Shown piece after piece: positions 1 through 64,000 of a stretch of 64,000 bases of DNA. Numbering within the stretch: the stretch's first letter is position 1; each line of letters opens with the position of its first letter. The position numbers were made by a program, and so were the translations under genes. Source of the DNA: Sphingomonas sp. S2-65. Its GTDB lineage: Bacteria > Pseudomonadota > Alphaproteobacteria > Sphingomonadales > Sphingomonadaceae. The stretch is taken from contig NZ_CP090953.1 of the NCBI RefSeq assembly GCF_021513175.1, positions 1,817,001-1,881,000 of the forward strand, in the 5' to 3' direction. The notes under the pieces were generated by a model, which saw only the letters and a list, made by a program, of their open reading frames with translations, was not told where the DNA came from and made no database searches.

Positions 1-489
1 GACCCGGCGGTACATGTCGATCAGCGCGTCGCCTTCGTCGCGCTGATGCTTCTCAGCCCTCAAAAGCTTGCGCAGCGCGCGCATTGTCGGAACGTCGAAG
101 CCGGTCGACTTGGCCTCACCATAGACGTCCTTGATGTCGTCGCTGATGCCCTTCTTCTCTTCCTCCAGCCGGTCGATCCGCTCCATGTAGAGCCGCAGCG
201 CCTGCTCCGAGATGTTGTCGCCAAGCCCGCGCTCGGCATCCTCGCCTTCGCCGTCAGCGGTAGGCGGGGCTTCGCGGACATAGACGACGTGCCCGCCGGC
301 GTGCCGCCGAGCCACCCAGCCCGCCGCCACGATGGCCTTGGCGATCGCCTTGTGCGACGGCCCGGCCGAGCGGATATGGTCCGGCAGCTCCCGCTCGGCC
401 TGCGCCAGCTCGATCTCGTCACGCCCGACCAGCAGCGCGCCCACGGCAGCCGTAACCATCATGTCGAGCGTTTTGCGGGCACCACTCAT
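1..489 (-). CDS. GapR-like (DUF2312) domain protein, C-terminus cut by window edge
   Basis: Reading leftward from ATG at 489, the frame stays open to base 1 (163 codons). Residues from about 85 on match the DUF2312/GapR family closely: DNISEQALRLYMERIDRLEE, then KKGISDDIKDVYGEAKSTGF, then an EKHQRDEGDALIDMY tail. GapR binds overtwisted DNA in Caulobacter and helps replication and transcription. The first ~80 residues are an extra domain (LVGRDEIELAQAERELPDHI; AGWVARRHAGGHVVYVREAP), absent from the ~90-residue stand-alone family and resembling a small winged-helix. A strong SD (GGAGG) lies 6 bases before the ATG, and the gene overlaps the upstream one by ATGA. It is the last visible gene of the phage early operon. 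Confidence 0.85.
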   Translation of the reverse strand, partial: MSGARKTLDMMVTAAVGALLVGRDEIELAQAERELPDHIRSAGPSHKAIAKAIVAAGWVARRHAGGHVVYVREAPPTADGEGEDAERGLGDNISEQALRLYMERIDRLEEEKKGISDDIKDVYGEAKSTGFDVPTMRALRKLLRAEKHQRDEGDALIDMYRRV

Positions 490-665
490 GCGGACCTCCA
501 ACGCAGTTTCCAGCCGCGCCCGAACATCTTGCGACGCCGCTCCACGAGCCTCAGCTGGACCGCGAAGAAGAGCCGAAGCTGTGGACGATCCAGACCGGCA
601 AGTACCTTCTCTTCAGAGGTCCAGAACAGCGGACACGTCCGCACGACCACCGAAGCGGCGAGCAT
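486..665 (-). CDS. Small basic hypothetical protein of the phage early operon
   Basis: 59 residues if started at ATG 665 (preceded by GGAGGAGG); an alternative GTG at 728 gives 80 residues but overlaps the upstream gene. The stop overlaps the next ATG (ATGA at 486-489), which implies translational coupling. The C-terminus is arginine-rich (VERRRKMFGRGWKLRWR), suggesting nucleic-acid contact, but no known domain is recognised. Confidence 0.5.
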   Translation of the reverse strand: MLAASVVVRTCPLFWTSEEKVLAGLDRPQLRLFFAVQLRLVERRRKMFGRGWKLRWRSA

Positions 666-694
666 TTCCTCCTCCAACAGGTTTCGCGCTAGCG

Positions 695-940
695 TCACTG
701 CTTTGCCGCGCGCGCTTGGTCGATCCACTCGCGGATCAGCGGCTCGTCCCGGAAAACCCGGTCTAGCTGCATCTCGGCCTCGGCGATGTCGCCCGAGCGG
801 ATCGCCCGCGCCAGTTCCATCACCTGTGTCTTGTCCAGAACCCGCGCCGGCTCCTCAAGGAAGCGGTGTTCCATGCGGCCTTCAGTGGTGGCGCCGCAGC
901 TGCCGCAGCTCACGGGCGCGTCGAAACGGTTGGTCTGCAT
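695..940 (-). CDS. Small hypothetical protein with an N-terminal CGSCG motif
   Basis: 81 residues from ATG 940, which has the SD GAGGAG 8 bases upstream, directly after the dnaN stop at 952. The N-terminus has a Cys pair (VSCGSCGATTEG) resembling half of a zinc ribbon. The rest is helical and acidic/basic (RAIRSGDIAEAEMQLDRVFR, ending DQARAAKQ). Function unknown. Its place directly downstream of the phage sliding clamp suggests a role in phage replication or its control, but nothing in the sequence proves that. Confidence 0.6.
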   Translation of the reverse strand: MQTNRFDAPVSCGSCGATTEGRMEHRFLEEPARVLDKTQVMELARAIRSGDIAEAEMQLDRVFRDEPLIREWIDQARAAKQ

Positions 941-951
941 CGGCTCTCTCC

Positions 952-2073
952 TCAGATTCGCATGGGCATGACGACGGCGAGCAGGTCGGCGTCTTTGTCG
1001 GAGGTGATCCGGATCGGGTTGGCCGGGCCGGACACCCACAGGGTGAGCTTGGCGCTGTCAGCGAAGATCGATCCGGCGATCACCGCAAAGCGGTGATTGA
1101 CGCCGAACTCCACCGGCACGCCCCGAAAATCAGCGTCCAGAACCTCCTGCGCCTGCGCTCCGGTGCTGTCCTTGCCCCGAACTTCGCAGCCCTCTTCGCC
1201 TTCCTTCAGGTAGAAGCCGAGCGCCCGCACCTTGGTCTTTTCGCCCTCGGCATTTAGCACCGAGGCGACGCCCTGCACGGGCTCCAGAAAAGCGGAGCGC
1301 GCCAGGTCCAGCCTGCCCCCCTCTTCCGGAGGAATGACGCGCGTGTAATCGGGAAAGCTGCCGTCCACGACCTTCGACAGGAACCGCGTAGAGCCGAGTT
1401 CAAAGCCGATGGCGTCAGCCGTGATTTCAATGCCGATCTCGCCGCTCCCGTCCTTGCCGAGCAGCTTGCGCAAATGGGCAACCGCCTTATCCGGCACGAT
1501 GGTGTCGGGCATTTCCTCGGCACCATCGGGAACCGCCACGTCGGCGCGGATCAGGCGTAGCCCGTCGGTCGCCGCCGCGAACAGACGATTGGCGGCCACA
1601 TGCAGGAACACGCCTTTCAGATAGTAGCGCGTGTCCTCGATCGACATCGCGCCAGAGGTGGCATCCAGCAAGCGGGCGAGCGATGCGCCAGGCATGCGAA
1701 AATTGATCGCATTCTCCAGCGCGGCGCGCTTGGGGAAATCCTTCGCAGGAAGCGTCGGGAGCGAGCGCTTGCCCCGCCCTTGTTTCAGCACCAATTGGCC
1801 ACGATCCTCGACGCTCAGCGTGATCTTGCCCGGCTTTAAGCTGGTTACAGCCGCGACCAGCTTGCTTGAATCAGTGGTGATCTGAAGCTCACCCGCTGCC
1901 TCGACCCGCGATGTCGCCTGAAGGTCCAGGTCCGTGCCGGTGATCGACAGCGCGCCTGCCTCCGCGATCAGCAGCACGTTGGCGAGGATTGGAATCGTCT
2001 GCCGGCTTTGCACCACGTCGGCCACCTGTCGCAGCGCGCCCAACAGCGCGTCGCGCTCCACTTCAATCTTCAT
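952..2073 (-). CDS. dnaN: DNA polymerase III beta sliding clamp, prophage-encoded paralogue
   Basis: 373 residues, the normal full clamp length, starting MKIEVERDALLGAL. Hallmarks of all three clamp domains are present: RQTIPILANVLL, EDTRYYLKGVFLHV with ATDGLRLI, FPDYTRVIPPEE, and the canonical C-terminus VVMPMRI that forms the partner-binding pocket. The clamp encircles DNA and tethers polymerases and other clamp-binding proteins. The start ATG overlaps the upstream stop (ATGA, 2070-2073). The neighbours are phage early genes rather than dnaA/recF, so this is most likely a phage copy in addition to the chromosomal dnaN, which is not in the window. Intact motifs argue for a functional clamp. 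Confidence 0.95.
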   Translation of the reverse strand: MKIEVERDALLGALRQVADVVQSRQTIPILANVLLIAEAGALSITGTDLDLQATSRVEAAGELQITTDSSKLVAAVTSLKPGKITLSVEDRGQLVLKQGRGKRSLPTLPAKDFPKRAALENAINFRMPGASLARLLDATSGAMSIEDTRYYLKGVFLHVAANRLFAAATDGLRLIRADVAVPDGAEEMPDTIVPDKAVAHLRKLLGKDGSGEIGIEITADAIGFELGSTRFLSKVVDGSFPDYTRVIPPEEGGRLDLARSAFLEPVQGVASVLNAEGEKTKVRALGFYLKEGEEGCEVRGKDSTGAQAQEVLDADFRGVPVEFGVNHRFAVIAGSIFADSAKLTLWVSGPANPIRITSDKDADLLAVVMPMRI

Positions 2074-2636
2074 CGAACCCACCCCGTTGTTTCGCCCGTC
2101 GCCACGATCCGGACTCGGCGCAGCGTCGGCGCGGCGCATCCCGCCACGTCGATCAGGCCCGCCTCGACCATGGCTTCCAGGGCCGGTTTCACTTCGCCGC
2201 GCTCGATCCCGGCGCGCTCGGCCAATTGCTTGTCGGTTGGGCACGGCCGTTTGAACCGCGCCGCCCGCGCCAGCAGCGCGAACAGCGCGTCGATCGCAGC
2301 GGGCGAGGCATGCGCCGGCTCGGCCAGCGGCGACGGCGCGGCAGGCGCGATCCATGGCCGCGCCGTCCGGCGCACAACATAGTTCCGCTCGACGCCTGCC
2401 TGGATCACCCGCTGGAACGGCAGCACCAGCCCCTCGGCATGGAGTGCCCGCACCTTGGCGGCGGTCGGCGACTTGGCCGGCAGGACGCCGAACCAGCGGC
2501 TGCCATAGACCAGCTCGTCACCCGGGCGCGCCGCTTCCACCCACGCTGCCACGCGCTCGGCAGGCAAGGCGATGTTGCGCGCCTCGTCCATGCCGGAACC
2601 CGATGCCAGGGAGAGGAAAGCGGCGGCGCCCTCCAT
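2070..2636 (-). CDS. Phage early protein with a C-terminal winged-helix-like region
   Basis: 188 residues from ATG 2636; the start overlaps nothing but lies 3 bases after the upstream stop, and its own stop overlaps the dnaN ATG. The N-terminal half (LPAERVAAWVEAARPGDELV, FGVLPAKSPTAAKVRALHAE, ERNYVVRRT) resembles phage DNA-binding adaptor regions. The C-terminal 70 residues (AIDALFALLARAARFKRPCP, then DKQLAERAGIERGEVKPALE, AMVEAGLIDV) look like a winged helix. Location directly before dnaN suggests a replication-associated or regulatory role. No specific family is recognised. Confidence 0.65.
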   Translation of the reverse strand: MEGAAAFLSLASGSGMDEARNIALPAERVAAWVEAARPGDELVYGSRWFGVLPAKSPTAAKVRALHAEGLVLPFQRVIQAGVERNYVVRRTARPWIAPAAPSPLAEPAHASPAAIDALFALLARAARFKRPCPTDKQLAERAGIERGEVKPALEAMVEAGLIDVAGCAAPTLRRVRIVATGETTGWVR

Positions 2637-2638
2637 GA

Positions 2639-2983
2639 TCACTGCACGCTGCCGGGCCGCGGGCGCGCACGAAAGGCTGGGGCATGCGCCCAGGGACGCT
2701 GGCTGCGCCGCGACCAGTCCTCCGGCAGCACCGCGCCCCCCGTCGCCGCGGCGATCCGCTGCGCAGCGTCGTCTTCGGGCTCGATCTCGCCCAGCACGAC
2801 CCGCTCCAGCCGGTCGACGCCCAGGCCGGACAGTAGCGCCACCCGGTTGGCGGAGGCGAGCAGATCGCGCTGCTCCAGCAGCCACCACACCAGCCGGTGT
2901 GCGCCCACGCTCGGATTAGGTGGGTCGCCCGCTTCAAGCATGACGACGGCCAGCGGTGCCGGAACCATGGTCTGGTGCAGCAT
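2639..2983 (-). CDS. YdaS-like helix-turn-helix phage regulator
   Basis: 114 residues from ATG 2983, overlapping the upstream stop as TGATG. The middle carries an HTH resembling the YdaS/Cro-like family: NRVALLSGLGVDRLERVVLG followed by AAQRIAAATGGAVLPEDWSR, where 'GGAV.PEDW' is the family's typical end. It probably binds DNA as a phage early regulator. The proline/arginine-rich C-terminal tail (PRPGSVQ) has no recognisable feature. Confidence 0.6.
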   Translation of the reverse strand: MLHQTMVPAPLAVVMLEAGDPPNPSVGAHRLVWWLLEQRDLLASANRVALLSGLGVDRLERVVLGEIEPEDDAAQRIAAATGGAVLPEDWSRRSQRPWAHAPAFRARPRPGSVQ

Positions 2984-3450
2984 CAACGATCTCCCATGAT
3001 GGTGGCGAGTTGAAGGTCGAGCGCGGCCAGCACGGCCTGCGCCTCCTGAACCTGGACGCGAGCGGCGGCGGCTTCCTCGGCGGACACGCTGCCATCGGCC
3101 AGCGCCGTGCAGATCGCCGTGGCGATGTCGCCATGTTCCTTTGCGAGGCGCCCGACCGACCCGAGCAGATCCTCGCGCTGGGCGCCGCCACGCGGCAGCG
3201 CCACGAAGGTGCCGCCCATCTGCTGGCACAGCCAGCGCGTGACATGCGGCCAGCCTTCGCGCTCCCGCGCGAGCGGCTCCAGGTCGGCGACCACGTCGAC
3301 CGGCAGCCAGCGGTCGGGGCAGTTCACATTCTGCGCATCGCCCAGCACGCTCTTGCCGACCCGGCAGAAGCCCGCGCCGGCCTCAAGCCCGCCAACGCCC
3401 TTGATCAGCTCCTGCGTGGCCAGCTTGCCTGCGATCTTTTCGGGCTTCAT
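2983..3450 (-). CDS. Phage CII-family-like transcriptional regulator
   Basis: 155 residues from ATG 3450 with GAAGG upstream. The pattern ATQELIKGVGGLEAGAGFCR, then GKSVLGDAQNVNCPDRWLP, then DVVADLEPLARE.EGWPHVTRWL matches the 'phage regulatory CII' family of alphaproteobacterial prophages, which has an HTH that reads like 'SQLSxYQNxNAPxFMPxDVI'. The C-terminal 60 residues are predicted helical (LLGSVGRLAKEHGDIATAIC, then AEEAAAARVQVQEAQAVLAA) and probably oligomerise. It follows the Cro-like gene in the early operon, as expected for a lytic/lysogenic control gene. Confidence 0.75.
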   Translation of the reverse strand: MKPEKIAGKLATQELIKGVGGLEAGAGFCRVGKSVLGDAQNVNCPDRWLPVDVVADLEPLAREREGWPHVTRWLCQQMGGTFVALPRGGAQREDLLGSVGRLAKEHGDIATAICTALADGSVSAEEAAAARVQVQEAQAVLAALDLQLATIMGDR

Positions 3451-3845
3451 GCTGCGCAGCCTTCGCTTGACCCCGTTGCGCGGACCTGCCCTTCGGCTAC
3501 ACTCCTGCGATTGAGGGAGAGGATCGGCCAACCATGCAGCACAGTCCGGGAGAAAGTTGGGTCCCCGTCCGCGCAGATTGCGGACACGAGTTCGATGTAA
3601 CGGTCACTGGGCACGACCCGCACACGATGGAGTTCACTTGCCCCACCTGCGGCGCCGTCGATCGGTTCACGCCGGAACAGGCTGACCAAATCGTCGCCCA
3701 GTACGAGGCCGCTGTCGAAAGCATCAACGAGGCGCTGCGCGACGCGGTCAGAGACATGGACCGCCGCTCCTAGCGACGCGATTGACTGAAGAGCGGCGTC
3801 GAGCCCGACCGTTTCGAGCTTCAGCGGGCCAGTCACCACGCTCAT
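3447..3845 (-). CDS. Possible early-operon protein, antisense to the 3534-3773 gene
   Basis: 132 residues from ATG 3845. Both ends overlap the neighbouring genes by ATGA (3842-3845 and 3447-3450), exactly the packing used elsewhere in this operon. The start looks protein-like (MSVVTGPLKLETVGLDAALQ), but the body gives no recognisable domain and is largely antisense to a better-looking rightward zinc-ribbon frame. The two frames have second codon positions aligned, so one is probably a shadow. Counting GC at third positions over 79 codons gives about 68% for this frame and 77% for the opposite one, which slightly favours the other. Confidence 0.4.
   Translation of the reverse strand: MSVVTGPLKLETVGLDAALQSIASLGAAVHVSDRVAQRLVDAFDSGLVLGDDLVSLFRREPIDGAAGGASELHRVRVVPSDRYIELVSAICADGDPTFSRTVLHGWPILSLNRRSVAEGQVRATGSSEGCAA
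3534..3773 (+). CDS. Small zinc-ribbon-like protein (competes with antisense frame)
   Basis: 79 residues from ATG 3534, with a GGGAGAGG stretch 12 to 19 bases upstream. A Cys-His pair (DCGHEF) and a second knuckle (CPTCGAVDRF) about 20 residues later look like a zinc ribbon, followed by an acidic helix (EQADQIVAQYEAAVESINEA). Its orientation is opposite to the surrounding early operon, which counts against it; amino-acid composition and codon use count for it. No function is assigned. Confidence 0.5.
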   Translation: MQHSPGESWVPVRADCGHEFDVTVTGHDPHTMEFTCPTCGAVDRFTPEQADQIVAQYEAAVESINEALRDAVRDMDRRS

Positions 3846-4141
3846 GCCAGCACCTGCGCCGCGGAAACTTCGTCCGCCTTTCCGCATGACGCTTCGTCCG
3901 CCGATGCGGTATCGCCGTCAGCATGATCAGCACCGCAACCCGCCTCCGCATCCTTAGCATCCATGTAGGCTTTGACCCGGTGCAGCGTGCCCAGGTTGGG
4001 GATGCGACCGTTGCGCATGCTCTCGATGAGCTGCGGCTCACGCGTCGCTTCACGCCCGAACCGCGTCGGCGCCATGTTGCCATGTCGCTCCAGAAAGCGA
4101 TCGATGGACGCTAGTATCTCGGGGATCGTTGGCAGTTCCAT
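3842..4141 (-). CDS. Cro-like helix-turn-helix regulator
   Basis: 99 residues from ATG 4141; GTG 4183 and ATG 4174 are in-frame alternatives but would place an operator inside the coding sequence. The N-terminal 60 residues form an HTH: IPEILASIDRFLERHGNMAP, then TRFGREATREPQLIESMRNG and RIPNLGTLHRVKAYMD. The C-terminus is acidic and Cys-containing. It is divergent from the S24 repressor, with three operators between them, which is the Cro position in lambdoid control regions. It probably represses the repressor promoter; inferred. Confidence 0.7.
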   Translation of the reverse strand: MELPTIPEILASIDRFLERHGNMAPTRFGREATREPQLIESMRNGRIPNLGTLHRVKAYMDAKDAEAGCGADHADGDTASADEASCGKADEVSAAQVLA

Positions 4142-4156
4142 GGCTGCGCTGAGTAC

Positions 4157-4238
4157 GTCAGCGCGCGCTGACATTGCAAGCACATTTTGTCAGCCCATGC
4201 TGAAATCGACCGAAACGCCCCTGTCAGCTAGAACTGAC
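4157..4238. promoter_or_regulatory. Three repressor/Cro operators between divergent genes
   Basis: Three 16-bp dyads share the form GTCAGC-N4-GCTGAC: 4157-4172 (perfect, GTCAGCGCGCGCTGAC), 4189-4204 (GTCAGC-CCAT-GCTGAA) and 4223-4238 (GTCAGC-TAGA-ACTGAC). Centres are 32 and 34 bp apart, about three helical turns, compatible with cooperative binding on one face. They occupy the whole region between the Cro-like and S24 repressor starts and so should control both. No clear -35/-10 pair was recognised here. Confidence 0.8.
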
Positions 4239-4241
4239 ATC

Positions 4242-4973
4242 ATGGCAAGCGATCCAATTACCCTGTTTGACCGCCTTATGGCTGTGAAGCCGGATGGCCT
4301 CTCCATGAATGCCTGGGCCACGGGAGCGCAGGTGAATCGGAGTATCTTCGCTGACATCAAGAAGCGGGACGCTGCGCACCCCGACACCGTCGACAAGCTG
4401 CTCGACTTTATCGGGCTCACAAAGGCGGAGTTTCATGCGGGGGTAAAGCAGGAGCAGAAAGAAGCTCCATCGGCAGTTGTGCGGGCGCCTCGCCTTGCCT
4501 TTCGTGGTGATGATCGCCCGCGCGACATTCCCATCGTTGGCACCGCGGAATGCGCCGACATCGACTTCGAAGCGGATGGTGGTGTGAGCATCCCCGTGGA
4601 GACACTTGAACTCGATATGGCTGATGTAGTCGACTACGCGCGCCGCCCCGTCTCTCTCGACAACCGGCGCGATGTGTATGCGATCTACTTTCGCGGACAT
4701 TCGATGGCGCCACGCTACGAACCTGGCGAAATCGGGTACGTCGACCCGATGCGCCCAGCGCGCCCCCGCGACTACGTGATCGTCCAGCTCCGCCGCGGCG
4801 AGGGAGAGGATGCTGACCGCACCGTGGTTGCGATGGCAAAGAGGCTGGTGAAGCAGTCGGCGAGCTTCATCGAGCTGGAGCAATTCAATCCAGCCGCAAC
4901 CTTCAGGATCGACCGTAAGCGCGTAGCGCACATCCACCGGATCATACCTTGGGACGAACTGGTCGCATTCTGA
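4242..4973 (+). CDS. S24/LexA-type phage repressor (CI-like)
   Basis: 243 residues from ATG 4242; an in-frame ATG at 4197 would add 15 residues and run through an operator. The N-terminal ~65 residues are an HTH-type region (LFDRLMAVKPDGLSMNAWAT, GAQVNRSIFADIKKRD). The C-terminal half is an S24 peptidase fold with the catalytic Ser154 in FRGHSMAPRYEPGEIGYVDP and Lys200 in VVAMAKRLVK. In this family RecA-stimulated self-cleavage inactivates the repressor and induces the prophage. The canonical Ala-Gly cleavage pair is not obvious (the region reads IPIVGTAECADIDF), so SOS inducibility is uncertain. Operators on both sides imply autoregulation. Confidence 0.88.
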   Translation: MASDPITLFDRLMAVKPDGLSMNAWATGAQVNRSIFADIKKRDAAHPDTVDKLLDFIGLTKAEFHAGVKQEQKEAPSAVVRAPRLAFRGDDRPRDIPIVGTAECADIDFEADGGVSIPVETLELDMADVVDYARRPVSLDNRRDVYAIYFRGHSMAPRYEPGEIGYVDPMRPARPRDYVIVQLRRGEGEDADRTVVAMAKRLVKQSASFIELEQFNPAATFRIDRKRVAHIHRIIPWDELVAF

Positions 4974-4977
4974 CAAT

Positions 4978-5044
4978 GTTAGCATGCGCTAACAAAACCG
5001 TTTGACTGTCAGCGTGCGCTGAATGTAAGCGTGCTTCCGCTAAC
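4978..5044 (+). promoter_or_regulatory. Downstream operator pair with probable phage promoter
   Basis: Two further 16-bp operators, 4978-4993 (GTTAGC-ATGC-GCTAAC) and 5008-5023 (GTCAGC-GTGC-GCTGAA), have centres 30 bp apart. A -35-like TTGACT at 5002-5007 abuts the second operator, and a weak -10 (TGTAAG, 5024-5029) follows after 16 bp, so a bound repressor would cover the promoter spacer. A looser half-site (GCTAAC, 5039-5044) follows. This would drive the rightward genes from 5057. Confidence 0.6.
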
Positions 5045-5056
5045 ACGGAGGCACCA

Positions 5057-5248
5057 ATGGCCACGCACTTTCGCGACGCACGAACCCTTCACATCGAAGC
5101 CGACAAGCGGAGACCCTTCGCCGTAGCAGGGCAGCGCACGGCAAGCGCCAGTCGCCTCCCCCGCCCCAGCCGCATCATGGTGGAGGCAATCGCCTCCGGC
5201 GCCCTGATCGCCGCGCTCTTCATCGCGGCCATGGCGGTGGCGGCATGA
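5057..5248 (+). CDS. Small protein with C-terminal membrane helix
   Basis: 63 residues from ATG 5057 with the SD GGAGG 6 bases upstream. The N-terminal 40 residues are basic and the last ~22 form a hydrophobic helix (AIASGALIAALFIAAMAVAA), giving a small tail-anchored topology. It is the first gene after the second operator cluster, and its stop overlaps the next ATG (ATGA). Function unknown. Confidence 0.55.
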   Translation: MATHFRDARTLHIEADKRRPFAVAGQRTASASRLPRPSRIMVEAIASGALIAALFIAAMAVAA

Positions 5249-5727
5249 ATATCACCGTCGTTCATTGCGGCGTAGCGTTCGACCGCGGCGATCTGGCAAC
5301 CGAAAAAGCCGACGACTGGGACGACCTGACGCCCGAGTTCAAGCGCGAAATGCTTCGTGAGCTGCGCGGGTATGATCGGCAGCAGCGTTGGGCGGCTTTC
5401 CGCATGCTGTGGGGCCCCGCCATCAAAGATCGCCCCCTTGACTGTCGGAAGGGCTGGACAGTCTATGATGGCTACGTCCGCCAGCGCGGCGAGGAATGGA
5501 CGTTCTGGCGCGCGCTGGTGGCCAGCGGCTCGCTGCTGATCAATCGCCGGCACACCCAGCGACAAGTCGACCGCCACATAGCTCGCACCGGGCGCAGCTA
5601 CATCCCATCACTGGAACTTGGTTTTTGGGACAGCCGCAGCGACGGCTACGGCTACAGCTATGCCTACCTCCACCTCTACCCATGGGGCAGGATCTCGGTA
5701 GGCACGGATGGCGAGAGCCTGATGTGA
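5245..5727 (+). CDS. Phage-region hypothetical protein, 160 residues
   Basis: Starts at ATG 5245, overlapping the previous stop, and ends in a GTGA overlap with the next gene. The protein has a helical, charged N-terminal half (DDLTPEFKREMLRELRGYDR) and an aromatic C-terminal half rich in Tyr/Trp (WDSRSDGYGYSYAYLHLYPW). No signal peptide, membrane segment or family is recognised. Tight packing on both sides supports it being a real gene. Confidence 0.65.
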   Translation: MNITVVHCGVAFDRGDLATEKADDWDDLTPEFKREMLRELRGYDRQQRWAAFRMLWGPAIKDRPLDCRKGWTVYDGYVRQRGEEWTFWRALVASGSLLINRRHTQRQVDRHIARTGRSYIPSLELGFWDSRSDGYGYSYAYLHLYPWGRISVGTDGESLM

Positions 5728-6170
5728 CCGAGGCTCCCCCGCCCTTCTACAACCGCTGGCACGGTCTAGCGGCGACCGCCGCGCAGCTGCTCGCCCGCCG
5801 TCGGGAGGGCGACGCCAGGCGCGTGGAAGCCGGCGAGATCACGCAGGCCGAGGCCGACGACCGTTCGCGGATCATGGGCGCCCTCGCTACCATGTGGCGC
5901 GCCGTCGTCGACCAAGCCGAGGCTCCCAAGCTCGACGCCTACCATGCAGAGATCCGCAACGACCTGCTGACACTCGCCTTCGACACGAAGCACCGCGCGG
6001 CGGCACGCCCCGACGACACCGCCCTTCAGCGCCTCGCCACCTACGCCGCGGCGCTGAAGTGGAACCACCGCCCCTGCCTGCCCGGGCACGATCTGCCGTG
6101 GATCCTGCACGTCCACGCCGCCAACCTCGCCATGCGCCCCGCGCCCGTAGAGCAGAGGCAGGCCGCCTGA
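5724..6170 (+). CDS. Phage-region hypothetical protein, 148 residues
   Basis: GTG start at 5724 overlapping the previous stop (GTGA); the stop overlaps the next ATG at 6170. Mostly helical: LAATAAQLLARRREGDARRV, EAGEITQAEADDRSRIMGAL, and a later TALQRLATYAAALKWNHRPC. The C-terminal LPGHDLPWILHVHAANLA is His-rich. No family is recognised. Confidence 0.6.
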   Translation: MTEAPPPFYNRWHGLAATAAQLLARRREGDARRVEAGEITQAEADDRSRIMGALATMWRAVVDQAEAPKLDAYHAEIRNDLLTLAFDTKHRAAARPDDTALQRLATYAAALKWNHRPCLPGHDLPWILHVHAANLAMRPAPVEQRQAA

Positions 6171-6346
6171 TGGCCACCCGCCTCGCCTCCAGCTTCCCCG
6201 CTCGCCCAGCGCCGGAACTGTTCGCGCTTGTGGAAGCGCTTGCGCGCGCCGACGTTGCACGAAAGCATGCCGCGCTCCCCGAATCGAAGGAATTGGACCG
6301 TGCGCACGGTCATCTACGCCCGCTACAGCAGCCAGCTTCAGAATAA
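6170..6346 (+). CDS. Small hypothetical ORF overlapping the recombinase start
   Basis: 58 residues from ATG 6170, coupled to the previous stop (TGATG). It contains a plausible helix (APELFALVEALARADVARKH) and overlaps the GTG start of the recombinase by 47 bases in another frame. The overlap could couple recombinase translation to this gene. It might also be a non-functional reading frame. Confidence 0.45.
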   Translation: MATRLASSFPARPAPELFALVEALARADVARKHAALPESKELDRAHGHLRPLQQPASE

Positions 6347-7898
6347 CCGCTCGATCGCCGACCAGCTCGGCGTCTGCCGCGAGCGTGCGGCGCGCGAAGG
6401 CTGGACGGTGGTGGCCGAGTTTCAGGACGCGGCGATCAGCGGCGCCGCGGGCATCGACGAAGCGCAGCGCCCCGGCCTGAACGCCCTGCTCGCCACCGTG
6501 GAGGCGGGCGGCATCGACCAGGTGCTAACCGACACCACCAGCCGCTTGGCCCGCCACCTAGGCGACACCATTGCCATCCGCGAGCGGTTGGAGTTCGCCG
6601 GCTGCCGGCTCTTCACACTGGCCGACGGCGAGGTCGACGACATTACCGGCACCTTCAAGGGCCTGATGGATCAGCGCTTCCGCAAAGATCTGGCGCACAA
6701 CATCCGCCGGGCGCAGCGCGGCCGCGTCGCCGAGGGCCGCGCACCGGCCGGCCTCGCCTATGGATATAAGAGTGCCAATCGGATCGACGAGCGCGGCATA
6801 CCTGTTCGAGGCCTGCGCGCGATCGACGACGAAAAGGCGGAGATCGTCCGCCGTATTTTCCGCGAATACGCGGCCGGCCAGAGCCCCAGGGCCATAGCCA
6901 CGGCGCTGAACGCGGAGGGCATCCCCGGCCCGCGCGGCGGCACCTGGCGCACCTCCACGATCCTCGGCGGACGCAAGCGAACCGATGGCATGCTGAAGAA
7001 CCGGCTATATCGCGGCGAGCTGGTGGCGCAGCGCACGTCCAAGATCACCAACCCGCGCACCCGCAAGACGGTGATCCGCCCGAATCGGGAGAGCGAATGG
7101 GCGGTGCAGCAGGTGCCCGAACTGCGAATCATCGACGAGCCGGTATGGCTTGCCGTGCAGGCCGAGCTGGAAAGCCGGTCGGGCACGCCGTTCCAATTGC
7201 AGCCGCGCCCGAAGCACCTGCTCTCAGGCCTCGGCCGCTGCGGTGTGTGCGGCCGATCGTGGGTCAAGGTGAACGTGTCGCAGTGGGAGTGCTCCCGCTC
7301 GCGCGACGGCGCCTGCACCAACCGGCGGAGCATCACCTCGGCTCGATACGAACGCGAAGTGCTGGGCAGGCTGGAAACCGAACTGCTCCACCCTGACCTG
7401 GTCGACCACTATGTGAGGACTTGGCATCGCGAGAACGCGAAGCGCTCTGCGGAGAGCGCCAGCCGCCGCGCTTCGATCGAACGCCGCCACGCCGAAGCGG
7501 ACAGGAAGGTGAAACGCCTCGTTGCGTTCATCGCCGATGGTGACGGGGATTTCGCCGAGATGCGTACTGCGCTAGCGGCGGCGAGGACCGACAGAGACCG
7601 TGCCAGCGCAGAGCTAACCGAGATCGACGCCCCGCGCGTGGTCGCACTGCACACTGGTCTTGCCGACGACTATCGCCGACAGGTCGCCGCGCTGGCCGAG
7701 GCTCTTGCGGGCGATGAGGAAGCACGCCGCAACGCGATGCCGCAGCTTCGTGCTCTTGTCGATCGGATCGAGTTGCACCCAGCCGAAGGCCCGCGCGGCG
7801 TCACCGTGAAAGTGTTCGGACGGCTTCAGGAGATACTGCGGCTTGCCGGCACCCCGCTCCCTGTGGATCGAGTGGCGACTGTGAGCCAGAGGGCCTAA
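6300..7898 (+). CDS. Large serine recombinase (phage integrase type)
   Basis: 532 residues from GTG 6300 with AAGGA upstream; the conserved N-terminus begins immediately (VRTVIYARYSSQLQNNRSIA). Domains in order: resolvase catalytic domain (about 1-150) with nucleophile Ser10 in YARYSS and the Arg-containing TSRLARH region; 'Recombinase' DNA-binding domain (about 160-270, RAIATALNAEGIPGPRGG); zinc-beta-ribbon (about 325-360) with LLSGLGRCGVCG and ECSRSRDGACTNRRS; and a coiled-coil C-terminus (KRLVAFIADGDGDF..). It would catalyse attP x attB integration and, with a directionality factor, excision. Its final codons overlap the convergent cargo operon by 4 bases. Confidence 0.95.
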   Translation: MRTVIYARYSSQLQNNRSIADQLGVCRERAAREGWTVVAEFQDAAISGAAGIDEAQRPGLNALLATVEAGGIDQVLTDTTSRLARHLGDTIAIRERLEFAGCRLFTLADGEVDDITGTFKGLMDQRFRKDLAHNIRRAQRGRVAEGRAPAGLAYGYKSANRIDERGIPVRGLRAIDDEKAEIVRRIFREYAAGQSPRAIATALNAEGIPGPRGGTWRTSTILGGRKRTDGMLKNRLYRGELVAQRTSKITNPRTRKTVIRPNRESEWAVQQVPELRIIDEPVWLAVQAELESRSGTPFQLQPRPKHLLSGLGRCGVCGRSWVKVNVSQWECSRSRDGACTNRRSITSARYEREVLGRLETELLHPDLVDHYVRTWHRENAKRSAESASRRASIERRHAEADRKVKRLVAFIADGDGDFAEMRTALAAARTDRDRASAELTEIDAPRVVALHTGLADDYRRQVAALAEALAGDEEARRNAMPQLRALVDRIELHPAEGPRGVTVKVFGRLQEILRLAGTPLPVDRVATVSQRA

Positions 7899-8347
7899 CC
7901 TACCTCGACGCCGTCGATCTCGACGAACCACTCTGCAGCCCTCTTGAGGGCATTCTTCTGACCCTTGCTTGAAATACCCCAAACCTCCCCGTGATAAGGG
8001 TTAGCGGGCAAACCGTCGACTTCCGGAATAGGATTATAGCCGACCTTCAGAGAGAGCCCCCGCAGGAAGCCGGCCGAAAACTTCACGGATCCAATCCAAC
8101 GGGGAGTCGTCACCCACTCTCTGGGATCTCGTCCGTCAGCGACAACGAACGGCAACACGTCAACAGACATGCCACCGTTCGAGCCGGATCCCTGATACGC
8201 CAATGACGAGATGCGCCGCTTCCCGTCCTTGTCTCTCGAAACCTGAAGCTCGGAGATACGGCGGATTACAACGTCAGCGTCATCAATGTCTGTATGATCG
8301 TGGGGAGTAACAGCCCCGGCCGCATCACGCGGCGGAGGCGTGGGCAA
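7895..8347 (-). CDS. Third gene of cargo operon, conserved protein of unknown function
   Basis: 150 residues from TTG 8347, which has GGAG 7 bases upstream and overlaps the preceding gene by 23 bases. Conspicuous segments are HDHTDIDDADVVIRRISELQ, KRRISSLAYQGSGSNGGMSV, EWVTTPRWIGSVKFSAGFLR and NPYHGEVWGISSKGQKNALK. The ordered HDH and YHGE residues could bind metal, but no catalytic fold is recognised. I believe similar proteins occur elsewhere beside partner genes like the two upstream; a database search would be needed to confirm that. The pattern of tightly overlapping genes implies the three act together. Confidence 0.8.
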   Translation of the reverse strand: MPTPPPRDAAGAVTPHDHTDIDDADVVIRRISELQVSRDKDGKRRISSLAYQGSGSNGGMSVDVLPFVVADGRDPREWVTTPRWIGSVKFSAGFLRGLSLKVGYNPIPEVDGLPANPYHGEVWGISSKGQKNALKRAAEWFVEIDGVEVG

Positions 8348-8798
8348 GAGCAGGCTCCGTCACTTCACGAACCCACCGAGCAACATCGGTGAAGTCGTTC
8401 GTGAGTGAGACTTCGTTTCCTTCATAATCCCCAGCCGGCGCGAACCAAGCGCCGACATTGTTTGGGCTCCTCACGTGAAGCTCAAGATCACCGTTTTCGG
8501 TGTGCCACTCAATCTGCAAATCACCCGCCGTTCCAGGGATGATCTGAGGCGCCGGAGCGTCTTCTTGGCAGATGTTTTCGAGCATATTTAGGGCAAAATG
8601 AGCAGTGTCGAAGCTGACCGGACGCGCACGATAGCCGTCCCAACCTCGCGGCAATGCTGCAAGCTCGTTCAACTTCCGCGTAACTTCGCGAGCCCAGTCC
8701 CGGCGCGGCGTAGACACAACAACACGAGCCCCTCCCGAGACGAAGGAGCTAGGGAACTCTCTCACGTTCCCCCAGACGAAATTCGATCGCTCGCGCAT
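8325..8798 (-). CDS. Second gene of cargo operon, GWDGY-motif protein
   Basis: 157 residues from ATG 8798, whose first base is the last base of the upstream stop (TAATG); an alternative start at 8813 adds five residues. The protein contains ELAALPRGWDGYRARPVSFD, then a helix, then PAPQIIPGTAGDLQIEWHTE followed by GDLELHVRSPNN. The LPxGWDGYxAxP motif with an 'I.P...G.i.iEW' strand region is a recurrent unknown-function arrangement in mobile regions. No transmembrane segment is seen. Coupled translation with its neighbours suggests a fixed-stoichiometry complex; inferred. Confidence 0.82.
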   Translation of the reverse strand: MRERSNFVWGNVREFPSSFVSGGARVVVSTPRRDWAREVTRKLNELAALPRGWDGYRARPVSFDTAHFALNMLENICQEDAPAPQIIPGTAGDLQIEWHTENGDLELHVRSPNNVGAWFAPAGDYEGNEVSLTNDFTDVARWVREVTEPALAHASAA

Positions 8799-9604
8799 TA
8801 CTTCCGATCCCAAAGCTTGTGCGCTTTGTCTGTCGTTATAGCGGTAAATTCATTCACTATCACTTCTCGGCCAGCCGTCAAATGCCCAACCGCTCCGGCA
8901 ATACCTGGTTCCGACGGAGCTCCGCGATAGGTCAGGTTGAGAATGCCTACGACCTCGCCGGCGGCGTTCTGCCCAATGTTAGTTTCGACATGCAGACGGC
9001 CTGTAGGCTTCCCATCCCTACCAGGAACGATGCGCCGATAGCGGATCTGTGCAGCTTCGGGAGCTAGGTGGGCGAGGTTCACAATGCTGAGGTAGTCATC
9101 TAATCCGGAGAATTCACCAGGCTGGCCGAGCGGAAAATGATTGATGTAACCGATCTCGGCTTGTGTGATCTCGATTTTTTGCGGCCAAAGCTCCCCGAAG
9201 TATCGCTCCAGGGCTTCGGCCTCCCGCTCGAAGGCTGCAATCATGCTCTCGAAGCGCGGGTAGGGTCGATCAACGTCCTCGCGCTTACGCCAGTTGTGGA
9301 ACAGCCGGTCACTCTGAAACTGGATTAACTCGTCACCTCGCGAATTCAGAAACCAGAAGCGATCATGCTGCGCGCCCTGAATCAACTGGAACTCAGAGGT
9401 ATGAATCTGAAGAGGTCCAAAAGTCTCGAACGTCGGAGGCAAAGCCTGCTGCTCCTCGACGGCCGGGTAATCCGCACGATAGAGATTCCAAACCTCGCCA
9501 GCACGAATTTGTTGATACCCTTCAGCCTCACGGAACTGAATGCCGAGGACCGCCTCATTCAAAGGGGGCGATCCGAAGTCAGGCAAGTGCGCGGGCCGCG
9601 TCAT
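8798..9604 (-). CDS. TIGR04255-family protein, first gene of cargo operon
   Basis: 268 residues from ATG 9604 with GGAG 5 bases upstream. The N-terminal pattern LPDFGSPPLNEAVLGIQFRE is the signature of the sporadically distributed TIGR04255 family, and the RFWFLNSRGDELIQFQSDRL segment and the KIEITQAEIGYINHF core also fit. Family length is usually about 250-270 residues, so it is complete. The function of the family is unknown; members are patchily distributed and often in mobile or defence-rich loci. Base composition is visibly lower in G+C than hemW next to it, consistent with acquired cargo. Its own promoter lies at 9637-9665. Confidence 0.85.
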   Translation of the reverse strand: MTRPAHLPDFGSPPLNEAVLGIQFREAEGYQQIRAGEVWNLYRADYPAVEEQQALPPTFETFGPLQIHTSEFQLIQGAQHDRFWFLNSRGDELIQFQSDRLFHNWRKREDVDRPYPRFESMIAAFEREAEALERYFGELWPQKIEITQAEIGYINHFPLGQPGEFSGLDDYLSIVNLAHLAPEAAQIRYRRIVPGRDGKPTGRLHVETNIGQNAAGEVVGILNLTYRGAPSEPGIAGAVGHLTAGREVIVNEFTAITTDKAHKLWDRK

Positions 9605-9636
9605 CGAATCTCCGGTCGGCTATAGGTGCCCAGCCT

Positions 9637-9665
9637 ATTATAGGGCGGCTCCCGTCATGCTACAA
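9637..9665 (-). promoter_or_regulatory. Near-consensus sigma-70 promoter of the cargo operon
   Basis: On the minus strand a perfect -10 TATAAT (9642-9637) is preceded after exactly 17 bp by TTGTAG (9665-9660). Transcription would start near 9630, about 25 bases before the ATG at 9604, with GGAG in between. Such a strong, repressor-independent promoter would let the three genes be expressed from the integrated prophage. Confidence 0.7.
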
Positions 9666-9743
9666 AAATTTGCCGATGCCTACCTTGCCCCACCCAAATG
9701 GATCGACCCGCCGTCGACAACCGTGATGAATGATGATGCCTGA
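9657..9743 (+). other. Prophage-chromosome junction region with a 28-codon open frame
   Basis: Between the cargo operon and hemW (9605-9785) there is no tRNA. A short frame at 9657-9743 (FADAYLAPPKWIDPP, ending MNDDA) could be the 3' end of a gene cut by integration, but it matches nothing I recognise and its first bases overlap the -35 of the cargo promoter. In many alphaproteobacteria hemW directly follows rdgB; rdgB is absent here, in agreement with an insertion between them or nearby. Confidence 0.3.
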
Positions 9744-9785
9744 TGCAACACGATTCCCGTTACCCGCTCCACCGACCTGGAACCG

Positions 9786-10931
9786 ATGACCGCTGACCCC
9801 GCACCGCTGGCGCTCTACGTCCACTGGCCGTTCTGCGTGTCGAAATGCCCCTATTGCGACTTCAACAGCCATGTCCGCGAGACCGTCGACCAGGAACTGT
9901 GGCGCGCGGCATTGCTGGCCGATCTGGCGCATGAGGCCGCGTTGCTCCCCGGTCGACGGCTGGGATCGATCTTCTTCGGGGGCGGCACACCGTCGCTGAT
10001 GCCCCCCGAAACCGTTGCGGCGATCATCGATGCCGCAGCCGGGCATTGGCGGTTCGAGCCGGATATCGAGATCACACTGGAGGCCAATCCCTCGTCAGTG
10101 GAGGCGTCGCGCTTTGCCGATATCGGCCGGGCCGGCGTGAATCGCGTGTCGCTGGGGTTGCAGGCGCTGGACGACACTGCGCTGCGCTTCCTGGATCGCG
10201 CGCATGGCGTGGCGGAGGGACTGGCGGCGCTGGACACCGCGCAAGCCGTGTTCGAGCGCGTAAGCTTCGACCTGATCTATGCGCGGCCGACGCAGACGCT
10301 TGCCGATTGGCAGGCGGAACTGGCACGGGCGCTCAGCTTCGGGACCGAGCATCTTTCGCTGTATCAGCTCACGATCGAGCCGGGGACGCGCTTCGCCACG
10401 CTGTTCGAAAAGGGCGAGCTTGCCGCCTATGATTCCGACGAGGCCGCGGATCTGTTCGAGGCGACGCGGGCGATGACGGCGGCGGCGGGACTGCCGGCCT
10501 ATGAGATCTCCAACCACGCCCGGCCGGGGGCGGAGAGCCGGCACAACCTCACCTACTGGCGCTATGGCGATTATGCCGGCATCGGCCCGGGCGCGCACGG
10601 CCGGCGCGGCGGCGTGGCGAGCCTGCGCCGCAAAAAGCCGGAGAACTGGCTGACGGCAGTCCAGCGCAACGGCCACGGCATCGAACGCGAGGATCCGCTG
10701 GTGCCGCACGAGCGCGGCGTGGAAGCGCTGCTGATGGGCCTGCGGCTGGGCGAAGGCGTCGATCTGACCCGGATCGCCGCGCTGGCGGGCGGCGAGCTGC
10801 CGCTGGACGGGCACGCGCTTGCCGGGATGGCGCGGCAGGGGCTGGTCGTACACGACGCGGAGCGGCTGCGCGTGACCGACGCCGGGATGCCGGTGCTCGA
10901 AGCGATCTTGCGCGCGTTGGTGGTGGCTTAG
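9786..10931 (+). CDS. hemW: Heme chaperone HemW (radical SAM, formerly coproporphyrinogen oxidase-like)
   Basis: 381 residues. The radical SAM cluster motif is Cys17-x3-Cys21-x2-Cys24 in PFCVSKCPYCDFNSH, followed by FFGGGTPSLM and the SLGLQALDD segment. HemW lacks coproporphyrinogen oxidase activity in characterised bacteria and acts as a heme chaperone delivering heme to respiratory enzymes. The C-terminal HemN_C-type region is present (RGVEALLMGLRLGEGVDLTR). It is the first clearly chromosomal gene right of the prophage. Upstream SD is weak (TGGA). Confidence 0.93.
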   Translation: MTADPAPLALYVHWPFCVSKCPYCDFNSHVRETVDQELWRAALLADLAHEAALLPGRRLGSIFFGGGTPSLMPPETVAAIIDAAAGHWRFEPDIEITLEANPSSVEASRFADIGRAGVNRVSLGLQALDDTALRFLDRAHGVAEGLAALDTAQAVFERVSFDLIYARPTQTLADWQAELARALSFGTEHLSLYQLTIEPGTRFATLFEKGELAAYDSDEAADLFEATRAMTAAAGLPAYEISNHARPGAESRHNLTYWRYGDYAGIGPGAHGRRGGVASLRRKKPENWLTAVQRNGHGIEREDPLVPHERGVEALLMGLRLGEGVDLTRIAALAGGELPLDGHALAGMARQGLVVHDAERLRVTDAGMPVLEAILRALVVA

Positions 10932-10996
10932 GGTTCCTGGTTAGTTGCGGGTGTTGCTGGGATGTTCCTCAAGCTTCGTTGCTTGTGGAACATGCA

Positions 10997-11024
10997 GGGT
11001 CGAACATGCGGGCATGTTCGACCC
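10997..11024. repeat. 13-bp perfect inverted repeat after hemW
   Basis: GGGTCGAACATGC (10997-11009), then two bases, then its exact complement (11012-11024). It sits just downstream of hemW and is followed by a fragment of the CTCCACCACCGCC-type repeat family (about 11025-11060). It may act as a transcript end or be part of a degraded repeat. Confidence 0.6.
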
Positions 11025-11093
11025 TCCTCCACCACCGCCTTTGGCGGCGGTCCCCCTTCCCCGCTGACGCGGTGGCGGTGTTGATGGCCTGTT

Positions 11094-11117
11094 CCTCCCT
11101 CGCTTCAGCGAGGGAGG
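11094..11117. terminator. GC hairpin between convergent hemW and LpoA-like genes
   Basis: CCTCCCTCGCT / AGCGAGGGAGG form an 11-bp perfect stem separated by two bases (realistically a TTCA loop). It lies between two convergent genes, 12 bases from the LpoA-like stop codon. A T-run is short (GTTTC), so terminator function is probable rather than certain. Confidence 0.55.
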
Positions 11118-11128
11118 GTTTCAGAGGA

Positions 11129-12340
11129 TCAGTTGCCGGTGAAGCCGGTGGGCGCCGGCGACACGGTGGCGGTGGTGCCGCCGCGGATCTCCTGGACCTC
11201 GAGCGCGCGTTCGGCGACGCCGTCACGGCCGAAGCGGAAGGCCCCGTCCAGGCCGGAGAAGCCGTCGCGGTCGGTGAGGCGGCGTTCGGGGAACTCCGAG
11301 CCGGGACGCCAGTCGCGCGCGACGCGGATGGTCAGCAGCACCGCGTCATAGCCGAGCGTCGACAGGCGATACGGCGCGGCGCCGAAGCGGGCGCGGTACT
11401 TGCCGGCATATTGGCGGTAATAATTGTCGGGCACGCTGGCGAACCAGGCGCCGTTGAGCGCAGTGCGCGCGCCGACACTGGAATCGGTGTTCCAGAGTTC
11501 GGTGCCGAGCACGCGCGCGGTCTTGCCGCTGGCCGAGCGGCGGACGAGCGGCACCGCGGCGACCGCGCTGTCGGCGGCACCGGCGATCAGGATCGCCTGA
11601 AACGGCGAGCGGCCGATCTTGGCGACGGCGCTGGTCATCGAACCGGGGCGCGCCTCATAGGTCTCCATCGCCAACACCCTGCCGCCCGCGCTTTCCACGG
11701 TGCGCAAAAAGGCAGTGGAGGCACGATTGCCATAGGTGCCGGCCGGCATCAGCCCGGCGAAATCGGTGATGCCGCTCTTGCGGGCATAGTCGACCACGCG
11801 CTCGATCGACTGCGAGGGCGAATAGCCAAGAATATAGGTGCCGTTGCCGGCCGCGGTCGCGTCGTTCGAGAAGCTGAGCACCGGCACGCGCGCCTGGCGG
11901 GCGATCGGCGCCACCGCGCGCGCATCCTCGGCAAGCAGCGGGCCGAGAATCAGACGGTTGCCCTCGGCGATCGCCTGCTCCGCGGCGCTCGCGGCGCCGC
12001 CTGGGCCGGCGGTATCATAGGTGGTGATGCGCAGATCGTCGTTGCGCGCGTCGAGGATCGCGAGCTGCGTGGCGTTCTGGAGCGAGCGGCCGACGCCGGC
12101 ATTCGAGCCGCTGAGCGGCACGAGCAGCGCGATGCGGTGACGCTCGGTGTCCTGCGGCAGGCCCGGCTCGATCGGGCGTGGCGCCACCGGCCGCGGCCTT
12201 TCGACCGGCGGCGGTACACGCGCGGGCTCCGGCGCGTTTCGTGGTGCTACGCAAGCGGCCACCAGCATCGTCGCTGCGAGCGTGGCGGATCGTACCAAGT
12301 TCCAAACCGCACGTTGCGGTACCCCATTGCCGTCTGCCAT
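11129..12340 (-). CDS. Penicillin-binding protein activator, LpoA-like lipoprotein
   Basis: 403 residues from ATG 12340 (SD GGGGAAG). A lipoprotein signal peptide ends at LVAAC with lipidated Cys30, followed by a Pro-rich linker (PEPARVPPPVERPRPVAPRP). The remainder is a periplasmic binding protein type I fold (HRIALLVPLSGSNAGVGRSL, NRLILGPLLAEDARAVAPIA, PVLSFSND, GYDAVLLTI), corresponding to the C-terminal half of LpoA. E. coli LpoA is an outer-membrane activator of PBP1A with an additional N-terminal TPR domain; that domain is missing here. The divergent rsmI and nearby yraN reproduce the E. coli neighbourhood. Confidence 0.8.
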   Translation of the reverse strand: MADGNGVPQRAVWNLVRSATLAATMLVAACVAPRNAPEPARVPPPVERPRPVAPRPIEPGLPQDTERHRIALLVPLSGSNAGVGRSLQNATQLAILDARNDDLRITTYDTAGPGGAASAAEQAIAEGNRLILGPLLAEDARAVAPIARQARVPVLSFSNDATAAGNGTYILGYSPSQSIERVVDYARKSGITDFAGLMPAGTYGNRASTAFLRTVESAGGRVLAMETYEARPGSMTSAVAKIGRSPFQAILIAGAADSAVAAVPLVRRSASGKTARVLGTELWNTDSSVGARTALNGAWFASVPDNYYRQYAGKYRARFGAAPYRLSTLGYDAVLLTIRVARDWRPGSEFPERRLTDRDGFSGLDGAFRFGRDGVAERALEVQEIRGGTTATVSPAPTGFTGN

Positions 12341-12351
12341 GAACTTCCCCG

Positions 12352-13185
12352 ATGACTTCTGTTCTCGCGCCCGGCCTCTATATCGTGGCCACTCCGATCG
12401 GCAATCTCGGCGACCTTTCGCCGCGCGCGTCTGAAATACTGTTGAGCGCCGATATCGTTGCGGTCGAGGACTCGCGTGTGACAGCGGGACTCTTCCGGCA
12501 CCTGGGCGCCAAGGGGCGGATGATTCCGTATCACGACCACAATGCCGACGGGGTGCGGCCCGGGCTGGTGGCACGCATGGCGACCGAGGCGGTGGCTTTG
12601 GTGTCGGACGCGGGGACGCCGCTGATCTCCGATCCCGGGTTCAAGCTGGTGCGCGACGCGCGGGCTGCCGGGCATGCGGTGACGACGATTCCCGGCCCCT
12701 GCGCGGCGGTGGCGGCACTGACGCTGGCGGGGCTGCCGACCGACCGGTTCCTGTTCATCGGCTTCCTGCCGCCCAAGGCTCAGGCCAAGGCCGAGGCGAT
12801 CGCCGAAGTCGCGGCGATCCGGGCGACGCTGGTGCTGTACGAATCGGGCCCCAGGCTGGCCGCCACGCTGGGCGCACTGGCGCAGGGGCTGGGCGACCGC
12901 GAGGCGGCGGTGGCGCGCGAGATCACCAAGAAGTTCGAGGAATGCGTGACGGGCACGCTGTCGCAGCTCGCTGCCCGCTATGCCGAGGCGCCGCCCAAGG
13001 GCGAGATCGTGCTGGTGGTTGCCCCCCCGGGCGAAGCACCCCCTGCCAGCGAAGACGATGCCGACGCGGCACTGACCGAAGCGCTGACGCGGCTACCCCC
13101 CGCAAAGGCCGCGGGTGAAGTCGCGAAGAAGCTGGGGCTCGACCGCAGGGCGCTGTATACCCGCGCCCTGGCGATAAAGCCCTAG
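12352..13185 (+). CDS. rsmI: 16S rRNA (cytidine1402-2'-O)-methyltransferase
   Basis: 277 residues, the normal length. Motifs of the tetrapyrrole-methylase-like family: GLYIVATPIGNLGDLSPRAS, VEDSRVTAGLF, SDAGTPLISDPGFKLVRDA, IPGPCAAVAALTLAGLPTDR, FIGFLPPK and REITKKFEE. RsmI uses SAM to methylate the ribose of C1402 in the decoding centre of 16S rRNA. The start lies only 11 bases from the divergent LpoA-like start, so promoters must overlap the opposing coding regions. There is no clear SD. Its stop overlaps the convergent 13182-13379 gene by 4 bases. Confidence 0.95.
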   Translation: MTSVLAPGLYIVATPIGNLGDLSPRASEILLSADIVAVEDSRVTAGLFRHLGAKGRMIPYHDHNADGVRPGLVARMATEAVALVSDAGTPLISDPGFKLVRDARAAGHAVTTIPGPCAAVAALTLAGLPTDRFLFIGFLPPKAQAKAEAIAEVAAIRATLVLYESGPRLAATLGALAQGLGDREAAVAREITKKFEECVTGTLSQLAARYAEAPPKGEIVLVVAPPGEAPPASEDDADAALTEALTRLPPAKAAGEVAKKLGLDRRALYTRALAIKP

Positions 13186-13379
13186 GCCAGCTGCGCCTGG
13201 TGCGCGGTGACCGAGTCCAGCAGGAACCGCTCGTCCGAGCCGGTAAGCTCGGCCAGGCGGCGGACATACCCTTCGGCCAGCTCGCGACGGCGCTGCTTGG
13301 CACCCTCGGTCACCGCCAGGCGTGCGGCCGTCATCTCCTGAATGGCGCGACGACGATAATAACGTTCGTTGGATTCCAT
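13182..13379 (-). CDS. Small conserved hypothetical protein (65 residues)
   Basis: Starts at ATG 13379 (MESNERYYRRRAIQEMTAAR). Highly charged and helical throughout (EGAKQRRRELAEGYVRRLAE), no Cys, no membrane segment. The Arg-rich N-terminus suggests RNA, DNA or ribosome association, which is inference only. It converges with rsmI and diverges from yraN. Confidence 0.7.
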   Translation of the reverse strand: MESNERYYRRRAIQEMTAARLAVTEGAKQRRRELAEGYVRRLAELTGSDERFLLDSVTAHQAQLA

Positions 13380-13478
13380 GGCTTCGACACCCCCCGGTGG
13401 CGATAAGCGACCCGACTCATTTCGGTTCGGTCGCAACAGGTCTAATCCAGGTTATCCACAGCTGGCGAGTCCTTGCAG

Positions 13479-13853
13479 ATGAGACGAGCAAAACCTGCGG
13501 CAAGAGACCGGAAAGACGCCGAAAACCGCGGCCGCGACGGAGAAAGACGGGCTGCATGGTGGTTGTGGCTCAAAGGATGGAAGATCCTCGACCGCCGGGT
13601 GCGCACGCCGGCGGGCGAAGTCGACCTGGTGGTGCGCAAGGGTAAGCTGATCGCGTTTGTGGAAGTGAAGACGCGCGCAACCGCGGCGGACCTGGACTTC
13701 GCCATCGACGAACGGCGATTGGCGCGGGTGGCGGCAGCCGCCGAATATCTGATGCCGCGCTACGCTTTGGCCGGCGAGGACATTCGAGTCGACGTGATCC
13801 TGATTGCCCCGCGCACGCCGCCTCGTCATATCGAGAATGCCTGGATCGGGTGA
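13479..13853 (+). CDS. yraN: YraN/UPF0102 family nuclease-like protein
   Basis: 124 residues from ATG 13479 (a TTG two codons upstream is possible). The PD-(D/E)xK-like signature is present: GEVDLVVRKGKLIAFVEVKT, preceded by WLWLKGWKILDRRVRT and followed by RVDVILIAP. UPF0102 proteins are Holliday-junction-resolvase-like by fold, but their substrate is not established. Position after rsmI and before gshB is conserved synteny. Confidence 0.88.
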   Translation: MRRAKPAARDRKDAENRGRDGERRAAWWLWLKGWKILDRRVRTPAGEVDLVVRKGKLIAFVEVKTRATAADLDFAIDERRLARVAAAAEYLMPRYALAGEDIRVDVILIAPRTPPRHIENAWIG

Positions 13854-13894
13854 CTTGGTTCGTTACGTCACCCGGATGTCCTGAAGGAGGCCGA

Positions 13895-14854
13895 ATGTCG
13901 CTTGTCGTTGCCGTGCAGATGGACCCGCTTAAGGACATCAACATCGCCGGGGATTCGACCTTCGCGCTGATGCTGTCGGCACAGGCGCGCGGGCACCGGC
14001 TGTTCCATTACCGTGCCGAGGATCTCAATTACTCGGACGGCCGGGTCTGGACGCAGGCGCATCCGGTGACGGTGCAGCGGGTCGAGGGCGATCACTTCGC
14101 CTTTGCCGAAGCGGTGAAGCTAGACCTGGGCGAGGAAGCCGATGTCGTGCTGATGCGCCAGGACCCGCCCTTCGACCTCGGCTACATCACTGCGACGCAT
14201 CTGCTCGAGCGGATCGCGCACAAGACGCTGGTGGTGAACGATCCGGCCAGCGTGCGGAACGCGCCCGAGAAGATCTTCGTGCTCGATTATGCGCGCTTCA
14301 TGCCGCCGACGCTGATCACCCGCAGTCTGGACGAGGCGCGGGCGTTCCTGGCCGAGCATGACGAGATCGTGATCAAGCCGCTGCACGGCAATGGCGGCAA
14401 GGCGATCTTCAAGGTCGGCCGCGACGGCGCGAACCTGTCGGCGCTGATCGAAGTGTTCAACACCGGCTATCGCGAGCCGCACATGGTGCAGGCGTTCCTG
14501 CCCTCGGTGGCGCAGGGCGACAAGCGCATCGTGCTGGTCGACGGCGAAGTGGCCGGGGCGATCAACCGCATTCCGGGCGAAGGCGAGATCCGGTCGAACC
14601 TGGCGGTGGGCGGATCGGCGGCCAAGACCGAGCTGACGCCGCGCGAGCAGGAGATCTGCGCGGCGATGGGGCCCGAGCTCAAGAAGCGCGGGCTGCTGTT
14701 CGTCGGCATCGACGTGATCGGCGGCGAATGGCTGACCGAGATCAACGTCACCTCCCCCACCGGCATCGTCGCGATCGACAAGTTCAACGGCACCGACACC
14801 GGCGGCGTGATCTGGGACGCGATCGAGCGCCGCGTCGCCGCCATGGCGCGCTGA
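13895..14854 (+). CDS. gshB: Glutathione synthetase
   Basis: 319 residues from ATG 13895, which has a strong SD (GAAGGAGG). ATP-grasp enzyme joining gamma-glutamylcysteine and glycine. Family motifs: AVQMDPLKDINIAGDSTFAL at the N-terminus, VLMRQDPPFDLGYITATHLL, KPLHGNGGKAIFKV, NLAVGGSAAKTELT and FVGIDVIGGEWLTEINVTSP. Upstream yraN is 41 bases away, so the two could be co-transcribed. Confidence 0.96.
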   Translation: MSLVVAVQMDPLKDINIAGDSTFALMLSAQARGHRLFHYRAEDLNYSDGRVWTQAHPVTVQRVEGDHFAFAEAVKLDLGEEADVVLMRQDPPFDLGYITATHLLERIAHKTLVVNDPASVRNAPEKIFVLDYARFMPPTLITRSLDEARAFLAEHDEIVIKPLHGNGGKAIFKVGRDGANLSALIEVFNTGYREPHMVQAFLPSVAQGDKRIVLVDGEVAGAINRIPGEGEIRSNLAVGGSAAKTELTPREQEICAAMGPELKKRGLLFVGIDVIGGEWLTEINVTSPTGIVAIDKFNGTDTGGVIWDAIERRVAAMAR

Positions 14855-14864
14855 GCCACGCATC

Positions 14865-15455
14865 ATGACCGGATGGCTGGACTGGGGCTATTGGGGCATC
14901 TTTGCCTTGATGATGCTCGAGAACGTGGTGCCGCCGATCCCGTCGGAGGCGATCATGGGCATGGCGGGAATCGCCGTGGCCAAGGGCAAGCTGGACCTGG
15001 TCGGCGTGATCGCGGTCGGCACGCTGGGCACGCTGGTCGGCAACCTGTTCTGGTGGGAGATCGGGCGGCGGCTGGGCTACGAGCGCTTGCAGCCGCTGGT
15101 GGCGCGCTGGGGCCGCTGGCTGACCCTGGAATGGGACGATGTCGAGAAGCTGCACCGCTATTTCGACCGGTGGGGCGGGATCACCGTATTCGTGTTCCGC
15201 TTCCTGCCGTTCGGGCGGACGGTGATCTCGATCCCCGCGGGCATGATGCACATGCCGTTCTGGCGATTTTCGCTGTTCACCTGTGCCGGCAGCCTGTTGT
15301 GGAACTGCCTGCTGGTATCGGTGGGCATGGGGCTGGACACGCATATCGCCGATATCGAGCGGTTCATCCTGCCGGTGCTGATCGGCTTCGCTGCGCTGGG
15401 CGTGGGCGGCTATCTGTGGCGGATCGCGACGTGGAAGCCGCGGGCGCAGCGCTAG
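14865..15455 (+). CDS. DedA/SNARE-associated (VTT) family membrane protein
   Basis: 196 residues. The family pattern is clear: ENVVPPIPSEAIMGMAG at the N-terminus and FRFLPFGRTVISIPAGMMHM centrally, with about four hydrophobic segments (around 12-30, 45-65, 135-160, 165-185). DedA proteins are inner-membrane proteins, several of which act as undecaprenyl-phosphate or phospholipid flippases. It starts 10 bases after gshB and its stop overlaps the convergent xerC stop region by 4 bases. Confidence 0.9.
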   Translation: MTGWLDWGYWGIFALMMLENVVPPIPSEAIMGMAGIAVAKGKLDLVGVIAVGTLGTLVGNLFWWEIGRRLGYERLQPLVARWGRWLTLEWDDVEKLHRYFDRWGGITVFVFRFLPFGRTVISIPAGMMHMPFWRFSLFTCAGSLLWNCLLVSVGMGLDTHIADIERFILPVLIGFAALGVGGYLWRIATWKPRAQR

Positions 15456-16342
15456 GCGCGCGGATGCGCGTTGCGGTAGACGTCGAGCAGGTGGGCGGCG
15501 TCGACGGCGGTGTAGATCTGCGTCGAGCTCAAACTGGCATGGCCGAGCAGTTCCTGGAGCGCGCGCAGATCGGCGCCGCGGCCCAGCAGATGGGTGGCGA
15601 AGCTGTGGCGCAGCGCGTGGGGGGTAGTGCGTTCCGACAGGCCGAGCGTGGTGCGGGCGGCCTGGACCGACTTGCGGATGATACCCGGGGATAAGGGCCC
15701 GCCCTTGGCGCCGCGGAACAGCGGAGCGTCGCGGCCAAGCGCATAGGGGCACGCCTCTGCATAGGCTTCGATCGCGGCGCGGACCTGGGGGAGCAGCGGC
15801 ACCAGGCGGGTCTTGTTGCGCTTGCCGGTGACCGACAGGGTCTCGGCGAGCGGCAGGATCGCGGCGGTGAGGCCCACTGCCTCGCCGATGCGCAAGCCGG
15901 CGCCGTAGAGCAGCAGCAGCACCGCCCAGTCGCGCGCGGCGATCCAGGGTTCGCGGGCATCTTCCGACACGGTTTCGGCCAGCGCGACGGCTTCGGCCGG
16001 CGAGATCGGGCGGGGTACCCCCTTCTTCACGCGCGGGCCGCGCAGGCGGGGGAGTTCGGCGCCATCGCCCGCCGCGAATTTGAGAAAGCCGCGCACTGCC
16101 GAGAGTTCGCGCGCGGCGGAGGCATTGGACAGGCCTTGGTTCCGGCGGTGGGCGAGAAAGGCACGGAGGTCGGCCGGGGTGATCTTCGCCAAAGCCTCGC
16201 GCGTTACCGGCCCGCCCCAGTGTGACTGGAGGAAGGCGAGCAGGCGGATCGCAGTGGCTTCATAGGCACGCACCGTGTGAACCGAGCGCCGGCGATCGCG
16301 GGCGAGGTGCTGGGCGTAGAGGAGAGGGAGGGGTGTGGTCAC
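15452..16342 (-). CDS. xerC: Tyrosine recombinase XerC
   Basis: 296 residues from GTG 16342. All catalytic residues are visible: Arg151 (GAGLRIGEA), Lys174 (VTGKRNK), His242 and Arg245 (PHALRHSFATHLL), His268 (LLGHASLSST) and Tyr277 (TQIYTAVDAAHL). With XerD it resolves chromosome dimers at dif. The N-terminal SAM-like core-binding domain is present (RRSVHTVRAYEATAIRLLAF). Despite being an integrase family member it is chromosomal, given its housekeeping surroundings and canonical length. Confidence 0.93.
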   Translation of the reverse strand: MTTPLPLLYAQHLARDRRRSVHTVRAYEATAIRLLAFLQSHWGGPVTREALAKITPADLRAFLAHRRNQGLSNASAARELSAVRGFLKFAAGDGAELPRLRGPRVKKGVPRPISPAEAVALAETVSEDAREPWIAARDWAVLLLLYGAGLRIGEAVGLTAAILPLAETLSVTGKRNKTRLVPLLPQVRAAIEAYAEACPYALGRDAPLFRGAKGGPLSPGIIRKSVQAARTTLGLSERTTPHALRHSFATHLLGRGADLRALQELLGHASLSSTQIYTAVDAAHLLDVYRNAHPRA

Positions 16343-16357
16343 GCCTGTGGCTTACTC

Positions 16358-16491
16358 GATCCTCCCCCGGAGGGGGAGGTGGCACGCAAAGCGTGACGGA
16401 GGGGTAGTCTCCACAAGCATATCGCTCGTGGCCAATACCCCTCCACCACCGCCTAGCGGCGGCGGTCCCCCTCCCCCTCCGGGGGAGGATC
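16358..16491. repeat. MITE-like palindromic repeat with 22-bp terminal inverted repeats
   Basis: The outer arms 16358-16379 and 16470-16491 are perfect 22-bp inverted copies of each other, each itself CTCCCCC/GGGGGAG-rich. The interior contains the CTCCACCACCGCC...GGCGGCGGTCCCCC segment also found at about 11025-11060 and 53119-53259. It sits between the GTG of xerC and the end of the transaldolase gene, so it may end or attenuate that transcript. Confidence 0.8.
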
Positions 16492-16514
16492 TGAAAGCGC
16501 CGCTTTGGCCGAGG

Positions 16515-17171
16515 TCAGGCGATGGTCTGGCCGGTTTTGGCCCAGTCGGCGAGGAAGCCTTCGATGCCCTTGTCGGTCAGCGGGTGCTTGACCAGTTGCT
16601 TGATGACCGATGGCGGTGCGGTCATCACGTCGGCGCCGATCTTGGCGGCCTGGAGGATGTGGATCGGGTGGCGCACGCTCGCGACCAGGATCTGGGTGTC
16701 GAAATCATAATTGTCGTAGATCAGGCGGATGTCCTCGATCAGGTCCATGCCGTCGAAGCCGACATCGTCGTGGCGGCCGACGAAGGGCGAGACGAAGGTC
16801 GCACCGGCCTTGGCGGCGAGCAGCGCCTGGTTGGCCGAGAAGCACAGCGTGACGTTGACCATCGTGCCGTCGTCGGTGAGCGCCTTGCAGGTCTTGAGGC
16901 CGTCGATGGTCAGCGGAACCTTGACCGCCACGTTGTCGGCGATCTTCCGGACGATCTCGGCTTCCTTCATCATCGTCTCATAGTCGAGCGCGACGACTTC
17001 GGCCGAGACCGGCATGCCCGGCACGATCCCGCAGATCTCCGCGACCACTTCGAGGAAGTTGCGGCCCGCCTTGTGGATCAGCGACGGATTGGTGGTCACG
17101 CCGTCGAGCAGCCCGGCATCGGCCAGCTCGCGAATGTCGTTGGTGTCGGCGGTGTCGGCGAAGAACTTCAT
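16515..17171 (-). CDS. tal: Transaldolase / fructose-6-phosphate aldolase family protein
   Basis: 218 residues, the short TalC/FSA subfamily rather than the ~320-residue TalB. The Schiff-base Lys84 lies in [11 protein letters not shown]; other family blocks are [44 protein letters not shown] and [19 protein letters not shown]. Probable role in the non-oxidative pentose-phosphate pathway. It follows the secreted-protein gene by 25 bases and may be in one transcript with it. Whether it acts as transaldolase or FSA cannot be decided by eye. Confidence 0.9.
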
Positions 17172-17196
17172 GGTCGGATCCTCGGATCAGCAGGAA

Positions 17197-17589
17197 TCAG
17201 TAGCGCACCAGCATCAGCCGCGCGCGCGTTCCCTTAAGCCGCGAGACGGTCACGCGATAGGTGCCGGGTTGCAGCCGGTAGCGGACGATCTTGCGGATGG
17301 TCGAACATTGCGGGCCGTTGCCGAGCGCGGCGTAGGCCAGCGGCTTGCCGCGGCCGCGCGCCACATCGATCCAGCCGGCCTGATCCAGCGCGATGCCGAA
17401 AGTCCCGCCCTTGCGTATTTGGAGCGTGGTGGTGAGGCCGTGGTCCCTTCCGGCGTTCAGCGTAACAGCATGGCGGGTATCGAGGCCGCGTCCGGTGCGC
17501 GTCCACCCACGCAGCGGCTGCGGCAGCGCCGCATCATAGGTCCGGCACGGTGCAGGCGTGAGGCTAAGTGCGAGTGCAGTCAGGAACAT
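17197..17589 (-). CDS. Exported hypothetical protein
   Basis: 130 residues from ATG 17589. A short signal peptide (MFLTALALSLTPAPC) is followed by a beta-rich, Cys-containing domain (CSTIRKIVRYRLQPGTYRVT and later RLMLVRY). Two or three Cys residues could form disulfides in the periplasm. The GTYRVTVS repeat-like strand pattern resembles pre-peptidase C-terminal/jelly-roll proteins only loosely. Function unknown. Confidence 0.65.
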   Translation of the reverse strand: MFLTALALSLTPAPCRTYDAALPQPLRGWTRTGRGLDTRHAVTLNAGRDHGLTTTLQIRKGGTFGIALDQAGWIDVARGRGKPLAYAALGNGPQCSTIRKIVRYRLQPGTYRVTVSRLKGTRARLMLVRY

Positions 17590-17697
17590 CGTTACCCTCC
17601 CCGGTTGGCTTCCACGGCGTACCGGCGCCCCTGCGGTCGGCAACGCCGAGAAGTCCGCACTTTTGTGACATCATCCCACCGCACATGCTAGGGCGCG

Positions 17698-18372
17698 GTG
17701 TCGAACCGGGAGCTGACCGCCTTGCGCCTGCCCATCCTTGCCGTCGCCCTGTCGCTGCTGCCCTTGGCGGCGCAGGCCCAGAGCGAAGACGCGCAGCTCT
17801 GGACGCAGACCAACGTCAATGTCGGGCTGGGCGACGACACCCGCGTCACGCTGGAGGGGATCGCACGCTGGAGCGACCGGCAGGACGGCCTGTTCCACAC
17901 CGAACTGGGCGGGATCGTCAGCCACAAGCTTTCAAAGCATGTCGAGATCGGAATCGGCTATCGCCATGTCGCGGGGTATGGCGGCAACACCGCCGACGAC
18001 GAGAACCGGCTGCGCCAGTATGTCGTGCTCAACTTCGGACGGATCACGGCGCGTTTCCGAATCGATGAGCGCTTCCACCCCGATGGGAACGAGATCGGGG
18101 TGCGGATCCGCCCCCTGCTGCGCTACAATCATCCGCTCGCCAGGAACGTCGCGCTGTTCGCCAGCCATGAAAGCTTCTTCATGGCGAACACCACGCAGTG
18201 GGGCCAGCGCGCCGGCTATGACCGGATGCGCAACCTGATCGGCGTCACGCTGCCGCTGGTGAAGGACGTGTCCGCGGATATCGGCTATCTCAACCAATAC
18301 CGGTTCGCCCGCGGCGGCGCCGGGGCGCAGATGGACCATGCGCTTTCGCTGACGCTGACCGTGAACCTCTGA
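17698..18372 (+). CDS. DUF2490 family outer-membrane-type protein
   Basis: 224 residues from GTG 17698. The signal peptide ends near LPLAAQAQS. The body matches DUF2490: EDAQLWTQTNVNVGLGDDTR, IGIGYRHVAGYGG, DENRLRQYVVLNFGRITARF, RIRPLLRYNHPLARN, SHESFFMANTTQWGQRAGYD and DIGYLNQYRFARGG. Alternating strands ending in a hydrophobic C-terminus (SLTLTVNL) suggest a small beta barrel. Physiological role unknown. Confidence 0.85.
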   Translation: MSNRELTALRLPILAVALSLLPLAAQAQSEDAQLWTQTNVNVGLGDDTRVTLEGIARWSDRQDGLFHTELGGIVSHKLSKHVEIGIGYRHVAGYGGNTADDENRLRQYVVLNFGRITARFRIDERFHPDGNEIGVRIRPLLRYNHPLARNVALFASHESFFMANTTQWGQRAGYDRMRNLIGVTLPLVKDVSADIGYLNQYRFARGGAGAQMDHALSLTLTVNL

Positions 18373-18413
18373 AGGGGATTCCGTCGCGGCGGAAAATGCC
18401 CATATGGGAAGCA

Positions 18414-20585
18414 ATGCCCGGCAACCGCGCCCGTGTCCTCGTGCTGCATCCAGCCCTTGGCCCGCTCGACTATCGTGTGCCCCACGGCATGCAGGTCGAG
18501 CCGGGGTCGATCGTCGTCGCGCCGATCGGGCCCCGGCAATATGCCGGGGTGGTGTGGGAGCCCGAGCGGCTGCCCACCGAGGAGGTGGGCGACAACCGGT
18601 TGCGCAACCTGCTTTCGGTCGCCGACGCGCCGCCGCTTACCGCCGCCGTTCGGCGGCTGGTGGAGTGGACCGCCAATTACTATCTGGCGCCGCTATCGTC
18701 GGTGCTGCGCATGGCGCTGTCGTCGACCGCCGCGTTCGAGAACGCGCCGACGATCGTCGAGTATCGCGCCACCGGCGTGGTACCCGACCGCATGACTCCG
18801 CAGCGCGAACAGGCGCTGGAGCGGATCGGCGACCGGCAGGGGCTGGTGCGCGAGCTTGCCACGATCGCCGACGTATCGGAGGCTGTGATCCGGGGCTTGT
18901 GCAAGCTGGGCGCGATCGAGGCGGTGACGGTGGATACCGACTCGCCCTACCCCCTCCCCGACCCGAACTTCGCCCCGCCCGTGCTGAGCAAGGAACAGAT
19001 CGACGTCTCGTCGATCCTGCGCCAGGCGGTGGGCGCCGAGGCGTTCCAGCCGTTCCTGCTCGACGGCGTAACCGGATCGGGCAAGACCGAAGTGTATTTC
19101 GAAGCCGTGGCGGCGGCGCTCGCGGCGGGCAAGCAGACCCTGGTGCTGCTGCCCGAGATCGCGCTGACCGAGCCGTTCCTCACCCGCTTCGCCAAGCGGT
19201 TCGGGTGCGAGCCGATCGCCTGGCATTCGGGGCTGCGCACGTCGCAGCGGCGGCGCGCTTGGCGGGCGATCGCACGCGGCGAGGCGATGGTGACCGTGGG
19301 CGCGCGTTCGGCGCTGTTCCTGCCCTATCGCAACCTTGGCCTGATCGTCGTCGACGAGGCGCACGAGACCAGCTTCAAGCAGGAAGACGGCGTCCACTAT
19401 CATGCCCGCGACGTGGCGGTGATGCGCGGCAAGTTCGAAAGCTGCCCGGTGGTGCTCGCCTCTGCCACTCCGGCGATCGAGACACGGCATCAGGTCGAGC
19501 TTGGGCGCTATGAAGAGTTGAAGCTGCCTGGGCGCTATGGGGTCGCCGAATTGCCCGAGATCGAGGCGATCGACCTGATCCAGTCGCCGCCCGAGCGCGG
19601 GCGCTGGCTGGCCCCCAAGCTTGTGCTGGCGATCGACGCCGCGCTGGAGCGCGGCGAGCAGTCGCTGCTGTTCCTCAACCGCCGCGGCTACGCGCCGCTC
19701 ACCTTGTGCCGCCACTGCGGGCACCGCTTCCAATGCCCGAACTGCACCGCCTGGATGGTCGAGCACCGGCTGATCCGGCGGCTGTCGTGCCACCATTGCG
19801 GACACACCGTGCCGACGCCGGAGATCTGCCCCGAGTGCGAAGAGCCCGACAGCCTGGTCGCCTGCGGACCGGGGGTCGAGCGGATCGCCGACGAAGTCGC
19901 GGCGCTGTGGCCGCAGGCGAAGACGGCGATCGTCACGTCGGACACCTTGTGGTCGCCGGCCAAGGCAGCCGAGTTCGTCGCGCGCATGGAGCATGGCGAT
20001 ATCGACATCGTCGTGGGCACCCAGCTGGTCACCAAGGGCTACCACTTCCCCAATTTGACGGTGGTGGGCGTGGTGGACGCCGATCTGGGCCTCGACGGCG
20101 GCGACTTGCGCGCGGCCGAGCGGACCTTCCAGCAGATCATGCAGGTGTCGGGCCGCGCCGGGCGGGGCGAGAAGCCGGGAACGGTGTTCATCCAGACCCA
20201 TGCTCCCTACGCGCAGGTCATGCAGGCGCTGGTGTCCGGCGACAGCGAGGCGTTCTACGAAGCCGAGACCGAAGCGCGGCGCGAGGCGGAGGCGCCTCCG
20301 TTCGGACGCTATGCCGCGATCATCGTGTCGAGCGAGGACAAGAGCGCGGCCGAGGATGTCGCGCGGATGATCGGTCGGACGGCGCCGCGCATGGACGAGA
20401 TGCATGTCTATGGCCCCGCCCCCGCGCCGCTGGCGATGCTGCGCGGACGCCACCGGTTCCGGCTGCTGGTGCATGCCCGCCGCGCCTTCGATGTGCAGGA
20501 CGTGATCCGCGAATGGCTGGGCGGGCTGGAATGGGGCGCCAAGGTGCGGGTCGCGGTGGACGTGGACCCCTATAATTTCCTCTAG
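18414..20585 (+). CDS. priA: Primosomal protein N' (replication restart helicase PriA)
   Basis: 723 residues from ATG 18414, preferred because GGGAAG precedes it; ATG 18396 is also in frame. N-terminal 3'-DNA-binding domain (RARVLVLHPALGPLDYRVPH), helicase Walker A (DGVTGSGKTEVYFEA), DEAH box (IVVDEAHETSFKQEDG), and the eight-Cys zinc module (LCRHCGHRFQCPNCTAWMV, SCHHCGHTVPTPEICPECEE). Also QVSGRAGRGEKPG of motif VI. PriA reloads the replisome at stalled forks. Complete and typical in length. Confidence 0.96.
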   Translation: MPGNRARVLVLHPALGPLDYRVPHGMQVEPGSIVVAPIGPRQYAGVVWEPERLPTEEVGDNRLRNLLSVADAPPLTAAVRRLVEWTANYYLAPLSSVLRMALSSTAAFENAPTIVEYRATGVVPDRMTPQREQALERIGDRQGLVRELATIADVSEAVIRGLCKLGAIEAVTVDTDSPYPLPDPNFAPPVLSKEQIDVSSILRQAVGAEAFQPFLLDGVTGSGKTEVYFEAVAAALAAGKQTLVLLPEIALTEPFLTRFAKRFGCEPIAWHSGLRTSQRRRAWRAIARGEAMVTVGARSALFLPYRNLGLIVVDEAHETSFKQEDGVHYHARDVAVMRGKFESCPVVLASATPAIETRHQVELGRYEELKLPGRYGVAELPEIEAIDLIQSPPERGRWLAPKLVLAIDAALERGEQSLLFLNRRGYAPLTLCRHCGHRFQCPNCTAWMVEHRLIRRLSCHHCGHTVPTPEICPECEEPDSLVACGPGVERIADEVAALWPQAKTAIVTSDTLWSPAKAAEFVARMEHGDIDIVVGTQLVTKGYHFPNLTVVGVVDADLGLDGGDLRAAERTFQQIMQVSGRAGRGEKPGTVFIQTHAPYAQVMQALVSGDSEAFYEAETEARREAEAPPFGRYAAIIVSSEDKSAAEDVARMIGRTAPRMDEMHVYGPAPAPLAMLRGRHRFRLLVHARRAFDVQDVIREWLGGLEWGAKVRVAVDVDPYNFL

Positions 20586-20657
20586 CCCTGTCGATTTTCT
20601 GCAAGTCGAACGCGAGACGCCGCGATATCGTCGGCGGACGATAGGCGGGGGATATGG

Positions 20658-22181
20658 ATGAAACGCATTTCGCTGTTGCTGGCGGCACTGCTTGCGCCTG
20701 TGAGCGCCCGGGCGGCCGACTGGTATGAAGCCAGCACCGACCACTTCGTGGTATATTCGGAGCAGTCTCCAGCGAAGCTGCAGCAGTTCGCGGCCAGGCT
20801 GGAGCGGTTCGACTCAGCGATGCGCTGGCTGCGCAACCTGAAGGACGAGCCGATCGGCAAGGCGAACCGAGTCACGGTGTATGTCGTCGACGATACCGGC
20901 GATGTCGAGAAGCTCGCCTTCCGCAACGCCGCCGGATTCTATCACCCGCGCGCCGGCGGATCGCTGGCGGTGGTGCCGCGCAACGCCGGCGCGGGGGAAA
21001 CCGATCTGAGCGCGCAGGCGATCCTGCTGCACGAATATGCGCATCACCTGATGTGGACCTTCTCCCCCAACGCGGTCTACCCCGCCTGGTACATCGAAGG
21101 TTATGCCGAGACGCTGGCGACGGTGAAGTTCTACGACGACGGCGCAGTCGATCTGGGCCGGCCACCGCAATATCGCGCGGCTGGGCTGATGAGCGGCAAT
21201 GCGCTCCCGATCGAAAAGCTGCTGGTCGCGGACACACTGAAGCTCAACGACCAGCAGCGCGACGGGCTATATGGCCGGGGCTGGCTCCTGTCGCATTATC
21301 TGCTGCTGTCGGGGCAGCGTAAGGGGCAGCTCGACGGGTATCTGAAGGATCTGAATGCCGGGAAGCCGACGCTGGAGGCGGCCAAGGCGTTCGGCGACCT
21401 GCGCAAGCTCGACCGCGAGCTGGAGAAGTACAAGGGCGGCACGTTCAAGGTCTTCAAGCTGGCGGGATCGGTGATCAAGACGGGCCCCATCGAGGTGCGC
21501 AAGCTGACGCCCGGCGAAGCCGCGACGATGGACATCCGGATCCGGTCCAAGGTCGGCGTGAACAGGAAGACCGCGCCGGGCGTGTACGAGCGTGCCAAGC
21601 GGGCGGCGGCGCCCTACCCGGATGATCCCGGCGCGCAGCTTGTGCTGGCCGAGACCGCCTATGACGCGCGCGACTATGCCGCGGCCGAGGCCGCCGCCGA
21701 GCGCGCGCTGAAGGCGAACCCCAAGGCAGTGGACGGCTATGTCTACAGGGCGATGGCGCGGATGGGGATGGCGCACAAGGCGAACGACAAGACACCCGCG
21801 ACCTGGAGCGCGATCCGCAAGATCATCGCGGCGGGCAACCGCATCGATCCGGAGGACCCCGAGCCGCTCACGCTATATTACCGCAGCTTCGTGGAGGCCG
21901 ACACCCCGCCGAGCGACAATGCGAAGCAGGGGTTGTACAAAGCTTTCATGCTGGCGCCGCAGGACGACCAGCTGCGCTTCAACGTCGCCACCGTGCTGCT
22001 GCGCGACCGCGACAAGGATGGCGCGCGCGCCACGCTGGCTCCGCTCGCTTATCAGCCGCACGGCAAGGGGCTGGCGCTGGTCGCGAGCAGCCTGATCAAG
22101 TTGATCGACAGCGGCGACATCGACGCAGTGCTCCGCAAGCTCGACGCGCCCGAGGACGAAAAGGAAGAGCCCGAAGCATAA
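20658..22181 (+). CDS. Exported gluzincin-like metallopeptidase with TPR-like C-terminus
   Basis: 507 residues. Signal peptide MKRISLLLAALLAPVSARA. A zinc-peptidase motif His125-Glu126-x2-His129 (ILLHEYAHHLM) is followed 18 residues later by Glu147 in YIEGYAETLA, the gluzincin arrangement seen in DUF1570-type proteins. From about residue 300 on there are TPR-like helices (AQLVLAETAYDARDYAAAEA, ERALKANPKAVDGYVYRAMA, KQGLYKAFMLAPQDDQLRFN). It is probably periplasmic. The next gene, an exported serine protease, starts 66 bases downstream on the same strand. Confidence 0.75.
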   Translation: MKRISLLLAALLAPVSARAADWYEASTDHFVVYSEQSPAKLQQFAARLERFDSAMRWLRNLKDEPIGKANRVTVYVVDDTGDVEKLAFRNAAGFYHPRAGGSLAVVPRNAGAGETDLSAQAILLHEYAHHLMWTFSPNAVYPAWYIEGYAETLATVKFYDDGAVDLGRPPQYRAAGLMSGNALPIEKLLVADTLKLNDQQRDGLYGRGWLLSHYLLLSGQRKGQLDGYLKDLNAGKPTLEAAKAFGDLRKLDRELEKYKGGTFKVFKLAGSVIKTGPIEVRKLTPGEAATMDIRIRSKVGVNRKTAPGVYERAKRAAAPYPDDPGAQLVLAETAYDARDYAAAEAAAERALKANPKAVDGYVYRAMARMGMAHKANDKTPATWSAIRKIIAAGNRIDPEDPEPLTLYYRSFVEADTPPSDNAKQGLYKAFMLAPQDDQLRFNVATVLLRDRDKDGARATLAPLAYQPHGKGLALVASSLIKLIDSGDIDAVLRKLDAPEDEKEEPEA

Positions 22182-22247
22182 CCAGTCCGCTTGAACCCCG
22201 GGCCATTTTCCCCGAAAGCTGCGCCGCAACGAAAGGGTCGGGATACG

Positions 22248-23783
22248 ATGGTTCGGCGGTTGCTGGCGCTGATTGCGGTGATGCTGGTGTGGAGCGCGCC
22301 GGCGCGCGCGGACGATATTTCCGCCTCGGGACGCGGCGTGGTGCGGATCGTCACCATCGCCGTGGTCGATGATGAAGTGGTCGGCTTCGGCCATGGCAGC
22401 GGCTTCGCCGTCGCGCCCAATCGCATCGTCACCAACGCCCATGTCGTCGAGCTCGCATCGCGCTATCCCGACAATGTCGTGATCGGGGTGGTCCCGTCGG
22501 AAGGCGACAAGTCGTACCAGGGCAAGCTGATCGCGATCGATCCCGCACGCGACCTGGCGCTGATCGAGTTCTCCGGCGTGCGCCTGGCGCCGCTCACGCT
22601 GTTCACCGGCGCGCCCACCGATGGCGAGACGCTGATCGCGCTAGGCTATCCCGGCAATGTCGATCTGGCGACGGCGCGCTCGGCGGCGGACTTCATCACG
22701 CCGCAATCGCCGGTGCGCTCGCAGGGTGGCTTTGCCGGCGCGCGGACGCTGGAGGGCACCAACGTACTGCTGCACACCGCCAACATCGCCCGGGGCAATT
22801 CGGGCGGGCCGCTGCTCGACCGCTGCGGCCGAGTGATCGGCGTGAACTCCGCGATCACCCGCGCCGACGAGGGCGACGCGACCTTCGCCTTCGCGATCGC
22901 GCAGAGCGAGCTTGCCGCTTTCCTGCGCGAGGCGAAGCAGCCGGTGGCGACGGTGGGCATTCCCTGCACGACCGTCGAGGAGCAGATGGCGCGCGACCGC
23001 AACGCCGACGACCAGGCGCGGCTGCTGACCGAACAGGAAGCGCGCGCGGCTGCCGCCAAGGCCGAGACCGAGCGCCAGCAGGCACTGGAGAAGGCACGCG
23101 CCCGCAACGAGGCGACCCGCGAGAACTTCATGGCGGGCGCCGCAGTGCTGCTGGTGCTGGGGGCACTGGCACTGGGCGGCGCCGGGCTGCTGCTCTCGCG
23201 CGACCGGCGGCGCGAAGCGGTGTGGGTCGCGATCGGCGGCGGCGTGCTGATGCTGGGCGCGATCGCCTTGTTCCTGAGCCGGCCCAACTTCGATCCGGCG
23301 CAGGTCATGGCGCTGCCGAAGGCGACCGGGTCGGCGGCACTGCCATCGCCCGATGCCAGCCGGGGCAAGATGATCTGCACGCTGGTGCCGGAGAGAAGCC
23401 GCGTGACGGTCACCGCGACGCAAAGCGTTACGCTCGACATCGGCCGCGACGGCTGCATCAACGGGCGCACGCAATACGCCGAAGCGGGCCAGCGCTGGCA
23501 GCGGATCCTTGTACCCGGGCAGGAACAGTCGGTGTCGGTCCTCGACTATGATCCGGCGACGCGGACCTATACCAATACGCGCTACCTGCTGTCGGCGGCG
23601 CAGATGACGCGGGCGCGGCAGCTTCGCGCGGCGGTGCCGCTCAAATCCTGTTCGTCCGACCAGACCGCGCGGGCCAATCTGGCGACCCAGCAACAGGCGA
23701 TCCGCGGTGCGCTGCCGCCGGTCTATAACGAGAAGCTGGTCTATGGCTGCCGTGCCGCGCCGGGCGCATCTGCGGTGGAGTGA
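22248..23783 (+). CDS. Exported trypsin-like (S1C) serine protease with two membrane helices
   Basis: 511 residues from ATG 22248. Signal peptide to about residue 21 (SAPARADDI). Catalytic triad: His65 (IVTNAHVVELA), Asp102 (PARDLALIEF), Ser185 (IARGNSGGPLLD). An Ala/Glu-rich coiled segment (about 245-292) leads to two transmembrane helices (about 296-317 and 325-344), then a soluble C-terminal domain (CTLVPERSRVTVTATQSVTL). No PDZ domain is seen, unlike DegP. The layout places the protease in the periplasm with a membrane hairpin; this combination is unusual. Confidence 0.8.
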   Translation: MVRRLLALIAVMLVWSAPARADDISASGRGVVRIVTIAVVDDEVVGFGHGSGFAVAPNRIVTNAHVVELASRYPDNVVIGVVPSEGDKSYQGKLIAIDPARDLALIEFSGVRLAPLTLFTGAPTDGETLIALGYPGNVDLATARSAADFITPQSPVRSQGGFAGARTLEGTNVLLHTANIARGNSGGPLLDRCGRVIGVNSAITRADEGDATFAFAIAQSELAAFLREAKQPVATVGIPCTTVEEQMARDRNADDQARLLTEQEARAAAAKAETERQQALEKARARNEATRENFMAGAAVLLVLGALALGGAGLLLSRDRRREAVWVAIGGGVLMLGAIALFLSRPNFDPAQVMALPKATGSAALPSPDASRGKMICTLVPERSRVTVTATQSVTLDIGRDGCINGRTQYAEAGQRWQRILVPGQEQSVSVLDYDPATRTYTNTRYLLSAAQMTRARQLRAAVPLKSCSSDQTARANLATQQQAIRGALPPVYNEKLVYGCRAAPGASAVE

Positions 23784-23898
23784 GGCGGACTGGCGGGTGG
23801 TTTGTCATCGTACCGAAACAATGCTCGGGTGAAGCATTGCCTGCCGAGGCGCGAGGGGCTCCGGTCTCGTTCTTCGAAGTAGCTCGCGTCCCGGCACC

Positions 23899-24939
23899 CT
23901 AGTCCTTCACGCCTTCGCGCCCGCGCAGGATCCGCTTGCGATCGATGCCATAGGCATAGCCGCCCATGCTGCCGTCGCCGCGCTGCGCGCGATGGCAGGG
24001 GATCAGCACCGCCACATGATTGGCGCCGCAGGCGGTGCCTGCCGCACGTACCGCGCCGGGACGACCGGCCTCGGCCGCGAGTTGAGAGTAGCTGCGGGTT
24101 TGGCCCGGCGGGATCGCGCGCAGCGCCTGCCACACCGCCTCCTGGAACGCCGTGCCCTGCACATCGAGCGGCAGGCCGAGATCCCGGCCCGGCGTCTCGA
24201 CCTCCGCCACCACCTGCGCGGCGAGCGCCTTCAATGCCTCCCCGCCAGGGACGATCTCGGCTGCCGGGAAGCGGCGGGAAAGCGCCGCTTCGTCTTCCCC
24301 GAAAGCCACTCGGCACAGGCCCTTCTCGGTCGCGGCGATCAACAGTGCGCCCAGACTGGTGGATGCCACCGTCCAGTGGATGGTCACCCCGGCGCCACCC
24401 CGCCGCCACGCGCTAGGCGTCATGCCGAGCCGCGCGGGGGCGGTTTCATAGAATCGGCTGGGCGCCGAATAACCCGCGGCGTAGATCGCATCGGTGACGC
24501 TGCCTTGCGCGTTCAACGCGGCAGCCGCCCGGCGGGCACGAAGCCCGCGTGCATAGGCGGCGGGGCTCACGCCGGTCGCGCGCTTGAATAGCCGCTGGAA
24601 ATGATGCGGCGCGTAGCCGACCGCCTCGGCCAGCAGATCGAGCGTCACCGGCTCCTCGGCGGCATCAAGAAGCGACACCGCCTTGGCTACCGCGACGCGC
24701 TCACGCGCGACGTCGTCGGGCTTGCAGCGCAGGCACGCCCGAAATCCGCTGGCTTGCGCTGCCGCGACATCGGGCAGGAAGCGGACATGCGCGCGCTTCG
24801 GGCGCCGCGCCGGGCAGGTCGGCTTGCAATAAATGCCGGTGGTGGTGACCGCGACCACGAACCGGTCCTCATAGGCACGGTCGCGCGCCTCGAAAGCGGC
24901 CCAGGCCGCATCGTCCGACAAGAGTGGCTGCTGTGTCAT
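23899..24939 (-). CDS. ada: Bifunctional Ada: DNA methylphosphotriester/O6-methylguanine methyltransferase and regulator
   Basis: 346 residues, full E. coli Ada architecture. The N-terminal zinc domain has Cys38, Cys42, Cys69 and Cys72 (GIYCKPTCPARRPKRAHVRF, ACLRCKPDD). An AraC-type HTH follows (LDLLAEAVGYAPHHFQRLFK, RATGVSPAAYARGLR). The C-terminal methyltransferase has the acceptor Cys315 in VLIPCHRAQRGDGS. Methylation of the N-terminal Cys turns Ada into an activator of the adaptive response. It is 60 bases downstream of the PilZ gene. Confidence 0.95.
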   Translation of the reverse strand: MTQQPLLSDDAAWAAFEARDRAYEDRFVVAVTTTGIYCKPTCPARRPKRAHVRFLPDVAAAQASGFRACLRCKPDDVARERVAVAKAVSLLDAAEEPVTLDLLAEAVGYAPHHFQRLFKRATGVSPAAYARGLRARRAAAALNAQGSVTDAIYAAGYSAPSRFYETAPARLGMTPSAWRRGGAGVTIHWTVASTSLGALLIAATEKGLCRVAFGEDEAALSRRFPAAEIVPGGEALKALAAQVVAEVETPGRDLGLPLDVQGTAFQEAVWQALRAIPPGQTRSYSQLAAEAGRPGAVRAAGTACGANHVAVLIPCHRAQRGDGSMGGYAYGIDRKRILRGREGVKD

Positions 24940-24999
24940 GCCCGCTTTATACGCCCGCCGCGGCGATGCCGCATCCCGCAGCTTGCGGTCAAACCGTGA

Positions 25000-25428
25000 T
25001 CAGCGCGGGGGAAAGCGAGTCACGTTATCCGGCAGCGGATCGTCGCCGTCAGGCGCGGCTTCGATCGTCGGCCAGCGCCGCGTCAACGCCTCTTGCAGCT
25101 CGGCCAGCACCGAAGCCTGGCCGCGATACGCCAGGTCCATCTGCGATTCGGGCAATGGCACCAGGAACTCGCAGCCATGACGTTCGCCGTCGCGCCAGAC
25201 GATGCGCGCCTCGCGCAGGCCCGCGCCGGACAGGCCGATCGTCACCAACGTGCCGATCGGATATTCGAGCTCCGACAGGAACAGGAACCCCGTACGCGAC
25301 AGGTTCTCCATCGCGACATCGACCGGCTTGCCGTCGCCACCGCGCAACCGCGTTTCGCCCGCGACATAGAATCGCACCGCGCCCCGCTGGTCGATCTCAC
25401 CCAATACTTCCAGCCTCGCGACCAGCAC
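25000..25428 (-). CDS. PilZ-like domain protein
   Basis: 142 residues from GTG 25428, with GGGAG 7 bases before. The region DVAMENLSRTGFLFLSELEY, PIGTLVTIGLSGAGLREARI, then DGERHGCEFLVPLPESQMDL has the layout of a PilZ domain (the NxSxxG-like 'MENLSRTG' and the C-terminal GxxF). The canonical upstream RxxxR c-di-GMP arginines are not obvious, so it may not bind c-di-GMP. It is 58 bases downstream of pncB. Confidence 0.65.
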   Translation of the reverse strand: MLVARLEVLGEIDQRGAVRFYVAGETRLRGGDGKPVDVAMENLSRTGFLFLSELEYPIGTLVTIGLSGAGLREARIVWRDGERHGCEFLVPLPESQMDLAYRGQASVLAELQEALTRRWPTIEAAPDGDDPLPDNVTRFPPR

Positions 25429-25486
25429 ACGCAACTCCCGACAAGGAGCCGGGCATTGGCTGGCGCGAGTTAAGGTGGCGTAAAAT

Positions 25487-26791
25487 CTACACGAAAACTG
25501 TGCGCACGGTGCGGCCATCGCCGCCGAACAGGCGAAGGTAGCGCTCGATCTCCTCGGGTCTTCCCGTCGCCTTGGCGGGATTGTCGGACAGCTTGACCGC
25601 GGGGCGGCCGTTCGCCTCGACCACCTTGGCGACAAGCGAAATGGGCTTGAGGCCCGCGGCATCCTCCGGGTCGCAGTCCCGGAAATCGTTGGTCAGGTTG
25701 GTGCCCCAGCCAAAGCTCATCCGCACCCGGCCATGAAAGTGGCGGTAGGCCGCTTCGATCGACTCGACGTCCATGCCGTCGGAAAAGATCAGCAGCTTCT
25801 GCCGCGGATCGCGGCCATGCGCGCGCCACCAGTCGAGGATCGCCTCGCCGCCTTCGATCGGCGGCGCGCTGTCGGGGCGGAAGCCGGTCCAGTCCGCCAC
25901 CCAGTCCGGCGCGGCGCGGAGGAAGGCAGCGGTGCCGAAGGCATCGGGAAGCACGATCAGCAGGTTGCCGCCATAATGGCGCTGCCACTGTTCGAGCACC
26001 TGATAGGGGACGCGCTTGAGGGCTGCGTCGTCCGGCGCCAGGGCACCGAGCACCATCGGCAATTCATGTGCATTGGTGCCGATCGCCTCCAAATCGTTGT
26101 CCATCGCCAGCAGGACGTTGGACGTGCCGATGAAGCGGCTTCCCAGCCCCTCCTTCAGCGCCTCGACGCACCAGCGCTGCCACAGGAAACCGTGCCGCCG
26201 CCGCGTGCCGAAATCGGAGAGGACGAGATCGGGGAGTTGCTGAAGCCGCTCGACCTTTTCCCACAGCTTGGCCTTGGCGCGGGCATAGAGCACGTCGAGC
26301 GCGAAGCGCCCGCGGTTGCGCATCGCCGCGCGGGCGCGCAGCTCGTTGACGATCGTCAGCGCAGGGATTTCCCACATGCTCGTGTGAGTCCAGGGCCCTT
26401 CGAAGTGCAGCTCATATTGACCGTCGACTGCGCGCAGGTCGTATTCCGGCAACTGGAAGCGGCTCAGCCAGTCGATGAAGTCGGGCGCGAACATGCGCTG
26501 CTGGCCATAGAAGCTGTTGCCGGCGAGCCAGATCAGCTCCTTCTTGACGAAGCGGACGGTGCGGGCGTGGTCCAGCTGCGCGCGCAGCTCGGCTTCGTCG
26601 ATATCGTCGGCCAGGCGCACCGTGCTGGTGCGGTTGATCAACTGGAAGGTGACCTGCACATCGGGATAGAGGTGCCGGATCATCTGCAACATCAACAGCT
26701 TGTAGAAATCGGTGTCGAGCAGGCTGCGGACGATCGGGTCCAGCCGCCAATTATGGTTGTAGGTGCGGGTTGCGATATCGGTAACGGCCAT
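25487..26791 (-). CDS. pncB: Nicotinate phosphoribosyltransferase
   Basis: 434 residues from ATG 26791. Motifs: [20 protein letters not shown] at the N-terminus, [60 protein letters not shown] and [12 protein letters not shown] near the C-terminus. It makes nicotinate mononucleotide from nicotinate and PRPP with ATP hydrolysis (NAD salvage). Divergent from the hydrolase gene with a 61-base gap. Confidence 0.95.
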
Positions 26792-26852
26792 CGCCAGCGG
26801 AACGGCCAACTCCGCGAAGGGTTCACCCTGCAGCCGCAGCAGGAGAGGCGTC

Positions 26853-28022
26853 TTGGGTATCACCGCACTTGCCAGGATCGCCCTGGCACTGCTCTCTCTC
26901 GCGGTCCTCGCGGCGGGAGGGATCCTGCTGTGGCAGGGGCTGGAGGGCGAATGGGCCCACGACGTCGATGGCGTGCTTCGCCATGTTCGTGACGACACCA
27001 AGCTGTGGATAGGCGCCGGCCTGCTCGCCTGGTCGGTTCTCGGCAGGTTCGTGCTGGTCCCCCTGCTCGCCAAGCGGGACGACGACCCGCTTCCGGTCGC
27101 ACGTGGCAATGGCAGCAGAGTCGAGGACGGCGCCTCGCTTTATGTCGAGACGCATGGGGTACAGGACGCGCCGCCCATCCTGTTCACCCATGGCTGGGGG
27201 TTGGACAGCACGGTCTGGGGCTATGCGAAGCGCGATCTGGGCAGCCGTTTCAAGCTGATCCTGTGGGACTTGCCGGGACTCGGCAAGTCGCGGCGCGCGC
27301 ATGCGAAGCTGGGCTTGCCCGAGTTCGCCGAGCATCTGCGGACGCTGCTTGCCGAAACCGGCCGGCCGGCGGTGCTGGTCGGCCACAGCATCGGCGGGAT
27401 GACGATCCAGACGCTGGCGCGCGGCCATCCCGAATTGTTCGGCAGGGAAGTTGCCGGCGTGGTGCTGCTCAACACGACCTATACCAACCCCCTCAAGACG
27501 ATGATCATGCCGCGGCTGTTGCAGGCGCTGCGCTGGCCGGTGCTGGAGCCGATGATGCGGCTGAGCATCCTGCTGTCTCCGCTGGCATGGCTCAGCCAGT
27601 GGCAAAGCTATCTGAGCGGCTCGACTCACATCGCCTGCCGGCTCGGCTTCGGCCGCTACGTGACGCGCAGCCAGCTTTCGCACACGGCGCTGCTGATGAC
27701 GCGCAACTCGCCGGCGGTGCAGTCGCGCGGCGATCTGGCGATGTTCCGCTGGGATTCGGGGATGCCGTTTCGCGACCTGGACGTGCCGCTGCTCGTGGTC
27801 GGCGGGGGCGTAGACATCATCACCAAGGAAGAGGCCGGGCAGCGGATCGCAGGCGAGGCCAGAACGGCACGCTATGAGCGCATCGAAGGCGTCAATCATA
27901 TGGGATTTCTAGAGCGCGCCGATGTCTACAACCGGCTGATCGGCGAGTTCGCCGCTTCGGTGCAGCCGGCGACCATGGCGGCGCAAGGCGGCGCGGCTAC
28001 GGCGGCAACGCCACAGCCTTGA
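26853..28022 (+). CDS. Membrane-anchored alpha/beta hydrolase
   Basis: 389 residues from TTG 26853 with AGGAG 7-11 bases upstream. Two N-terminal hydrophobic segments ([20 protein letters not shown] and about residue 50, [20 protein letters not shown]) precede the alpha/beta hydrolase core: [31 protein letters not shown], nucleophile in [20 protein letters not shown], and a late His in [12 protein letters not shown]. Substrate unknown. The Gly-Ala-rich C-terminus ([14 protein letters not shown]) is disordered. Confidence 0.8.
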
Positions 28023-28141
28023 CTTAGGACAGCATTTCTACCATATGACCGACCATCGAGGCATTTAGCAGCGTGATCGGACGAGAGCCCATGGCTCCGC
28101 CCCGGCTCTGCCTCGGTTGATGTAGCGGCTTCCCTAGTCAC

Positions 28142-28205
28142 GCGGGTCGTCATTTTTGACCCCGCCTCCGCGCCTGGACTCCGTCCGGGCCCGCGGGCCG
28201 TTTTT
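28142..28205 (+). promoter_or_regulatory. Structured leader with terminator-like hairpin upstream of DEAD-box gene
   Basis: In the 200-base leader of the helicase gene, a stem (GCGGGTC 28142-28148 with GACCCCGC 28158-28165, one bulge) is followed by the palindrome GGCCCGCGGGCC (28188-28199) and a T-run TTTTT (28201-28205). The T-run lies 14 bases before the ATG at 28220. The stem is short, so an attenuator is a hypothesis. Confidence 0.35.
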
Positions 28206-28219
28206 CGCAAGGTTCCTCA

Positions 28220-29638
28220 ATGCAATTCAATCAACTTGGTCTTTCCGAGACCGTTCTCGCTGCGCTCGCCACCAAGGGCTATACCGAAGCGACGCCGATC
28301 CAGGCACAGTCGATCCCGTCGCTGCTCGAAGGGCGCGATCTGCTCGGCATCGCCCAGACCGGCACCGGCAAGACCGCGGCGTTCATGCTGCCGTCGATCG
28401 ACCGGCTGATCGCCAGCGGCAAGCGTCCCCAGCCGCGCGGTTGCCGCATGCTGGTGCTCGCCCCGACGCGCGAGCTGGCCAGCCAGATCGCCGACCAGGC
28501 GCGCCTGTATTCAAAGGGCACCAAGCTGTCGGTGTGCACGCTGTTCGGCGGCACGTCGGTGCACAAGAACAAGACGGACCTGGCGCGCGGTGTCGACATC
28601 GTCGTGGCGACCCCGGGCCGCCTGGTCGACCTGATCGACCAGCATTACGCGATTCTGCTCGGCATCGAGATCCTGGTGCTCGACGAAGCCGACCAGATGA
28701 TGGATCTTGGCTTCATCCACGCACTCAAGCGCATCGTTCGCGAGCTGCCGGCAAAGCGCCAGACGTTGTTCTTCTCGGCCACCATGCCCAAGACGATTCG
28801 CGAGCTCGCCGGCCAGTTCATCAAGGATCCGGTCGAAGTGAAGGTGACTCCGGTCGCCACCACCGCCGAGCGCGTCGAACAGCAGGTGACTCATGTCACG
28901 CAGGGCGAGAAGCAGGCGCTGCTCACCATGGCGCTGCGTGACGAGAGCATCGATCGCGCGCTGGTTTTCACTCGCACGAAGCACGGCGCCGACCGCGTCG
29001 TCCGCCTGCTGGCAGGCAACGGCATCGCTTCGAACGCGATCCACGGCAACAAGAGCCAGCCGCAGCGTGAACGCGCACTGGGCGAGTTCCGCAGCGGCAA
29101 GGTCAAGATCCTGGTCGCGACCGACATTGCCGCTCGCGGCATCGACGTGTCGGGCGTCAGCCATGTGTTCAATTTCGAGCTGCCCAACGTGCCCGAGCAA
29201 TATGTCCACCGCATCGGCCGCACCGCGCGCGCCGGCGCGACGGGCCTGGCGATCAGCTATTGCGCCGAGGACGAGCGTCCGTACCTGCGCGACATCGAGC
29301 GGCTGACGCGTCAGAAGCTGACGGTAATGCCGCTGCCGGAGAACTTCCTGTCCGAAGCGGCGAAGATCAGCAGCTCGCGGATCAACATCGCGCCGAGCCG
29401 TGATCAGCAGGCCGGTCAGCGTGGCCGCGAGATGCAGCGCGGTGGCGGCCGTCCCGGCCAGCCGCAGCGTGGCCGGCCGCAGGGTGGAAGCGGCGAGGCA
29501 CGTCCCCGCCGCTTCGACGCGCCGCAGGGCGAGGCCGCAGGCGGCGACCGTCCGCGCAACTATGCGCGCCCCAAGAGCAAGTTCAGCGCCAAGCCCGCCA
29601 ATGGCGGCAACCGCAGCCAGGGCGGCCGCGCGCGCTGA
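28220..29638 (+). CDS. DEAD-box ATP-dependent RNA helicase (RhlE-like)
   Basis: 472 residues with AAGG upstream. Motifs in order: Q motif (GYTEATPIQAQSIP), Walker A residues 45-52 (AQTGTGKT), PTREL, DEAD at 155-158 (LVLDEADQMMDLGF), SAT at 186-188, and HRIGRTARAG of motif VI. A basic, Gly/Arg-rich tail from about 395 on (RGREMQRGGGRPGQ, GGNRSQGGRAR) should bind RNA non-specifically. Likely roles are ribosome assembly, RNA turnover or cold adaptation. A structured leader precedes it. Confidence 0.93.
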   Translation: MQFNQLGLSETVLAALATKGYTEATPIQAQSIPSLLEGRDLLGIAQTGTGKTAAFMLPSIDRLIASGKRPQPRGCRMLVLAPTRELASQIADQARLYSKGTKLSVCTLFGGTSVHKNKTDLARGVDIVVATPGRLVDLIDQHYAILLGIEILVLDEADQMMDLGFIHALKRIVRELPAKRQTLFFSATMPKTIRELAGQFIKDPVEVKVTPVATTAERVEQQVTHVTQGEKQALLTMALRDESIDRALVFTRTKHGADRVVRLLAGNGIASNAIHGNKSQPQRERALGEFRSGKVKILVATDIAARGIDVSGVSHVFNFELPNVPEQYVHRIGRTARAGATGLAISYCAEDERPYLRDIERLTRQKLTVMPLPENFLSEAAKISSSRINIAPSRDQQAGQRGREMQRGGGRPGQPQRGRPQGGSGEARPRRFDAPQGEAAGGDRPRNYARPKSKFSAKPANGGNRSQGGRAR

Positions 29639-29648
29639 TCGCCGGGAT

Positions 29649-29672
29649 CCTCCCCTGCTTTTGCGGGGGAGG
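29649..29672 (+). terminator. Probable transcript terminator after the helicase gene
   Basis: CCTCCCCTGC / GCGGGGGAGG form a 10-bp stem with a TTTT loop, starting 10 bases after the helicase stop. No long T-run follows (GAGCCCGTT), so its strength is unclear. It separates the helicase from the ATP synthase operon. Confidence 0.55.
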
Positions 29673-29821
29673 AGCCCGTTCCAACCTTAATCAACCGTGA
29701 CTCAGGTTGCATCCCTGTGACACCGATGCTAACCGCGCGGCGACCCATCGGGGACGCTTTCGGCGCCCCCGCTTTTTGTGCATGGGACGACAACCCGAAC
29801 CTCCAAGAGGAACCGAATCGC

Positions 29822-31917
<2,096 letters not shown>

Positions 31918-31923
31918 CTACCT

Positions 31924-32003
31924 CGTCACCCCGGGCTTGACCCGGGGTCCCGCTTCTTGGCGGGATCAAGGTAGCGGGACCTCGGCTCAAGGCCGGGGTG
32001 ACG
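31924..32003. repeat. REP-like palindrome between atpA and atpG
   Basis: The arms CGTCACCCCGG (from 31924) and CCGGGGTGACG (to 32003) are inverted copies, continuing inward with CTTGA/TCAAG and TCCCGC/GCGGGA pairs. It folds into an ~80-base hairpin inside a co-transcribed operon, so it could alter stoichiometry through RNA stability. Confidence 0.75.
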
Positions 32004-32017
32004 GATAAGGGAATGGA

Positions 32018-32896
32018 ATGGCTAGCCTCAAGGCACTCAAGGTCCGGATCAACTCGGTCAAGTCGACCCAGAAGATCACCAAGGCGATGAAGATGGTCGC
32101 CGCCGCCAAGCTGCGCCGTGCGCAGGAAGCGGCGGAGGCCGGCCGCCCCTATGCGGAGCGGCTCGAGTCCGTGGTGGCGAGCCTTGCCGCCAAGGTCGCG
32201 GGCGGCCCCGGCAGCTCGCCGCTGCTCGCCGGCACCGGCAAGGATCAGGTGCACCTGCTGATCGTCGCCACGTCGGACAAGGGTCTGGCCGGCGCGTTCA
32301 ACAGCAACATCGCGCGCCTTGCCCGCCGCCGTGCCCAGGAGCTCACCGCGCAGGGCAAGACGGTCAAGATCTACACGATCGGCCGCAAGGGCTTCGCCCT
32401 CCTGGCTCGCCAGTTCCGCGCGAACATCGTCCACTCGATCGAGCCGGGCGATCTGGGCAAGCTGGGCTTCGCCGAAGCGCGCGCCTATGCCGACGACATC
32501 ATCGCGCGCTACCGCGCGGGCGAGTTCGATGTCGCGACTTTGTTCTATTCGCATTTCAAGTCGGTGCTGACGCAGGATCCGACCGAACAGCAGATCATTC
32601 CGGTCGCCATTCCGACCGCGGTGGCAGAGCCTGCCGGCGCTGCTGTCGTGGAATATGAGCCGAGCGAGGAAGCGATCCTCGACGACCTGCTGCCGCGCAA
32701 CATCGCGATCCAGCTGTTCCGCGCGATCCGTGAGAACGCCGCGTCGGAGCAAGGCTCGAAGATGACCGCGATGGACAATGCCACGCGCAACGCGGGCGAC
32801 CTGATCAAGCGGCTGTCGATCCAGTACAACCGCGCCCGTCAGGCCGCGATCACCACCGAGCTGGTGGAAATCATTTCGGGCGCCGAAGCGCTCTAA
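32018..32896 (+). CDS. atpG: ATP synthase F1 gamma subunit
   Basis: 292 residues with AAGGGAATGGA upstream of ATG. The N-terminal coiled coil carries [26 protein letters not shown]-type sequence, the middle has [18 protein letters not shown], and the C-terminal helix has [20 protein letters not shown], then [20 protein letters not shown]. It is the rotor shaft inside the alpha3beta3 ring. Separated from atpA by 100 bases holding a repeat; 27 bases before atpD. Confidence 0.97.
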
Positions 32897-34393
<1,497 letters not shown>

Positions 34394-34400
34394 CCCGAAC

Positions 34401-34508
34401 TACTCCCTCTCCCCTTCAGGGGAGAGGGTCGGGGAGAGGGGCCTGTAACAAGGCGCATTGCTCTCCCCCTCTCCCCCACCCTCTCCCCGCAAGCGGAGAG
34501 AGGGAGTA
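34401..34508. repeat. Palindromic repeat between atpD and atpC
   Basis: TACTCCCTCTCC begins at 34401 and its near-complement GGAGAGAGGGAGTA ends at 34508, with internal sub-hairpins (CTCCCCTTCAGGGGAG; CTCCCCGCAAGCGGAG). The element is 108 bp and ends 4 bases before the atpC ATG, so it contributes the bases upstream of that gene (GGGAGTAAGGT acts as SD). Confidence 0.75.
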
Positions 34509-34512
34509 AGGT

Positions 34513-34770
34513 ATGGACATGCTGCACTTCGAACTCGTCACGCCCGAACGCCTCGTCCGCTCCGAGGACGTCCACATGGTCGTCGTTCCCGGCACCGAAG
34601 GCGACTTCGGCGTTCTCGAGGGGCATGCCCCGTTCATGTCGACGGTGCGCGACGGCGCGCTGGAGATTTACCGCAGCGCCGGATCGGCTCCGGAGACGAT
34701 CCGGATCGAAGGCGGGTTCGCCGAAGTGAACGACCGCGGCCTGACGGTATTGGCCGAAAGAGCTGATTAA
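34513..34770 (+). CDS. atpC: ATP synthase F1 epsilon subunit, short form
   Basis: 85 residues only: it contains the N-terminal beta sandwich ([40 protein letters not shown]) but lacks the C-terminal two-helix inhibitory domain of the ~135-residue bacterial form. The stop is intact (VLAERAD) and no lost coding sequence is apparent downstream, so this appears to be a genuine short epsilon. Inhibition of ATP hydrolysis would then depend on another factor, such as the alphaproteobacterial zeta subunit; inferred. Confidence 0.95.
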
Positions 34771-34823
34771 CGGCGCTTAAACCAAGAATGGCCTAAAAGT
34801 GATGCCTCGCTTGGAGAAATCGC

Positions 34824-36350
34824 TTGGCCTTTCAGAATGTAGTCGGCTCGCCAGTGCGCCCGCCGCTGCTTCGGCGCTTCTCCTGGCGCCTGCCCTCTCA
34901 GAACATGCAGCTTGCCCTGCTGCTACTGGCAGCAGCGTTTCTTATCCGCTTGCCGCAGTTTGGGAACTCTCTGTTCGGTGAAGATGAGCAGTTCTACCTG
35001 CTGGTCGGCGAGCGCATGCTCCATGGTTCGGTTCCTTACGTCGACATCTGGGATCGCAAGCCGTTCGGCCTTTTTGCGCTTTTCGCATCATTTTGGCTGA
35101 TCAATTCAGACGGCTTTCTGGTTGCACAGACTGCCGCGACGCTTTCAGCCGCTTCAACCGCCTTCGTCATCGCGCTGATCGCATGTCGTTTCACGAACGT
35201 TGCCGCTGCAGCCGGCGCCGGCATCTTCTATCTGCTGCTCCTCTCCGTCCTCGGCGGCGACGCTGCCCAGACGCCGGTCTTCTATAATCTGCTGATCGTC
35301 ACGGCCGCCTGGCTGATCCTCCCGACGAACCACGCGCTAGATGGCCGGCAGGACATGAAGCGTGCGATGGCCGCGATGCTGCTTTGTGGGATCGCCATTC
35401 AGATCAAGACGAATGCCGTTTTTGAGGGGGTGTGCTTTGGTTGCTGGTTGATGGTCCGCATGTGGGGGCGCGTGCCCGTGGCCCTGCTTCTCCAGCGCGC
35501 CACAGCTTTTGCGGTGATCGGCCTGGCTCCCACTTTGATGGTGGCGGCCGGCTATGCGTGGATCGGTCACTTCGACAGCTGGTGGTTCGCCAACATGGTG
35601 TCGCAACTGCAGAAAGAAGGCGGACTGTCACCAGATGCGCTGCAGCGGCTTCTCGGCCTTGCACCAAGCTTGGTGATGTTGGCGGTCGTCGGCATACTTG
35701 GCACGCTTCGGCTCAAGCCTTCGGGGACTCGCACGTTCTTGGTCGCTTGGGCGATGTGCGCATTTGCGGACACGTTCGTACTGGGCAATTTCTGGCGGCA
35801 CTATACGCTGCCTTTCACGATTCCGGCAGCGATCTTGTCCGCGCCCCTGTTCGCGATGCCGCGGGTCGGGTTGGCGGTATTCCTGTCCCTTTCCGCTTGG
35901 CCACTGGTCGACTCGCAGATCTTTGACCGCATTGATGAAGCGCAGGGGCGCGACGTTCTAAACACCACCCTCGCAGCCATTCCTAGCGACGCACCGACAC
36001 AGTGCCTGCTCGGCTACGAGGTTCCGGCAGCCTATTATGTTCTGACGCACGCCTGCCTGGTGACGCCGTACCTGTTCATCGATCAACTACGATCCTCGGC
36101 GGAAGCTCCCGCGCTGCCCGTGCCTGCCCATTTGGCACTGCGTCAGGCGCTGCAACGCCGCCCAGGCACAATCTTGACCGTCGCAAACTCCCACTGGGCG
36201 ATGCGCAACCACACCAATGATGCGCTGCTCGCGAAGACCTTGCGTCAGGAGTACCGGCTCATCGCGCATTTGCCTTTCCGAAGGACAGCTCAGTACCAAC
36301 AAATCTTGCTTGTCTGGCGTCGGACAGACCTTCCGGTCAAGCAACTCTGA
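34824..36350 (+). CDS. GT39/ArnT-like membrane glycosyltransferase
   Basis: 508 residues from TTG 34824 (SD GGAG); ATG 34905 is an alternative. It is a polytopic protein with about 9-11 hydrophobic segments. After the first helix comes FGNSLFGEDEQFYLLVGERM, whose acidic pair (EDE) sits where GT-C enzymes such as PMT/ArnT have the catalytic Asp, followed by VPYVDIWDRKPFGLFALFA. It probably transfers a sugar from a polyprenyl-phosphate donor in the periplasm. Codon use is more AT-tolerant than in the atp genes, suggesting a different history. Confidence 0.7.
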   Translation: MAFQNVVGSPVRPPLLRRFSWRLPSQNMQLALLLLAAAFLIRLPQFGNSLFGEDEQFYLLVGERMLHGSVPYVDIWDRKPFGLFALFASFWLINSDGFLVAQTAATLSAASTAFVIALIACRFTNVAAAAGAGIFYLLLLSVLGGDAAQTPVFYNLLIVTAAWLILPTNHALDGRQDMKRAMAAMLLCGIAIQIKTNAVFEGVCFGCWLMVRMWGRVPVALLLQRATAFAVIGLAPTLMVAAGYAWIGHFDSWWFANMVSQLQKEGGLSPDALQRLLGLAPSLVMLAVVGILGTLRLKPSGTRTFLVAWAMCAFADTFVLGNFWRHYTLPFTIPAAILSAPLFAMPRVGLAVFLSLSAWPLVDSQIFDRIDEAQGRDVLNTTLAAIPSDAPTQCLLGYEVPAAYYVLTHACLVTPYLFIDQLRSSAEAPALPVPAHLALRQALQRRPGTILTVANSHWAMRNHTNDALLAKTLRQEYRLIAHLPFRRTAQYQQILLVWRRTDLPVKQL

Positions 36351-36451
36351 CGAGCGGTCGACCTCGGCGAACGGCCGGGAAGCCTTTGGTTAGGCAAATC
36401 TAAATCCTTGCGCGCTACCTCTACCGGCAACCCGGGGTCATAGAGTTTGCA

Positions 36452-38017
36452 ATGAGCGCTTTTGGTCGACGCAGTGGAATGAGTGGCCCGGGAAGCGGGC
36501 GTCCGGCTTTCGGAGTCGCACGTCCGATGCAGGGCTCCGGCCCGGCGTCGTCGCGCCCGGAACCCTCGGCACTGGGGGGTGATCAATTCCCCCCCTTGAA
36601 CGCCGTCCCGCTCCCGGGTGCCGCCAGCGCCTCCCCTGATCCGTTCGCGCAACAGGATCCGACCGGCCCCAGCCTGGCGAGCAGCGATGCGATGCAGCGG
36701 CTTGCCGACCGCCAGGCCGCATCGGGCGACGCAGGCAATTCGCGAATGGAAGGTTTCGAGGCCTCGATCCACCGCATCAAGGAACAGGTGCTGCCGCGCC
36801 TGCTGGAGCGCGTCGATCCCGAAGCGGCCGCGACCCTGTCCAAGGATGAACTGGCGGAGGAATTCCGCCCGATCATCGGCGAAGTGCTCGCCGAGCTCAA
36901 GCTGACCCTCAACCGTCGCGAGCAGTTCGCGCTGGAAAAGGTGCTGGTCGATGAACTGCTCGGGCTCGGGCCGCTTGAGGAACTGCTTGCCGATCCGGCC
37001 ATCTCCGACATCATGGTCAATGGCCCGGAGCAGACCTTCATCGAGCGCAAGGGCAAGCTCGAACTCGCCAACATCCAGTTCCGCGACGAGGAGCATCTGT
37101 TCCAGATCGCCCAGCGAATCTGCAACTCGGTCGGCCGCCGCGTCGACCAGACGACACCGCTTGCCGACGCCCGCCTCAAGGACGGCAGCCGCGTCAACGT
37201 GATCGTGCCGCCGCTCAGCCTGCGCGGCACGGCGATCTCGATCCGTAAATTCTCGGCCAAGCCGATCACGCTCGACATGATGGCCAAGGGCGGGTCCATG
37301 TCCGACAAGATGGCGACGATGCTGAAGATCGCCGGCGCCAGCCGCTTCAACGTCGTCATCTCGGGCGGTACCGGTTCGGGCAAGACGACGATGCTCAACG
37401 CCCTGTCGAAGATGATCGACCCGGGCGAGCGCGTGCTGACCATCGAGGACGCCGCCGAACTCCGCCTGCAGCAGCCGCACTGGCTGCCGCTCGAAACCCG
37501 CCCGCCGAACCTGGAGGGCCAGGGCGAGATCACGATCCGCGACTTGGTCAAGAACGCGCTGCGTATGCGCCCGGATCGCATCATCCTGGGCGAAATTCGT
37601 GGATCCGAGTGCTTCGACATGCTCTCGGCGATGAACACCGGTCACGACGGCTCGATGTGCACGCTCCACTCCAACTCCCCGCGCGAAGCGCTGGCGCGTA
37701 TGGAGAACATGGTGATGATGTCGGACATCAAGGTGCCCAAGGAAGCGATCTCGCGCCAGATCGCCGACTCGGTCGACTTGATCATCCAGGTGAAGCGCCT
37801 GCGCGACGGTTCGCGCCGCGTGACCAACGTCACCGAAGTGATCGGCATGGAAGGCCCGGTGATCGTCACCCAGGAGCTGTTCAAGTTCGAATATCTCGAC
37901 GAGAGCGCCGACGGGAAGATCATCGGCGAGTACCGGTCGATGGGCCTGCGCCCCTACACTCTGGAAAAGGCCAAGCAGTACGGATTCGACCAGGCGATGC
38001 TCGAGGCGTGCCTCTGA
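36452..38017 (+). CDS. cpaF: CpaF/TadA-type secretion ATPase
   Basis: 521 residues. A disordered Gly/Pro/Ser-rich N-terminus (about 1-95) precedes the type II/IV secretion ATPase core: LLGLGPLEELLADPAISDIM, Walker A VISGGTGSGKTTMLNAL, Asp box (TIEDAAELRLQQPHWL), Walker B/His box (MRPDRIILGEIRGSECFDML, GHDGSMCTLHSNSPREAL). It powers Tad/Flp pilus assembly. No other tad/cpa gene is adjacent in the window, so the pilus genes must be elsewhere or the ATPase serves another machine. Confidence 0.9.
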   Translation: MSAFGRRSGMSGPGSGRPAFGVARPMQGSGPASSRPEPSALGGDQFPPLNAVPLPGAASASPDPFAQQDPTGPSLASSDAMQRLADRQAASGDAGNSRMEGFEASIHRIKEQVLPRLLERVDPEAAATLSKDELAEEFRPIIGEVLAELKLTLNRREQFALEKVLVDELLGLGPLEELLADPAISDIMVNGPEQTFIERKGKLELANIQFRDEEHLFQIAQRICNSVGRRVDQTTPLADARLKDGSRVNVIVPPLSLRGTAISIRKFSAKPITLDMMAKGGSMSDKMATMLKIAGASRFNVVISGGTGSGKTTMLNALSKMIDPGERVLTIEDAAELRLQQPHWLPLETRPPNLEGQGEITIRDLVKNALRMRPDRIILGEIRGSECFDMLSAMNTGHDGSMCTLHSNSPREALARMENMVMMSDIKVPKEAISRQIADSVDLIIQVKRLRDGSRRVTNVTEVIGMEGPVIVTQELFKFEYLDESADGKIIGEYRSMGLRPYTLEKAKQYGFDQAMLEACL

Positions 38018-38085
38018 CGCGCTGATCCGGCCTCTCGGGGCCGGGGAGGATTGAAGGCCGGGCCTTGCAGCCGCTAAATAGCGGC

Positions 38086-39231
38086 ATGTTCACGACGCTG
38101 CTGCTTCCCGCCATGATCGCCGTCCAGCCGCAGGCGAGTACGCAGCTTGCGAACGATGCCGAGTCGCGCTGGGTGCCCTTCGAGCTGACCGCGGGCAATC
38201 AGTTGCGCTTCGCGATCCAGGTCAATGGCCGCCCCGCCTTCGCGATACTGGACAGCGGCGTCACCGACAGCTTCGTCACCGCCGCCTTCGCCGACCGGAT
38301 CGGGCTCAAGGCGCGCGCCCGCGAACAGGCGACTGCGATCGGCGGCTCGGTCGAGATCGGCTGGGCGCGCGGTGGGACCATCGCGTTTGGCGGCCTCACG
38401 CGCGCCGGCAGCCGTATCGGCATCTCGGGAGCCGAGGGCCTGTTTCCGTTCGGGGCGGACATGTTCGTCGGGGCCGACGTGCTGTCCTGCTGCGCGCTCG
38501 ACATCGATTACGACGCGCGACGCTTCCGCCTGTTGCCGAGCGGGCGCATGCCGTTCACCGGCACCACTGTGCCGCTGTCGCGCGCCAGCACCGGGCTGTT
38601 CCGCTCGGAAGTGAGCGTCGCGGGGCATCGCCTGCGGCCGGTGGTGGTCGACACGGGCGACGGCTCCAGCCTCACCATCAGCCGCGCGAACTGGATCGCC
38701 GCCGGGCTCGGAAACACGCGGCTCACCACGACCCTCGGCTGGGGCATGGGCGGCGTTTCGATCGCCGACACGGCGGTGGTGTCCCCGGTGGCGCTCGGCA
38801 CGCTCGCGGTGCCCGAGTCGGAGATCCGTATCGAGGATCCGGGCGGGTTTCTGACAATCAGCAGCAGCGCGGGCCGGATCGGCAGCGGGTTGCTGATGCG
38901 CTTCCGCGTGCTGATGGACCCCGGGGCCGGCCGCATGGTGCTGCGTCCGGGGCAGCAGATCGACGCGCCGGTCATCCGCTCCACCAGCGGGCTGTTGATG
39001 CACCAGGATCCGACTCAGCTTCGCGTGATCCACGTCATGCGCAATTCGCCCGCAGCCGCTGGCGGTTGGCGTGACGGCGAGGCGATCTGCGACGTCAACG
39101 GCGTGGCCGTGGCGGACCTGACTCGGCTGGGCGGCGCCATCAACTGGGGCGCAGGCGCGCCGGGCACGACCGTCCGGCTCACGCTGTGCGACGGCACCAG
39201 GCGCAGCCTGACGCTGCGCCGCTTCTACTGA
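38086..39231 (+). CDS. Exported retropepsin-like aspartic protease with PDZ domain
   Basis: 381 residues from ATG 38086; TTG 38065 upstream has a better SD (GAAGG). Signal peptide MFTTLLLPAMIAVQPQA. Two aspartic motifs are present in one chain: AFAILDSGVTDSFVTAAFAD and PVVVDTGDGSSLTISRANW, so it can form a pepsin-like dimeric active site intramolecularly. C-terminal PDZ-type region: VIHVMRNSPAAAGGWRDGEA, ICDVNGVAVADLTRLGGAIN. Probable periplasmic protease. A hairpin GCCGCTA-AA-TAGCGGC lies immediately before the ATG. Confidence 0.75.
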   Translation: MFTTLLLPAMIAVQPQASTQLANDAESRWVPFELTAGNQLRFAIQVNGRPAFAILDSGVTDSFVTAAFADRIGLKARAREQATAIGGSVEIGWARGGTIAFGGLTRAGSRIGISGAEGLFPFGADMFVGADVLSCCALDIDYDARRFRLLPSGRMPFTGTTVPLSRASTGLFRSEVSVAGHRLRPVVVDTGDGSSLTISRANWIAAGLGNTRLTTTLGWGMGGVSIADTAVVSPVALGTLAVPESEIRIEDPGGFLTISSSAGRIGSGLLMRFRVLMDPGAGRMVLRPGQQIDAPVIRSTSGLLMHQDPTQLRVIHVMRNSPAAAGGWRDGEAICDVNGVAVADLTRLGGAINWGAGAPGTTVRLTLCDGTRRSLTLRRFY

Positions 39232-39237
39232 GCCGCC

Positions 39238-39426
39238 CTAGCGCAGGTTCAAGGCGACGCTGACCAGGATCAAGGCCGCCAGCAGCGCGAGAAGCTGGAT
39301 GAGCGGCCAGGGCACCAGGCCGACGCGGTCCAGGTCCTTCCGATTGCGGCGGCGGTGCTCGCCAATGCCGCTCGCGATCGCCACCGTCACGGCCGCCCCT
39401 GCCCCTATCCACAGTTCAGGATGCAC
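39238..39426 (-). CDS. Small two-helix membrane protein
   Basis: 62 residues from GTG 39426 (TTG 39432 also possible; AAGGA lies upstream). First hydrophobic segment LWIGAGAAVTVAIASGI, a basic loop (EHRRRNRKDLDRVG), and second segment WPLIQLLALLAALILVSVAL. Convergent with the protease gene, 6 bases apart. Function unknown. Confidence 0.65.
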   Translation of the reverse strand: MHPELWIGAGAAVTVAIASGIGEHRRRNRKDLDRVGLVPWPLIQLLALLAALILVSVALNLR

Positions 39427-39526
39427 GCGCAAAGGTCCTTGGATGCGATGAGGCTGCTACTGCACGACCATAACTCAAGTTGGTCACCAACGAACCCTTA
39501 ACCATTGCGCTTTACCAATATTCTTC

Positions 39527-40588
39527 GTGCCACGTCGAATCCGCTCCCTCCTGTCGGTCCTTCGCGATGAAGTCGACACCTATGCCAGCACGAGCGAGGA
39601 GATCGCCGCGCGAACCAACCTGCTTGCGCTGAACGCGGCGATCGAGGCGGCGAGGTCCGGCGAGGCCGGACGCGGCTTTTCGGTGGTCGCTCAGGAGGTA
39701 AAGGCACTGGCCCAGCAGGCGCGGACCGCCAGCCACGATTTCCGCTCGGAAGTGCGCGAGCGGCTGGCACTCGGCGCCGGCATCGCCGACGAGATGGTGA
39801 ACGAGATCGAGGGCACCCGCCTTGTCGAGCTCGCCCAGGCACTCATCCAGAACGTCACGCGCCATCTGTACGGGCGCAGCATCGACCTGCGCATCATGGC
39901 ATCCGACGCGGAGGTCATCGAAGCGACGCTCGATCCGACCCCCGAGAAACTGGCGGCGGCGCAGGCGCGCCTCGCCCTCTTCACGGCCACCTCGCCTTAT
40001 TATCTCAATGCCTTCGTCGCCGATGCCGACGGGCGCGTGCTGCTCACGTCGGATCCGAACGCCCGCGTCCGCACGACGAACCTCAGCACCGCGTCGCAGT
40101 TCCTGAAGGCCATGGCGAGCACGCAGCGCGAACAATGGTTCACCGACGAGGTATGGCAGAATCCCTGGTCGGATCACCGCGCCGTCCTCGTGTTCGTCAC
40201 CGGCATCCGGCCGCGCGGGCAATCTGGGGTTCCGGCCGGCGTGTTCTATGTCGAATTCGACTGGCAGGGCCACATCCCCGCGATCATCTCCGACCGCACT
40301 CTGTTCGGCGACAAGGATTGGGCACGCACGCATATCTCGATTGTGGACGAAGCAGCGCGCATCGTCGCCGATTCCAGCGGATCGCGCTACGGCGAGGTGC
40401 TGCCGCTTCCCACCAAAGCCGTTCGTGGCGCGGAAGCACGGCCCGACGCCACGATCGCCTTTGCCAGCGCGTCGGACTATCACGGGTTCGACGGGCTAGG
40501 CCTGCGCTGCGTCATCGAGCAGAAGATGCTGAGCGCCGAAGAGATCCGCGCATCGCTCGGCGGCTTCAAGGGACGCCACGCGCCGTGA
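39527..40588 (+). CDS. Soluble methyl-accepting-chemotaxis-like protein with Cache-like sensor
   Basis: 353 residues from GTG 39527, with no clear SD. The N-terminus has the tip of a chemoreceptor signalling domain ([40 protein letters not shown]). The rest is a sensor-like region: [52 protein letters not shown] and [20 protein letters not shown], compatible with a Cache fold. No transmembrane helix or HAMP is found and only a fragment of the signalling hairpin exists, an inverted order for a receptor. It may be a cytoplasmic sensor. Confidence 0.65.
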
Positions 40589-40592
40589 CGAC

Positions 40593-41162
40593 TCAGCTGG
40601 CGAGCTTCTCGATCTTGTCCTGAAGCCGCGCCAGTTCCGCCTTCAACGCCGCGACGTCGTCCCCGCTTCCCGCCTGCGCTTCGCTCGCCACCGGCGCGGC
40701 AGCGCCCGTGGTCGCCACCGCCGGCTTGAACGCGCTCGCCGCCGCCTCGAACATCGCCATGTTGCGCTTCGCCAATTCGGCGAAGGGCGACCCTGCGAAC
40801 GCCCCTTCCACCGCGGTGCGGAACTGCTCCTGGTTGTGGCGGAAGCTGTCCATCGACGCCTCCAGATAGCCCGGCACCATCGCCTGCATCGAGTCGCCGT
40901 ACAGCGAGATCAGCTGGCGCAGGAAGCTGACCGGCAGCATCGTCTGCCCGCGGGATTCCTCTTCCATGATGATCTGGGTGAGGACGTTGTGGGTGATGTC
41001 CTCGTCCGACTTGGCATCGACCACCTTGAAGTCTCGGCCTTCCTTCGTCATCGCCGCCAGATGCTCCAGCGTGATGTAGGAAGAAGTCTCGGTATTGTAG
41101 AGCCGCCGGTTCGCGTATTTCTTTATGATGACCGGACCGCTTCCAGGTGCTGCCTTCTTCAT
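40593..41162 (-). CDS. phaR: Polyhydroxyalkanoate synthesis repressor PhaR
   Basis: 189 residues. The N-terminal PHB/PHA accumulation regulator domain is very well conserved: PVIIKKYANRRLYNTETSSY, ITLEHLAAMTKEGRDFKVVD, then DITHNVLTQIIMEEESRGQT. Accumulation-regulator repeats follow (LPVSFLRQLISLYGDSMQAM, VPGYLEASMDSFRHNQEQFR). PhaR represses phasin and PHA genes and binds the polymer. It is divergent from a PhaC-like hydrolase (13 bases between starts), which it may regulate. Confidence 0.95.
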   Translation of the reverse strand: MKKAAPGSGPVIIKKYANRRLYNTETSSYITLEHLAAMTKEGRDFKVVDAKSDEDITHNVLTQIIMEEESRGQTMLPVSFLRQLISLYGDSMQAMVPGYLEASMDSFRHNQEQFRTAVEGAFAGSPFAELAKRNMAMFEAAASAFKPAVATTGAAAPVASEAQAGSGDDVAALKAELARLQDKIEKLAS

Positions 41163-41175
41163 GGGACCCTCTCGC

Positions 41176-42243
41176 GTGTTTGACGGACACCTATCAGATT
41201 TTCATTCCGCGCCGCAACACGGACCGCGTCCGCTCCCCTTGTTTCTTGCGATGCTGCACGACGAAACTGCAGCATCGCCCGAGCGCCGTGCCGCGGCACT
41301 TGCCGGCCTGCGCAGGTATCAGGAGGCGGCGCGTCCCCAACCGCGCCCGTCCAAGCCCGCGATCGCCGCCGCCGGTCGGGCGCGACTGCGCGATTACGGC
41401 GGAAGCGGGCGGCCCGTCGTCTTCGTGCCGTCGCTGATCAACCCACCGCGCGTCCTCGACCTTTCACGCGGCAATTCGCTGCTCCGCTGGCTCGCACGCC
41501 AGGGAGTACGTCCCCTGCTGGTGGATTGGGGCACCCCCACGCCTGCCGATCGCGGCATGGACGTCACTGCGCATGTCGAGGCGCTGCTGCTGCCGATGCT
41601 GCGCAGCCTCGATCGGCCGCCGGTGCTGGTCGGCTATTGCCTGGGCGGCACGCTGGCGATCGCCGCGGCAGGCGCGGTACGGACGGCGGGCGTCGCCACC
41701 ATCGCCGCGCCGTGGCATTTCGGCGGATATGGCGACGCGACCGCGCCCATCGCGAAGCTGTGGTCGCAAGCCCACGCCACCTGCGAGCAGCTCGGCGTGG
41801 TGCCGATGGAAGTGCTTCAGGCGGGTTTTTGGCAGCTGGATCCCGCCCGCACGGTGAGCAAGTTCGAACGTTTCGGCCGGCTGGATCCTGCCAGTCCCGC
41901 CGCCCGCGCCTTCGTCGCGCTGGAGGATTGGGCGAACGGCGGCGCGCCGCTCCCTTACGCCGCCGGGCGCCAGCTGTTCGACGACTTCTTCTCCGCCGAC
42001 CTGTCCGGCACCGGCCGCTGGCAGGTGCAGGGCCGCACCGTCGACCCCGCTGCGCTCGACTGCCCCAGCCTGGCGTTCGTCTCCACTACCGACCGCATCG
42101 TTCCCGGCGCAAGCGCACCCCCTGCCGACGAACGCCGTGAAAGCGCGCTCGGCCATGTCGGAATGGTGGTCGGCAGCCGCGCCCGCGCCGCGCTGTGGCA
42201 GCCATTGGCCGACTGGCTAACCCGCCTGCCCGCGACTAGATAG
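41176..42243 (+). CDS. PhaC-like alpha/beta hydrolase (short)
   Basis: 355 residues from GTG 41176. The core resembles PHA synthase: [40 protein letters not shown], and a lipase-like box with Cys155 ([15 protein letters not shown]), as in true PhaC enzymes, where Cys replaces Ser. It is much shorter than PhaC (~590 residues). The N-terminal domain is absent. A PHA synthase-like or depolymerase function is possible. An Asp (STTDRIVPG) and a late His (LGHVGMVVG) complete a triad. Confidence 0.75.
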
Positions 42244-42277
42244 CGCCCAACCAGAACAGACACCGCAGGAGCCCGCC

Positions 42278-43459
<1,182 letters not shown>

Positions 43460-43646
43460 GATAATACCAATATGAACCTTGAATTAATATTGCGCGCGCC
43501 CCGCCCCTTTGGCAACTAACGGATATAAGGCGTAACATTGCTGCAACACCTCCGCTAGAAACATCGCCGACATAATAATCGTTCTTGCTGGTGGCGGGGG
43601 AAAGCACTTTCATCGCTCCGGGCATCACGCCCAGGGGCAAATAATA

Positions 43647-46600
43647 ATGAAACTTTCTAATCTGATGGGAGCTACCGCGCTTGCTAGCGCAGCCTTCCTC
43701 TTCCCTCAGATCGCATTTGCACAAGGCAGCCAGCCCGTCGAGGCGGCGCCGTGCAATGAGGATCCAAATGGTGGTCCGGACTGCGTGAAGGATGCGACCG
43801 GTGCCGAGGACAACTCTGGAACCGTCACCATCACCGGTTCGCGCATTCGTCGCCCGAACCTGGAATCGACGGTTCCGATCACGTCGCTTTCCGGCGAACA
43901 GTTCTTCGCGCAAGGCGATTCCAACGTCGGCGAAACGCTGAACGAACTGCCCCAGCTGCGCAGCACTTTTTCGCAGCAAAATCCCGGCCTGGGTATCGGC
44001 ATCGCCGGCCTCAACCTGCTCGATCTGCGCGGCCTCGGAACGTCGCGTACGCTCGTCCTGGTAAACGGCCGCCGCCATGTCGCTGCAGACATCCTGAACA
44101 ACGCTGTCTCGCCGGACATCAACAGCATTCCGAACGATCTGATCGAGCGGGTCGACGTCGTGACCGGCGGCAACTCCGCCATCTATGGTTCGGACGCCAT
44201 CGCTGGCGTCGTCAACTTCGTCCTGCGCCGCGATTATGACGGTCTGCAGATCCGCGGGCAGACCGGCATCTCGCCTGACGGCTTCGGCGCGAACCAGTAT
44301 ATCTCTGCGATGGGCGGCAAGAACTTTGCAGATGGCCGCGGCAACGTGACGCTGCATGCCGAATATTCGAACCAGGACCGCGTGTTCGGTTCGGAGCTTC
44401 CGTGGCTCCGGCAGGTCAACGGCACGGGCGTGGTCGATGTGGACCCCTCCGGCCTTACCGGTGGTAGCGATGGATTCCCGGACTCGATCTTCCTTCGCGA
44501 CGTACGCAGCGCGTCGATCAACCGCTTCGGTCTGATCCCGATCAGCCAGCGTGCCACCCAAGCGGGTTGCGGGATCGGCGCAGGCGCCTCCAACGGCCCG
44601 CCCTCATCCGTCGGCGGCACGCCGTACAACTGCACCTATCTGTTCCAGCCCGGCGGCAACCTCGTTGCGCAGACCGGCACGCGCTACGGTGCCGGCATCA
44701 TCGGCGGCATCCTGGGTGGTAACGGACAGACCGGACGCGAAGGCAAGCTGCTCTCCATCCAGCCTGAGGTGAAGCGGTACAATTTCAACCTGCTCGCGCA
44801 CTTCGCGATCAGCGACGCCTTCGAACCCTTCATCGAGGCGAAGTACACGCGCGTCGACGCGGTCGGCAACAACGCAAGCCCAACCGGTATTCAGGGCATT
44901 TTCAGCCAGTTCGACTTCCGCGAACGCACCCGGCTCGACAATCCGTTCCTGACGCCGGCCCAGCGCGGCCAGATCGCCGGTCTCATCCTGGCGTCGGGCT
45001 GCAACACCAGCCTTCAGGTCGCCTGCTCGACTGCAGCGGGTGCGCTTGCTGCACGGTCGGCGACTGCCGGCCAGGGCACGGGCGGTCAGCTCAACGCCGC
45101 CGACATCGCCGCGATCAACGCCGGCACCTATCGCTTCGTCACCGCGCGCTCGCTCGAGGACGTCGGCAATCGCGACGAAGTGTTCCGGCGTGACACCTAC
45201 CGGATCGTCGGCGGCGTGCGCGGCACGTTCAACGAGGATTGGGGTTACGAAGTCTCGTTGAACTACGGCAAATTCGAGCAGACCGTAGACACCAACGGCT
45301 ATGTCGATCGTCAGCGCTTCATGCTCGCGCTCGACGCAGGACGCAATCCGGTGACCGGCGCGATCCAGTGCCGCTCGCAGTTCGACCCGGCCGCTGCCGT
45401 GGCGTTCGACTCCGGCGCATTCCAGACCGGCTCGGCGGGTCGCACCAGCCCGGGCCAGCCCGGCAGGCTCGCGTCCGACGTCGCCGCCTGCGTGGCGTAT
45501 AATCCGTTCGGCAACGCCAACAATCAGGCGGCGGTGAATTACTTCACGCGGAGCATACACACCGACGCGTCGCTTGAGCAGTTCGTCGCATCGGCGTTCG
45601 TCTCGGGCGATCTGAGCCAGTTGTTCGAACTGCCCGGCGGCCCGATCGGGTTCGCGCTCGGTGCAGAATACCGGCGTGAAGATGGCACCTATTTCGACGA
45701 TCCGTTCGTCACCGAGGGTGACGCCACCGCCGGAACGCAGAGCAACACCAACACGGTCGTGATCGGCAATTTTGATCCCCCGGCCTTCACCGTGAAGGAA
45801 CTGTTCGGCGAACTTCGCGTGCCGCTCGTCAAGGACGTGTTCCTTCTGCACGAACTCAGCCTGAGCGGCGCGGCGCGCGTGGCGGACTACAACAACGCCA
45901 CCGGCACCGTCTGGACGTACAATGCGGGCGTCGACTGGGCTCCGGTTCAGGATCTGCGGTTCCGCGCGAACTATAGCCGCGCGGTTCGTTCGCCGAACCT
46001 GTCGGAGTTGTACTTCCCGGCAATCGCGAACTTCGCACCCGGCTTCGTGGATCCTTGCTCGCCCAATCAGCTTGCCAACAACCCGAACCGTCCGGCGAAC
46101 TGCCTGGCACAGGTCGGCGGCAACGCAGCAATCCTTGCCGGCATTCCCAACGTAACGCAGTCGCTGGCCGTCATCAGCGGCAGCAATCCCAACCTTGAAG
46201 AGGAAAAGTCCTCGTCCTGGACGTTCGGCGGCGTGTTCCAGCCCAGGTTCGTTCCTGGCCTGTCGCTCAGCGTCGACTATTACAACATCAAGGTCGAGAA
46301 CGTCATCGTCTCGCTGACTGCGCAGCAGATCGCCAACAACTGCGTCGACCAGCCAACCACCGAGAATGTCTTCTGCGGCCTCTTCCAGCGCTACCTCGGC
46401 CCAACGCCGGGCCCGCTTGCAGAAGTGCAGGGGCAGATTGCCGGCAACACGCTGATCCAGGCCGGTGTGAACTTCGCGGCCCGCAAGCGCCGCGGCATCG
46501 ACACCAACCTGGCATATCGCACCAACCTGGGCAGCAATGTCACGCTCAGCACCAACGTGATCTACACGCACAATCTTCAGATCAGCAACTTCGAGAATCC

Positions 46601-47045
46601 GGCGCTGCCTGATTTCGAGAATCGCGTGCTGAGCGAATTGGGCGATCCCAAGGACGAGTTCCGCTGGGATACCGATATCGGCATCGGTGCGTTCACGCTG
46701 GGCTATCGCATGCGCTACATCGGCCCGATGTACACCAGCTCGTACGAGAACTTCGAGTCGCTGCCGAGCGCCTGCTCCACTCCTACGACTTGCCCGCCCA
46801 ACAACGTGGATGTGGTCGATCCGCGGAAGTACCCCTCGATCTTCTATCACGACCTGCGCTTCGCCTATGACGTGAACAAGCAGTTCGAGTTTTATGTTGG
46901 CGCAGACAACATCCTCAACACGCACCCGCCGCTCGGCCTTTCGGGAACCGGCACCGGTGCTACCACCGACCGCGGCACCGGTAACGCCTCGATCTACGAC
47001 GCATTCGGCCGCAAGGTGTATGCCGGCTTCCGCGCCCGCTTCTAA
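43647..47045 (+). CDS. TonB-dependent outer membrane receptor
   Basis: 1132 residues. Signal peptide ends near FPQIAFAQG. A short linker (GTVTITGSRIRRPNLESTVP) leads to the plug: SNVGETLNELPQLRSTFSQQ, GLNLLDLRGLGTSRTLVLVN, GRRHVAADIL, NDLIERVDVVTGGNSAIYGS, DAIAGVVNFVLRRDYDG. The C-terminal barrel ends in the aromatic strand FGRKVYAGFRARF. It imports an unknown ligand with TonB/ExbBD energy. An AT-rich 187-base upstream region presumably holds the promoter; the gene is followed by a strong terminator. Confidence 0.95.
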   Translation: MKLSNLMGATALASAAFLFPQIAFAQGSQPVEAAPCNEDPNGGPDCVKDATGAEDNSGTVTITGSRIRRPNLESTVPITSLSGEQFFAQGDSNVGETLNELPQLRSTFSQQNPGLGIGIAGLNLLDLRGLGTSRTLVLVNGRRHVAADILNNAVSPDINSIPNDLIERVDVVTGGNSAIYGSDAIAGVVNFVLRRDYDGLQIRGQTGISPDGFGANQYISAMGGKNFADGRGNVTLHAEYSNQDRVFGSELPWLRQVNGTGVVDVDPSGLTGGSDGFPDSIFLRDVRSASINRFGLIPISQRATQAGCGIGAGASNGPPSSVGGTPYNCTYLFQPGGNLVAQTGTRYGAGIIGGILGGNGQTGREGKLLSIQPEVKRYNFNLLAHFAISDAFEPFIEAKYTRVDAVGNNASPTGIQGIFSQFDFRERTRLDNPFLTPAQRGQIAGLILASGCNTSLQVACSTAAGALAARSATAGQGTGGQLNAADIAAINAGTYRFVTARSLEDVGNRDEVFRRDTYRIVGGVRGTFNEDWGYEVSLNYGKFEQTVDTNGYVDRQRFMLALDAGRNPVTGAIQCRSQFDPAAAVAFDSGAFQTGSAGRTSPGQPGRLASDVAACVAYNPFGNANNQAAVNYFTRSIHTDASLEQFVASAFVSGDLSQLFELPGGPIGFALGAEYRREDGTYFDDPFVTEGDATAGTQSNTNTVVIGNFDPPAFTVKELFGELRVPLVKDVFLLHELSLSGAARVADYNNATGTVWTYNAGVDWAPVQDLRFRANYSRAVRSPNLSELYFPAIANFAPGFVDPCSPNQLANNPNRPANCLAQVGGNAAILAGIPNVTQSLAVISGSNPNLEEEKSSSWTFGGVFQPRFVPGLSLSVDYYNIKVENVIVSLTAQQIANNCVDQPTTENVFCGLFQRYLGPTPGPLAEVQGQIAGNTLIQAGVNFAARKRRGIDTNLAYRTNLGSNVTLSTNVIYTHNLQISNFENPALPDFENRVLSELGDPKDEFRWDTDIGIGAFTLGYRMRYIGPMYTSSYENFESLPSACSTPTTCPPNNVDVVDPRKYPSIFYHDLRFAYDVNKQFEFYVGADNILNTHPPLGLSGTGTGATTDRGTGNASIYDAFGRKVYAGFRARF

Positions 47046-47066
47046 AGCAGGACGAGCGCATATTCA

Positions 47067-47097
47067 GGGGATCGGAACGATGTTCCGATCCCCTTTT
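47067..47097 (+). terminator. Rho-independent terminator of the TonB-dependent receptor gene
   Basis: A perfect 12-bp stem, GGGGATCGGAAC (47067-47078) with GTTCCGATCCCC (47082-47093), has a GAT loop and is followed by TTTT. It lies 22 bases after the receptor stop codon. Confidence 0.9.
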
Positions 47098-47164
47098 CGT
47101 GGCTGCAAGGTGAAGCTTCCGCTTTGGGATGGCATGGGCCCTGCGAGCGTGGCACCTAATTCCC

Positions 47165-48154
47165 ATGACTAGCCACGTGCCCATCGCCAGCCACGCCGAA
47201 ACGCTGGCGCAGAACGGCAGATTGCCAGAAGCGCTGGCGCTCCTGCACGATGCTGCTGCCCGCAACGATTCAGACGCGTGTTTCTGTTTGGCGTTGTGGC
47301 ACCTTGCCGGCCGGTTCGTGCCGCGCGACCTTGCGCGCTCGCGATCCTACCTTCGCACGGCGCGCGAACTGGGCGATCCTGACGCAGCCTCGATGGAAAT
47401 CGCGCTGACGGCCAATGGGACCGGAGCACCCGCGGACTGGCCCGGCGCACTGCGCCTGCTCCGTGCCGCGGCGCTGCGCAACTCTGCGGCAGCAGCCGAA
47501 CTGAAGCTCGTAGAAGAGATGGACTTGGCAGAGGACGGTACGCCAACCCGCCTGCCCGAAGCTGAAAAACTTGTTCCAGATGGTGCCGTCACGCGTTTCC
47601 GGGGCCTGTTGTCCACAGCGGAGTGCGAGCAAGTCGCGCGCGCGGCCGTCGGATGGCTTGAACCCGCAGTCGTCGTCGATCCACAGAGCGGCCGGCAGGT
47701 CCGACATCCGCATCGCACCTCCGATGGCGCGGTTTTGGGCCCCACGCGCGAAACGCTCCCGATCCGCGCGATCAACCTGCGGATTGCGGCGATCAGCGGA
47801 ACGGCCGTCGACCAAGGCGAGGCACTGATCGTGCTCCGCTACGTGCCGGGCCAGGAGTTCCGCCCCCATCTCGACGCGCTTCCTGCCACGCGAAACCAGC
47901 GCACAATGACGGCATTGGTCTACCTGAACGACACGCTCCGCGGCGGCGAAACGCGCTTTCCGGCCTATGGCTTGGACGTCAGGCCAAAGGCCGGCGACGC
48001 GATCCTCTTTCGCAACACCCTTCCCGACGGATCGCCGGATCCCCGCGCGATCCATGCAGGGGCGCCGGTCTCCCAGGGAGTGAAGTGGCTCGCGACCCGC
48101 TGGATCCGCGCTCGCCCGTTCGACGTCTGGAACGGTCCCGAAAGCGCAGTCTGA
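47165..48154 (+). CDS. 2-oxoglutarate/Fe(II) oxygenase, prolyl-4-hydroxylase-like, with Sel1/TPR N-terminus
   Basis: 329 residues from ATG 47165. N-terminal Sel1-like helices (AQNGRLPEALALLHDAAARN, DLARSRSYLRTARELGDPDA). The catalytic domain has His235-x-Asp237 (GQEFRPHLDALP), distal His297 (AIHAGAPV) and Lys307 as the 2-oxoglutarate carboxylate ligand (GVKWLATRWIR). The fold is P4Hc-type. Close to a TonB-dependent receptor, as seen for such oxygenases in sphingomonads, but separated by a terminator. Substrate unknown. Confidence 0.85.
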   Translation: MTSHVPIASHAETLAQNGRLPEALALLHDAAARNDSDACFCLALWHLAGRFVPRDLARSRSYLRTARELGDPDAASMEIALTANGTGAPADWPGALRLLRAAALRNSAAAAELKLVEEMDLAEDGTPTRLPEAEKLVPDGAVTRFRGLLSTAECEQVARAAVGWLEPAVVVDPQSGRQVRHPHRTSDGAVLGPTRETLPIRAINLRIAAISGTAVDQGEALIVLRYVPGQEFRPHLDALPATRNQRTMTALVYLNDTLRGGETRFPAYGLDVRPKAGDAILFRNTLPDGSPDPRAIHAGAPVSQGVKWLATRWIRARPFDVWNGPESAV

Positions 48155-48157
48155 TCC

Positions 48158-49186
48158 TCAAAACCAAAGCCGCGCATATCTTCCGCCCAGCGCCGTGAGC
48201 AGCTCATATTCGGACAAGCCGGTCAGAGCCGCGGTTTCCGGCAGCGCGTAGCTTAGCGAGACCCAGTCGCCTTCCGCTACCCCCGGTGCGGCAGCAATAT
48301 CGATCGCGAGCAAGTCCATCGACACGCGCCCGAGGACGGGCAGCTCGGCGCCGCCGAACCGAGCGCGCCCCTTGCCCGAGAAGCAACGGAGATAGCCGTC
48401 GGCATAGCCGATGTTGAGGATCGCCACCTCGGTATCCGCAGGCGCAGTGAAGGTGGCGTTATAGCCCACGGTTTCCCCGGCCCGCACCGATCGCCGCTGC
48501 AGCACCTGGGCCTCAGGCTGTACGACCTGCCGGATCGCCGTGGCGAATTCGGCGCGGGCGATCCCCCCGTATAACGCCAGTCCCGGACGCGTAAGATCGA
48601 AATGATAGCCGCTCCCCAGCGCGATCCCCGCCGAATTCGCCAGGCTCATCCGCTTGGCCGTCGTGCGCCCCGCCAGCGCCGCGAAGCGTTCGCGCTGGCG
48701 ATCGTTCATCGCGCTGTCCTCGTCCGCACAGGCGAGATGGCTCATCAGCGTCTCGATCTGCAATCCCTCGAGCAGCCCTGCCGCCACGTCGGCGGTCGAT
48801 ACGCCCAGCCGGTTCATGCCGGTATCGACCATCACGTCGCAGGCGCCGCCGTCCGCCTGCCGCCAGCGCGCGATCTGCTCGGGCGAGTTCAGCACCGGCC
48901 GCACGCCGGCGGGCCGGTCCGCGATATCTTCCTCGCGGACGCCGTGAAGCACCGATAGTGTCACCCCCAGATCGGCAAGCGCGCGCGCCTCGCTCCAATG
49001 CGCGACGAAGAAGTCCCGGCACCCTGCCGCCGCCAGCCGCTTGACGACTTCGTGCGCGCCCAGGCCATAGCCGTCCGCCTTCACCGCCGCACCGCAGGTC
49101 GCGCTGCCGCTCATCGCCGCGAGCGTCTTCCAGTTATGAACCAGCGCGGCGCCGTCGAGCCGCAGGCGAAGGGGAGAGGATGCCAT
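48158..49186 (-). CDS. alr: Alanine racemase
   Basis: 342 residues. PLP-binding Lys36 is in CGAAVKADGYGLGAHEVVKR; the second catalytic residue, Tyr, is in ETVGYNATFTAPAD; also VMVDTGMNRLGVS, GYHFDLTRPGLALYGG and PVLGRVSMDLLAIDI. It makes D-alanine for peptidoglycan. The stop is 3 bases from the oxygenase stop (convergent). Slightly shorter than the usual ~360 residues but complete in motifs. Confidence 0.94.
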   Translation of the reverse strand: MASSPLRLRLDGAALVHNWKTLAAMSGSATCGAAVKADGYGLGAHEVVKRLAAAGCRDFFVAHWSEARALADLGVTLSVLHGVREEDIADRPAGVRPVLNSPEQIARWRQADGGACDVMVDTGMNRLGVSTADVAAGLLEGLQIETLMSHLACADEDSAMNDRQRERFAALAGRTTAKRMSLANSAGIALGSGYHFDLTRPGLALYGGIARAEFATAIRQVVQPEAQVLQRRSVRAGETVGYNATFTAPADTEVAILNIGYADGYLRCFSGKGRARFGGAELPVLGRVSMDLLAIDIAAAPGVAEGDWVSLSYALPETAALTGLSEYELLTALGGRYARLWF

Positions 49187-49253
49187 CCCTTCCGGTTAGC
49201 CGCCCGTTCGCCCCGACGCAAAGCAGGATGCCGCTTCCCGCCCCCGGTGCGGC

Positions 49254-51926
49254 TCAGTCCAGATTGGGCCGCAGGTACCGCGCCGCGAGATCCAGCGGGA
49301 TGCCGCGCCGCGCCGCATAATCCGCCACTTGGTCCTGCCCCACGCGCGCCACGCCGAAATACTCGGCTTGCGGATGCCCGAAATAGAAGCCCGACACGGC
49401 CGCGGTCGGCAACATCGCGAAGCTTTCGGTCAGCGTCGTGCCGGTGCGCGCCTCCGCATCCAGCATATCGAACAAGATCGGCTTCAGGCTGTGCTCGGGG
49501 CAGGCCGGGTAGCCGGGCGCCGGGCGGATGCCGCGATACTTCTCCCGGATCAGCGCATCATTGTCGAGCTGCTCGCCGACCGCATAACCCCACAATTCGG
49601 TGCGGACATGCTGGTGCAGCCGCTCGGCGAATGCCTCCGCCAGACGGTCGGCAAGCGCCTTGAGCAGGATGTCCGAATAATCGTCGATCGCTTCCTTGAA
49701 ACGCGCGAGATGCGAGTCGATGCCGTGAATCGACACCGCGAAGCCGCCGATCCAGTCGCCTGTGGAGTCAATGAAGTCGGCCAGGCACATGTTCGCCCGC
49801 CCCTCGCGCTTCGCGATCTGTTGGCGCAGCATCGGCAGGCGCACGCTGGCCTCGTTGGTGCGGTCCAGATCGGGTATGTGGAAATGTTCGGGCACGCTGG
49901 CGCCGTCGGGGCTGCGATGGTCGTTCGAATGCCGGGTCTGCACCCAGATATCGTCGCCGCTGCGATGACACGGCCACAGCCCGGCAACGCCGCGCGCGGT
50001 CAGCCACTTCTCGGCGATGATCCGGTCGAGCATCTTCTGTGCGTCTTCGAACAGGCCGGTAGCGCTTTCGCCGACGACCTCGTCCTGCAGGATCGCCGGA
50101 TAATTGCCCGCGAGTTCCCAGGCGCGGAAGAACGGCGTCCAGTCGATATAAGCGCGCAGGTCGTTCAGATCCCAGTCGTCGAACGTGTGTACCCCCGGCT
50201 GCTTCGGCGCCGCCGGCTTGAGCGTCATGTCGGCCTGGAACCCGTTCGCCCGCGCCGCCTCCAGCGGCAGCAGCTCGCTCTGCCCCTTGCCGGCGCGCGC
50301 GACGCGCACCTGCTCATATTCCGCGGCGACCTTGGCGACATAGTCGTCGCGCTGGGTGTCCGAGACGAGCGCGGTCGCCACCCCCACCGCCCGGCTCGCG
50401 TCGAGCACATGGACCACGGGCCCCTTATACGCCGGCTCGATCCGCAATGCGGTGTGCACGCGGCTGGTGGTTGCCCCGCCGATCAGCAGCGGCATCGTCA
50501 TGCTCGCGCGCTGCATCTCCTCGGCCACCGTCACCATCTCGTCCAGCGACGGGGTGATCAGCCCCGAAAGCCCGATCATGTCGGCGTCGTTCTCGTTGGC
50601 CGATTCCAGGATCTTCGACCAGGGCACCATCACCCCCAGATCGACCACGTCGAAGCCGTTGCACTGGAGCACCACGCCGACGATGTTCTTGCCGATATCG
50701 TGAACGTCGCCCTTCACGGTGGCCATGATGACCTTGCCCTTGCCCTTGGCGCCGGGCTCTTTGGCGGCCTCGATGAAGGGCAGCAGGTGCGCCACCGCCT
50801 TCTTCATCACACGCGCGGACTTCACTACCTGCGGCAGGAACATCTTGCCCGATCCGAACAGGTCGCCGACCACGTTCATGCCGTCCATCAGCGGGCCTTC
50901 GATCACTTCGATCGGCCGTGCGAACTGCTGGCGGCATTCCTCGGTGTCATCGACGACATGCGCGTCGATGCCCTTCACCAGCGCATATTCCAGCCGCTTG
51001 GTGACCGGCAGGCTGCGCCATTCCGCCGCGGCCTTCTCCGCCACCGCGTCGGTGCCGCGATACTTCTCGGCCAGCGCGACCAGCCGGTCGCCCGCCTCGG
51101 GATCCTTGTTGAGGATGACGTCCTCGACCGCGGTGCGCAGCTCGGGATCGATCTGGTCATAGACGTCGAGCTGGCCGGCATTGACGATCGCCATGTCCAT
51201 GCCCGCGGGGATCGCATAGTATAGGAACACCGAGTGCATCGCCTTGCGCACCGGCTCGTTGCCGCGGAAGCTGAAGCTCAGGTTCGACAGTCCGCCCGAA
51301 ATGTGGACATGCGGGCAACGCGCCTTGATCTCGCGGCACGCCTCGATGAAGTCGACGCCGTAATTGTTGTGGTCCTCGATCCCCGTCGCCACCGCGAACA
51401 CATTGGGATCGAAGATGATGTCCTCGGGCGGGAAGCCGATCCCGACCAACAGGTCATAGGCGCGCGAGCAGATCTCGACCTTGCGTTCCTTGGTGTCCGC
51501 CTGCCCGACCTCGTCGAACGCCATCACCACCACCGCGGCACCGTACGCCATGCACTTGCGGGCATGCTCCAGGAACTGGTCGACGCCTTCCTTCATGCTG
51601 ATCGAATTGACGATCGGCTTGCCCGAGACGCACTTCAGCCCCGCCTCGATCACGTCCCATTTCGAGCTGTCGACCATCACCGGGATCCGGGCGATGTCGG
51701 GCTCAGCCTGGATGAGCTTGAGGAAGGTGGTCATCGCCTCGTGCGCGTCGAGCAGCCCCTCGTCCATGTTGACGTCGAGCACCTGCGCGCCGGCCTCGAC
51801 CTGCTGCAGCGCGACTTCCACCGCGGCGGCATAGTCGCCGTTCATGACCAGCTTCTTGAAGCGTGCCGATCCGGTGACGTTGGTGCGCTCGCCGATATTG
51901 ACGAAACCGGTGGAGGAGAGGGTCAT
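49254..51926 (-). CDS. metH: Methionine synthase, C-terminal (pterin, cobalamin, activation) half
   Basis: 890 residues corresponding to the last three modules of MetH: pterin-binding domain ([40 protein letters not shown]), cobalamin cap and binding domain with [20 protein letters not shown] (the His ligand), and the SAM activation domain ([20 protein letters not shown]). The homocysteine-binding module is a separate upstream gene. Together they transfer the methyl of 5-methyl-THF to homocysteine. A repeat element lies between the two halves. Confidence 0.96.
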
Positions 51927-51940
51927 GCTTTTCTTTTCTT

Positions 51941-52055
51941 CCCCCTCTCCCGCTTGCGAGAGAGGGTCGGGGTGAGGGTGAGTAGGAAGTGATCTTCAAA
52001 TAGGGGATGAGGCGGAAACATCCTCACCCAACCCTCTCCCGCAAGCGGGAGAGGG
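51941..52055. repeat. Palindromic repeat between the two metH halves
   Basis: CCCTCTCCCGCTTGCGAGAG (about 51943-51962) and CCTCTCCCGCAAGCGGGAGA (52033-52052) are related hairpins, and GGGTGAGG/CCTCACCC pair around the middle. It resembles the element before atpC in its CTCTCCC/GGGAGAG content. It occupies nearly the whole gap and ends just before the stop codon of the upstream metH half. Confidence 0.65.
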
Positions 52056-52060
52056 CTCGA

Positions 52061-53107
52061 TCAGGCTGCCATTGTAAACGGTTCGAGCCCAGCCAATCGC
52101 GTCTGCACCGGAGGCGTCGGGATCGCGCGCGGCGGCAGCGTCTTCACTGCCTCCGCGATCGCTGCGATATGCGCCGGCGTAGACCCGCAGCATCCGCCGA
52201 GCACATTCACCTGCCCCGCATCGGCCCATTCCTTGACCAGCCCCGCAGTCGTCGCCGGCGCCTCGTCATAGGCGCCCAGTTCGTTGGGCAGCCCGGCGTT
52301 CGGATAAACCATGATCAGCGTGTCGCAGAGCGCGCTCAGCGTCTTCACATGCGGCCGCAGCTGTTCCGCCCCGAACGAGCAATTGAGCCCGATCGTCACC
52401 GGCTTGGCGTGCCGCACCGCGTGCCAGAACGCCTCGACCGTGTGGCCAGACAGGTTGCGCCCCGACAGATCGGTCAGCGTCATCGACATCATGATCGGCA
52501 AGTCGCGGCCCAGATCGTTCGCCGCCTCGATCGCCGCCATGATCCCGGCCTTGGCGTTGAGCGTGTCGAACACCGTCTCGATCAGGATGAAGTCGACTCC
52601 CCCCTCGACCAGCGCATCGATCTGCTCGCGATACACGTCCTTCAAATGATCGAAGTCGATCTCGCGATAGCCAGGATCGTTGACGTCGGGGCTCAACGAC
52701 AGCGTCTTGTTGGTAGGCCCGAGCGCACCCGCGACGAAACGCGGGCGACCATCCCTGGCTTCGAACTCGTCGGCGATCGACCGCGCGAGCTTCGCGCTTT
52801 CGACGTTGATCGCGCGCACCAGATGCTCGGCACCGTAATCGGCCTGGCTGATCCGGTTGGCTGAGAAGGTGTTGGTCTCGGCGATGTCCGCCCCCGCCTC
52901 GAAATAGGCGCGGTGAATGCTCGCGGGCACTTCCGGCATGGTCAGCGCGAGGATGTCGTTGTTGCCCTTCTGGTCATGGCTCAGCCCGAGATTGCCGGCA
53001 TAAGCCGCCTCGTCGAGCTTCCAGTTCTGGATCTCGGTTCCGAATGCGCCATCGGTGATCAGGATGCGCTTTGCGGCTTCGGCCAGCAGTTTCTCGCGTG
53101 CAGTCAT
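52061..53107 (-). CDS. metH: Methionine synthase, homocysteine-binding N-terminal half
   Basis: 348 residues, the homocysteine S-methyltransferase (Pfam S-methyl_trans) module alone. N-terminus ILITDGAFGTEIQNWKLDEA; zinc ligands in IGLNCSFGAEQLR and NVLGGCCGSTPAHI; also ALGPTNKTLSLSPDVNDPGY. In E. coli this is the first ~350 residues of one protein. The split is known in several alphaproteobacteria. Same strand and order as metF and the second half. Confidence 0.95.
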   Translation of the reverse strand: MTAREKLLAEAAKRILITDGAFGTEIQNWKLDEAAYAGNLGLSHDQKGNNDILALTMPEVPASIHRAYFEAGADIAETNTFSANRISQADYGAEHLVRAINVESAKLARSIADEFEARDGRPRFVAGALGPTNKTLSLSPDVNDPGYREIDFDHLKDVYREQIDALVEGGVDFILIETVFDTLNAKAGIMAAIEAANDLGRDLPIMMSMTLTDLSGRNLSGHTVEAFWHAVRHAKPVTIGLNCSFGAEQLRPHVKTLSALCDTLIMVYPNAGLPNELGAYDEAPATTAGLVKEWADAGQVNVLGGCCGSTPAHIAAIAEAVKTLPPRAIPTPPVQTRLAGLEPFTMAA

Positions 53108-53118
53108 GGTACTTCCTA

Positions 53119-53259
53119 ATTCCTCCCCGGCACGGGGAGGGGGACCGCCAGCGCAAGCTGGTGGTGGAGGGGGCTCTCCTCCTGCCTTTCCGCTGGTGGA
53201 GAGCCCCCTCCACCACGCCGCTGCACGTCGCGGTCCCCCTCCCCGTGCCGGGGAGGAAT
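53119..53259. repeat. MITE-like element with 30-bp perfect terminal inverted repeats
   Basis: The arms 53119-53148 and 53230-53259 are exact inverted copies over 30 bp (begin ATTCCTCCCCGGCAC, end GTGCCGGGGAGGAAT). The interior has a second nested palindrome (GTGGAGGGGGCTCTCC / GGAGAGCCCCCTCCAC). It belongs to the same family as 16358-16491. It fills the metF-metH gap without breaking either gene; it has no coding capacity of its own. Confidence 0.9.
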
Positions 53260-53261
53260 AG

Positions 53262-54179
53262 CTAAGCTGCCGCCATCGAGACTTCGCTAACCGGCCGCAC
53301 CCCCAGCAAATGGCAGATCGCGTAGCTCAGCTCGGCACGGTTGAGCGTGTAGAAGTGGAACTGCCGCACGCCGCCGGCATACAGCTTGCGGCACAGCTCG
53401 GCGGTCAGCGTGGCCGCGACCAGCTGGCGTGCCGCAGGGCGGTCGTCCAACCCTTCGAACAGCTTCTCCATCCAGCTCGGCACCGACGTCCCGCACATCG
53501 CCGACATCCGGACGACGCTGGCATAGTTCATCACCGGCATGATGCCGGGGACGATCTCGGCATCGATGCCGGCCTTGGCCGCGTCGTCACGGAAGCGGAA
53601 GAAGGTGTCGGGCTCGAAGAAGAACTGCGTGATCGCCCGGTTGGCGCCGGCATCGATCTTGCGCTTGAGATTGTCGAGATCGGCCTGGGCGTGCTCGGAA
53701 TCCGGATGGCATTCGGGGTAGGCGGCAACCGAAATCTCGAAAGGATGCAGCTTGCGAAGTCCCGCGACCAGATCGGCGGCATTCTCATAGCCGCCGGGAT
53801 GGGTGCTGTACTTCTCGCCAGCGCGGGGGGAGTCCCCGCGCAGGGCGACGATGTGGCGGACGCCCGAGGCCCAATATTCATCCGCGACCGCGTCGATTTC
53901 CTCGCGCGTCGCCTCGACGCAGGTGAGATGCGCGGCCGCCGGGATCGCCGTTTCGCGTGCGATCCGCGCCACCGTGTTGTGCGTCCGCTCCCGCGTCGTC
54001 CCACCGGCGCCATAGGTCACGCTGACGAAGCGGGGCCCGAGCGGCGACAGCGCCTGCACTGACTCCCACAGCGTTTCTTCCATCTTCTCGCTCTTGGGCG
54101 GGAAAAACTCGAAACTCACATCGATGTCGCCGGCCACATCGGCAAACAGCGGCGCGCCAAGGGGATCCACGTTGCTCAT
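53262..54179 (-). CDS. metF: 5,10-Methylenetetrahydrofolate reductase
   Basis: 305 residues from ATG 54179, which overlaps the upstream gene's stop (ATGA). MetF blocks: VSFEFFPPKSEKMEETLWES, FVSVTYGAGGTTRERT, AAHLTCVEATREEI, GVRHIVALRGDSPRAGEKY, and FFFEPDTFFRFRDDA. It makes 5-methyl-THF for MetH, so all four genes of the operon serve one pathway. Confidence 0.96.
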   Translation of the reverse strand: MSNVDPLGAPLFADVAGDIDVSFEFFPPKSEKMEETLWESVQALSPLGPRFVSVTYGAGGTTRERTHNTVARIARETAIPAAAHLTCVEATREEIDAVADEYWASGVRHIVALRGDSPRAGEKYSTHPGGYENAADLVAGLRKLHPFEISVAAYPECHPDSEHAQADLDNLKRKIDAGANRAITQFFFEPDTFFRFRDDAAKAGIDAEIVPGIMPVMNYASVVRMSAMCGTSVPSWMEKLFEGLDDRPAARQLVAATLTAELCRKLYAGGVRQFHFYTLNRAELSYAICHLLGVRPVSEVSMAAA

Positions 54180-55129
54180 GCCGCCTTCACTTCCCTCATC
54201 TTCTCGCCGGCCTTGCGGCCCAGCCATAGTTTCACGGTGAGTTCGCCGCCCTCGAGGGTCTCCACCAGCACGGGAGCGAGCCCGACTCCTTTGAACCAGC
54301 CCAGTACCTGCTCGTCGGAGAAGCCGAGGCGGGCATGGGCGTCGCGGGTGCGCAGTTCCTCGCGCTCGTGCGGCGCGAAGTCGACGATCAGCAATCGCCC
54401 GCCATCCCGAAGCACCCGCGCCGCCTCGCCGATCGCCGCGCCTGGCTGCTGCGCGAAATGGAGCACGTGATGCAGGATCGCCGTGTCCGCCCCCAAATCG
54501 CCCAGCGGAAGCGCATACAAATCCGCCTGGCGCAGCTCGGCATTGTCCAATTTCCGTTCCGCCAGTTTCGCCCGGGCCAGGCGCAGCATCTCGGACGACC
54601 GGTCGACGCCCAGTGCCTGATCCGCGCGCGGCCCGAACAGCTCGATCATGCGTCCGGTGCCCGTGCCGATGTCGATCAGCGTACCCAGGCGGCCGTCGCC
54701 CAGCGCCTTGACCATCGCCGCCTCGACTTGACTTTCGGCCACATGAAGCGAGCGGATCGCGTCCCACTCGCCGGCATGCGCCTCGAACCACTCGGCCGCG
54801 GCGGTCGCACGGTCGGCACGTACCGCCGCCAGCCGCGCTTCGTCGGCAAGGGTCCAGTGATCCTGCTCATCCCAGCTGTCGAACGCGGCGAGGATCGGCT
54901 GGACCTTCGCAGCCGCGCCCAGCGCCACGAAGACCCAGCTTCCTTCCTTGCGCCGCTCGGCCAATCCGGCGTCGCACAGGATCTTCACGTGCCGCGAAAC
55001 GCGCGGCTGGCTCTGTCCCAACACCTGCGCCAGCTCGCCGACGCTCAGTTCCATCGCGCGCAGCAGCGCGACGATGCGGAGGCGGGTCGGGTCGGCCAAT
55101 GCACGAAAGATGGAGAGGGCGGATGTCAT
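54176..55129 (-). CDS. ArsR-family regulator fused to a SAM-dependent methyltransferase
   Basis: 317 residues. The first ~85 residues are an ArsR winged helix (SIFRALADPTRLRIVALLRA, LAQVLGQSQPRVSRHVKILC). Residues from about 140 form a class I methyltransferase: LIDIGTGTGRMIELF (motif I), ALGVDRSSEMLRLARAKL, and AILHHVLHFAQQPGAAIGEA. It heads the met operon and a palindrome covers its promoter, so it is probably the local repressor, with SAM or SAH as effector sensed by the methyltransferase domain; inferred. The Cys metal ligands of metal-sensing ArsR proteins are absent. Confidence 0.9.
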   Translation of the reverse strand: MTSALSIFRALADPTRLRIVALLRAMELSVGELAQVLGQSQPRVSRHVKILCDAGLAERRKEGSWVFVALGAAAKVQPILAAFDSWDEQDHWTLADEARLAAVRADRATAAAEWFEAHAGEWDAIRSLHVAESQVEAAMVKALGDGRLGTLIDIGTGTGRMIELFGPRADQALGVDRSSEMLRLARAKLAERKLDNAELRQADLYALPLGDLGADTAILHHVLHFAQQPGAAIGEAARVLRDGGRLLIVDFAPHEREELRTRDAHARLGFSDEQVLGWFKGVGLAPVLVETLEGGELTVKLWLGRKAGEKMREVKAA

Positions 55130-55139
55130 GTCGGATCGA

Positions 55140-55168
55140 GATATAAAGATATCTTTATATCAGGTCAA
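55140..55168 (-). promoter_or_regulatory. Promoter with 22-bp palindromic operator of the met operon
   Basis: On the minus strand, -35 TTGACC (55168-55163), a 17-bp spacer and -10 TATATC (55145-55140). A perfect 22-bp palindrome, with core ATAAAGATATCTTTAT, spans 55140-55161, covering most of the spacer and the -10, so the bound regulator would exclude RNA polymerase. The predicted transcription start (about 55133) is only a few bases before ATG 55129, so the mRNA would be leaderless or nearly so. Confidence 0.75.
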
Positions 55169-55241
55169 TCGAGAGCGCCCGATTGCCTCCCCGCGCGGCA
55201 GCCGGTAGCCATTGCTTCAGCGTCAACCAGAAGGTCAATCA

Positions 55242-55484
55242 ATGCGCACGATCCTCTTCCCCGCCCTCGCCCTGCTCGCGCTGTCGGCCTGCAACAACAA
55301 GGCGCAGAACGAAGCCGCGGAAGCGAACGAGACGATCACCGGCGACAGCAACACGATGGGCGAAGCCGTCGCCGACGTGAACGCAGCCAACGCCGCGACC
55401 GACGCCGCCTTTGACGCGGCCGAGAACAGCTACGAGGCCAATGTCACCGATGAAGGCGTGGCAGGCAACGAGATCACCGACTGA
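55242..55484 (+). CDS. Small acidic lipoprotein, Ala/Asn/Glu-rich
   Basis: 80 residues from ATG 55242 with AGAAGG upstream. Lipobox LSAC at residues 15-18 (LALLALSACNNKAQNEAAEA). The mature part is rich in Ala, Asn, Glu and Asp (NAANAATDAAFDAAENSYEA), low complexity. Probably outer-membrane or periplasmic anchored; function unknown. Divergent from the met operon; 31 bases before the next lipoprotein. Confidence 0.75.
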   Translation: MRTILFPALALLALSACNNKAQNEAAEANETITGDSNTMGEAVADVNAANAATDAAFDAAENSYEANVTDEGVAGNEITD

Positions 55485-55515
55485 CCGTTGAGGGTCCTCC
55501 ACAGGAGAAGCCGGA

Positions 55516-55686
55516 ATGCGTCTTTTGCCGTTGCTGCCACTCGCATTGGCGCTCGCCGCCTGCGGACAGGCTGACGAAGATCCGAGCGGGCTGACACCCG
55601 ACGAGGCGCGCCAGCTGAACGAGGCCGCGGCGGCGATCGACATCAATTCCAGCACGCCCGTCAATCTTTCGGAGGATGCCCAATGA
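55516..55686 (+). CDS. Very small lipoprotein (56 residues)
   Basis: ATG 55516 with the SD GGAGAAG. Signal with lipobox LAAC (MRLLPLLPLALALAACGQAD), then a short acidic helix (LTPDEARQLNEAAAAIDI). Its stop overlaps the aldo/keto reductase ATG (55683-55686, ATGA), so the two are translationally coupled. Too short for most ORF callers. Function unknown. Confidence 0.7.
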   Translation: MRLLPLLPLALALAACGQADEDPSGLTPDEARQLNEAAAAIDINSSTPVNLSEDAQ

Positions 55687-56633
55687 CCCCCACGCGCGAA
55701 CTCGGTGCGAGCGGCCTCGCAATTCCGCCGCTGGTACTTGGCGGCAATGTGTTCGGCTGGACGGTCGACAAGGCGCAGAGCTTCCGCATCCTCGACCGCT
55801 TCGCTGAAGCCGGGGGCGTGATGATCGATACCGCCGACGTTTATTCGGCCTGGGTCTCGGGCCATCAGGGCGGTGAGTCCGAAGCGATCATTGGCGAATG
55901 GCTGCGGCAGTCGGGCAAGCGCGACAAGGTGCTGCTCGCCACCAAAGTCGGCATGTTGCCCGGCGAGGGCGGTGAGAAGCTGGCTCCTGCCCGCATAGCT
56001 GCGGCGGCGGAAGCGTCCCTTCGCCGATTGGGCGTCGAGACGATTGATCTCTACTACGCGCATCAGGACGATGAGAGCGTGCCGCAGGAGGACGTCCTTG
56101 CCGCCTTCGGCACGCTGATCGACGCGGGCAAGGTGCGCGTCCTCGGCGCGTCCAACTTCCACGCGGTGCGTTTGAAGGCTGCACTCGACCTCGCCACTCG
56201 AGAGGGGCTGCCGCATTATCGAGTCCTCCAACCCGAATATAATCTGGTGAGCCGGCACAAGTTCGAGGGCGAACTCCAGAACCTCTGCGTGACTCACAAT
56301 CTCGGCGTGCTGCCTTATTACGGACTCGCCTCGGGCTTCCTCACCGGCAAGTACCGCAGCGAGGCCGATCTCGGCAAAAGCGTTCGTGGCGGCCGCATGG
56401 GCGAGTTGCTGGCCGGAAAGGGCGGCGCGGTCCTCGCCGCCATGGACACGATAGCGGCCGAGACGGGTGCCAGCCATGCCCAGATCGCCCTTGCCTGGCT
56501 GGCTGCACAGGACGGCGTCACTGCGCCGATTGCCAGCGCGACTTCGATCGAACAGCTCGACGAACTGCTCGGCGCTTGGGACGTGGCACTGACGGATGCG
56601 CAACTCGACCGTCTGGTCGAGGCGGGGGCTTAA
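55683..56633 (+). CDS. Aldo/keto reductase
   Basis: 316 residues. Conserved tetrad: Asp and Tyr in VMIDTADVYSAW, Lys in VLLATKVGML, His in DLYYAHQDDESVPQ. NADPH-binding C-terminus with the ATSIEQLDELLGAWDVAL block. The (beta/alpha)8 family reduces aldehydes and ketones; the substrate is not predictable. It belongs to an operon-like run with the lipoproteins and downstream phosphatase. Confidence 0.9.
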   Translation: MTPTRELGASGLAIPPLVLGGNVFGWTVDKAQSFRILDRFAEAGGVMIDTADVYSAWVSGHQGGESEAIIGEWLRQSGKRDKVLLATKVGMLPGEGGEKLAPARIAAAAEASLRRLGVETIDLYYAHQDDESVPQEDVLAAFGTLIDAGKVRVLGASNFHAVRLKAALDLATREGLPHYRVLQPEYNLVSRHKFEGELQNLCVTHNLGVLPYYGLASGFLTGKYRSEADLGKSVRGGRMGELLAGKGGAVLAAMDTIAAETGASHAQIALAWLAAQDGVTAPIASATSIEQLDELLGAWDVALTDAQLDRLVEAGA

Positions 56634-56682
56634 CTCGCGCCTTTGCGTGAACCAAATCCATGTCCCCGCATTGACCCAGGCA

Positions 56683-57462
56683 ATGCCTGAACAGACACAT
56701 CCCCGCTGGCCGACCCGTCTCTGGATCGTCCGCCACGGCCAGAGCGCCGGCAATGTCGCACGCGACCGCGCGCATGAGGCCGGCGAGCATCACATCGACA
56801 TCGACATGCGCGATGTCGATGTGCCGCTTTCCGAGCTCGGCGAGCAACAGTCCGATGCGCTTGGCCGCTGGTTCGCGCAGGGCCAGGGGCACGGCCGCCC
56901 CGACGTGATCCTCGCCAGCCCGTATGTCCGCGCGAGGGAAACCGCACGCCGCTTTCGAGACGCAGGGGGTGCCGACGCAGACGAACCGATCTGCGCCGAC
57001 GAGCGTCTACGCGAAAAGGAGTTCGGGATCCTGGATGGCCTGACCACCGCCGGAATCCGCGCCCTTCAGCCCGACCAGGCCGACTTTCGCCGCCTGCTCG
57101 GGAAATTCTATCATCGCCCGCCCGGCGGAGAAAGCTGGTGCGACGTGATCTTTCGCCTGCGCTCGCTGCTGGACACGGTGTCGCTGCACTATGGTGGCCG
57201 GCAGGTCATGATCGTCGCGCATCAGGTGGTGGTGCTGTGTCTGCGCTACATCATCGAAAACCTGTCCGAGGCAGAGATACTCGCCATCGACAAGGCAGGC
57301 GACGTCGCCAACTGCTCGGTTACCGAATACGCCTTCGATCCCACCGCAGGCAAGGATGGCGGCCTCACCCTGGTCCGCTACAACGTCACCGCTTCGATGG
57401 AACAGGACGCGGTGGCTGAGGTCACGTCGGAACCCGACACCCCCGTGGCGGCACGCGGATGA
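56683..57462 (+). CDS. Histidine phosphatase family protein
   Basis: 259 residues from ATG 56683. Catalytic motif RLWIVRHGQSAGNVARD, second Arg in ILASPYVRARETARRF, acid/base Glu in RLREKEFGILDG and late His in VMIVAHQVVVL. It is a phosphoglycerate-mutase-like phosphatase. The stop overlaps the start of the next gene (ATGA at 57459), so the pair is probably co-translated. Substrate not identifiable. Confidence 0.88.
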   Translation: MPEQTHPRWPTRLWIVRHGQSAGNVARDRAHEAGEHHIDIDMRDVDVPLSELGEQQSDALGRWFAQGQGHGRPDVILASPYVRARETARRFRDAGGADADEPICADERLREKEFGILDGLTTAGIRALQPDQADFRRLLGKFYHRPPGGESWCDVIFRLRSLLDTVSLHYGGRQVMIVAHQVVVLCLRYIIENLSEAEILAIDKAGDVANCSVTEYAFDPTAGKDGGLTLVRYNVTASMEQDAVAEVTSEPDTPVAARG

Positions 57463-58337
57463 CGCCGCTCGACTCCGCTTGGCTGGCCGAAAACCCGCTT
57501 CCGCAGCCGGAGGGCGACACCGACAAGAACCGACGCGGCCGGGTGCTCGTCGCTGGCGGCTCAGAGACGGTGCCCGGTGCCCTGCGGCTGACGGGCGAGG
57601 CGGCACTCCGTGCGGGCGCGGGAAAGGTTCAGCTCGCGACCGTCGAGCGTGTCACGCTGGCACTTGGCATGACGATGCCGGAGGCTGCCGTGTTCCCACT
57701 CGCGGCGAATGCGTCGGGCGAACTGGGGGATGCCGCGGGACCGGTGCTTGCCGGGTATCTGGAACGCTGTGACTCGCTGGTTCTCGGTCCTGGAATGGGC
57801 CCGGACGCCGCAGCAGAAGCTATCCTGGCATGCGCGATTGCCGAACCGCGCGCCGGGCTCTCGCTTGTCGTCGACGCCGCGGCGCTGGGCGCTGCCGGCA
57901 ACATGACAGAGCGACTGCGTGCGCATGAAGGGCGCGTGGTGCTGACGCCGCATCCTGGCGAGATGGTTCAGCTCATGGGCTGCGACGAAAGCCGCATCAA
58001 ACACGATCCAGCCGCGCTGGTTCGCGAAGCCGCCGACCGGTTCGGCGCCACGGTGCTGCTCAAGGGAGCGCAGACCTTGGTCGCCTGCCCGGAACAGCCG
58101 GTGCTCCGGTACCCCGGTGGCGGACCCGGTCTCGCCACCGGCGGCTCGGGTGATATCCTCGCTGGCATCATCGGCGCACTTTTGTCACGCGGTGCGTCGC
58201 CGCAAACCGCCGCGGCATGGGGGGTGTGGCTCCACGGCGAGGCCGGACGGCGGCTCGCCGAAACCGTTGGTCCGCTCGGCTTCCTGGGACGGGACCTGCT
58301 TCCATTGATCCCGCGCCTGCTGGCTACCTCGCGCTAG
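57459..58337 (+). CDS. nnrD: ADP/ATP-dependent NAD(P)H-hydrate dehydratase
   Basis: 292 residues, the YjeF C-terminal (ribokinase-like) domain alone; the epimerase (NnrE) domain is absent. Signature blocks: GRVLVAGGSETVPGALRLTG, EAALRAGAGKVQLATVERVT, GPGMGPDAAAEAIL, VVLTPHPGEMVQLMG and the ATP-site GGPGLATGGSGDILAGIIGA. It repairs hydrated NADH/NADPH. Most bacteria fuse it to the epimerase, so NnrE must be a separate gene here. Confidence 0.93.
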   Translation: MTPLDSAWLAENPLPQPEGDTDKNRRGRVLVAGGSETVPGALRLTGEAALRAGAGKVQLATVERVTLALGMTMPEAAVFPLAANASGELGDAAGPVLAGYLERCDSLVLGPGMGPDAAAEAILACAIAEPRAGLSLVVDAAALGAAGNMTERLRAHEGRVVLTPHPGEMVQLMGCDESRIKHDPAALVREAADRFGATVLLKGAQTLVACPEQPVLRYPGGGPGLATGGSGDILAGIIGALLSRGASPQTAAAWGVWLHGEAGRRLAETVGPLGFLGRDLLPLIPRLLATSR

Positions 58338-58580
58338 GACACAAGAGGCATTTCGAAGATAGGGTATGGCTTGTACCCTTGCCCGCACCAAGATAACCTC
58401 AGGGCAAATTAGAAGGCAGGTATGCAGTCGTGACGATGGTCGGCCAGCTTCGCTAGCCTGCTTTATGTCGTCCGCAGGATGCGCAGCGAGTTAGTAGCCA
58501 AGTTTCTTCGCTCGCTCGCAAAGATGAGCATGGACCGGGAGGGTGTCGCACGACGCTCTTCCTGAAGGGAGCGGGGTAAG
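58338..58580 (+). other. Upstream region of the SDR gene, no gene seen
   Basis: 243 bases without a convincing coding frame. A small stem (GGGTA...TACCC, near 58360-58380) follows nnrD and may end that transcript. A GGGAGCGGGG stretch at the right end serves as SD for the next gene. Nothing else is recognisable. Confidence 0.4.
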
Positions 58581-59369
58581 ATGGACACAAACGCGTTGTT
58601 CCGCCTGGACAGCCGGGTCGCACTGGTGACGGGAGGATCTCGAGGCATCGGCAGGATGATTGCTGCTGGCTTCGTCGCACAAGGTGCCAAGGTCTATGTG
58701 TCCTCGCGCAAGGCAGAAGCCTGTAATGAGGCCGCCGCCGCGTTGGGGCCCAGTTGCATCGCGCTCCCGATGGACGTGTCCACGGTAGAGGGCTGCAAAG
58801 CCCTCGCGACCGAACTCGCTGCCCGCCAGCCGCATCTCGACATCCTCGTCAACAACGCCGGAGCCGCCTGGGGCGAGGCGTTCGACACCTTCCCCGAGCA
58901 AGGCTGGGACAAGGTGATGGCGCTCAATGTTAAGTCGCCCTTCTTCCTTACCCAGGCGCTCCACGGCCTGCTCAAGGCCGCGGGCAACCAGAACCGCCCC
59001 GCCAAGGTGATCAACATCACCTCCGTCGACGGCCAGCGGGTAAATCCTTGGGAGACCTACAGCTATCAGGCGTCCAAGGCAGCGCTGATCCACCTGACCC
59101 GGCGCATGGCGGCGCGATTGATCCGCGACCACATCGTCGTATCCTCGCTCGCTCCTGGCGCCTTTCCCAGCGACATGAACAAGGCCGCGCGGGATCATGG
59201 CGACGGCGTCGCCAAGCGTATCCCCGCCGGCCGCATCGGCAGCGATGAAGACATGGCCGGCGCCGCCATCTACCTCGCCAGCCGTGCCGGCGACTATGTC
59301 GTCGGCGAGACCCTCACCGTCGACGGCGGCTTGGTCAATGCCAGCTTGGGCGGCAGCATCGACGGCTGA
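58581..59369 (+). CDS. Short-chain dehydrogenase/reductase
   Basis: 262 residues. Glycine motif TGGSRGIG at 17-24, NNAG in DILVNNAGAAWG, catalytic Ser in NITSVDGQRVNP, Tyr/Lys in YSYQASKAALIHLT, and the C-terminal GGLVN segment. NAD(P)H-dependent classical SDR, most like 3-oxoacyl-ACP reductase-type enzymes; substrate unknown. Convergent with maeB, 10 bases apart. Confidence 0.9.
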   Translation: MDTNALFRLDSRVALVTGGSRGIGRMIAAGFVAQGAKVYVSSRKAEACNEAAAALGPSCIALPMDVSTVEGCKALATELAARQPHLDILVNNAGAAWGEAFDTFPEQGWDKVMALNVKSPFFLTQALHGLLKAAGNQNRPAKVINITSVDGQRVNPWETYSYQASKAALIHLTRRMAARLIRDHIVVSSLAPGAFPSDMNKAARDHGDGVAKRIPAGRIGSDEDMAGAAIYLASRAGDYVVGETLTVDGGLVNASLGGSIDG

Positions 59370-59378
59370 AACGCAGGC

Positions 59379-61637
59379 TCAGCGGGCGATGCCACCCGCT
59401 GCCAGGACCGCGAGCGTTACCAGCTCGCTGGCGGTTGCGGTCATCGGGGCGATCTGGACCGGCTTTTCCATGCCGATCAGCATCGGGCCGATGGTCGAGT
59501 CGCCACCCAGCTCGCGCAGCAGCTTGGCCGAGATGTTGGCCGACTGAAGCCCTGGCATGATCAGCACGTTGGCCGGACCGGACAGCCGCGCGAATGGATA
59601 ATTCGCCAGCTGCTTGGGATTGAGCGCGACGTCGGGCGACATCTCACCTTCATATTCGAACTCGACCGAGCGCTCGTCGAGCAGCTTGATCGCCCCGCGG
59701 ACATGCTCGAGCCAGCGGCCTTCGGGATTGCCGAAGGTCGAATAGCTGAGGAACGCGACACGGGGCTCGTGGCCCATGCGGCGCGCAACTTGGGCTGCGC
59801 CCTCGGCGATCTGAGCCAGTTCCTCGGCGCTCGGGCGCTCGTTCACGGTCGTGTCGGCGATGAACACCGTGTGCGACTGGCCGACCAGCACGTGCATGCC
59901 AAAGGCGATGCGGCCCGGCGCATAGTCGATCACGCGGCGCACCTGGCGCATCGTCTCGGCATAAGTGCGGGTGACGCCGGTCAGCATCGCGTCGCCCTCG
60001 CCTAGCTGGAGCAGCAGCGCGCCGAAGATGTTGCGGTCGCGGTTGACCAGCCGCTCGATGTCGCGGCGCAGATACCCGCGACGCTGAAGCCGCTCGTACA
60101 GGAACTCGACCATGCGCGGCACCAGCGGCGAATTGACGCTGTTGTGCAACTCGAAGCCTTCGGGATCTGCACCCAACGCCTTCAGCCGGTCATGCACCGA
60201 TTCGCGACCGACCAGCACGGGAATGCCGTATCCGCCTTCCTTGAAGGCGATGGCGGCGCGCAGCACGACTTCTTCCTCGCCCTCGGCAAAGATCACGCGC
60301 TTGGGGTGCGCGCGCGCACCCTCATAGGCAAGGCTGAGCACAGAAGTGGTTGGGTTGAGCCGCGCGCGCAGCGACTGACGATACGCAGCCATGTCGACGA
60401 TCGGCTTGGTCGCGACCCCCGAGTCCATCGCCGCCTGGGCGACGGCGGCAGGCACGATCTCCATCAGCCTGGGATCGAACGGCGCGGGGATAATGTAGTC
60501 CGGGCCGAAGCTGTGCTGCGTGCCATAGGCGGCGGCGACTTCCTCGGGCACCTGCTGGCGGGCCAGTTCGGCAAGCGCGCGGGCGGCCGCAACCTTCATC
60601 GCGTCGTTGATCGTCGTAGCGCGTACGTCGAGCGCGCCGCGGAAAATGAACGGGAAACCAAGCACGTTGTTGACCTGGTTCGGATAGTCCGAACGGCCGG
60701 TGGCGATGATCGCATCCGGGCGCGCCTCTTTGGCGACCGGCGGGCTGATCTCGGGATCCGGGTTGGCCATCGCGAACACGATCGGGCGCGGCGCCATGGT
60801 CTTCAGCAGCTCGGGCGGCAGCGAGTTGGCCGAAGCCAACCCGACGAACACGTCGGCGCCGTCGATGGCCTCTGCAAAGGTGCGCTTGTCCGTGGCGACG
60901 GCATGCGCCGACTTCCACTGGTTCATGCTTTCCTGGCGGCCCTGATAGATCACGCCGTTCAAGTCGCACATCAGCAGGTTGTCGTGAGGCAGGCCCATCG
61001 CCTTGATCAGTTCGGCACACGCGATCGCGGCGGCGCCGGCACCCAGCATCACGATTTTGGTATGCTTGATGTCGCGCCCGGTCAGGTGGAGCGCGTTGAT
61101 CAGACCGGCGGCGGCAATGATCGCGGTGCCGTGCTGGTCGTCATGGAAAACCGGGATGTTCATGCGCTCGCGCAGCGTCTGCTCGATGACGAAGCATTCG
61201 GGGGACTTGATGTCCTCCAGGTTGATGCCGCCGAAGCTCGGCTCCATCAGCTCGACTGCGTCGATGAAGCGGTTCACGTCCTCGGTCTTCAACTCGATAT
61301 CGATCGAGTCGACGTCGGCGAAGCGCTTGAACAGCACCGCCTTGCCTTCCATCACCGGCTTCGAGGCCAGCGCACCGAGGTTGCCGAGGCCGAGGATGGC
61401 GGTGCCATTGGAGATCACCGCGACCAGATTGCCCTTGGCAGTATAGTCGTATGCGAGCGAGGGATCCTCGGCGATGGCGCGGACCGGCACCGCGACGCCG
61501 GGCGAATAGGCCAGCGCGAGATCACGCTGAGTCGCCATCGGCTTGGACGCGACGATCTCGATTTTGCCGGGCCTGCCTTCCGAATGGTAGCGAAGCGCCT
61601 CGCGCTCGGAAAACTGGACCTTCGATTCCTCAGACAT
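59379..61637 (-). CDS. maeB: NADP-dependent malic enzyme with C-terminal phosphotransacetylase-like domain
   Basis: 752 residues. Malic enzyme module (about 1-430): LALAYSPGVAVPVRAIAEDP, FHDDQHGTAIIAAAGLINAL, VMLGAGAAAIACAELIKAMG, and VFAMANPDPEISPP. The C-terminal module (about 435-752) is PTA-like (GILLVGRESVHDRLKALG-type fold: GIPVLVGRESVHDRLKALGA, GDAMLTGVTRTYAETMRQVR); such domains lack transacetylase activity in this family and sense acetyl-CoA. It makes pyruvate and NADPH from malate. Confidence 0.95.
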   Translation of the reverse strand: MSEESKVQFSEREALRYHSEGRPGKIEIVASKPMATQRDLALAYSPGVAVPVRAIAEDPSLAYDYTAKGNLVAVISNGTAILGLGNLGALASKPVMEGKAVLFKRFADVDSIDIELKTEDVNRFIDAVELMEPSFGGINLEDIKSPECFVIEQTLRERMNIPVFHDDQHGTAIIAAAGLINALHLTGRDIKHTKIVMLGAGAAAIACAELIKAMGLPHDNLLMCDLNGVIYQGRQESMNQWKSAHAVATDKRTFAEAIDGADVFVGLASANSLPPELLKTMAPRPIVFAMANPDPEISPPVAKEARPDAIIATGRSDYPNQVNNVLGFPFIFRGALDVRATTINDAMKVAAARALAELARQQVPEEVAAAYGTQHSFGPDYIIPAPFDPRLMEIVPAAVAQAAMDSGVATKPIVDMAAYRQSLRARLNPTTSVLSLAYEGARAHPKRVIFAEGEEEVVLRAAIAFKEGGYGIPVLVGRESVHDRLKALGADPEGFELHNSVNSPLVPRMVEFLYERLQRRGYLRRDIERLVNRDRNIFGALLLQLGEGDAMLTGVTRTYAETMRQVRRVIDYAPGRIAFGMHVLVGQSHTVFIADTTVNERPSAEELAQIAEGAAQVARRMGHEPRVAFLSYSTFGNPEGRWLEHVRGAIKLLDERSVEFEYEGEMSPDVALNPKQLANYPFARLSGPANVLIMPGLQSANISAKLLRELGGDSTIGPMLIGMEKPVQIAPMTATASELVTLAVLAAGGIAR

Positions 61638-61792
61638 TCAACTCTCCTGGTCTCCTTCCTTTAGGGTGACGATTCCGTAGCTGCAATCGGACGATCGCAC
61701 TCAGGCGGAAACGAAATGTTGCTGCCCGAGTCGTCCCCAGGAAAGCGGCAGGCGGGTGTTGATCGTGGCCACGCATCGGCTACCGACAGTGC

Positions 61793-64000
61793 ATGTCCTC
61801 CGCCGCACCCACGCCGATGATGGCGCAGTATCTCGCCCTCAAGGCTGAAGCCGAGGACTGCCTGCTCTTCTACCGTATGGGCGATTTCTTCGAGCTGTTC
61901 TTCGATGATGCCAAGATCGCAAGCGCGTGCCTCGACATCGCACTGACCGCGCGTGGCGAGCATGAGGGCGAGCGCATCCCGATGTGCGGGGTGCCGGTGC
62001 ACGCGATGGAGGGCTATCTCGCCCGGCTGATCAAGGCGGGCCACCGCGTCGCTATCGCCGAGCAGACCGAAACGCCGGAACAGGCGAGGAAGCGAGCCGG
62101 ATCGAAGGCGCTGGTCGCCCGAGCGATCGTTCGCGTCGTGACCGCCGGCACGCTGACCGAGGAAACGCTGCTCGACAGCCGCTCGGCCAATTGGTGCGCG
62201 GCGATCGGCGAGGCGGGCGGCAGCGTCGCGATTGCCTGCGCCGACATTTCCACCGGGCGTTTCGAGATCATCGAGACCGATGCCGAGCGCGTCTCCGCCG
62301 AGATCGCTCGGCTTTCGCCCGCCGAAACCGTCGCGTGCGACGCGTCGACGTTCGATGCGCTCGCGACCATGTTGCGCCCGCGTCAGGGGTTCGACAGCGT
62401 TGGCGCGGAGGAGCGGCTGAAGGCACTGTTCGGAGTCGCCACGCTGGACGGGTTCGGCAGCTTCTCGCGCGCGGCGCTGGCGGCTGCGGGCGGGCTCGTC
62501 GCTTATCTGGATCACACCGCCAAGGGATCCCTGCCCTTCCTGCGCCCGCCACGCGTCAGCCGGACCGAGGCGTTCATGGCGATCGACGCGGCGACGCGCG
62601 AAAGCCTGGAACTCTGTGTCAGCCAGGGCGGCGTCCGCAAGGGCAGCCTGCTCGACAGCGTCGACCGCACTGTCACCGGAGCTGGCGCACGCCTGCTGGG
62701 GCAGGACATCGCCACGCCACTGATGGACCGAGCGGCGATCGAGGCGCGGCTCGACCTGGTGCAGCGCTTCCACGACGATGCCGGAGTGCGTGACATGGTG
62801 CGCAGTGCGTTGCGGGCGCTTCCCGACATCGGCCGGGCGCTGGGACGGCTGGCGGCGGGCCGGGGGTCGCCGCGCGATCTGGGGCAATTGCGTGACGGAC
62901 TGGACGGGGCGTGGCGGCTGGGGGAGCGGCTGGCGGGACTTGACGACGTGCCCGAACTGCTCGGGCGATTGATCCCGCAGTTGCGCGGCCACGGCGCGCT
63001 GATCGACCTGTTGTCGCGCGCGCTGGTGCCCGAGCCGCCGGTGGATGCGGCGCATGGCGGGTATATCGCGGAGGGGTATGACGCGGCGCTTGACGATCTG
63101 GTTGACGCCGGAGCGGGTGGGCGGCGGGCGATCGCGGCGCTGGAAGCGGAGTATCGCGGGCGCACCGGCATCACCGCACTGAAGATCCGCCACAACGGCG
63201 TCCTTGGCTATCATATTGAAGTTGCGGCACGATTTGCCGATGCGCTGATGGCGCCCGACAGCGGCTTCACCCATCGGCAGACGCTGGCGGGCGTCGTCCG
63301 CTTCAACGCACCGGAATTGCACGATGTCGCCGTCAAGGTGACGCAAGCGGGCGCGCATGCCCTGGCGGCGGAGGCCGCGCACCTCGAGGATCTGACCACA
63401 ACCGCCCTCGACAGTCGCGAGGCAATCGCCGCCACCGCCGACGCGCTGGCCCGCCTTGACGTAGCGTCAGGCCTGGCGGAGCGCGCGGCGGAGAGCGATT
63501 GGGCGCGCCCGGCGCTGGTCGAGCATAGCTGCTTCGAAGTCGAGGGCGGACGCCACCCGGTGGTCGAGGATGCGGTCGCGCGCAGTGGCGGAAGATTCGT
63601 CGCGAACGACTGCAAATTGTCGGAAAATTCGCGGCTTTGGCTCGTCACCGGCCCCAATATGGGCGGTAAATCGACGTTCCTGCGTCAAAACGCGCTGCTC
63701 GCCGTCCTCGCGCAGGCCGGCAGCTACGTGCCCGCGGCCAGTGCCACGCTGGGGCTGGTCGACCGGCTGTTCAGCCGCGTCGGCGCATCGGACAATCTCG
63801 CGCGCGGCCGATCGACCTTCATGGTCGAGATGGTGGAGACCGCCGCGATCCTGGCGCAGGCGACGCCGCGCAGCTTCGTGATCCTGGACGAAGTCGGGCG
63901 CGGCACGTCGACTTATGACGGCCTGGCGATCGCCTGGGCGGTGGTGGAGGCGATCCACGAAGAGAATCGCTGCCGTTGCCTATTCGCGACGCATTATCAC
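61793..64000 (+). CDS. mutS: DNA mismatch repair protein MutS, C-terminus outside the window
   Basis: 736 codons from ATG 61793 to the window end, with no stop. Mismatch-reading domain [34 protein letters not shown] (Phe-x-Glu). Then connector, clamp and lever regions, and the ATPase: Walker [10 protein letters not shown] at 620-628, [20 protein letters not shown] (motif with signature), Walker B with Asp699-Glu700 ([18 protein letters not shown]), and the LFATHYH segment. A full MutS is about 850-900 residues, so roughly the last 120-160 are missing only because of the window edge. The start lies 155 bases from the divergent maeB start. Confidence 0.97.

Follow-up and report, generated by a model that had tools for sequence, protein, structure and literature searches.

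We examined a 64,000-nt stretch of the Sphingomonas sp. S2-65 genome (the window), in which three open reading frames are closely packed on the minus strand. The first gene of this operon, A (8798..9604), encodes a TIGR04255 protein of 268 aa. It is followed by B (8325..8813), coding for a GWDGY protein of 162 aa when read from a TTG, and by C (7895..8347), which also starts with TTG and encodes 150 aa. The three ORFs were recovered where the initial annotation had placed them, together with the GWDGY motif of B and the HDH and YHGE motifs of C. A and B overlap by 16 nt and B and C by 23 nt, and these overlaps support the translational coupling proposed for the three genes. The true start of B may be an ATG at 8798-8796, which forms a TAATG overlap with the TAA stop of A and gives a protein of 157 aa. 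Gene A occurs once in the host genome, a single 3.8-Mb contig.

A promoter-like site precedes A on the minus strand (9637..9665). The private promoter proposed earlier was borne out in part: the TATAAT (9642-9637) and the 17-bp spacer are present, but the -35 element, TTGTAG (9665-9660), is weak and retains only 3/6 of the consensus. A promoter consensus scan of 7700-9900 listed no site, and no operator palindrome common to 25 regions upstream of A was seen.

The operon is located inside a prophage, at its right edge. C is convergent with a plus-strand gene coding for a large serine recombinase, the prophage integrase (6228..7898; PF07508, PF00239; phrog_95 integrase), and the ends of the two genes overlap by 4 nt. 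On the other side, 146 bp from the operon, a 22-bp attR (9751..9772, plus strand) is identical to the 3′ end of a tRNA-Gly at genome position 1781620, which lies 45 kb away at the opposite prophage boundary. The host gene hemW (9786..10931, plus strand; TIGR00539, 278 bits for a cut-off of 205) begins 13 bp past this att copy. Relatives of hemW were found in 19/21 genomes. In two relatives (L057 and L058), hemW is preceded by an intact tRNA-Gly. Between the repeats lie genes resembling a phage structural block (judged by eye from size and order), an S24-like repressor and the integrase. The repeat, the uninterrupted tRNA-Gly of the relatives and the intervening phage-like genes thus place the operon within the prophage as cargo, in agreement with the recombinase neighbour and the prophage-host junction described initially. 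In L057, extra partial copies of the tRNA-Gly end precede hemW, suggestive of earlier insertions at this site. The left part of the prophage with A-B-C (L047, 8097-8489) encodes a protein resembling, by eye, a HicB antitoxin. We also considered a further small element inside the prophage but rejected it, as no direct repeat of at least 9 bases is present between 7601-7900 and 9601-9790.

Protein A scores 58.4 bits against TIGR04255 (residues 12-265; curated cut-off 30 bits); 28 sequences were aligned and its structure was predicted with a pLDDT of 89.7. Homology to SecB was rejected, since profile-profile comparison with 30 SecB sequences gave a probability below 1% for A and for each of its halves (SecB is also absent among the 50 structural matches listed for A, which carries no weight). 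An internal repeat suspected from the strand order was not detected. W58-D59 of B is invariant in 32 aligned relatives, as is H119 of C in 32 relatives of its own, and R29, S61 and H119 of C are conserved in 44 sequences. The model of C reached a pLDDT of 95.8, with structural matches that include Tpt1, HopF2, NarE and RES, and points to a fold that is probably ADP-ribosyltransferase-like. Identity of C to Tpt1/KptA RNA 2'-phosphotransferase and other ADP-ribosyltransferase folds is about 10%, and the match to Tpt1 is confined to its C-terminal lobe. Nothing was found among viral structures at E ≤ 0.001 (a viral RNA 2'-phosphotransferase ranked 47th, with E 3.6). Neither A nor C gave a Pfam match, and B gave only a sub-threshold PF17390 (15.1 bits, cut-off 22.1).

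Searches against PADLOC linked B and C to a published defence candidate, PDC-M32. B matches PDC-M32A (E 2.4e-10) at profile positions 257-368 only, out of a full length of 375-384 positions, and lacks the N-terminal part of about 250 residues. In locus L132, a near full-length PDC-M32A is followed by a C-family protein which is PDC-M32B (E 4.2e-29). The C protein of L009 matches PDC-M32B weakly (E 0.0046), and that of the window matched no PADLOC model, PDC-M32B included, at E ≤ 1. Judged by the sequence match of B to the C-terminal part of PDC-M32A and by the L132 pair, B-C forms a pair of the PDC-M32 kind, from which A-B-C differs by the TIGR04255 protein as a separate additional gene. One published mention of PDC-M32 concerns Sinorhizobium prophages, where it is given as PADLOC hits only. 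The initial annotation had taken all three families to be without known function. This has to be amended for B and C, which can be grouped with a named, still untested defence candidate, and for A, whose wider family precedes at least one recognised toxin gene (MazF/PemK).

To assess co-occurrence, C alone was used to scan one genome per species (84,980 species), which gave 25 loci. A, B and C were found in this order on one strand in 22/25 of them by local profile searches (including L032, whose A is split around masked bases), so that the arrangement recurs more than by chance. B directly precedes C in all 25, being truncated in L036. In the loci devoid of A (L020, L026 and L036), tblastn with A returned nothing at E ≤ 0.01. 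L003 and L036 are the same DNA and were counted once among genome loci, whereas L010 (a contig end) and L011 (a B-like stretch in a 1005-aa frame) were left out of the operon counts. L036 (5795-6432, equal to 3009-3646 of L003) holds a decayed copy composed of a 65-aa B remnant and an intact-looking C, with no A, close to a tyrosine integrase and a repressor. Among 397 genomes of the host family, that of the window included, B is present in 8 and C in 5. One viral contig (L002) has all three genes. A search of 50,697 phage records by tblastn gave no match for A or B. Nor were relatives found of B in viral contigs and plasmids, of the C of the window in plasmids, or of the TIGR04255 protein of L076 in phages. 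The outcomes that the initial annotation had named as contrary to its view (families that do not co-occur in other genomes, or that match structural phage proteins or proven metabolic enzymes) were looked for and did not refute it.

The finding proved more general than the single three-gene operon first noted. In the host phylum, TIGR04255 was found in 24/299 genomes, at 26 places, and a repeat search (9/74 genomes) added no new places. Two tightly coupled genes follow it at 23/26 places, compared with 7/30 SecB loci and 0/18 hemW loci by an identical rule. The 23/26 comes from a mechanical rule, by which L077 scored 0 though two genes are seen and L089 scored 2 though one is seen; A is a fragment in L098, L083 has no coupled genes and L090 ends at a contig edge. 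The first gene is constant and the third changes: the latter is of the C family at 10 of the 26 places (iterated profile, window included) and at 2 more by one profile-profile link, belongs to a family with an SNTCDM-like motif at 4, can be paired by eye in L081/L086, L077/L078 and L094/L101, is MazF/PemK in L080 and unclassified in L093, absent in L083 and cut off in L090. In L080 (about 1460-2860), TIGR04255 is followed by a 95-aa protein and then MazF/PemK, with spacings of 1 and -11 nt; this last assignment is firm (PF02452, E 1.1e-18, and matches to solved MazF chains). The middle genes also vary: seven are of the B family and two others have helix-turn-helix matches, one of them above cut-off.

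Similar operons are carried by plasmids. In Mycobacterium paragordonae, TIGR04255 is followed by B-like and C-like genes and adjoined by a relaxase gene. In a Vibrio parahaemolyticus plasmid (CP063527.1; L136, 158-2105) it is followed by an unknown gene and then by one annotated as a zeta toxin, whose identity comes from the record and a visible P-loop, no match being obtained against PDB sequences. Further TIGR04255-led pairs occur in plasmid records of Crinalium, Thermus and Phocaeicola. The unnamed SNTCDM-like third-gene family was seen in L079, L082, L089, L100 and L134, in Pseudomonadota and also, judged by eye, on a plasmid of Phocaeicola. HEPN was considered by eye only for the third genes of L094, L101 and L137 and was not retained: L094 had no HEPN match in Pfam, and searching the PDB yielded tryptophan synthase matches alone, which we attribute to chance. 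The name TIGR04255 was not found in any of 5.39 million papers searched.

The genomic surroundings fit mobile cargo, with relatives on plasmids and at tRNA sites. Of 32 loci (L017-L041 and L049-L055), 10 have a tRNA on the strand of A that ends no more than 400 nt upstream of it, for 0.27 expected from the 16 tRNAs in these loci. Four loci carry an exact 45-52 bp copy of a tRNA-Thr 3′ end 90-112 bp after C, bracketing units of 2.05-2.29 kb (approximately L029 4487-6596, L032 4254-6584, L033 3535-5633 and L035 1944-4051). As A-B-C takes up 1.74-1.79 kb of these units, no integrase fits in them and a recombinase would be needed in trans. L037 has a like layout with a diverged right copy (30/40 identical). 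These four integrase-less units between tRNA 3′ copies resemble cis-mobilizable or helper-dependent integrative elements; they differ in being unusually small and limited to one operon, with putative mobility, and the copy in the window sits instead in a full prophage. The TIGR04255 operon of L089 is flanked by two direct repeats, of 34 and 31 bp, found upstream of A and again about 1.0-1.1 kb past its stop.

Neighbouring genes were scanned for 257/258 picked genes, all but the MobF relaxase of L045. Among the matches listed (the first 25 of 219, 179 and 47 families in three batches and all 17 in the fourth) were four phage integrases (all from the second batch and including one or more counted twice, as L003 and L036 are the same DNA), conjugation coupling proteins, IS66, PADLOC MADS, type I restriction and methylase models at E ≤ 1e-10, and much housekeeping. 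This descriptive list fits mobile cargo. The clustering near integrases or known defence genes for which the initial annotation proposed a test was observed only to the extent that some of both are present, mixed with much housekeeping.

These features invite comparison with toxin-antitoxin-chaperone (TAC) systems. A-B-C shares with them three coupled genes, a third protein with a predicted ADP-ribosyltransferase-like fold, a helper associated with exchangeable toxin-antitoxin pairs and, for some proteins in the antitoxin position, an AA ending. A helper with an antitoxin-toxin pair is present in L080, and in the window C is the putative toxin. In contrast, profile comparison showed no homology of A to SecB, by which the TAC helper is defined, the order helper-antitoxin-toxin differs from that of CmdTAC and other TACs, and C has R29, S61 and H119 (R-S-H) in place of the H-Y-[E,D,Q] triad reported for CmdT (PMC11618068). 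In CmdTAC, the antitoxin CmdA has the LAA ending of other TAC antitoxins, and ClpP degrades it once a capsid protein draws the chaperone away (PMC11618068). The B of the window ends in SAA. An AA ending is present in 15/32 B proteins and AAA in 10/32, compared with 10/231 and 1/231 of neighbouring proteins, and the other middle genes of the wider TIGR04255 operons have no AA ending. However, this ending is found in 12/14 B genes that overlap C and in 3/17 that do not (one B undetermined), so that the degron parallel with CmdA is confounded by the overlap.

Our preferred reading, to which we give a probability of roughly 55%, is that A, B and C make up a tripartite toxin-antitoxin-like module, borne by the prophage as cargo, with the TIGR04255 protein as accessory partner. 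It relies mainly on the constant TIGR04255 protein accompanied by exchangeable antitoxin-toxin-like pairs. From this we infer the roles of the proteins, the trigger and the function as follows. C would be the toxin, probably with an ADP-ribosyltransferase-like fold, and B the antitoxin that holds it inactive. A would be the constant accessory protein, which may stabilise B or sense infection, like the chaperone of TAC systems. Sequestration of A, for instance by a phage product, would lead to the loss of B. C would then arrest growth in the infected cell, so that other lysogens would be protected.

As the main rival, the same toxin-antitoxin parts could form an ordinary addiction module, selected for retention of its carrier (prophage, plasmid or island) and not for anti-phage defence. 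The presence of the operon on a prophage and on plasmids, including the one where it lies beside a relaxase gene in M. paragordonae, the tiny tRNA-bracketed units that carry it and the toxin-like third genes would all suit such a module. The end of a prophage beside the integrase is, however, also a usual place for defence cargo, and B-C is related to the defence candidate PDC-M32. We hold addiction to be rather unlikely, and defence, though putative, is in our view the likelier purpose. Less probable still is that A acts not as a chaperone but as a nucleotide- or ligand-binding sensor with a guanidino-kinase-like arrangement, making or reading a signal that controls B-C. A small operon of another kind, serving lysogenic conversion or metabolism with no toxin or antitoxin, would agree with the absence of a tested function and with the Pfam results, but is very improbable in view of the sporadic distribution of B and C in the host family, the exchangeable third genes including a MazF/PemK toxin, and the link to PDC-M32.

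Extending the toxin-antitoxin-like reading to the whole family, we propose tentatively, at somewhat less than even odds, that TIGR04255 proteins form a new and widespread class of toxin-antitoxin control proteins lacking SecB homology, which would head three-gene modules and work with many antitoxin-toxin pairs (ADP-ribosyltransferase-like, MazF, zeta, HEPN-like and unnamed) in at least five phyla of bacteria. The ADP-ribosyltransferase-like version would also move as an integrase-less tRNA-Thr unit of about 2 kb, one of the smallest integrative elements, mobilised in trans. If this is true, TIGR04255 would turn from a 'sporadic' family without known function into a means of finding toxin-antitoxin or defence modules, as any gene standing third behind it could be taken as a candidate effector. 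The tRNA-bracketed units of 2 kb would illustrate how such a module spreads with little besides itself. It would also raise the question of whether the logic of toxin-antitoxin-chaperone systems had more than one origin, with a partner not related to SecB, and the relatives of A that precede other kinds of toxin would hint at a broad, undescribed class of switches for self-restraint or phage defence.
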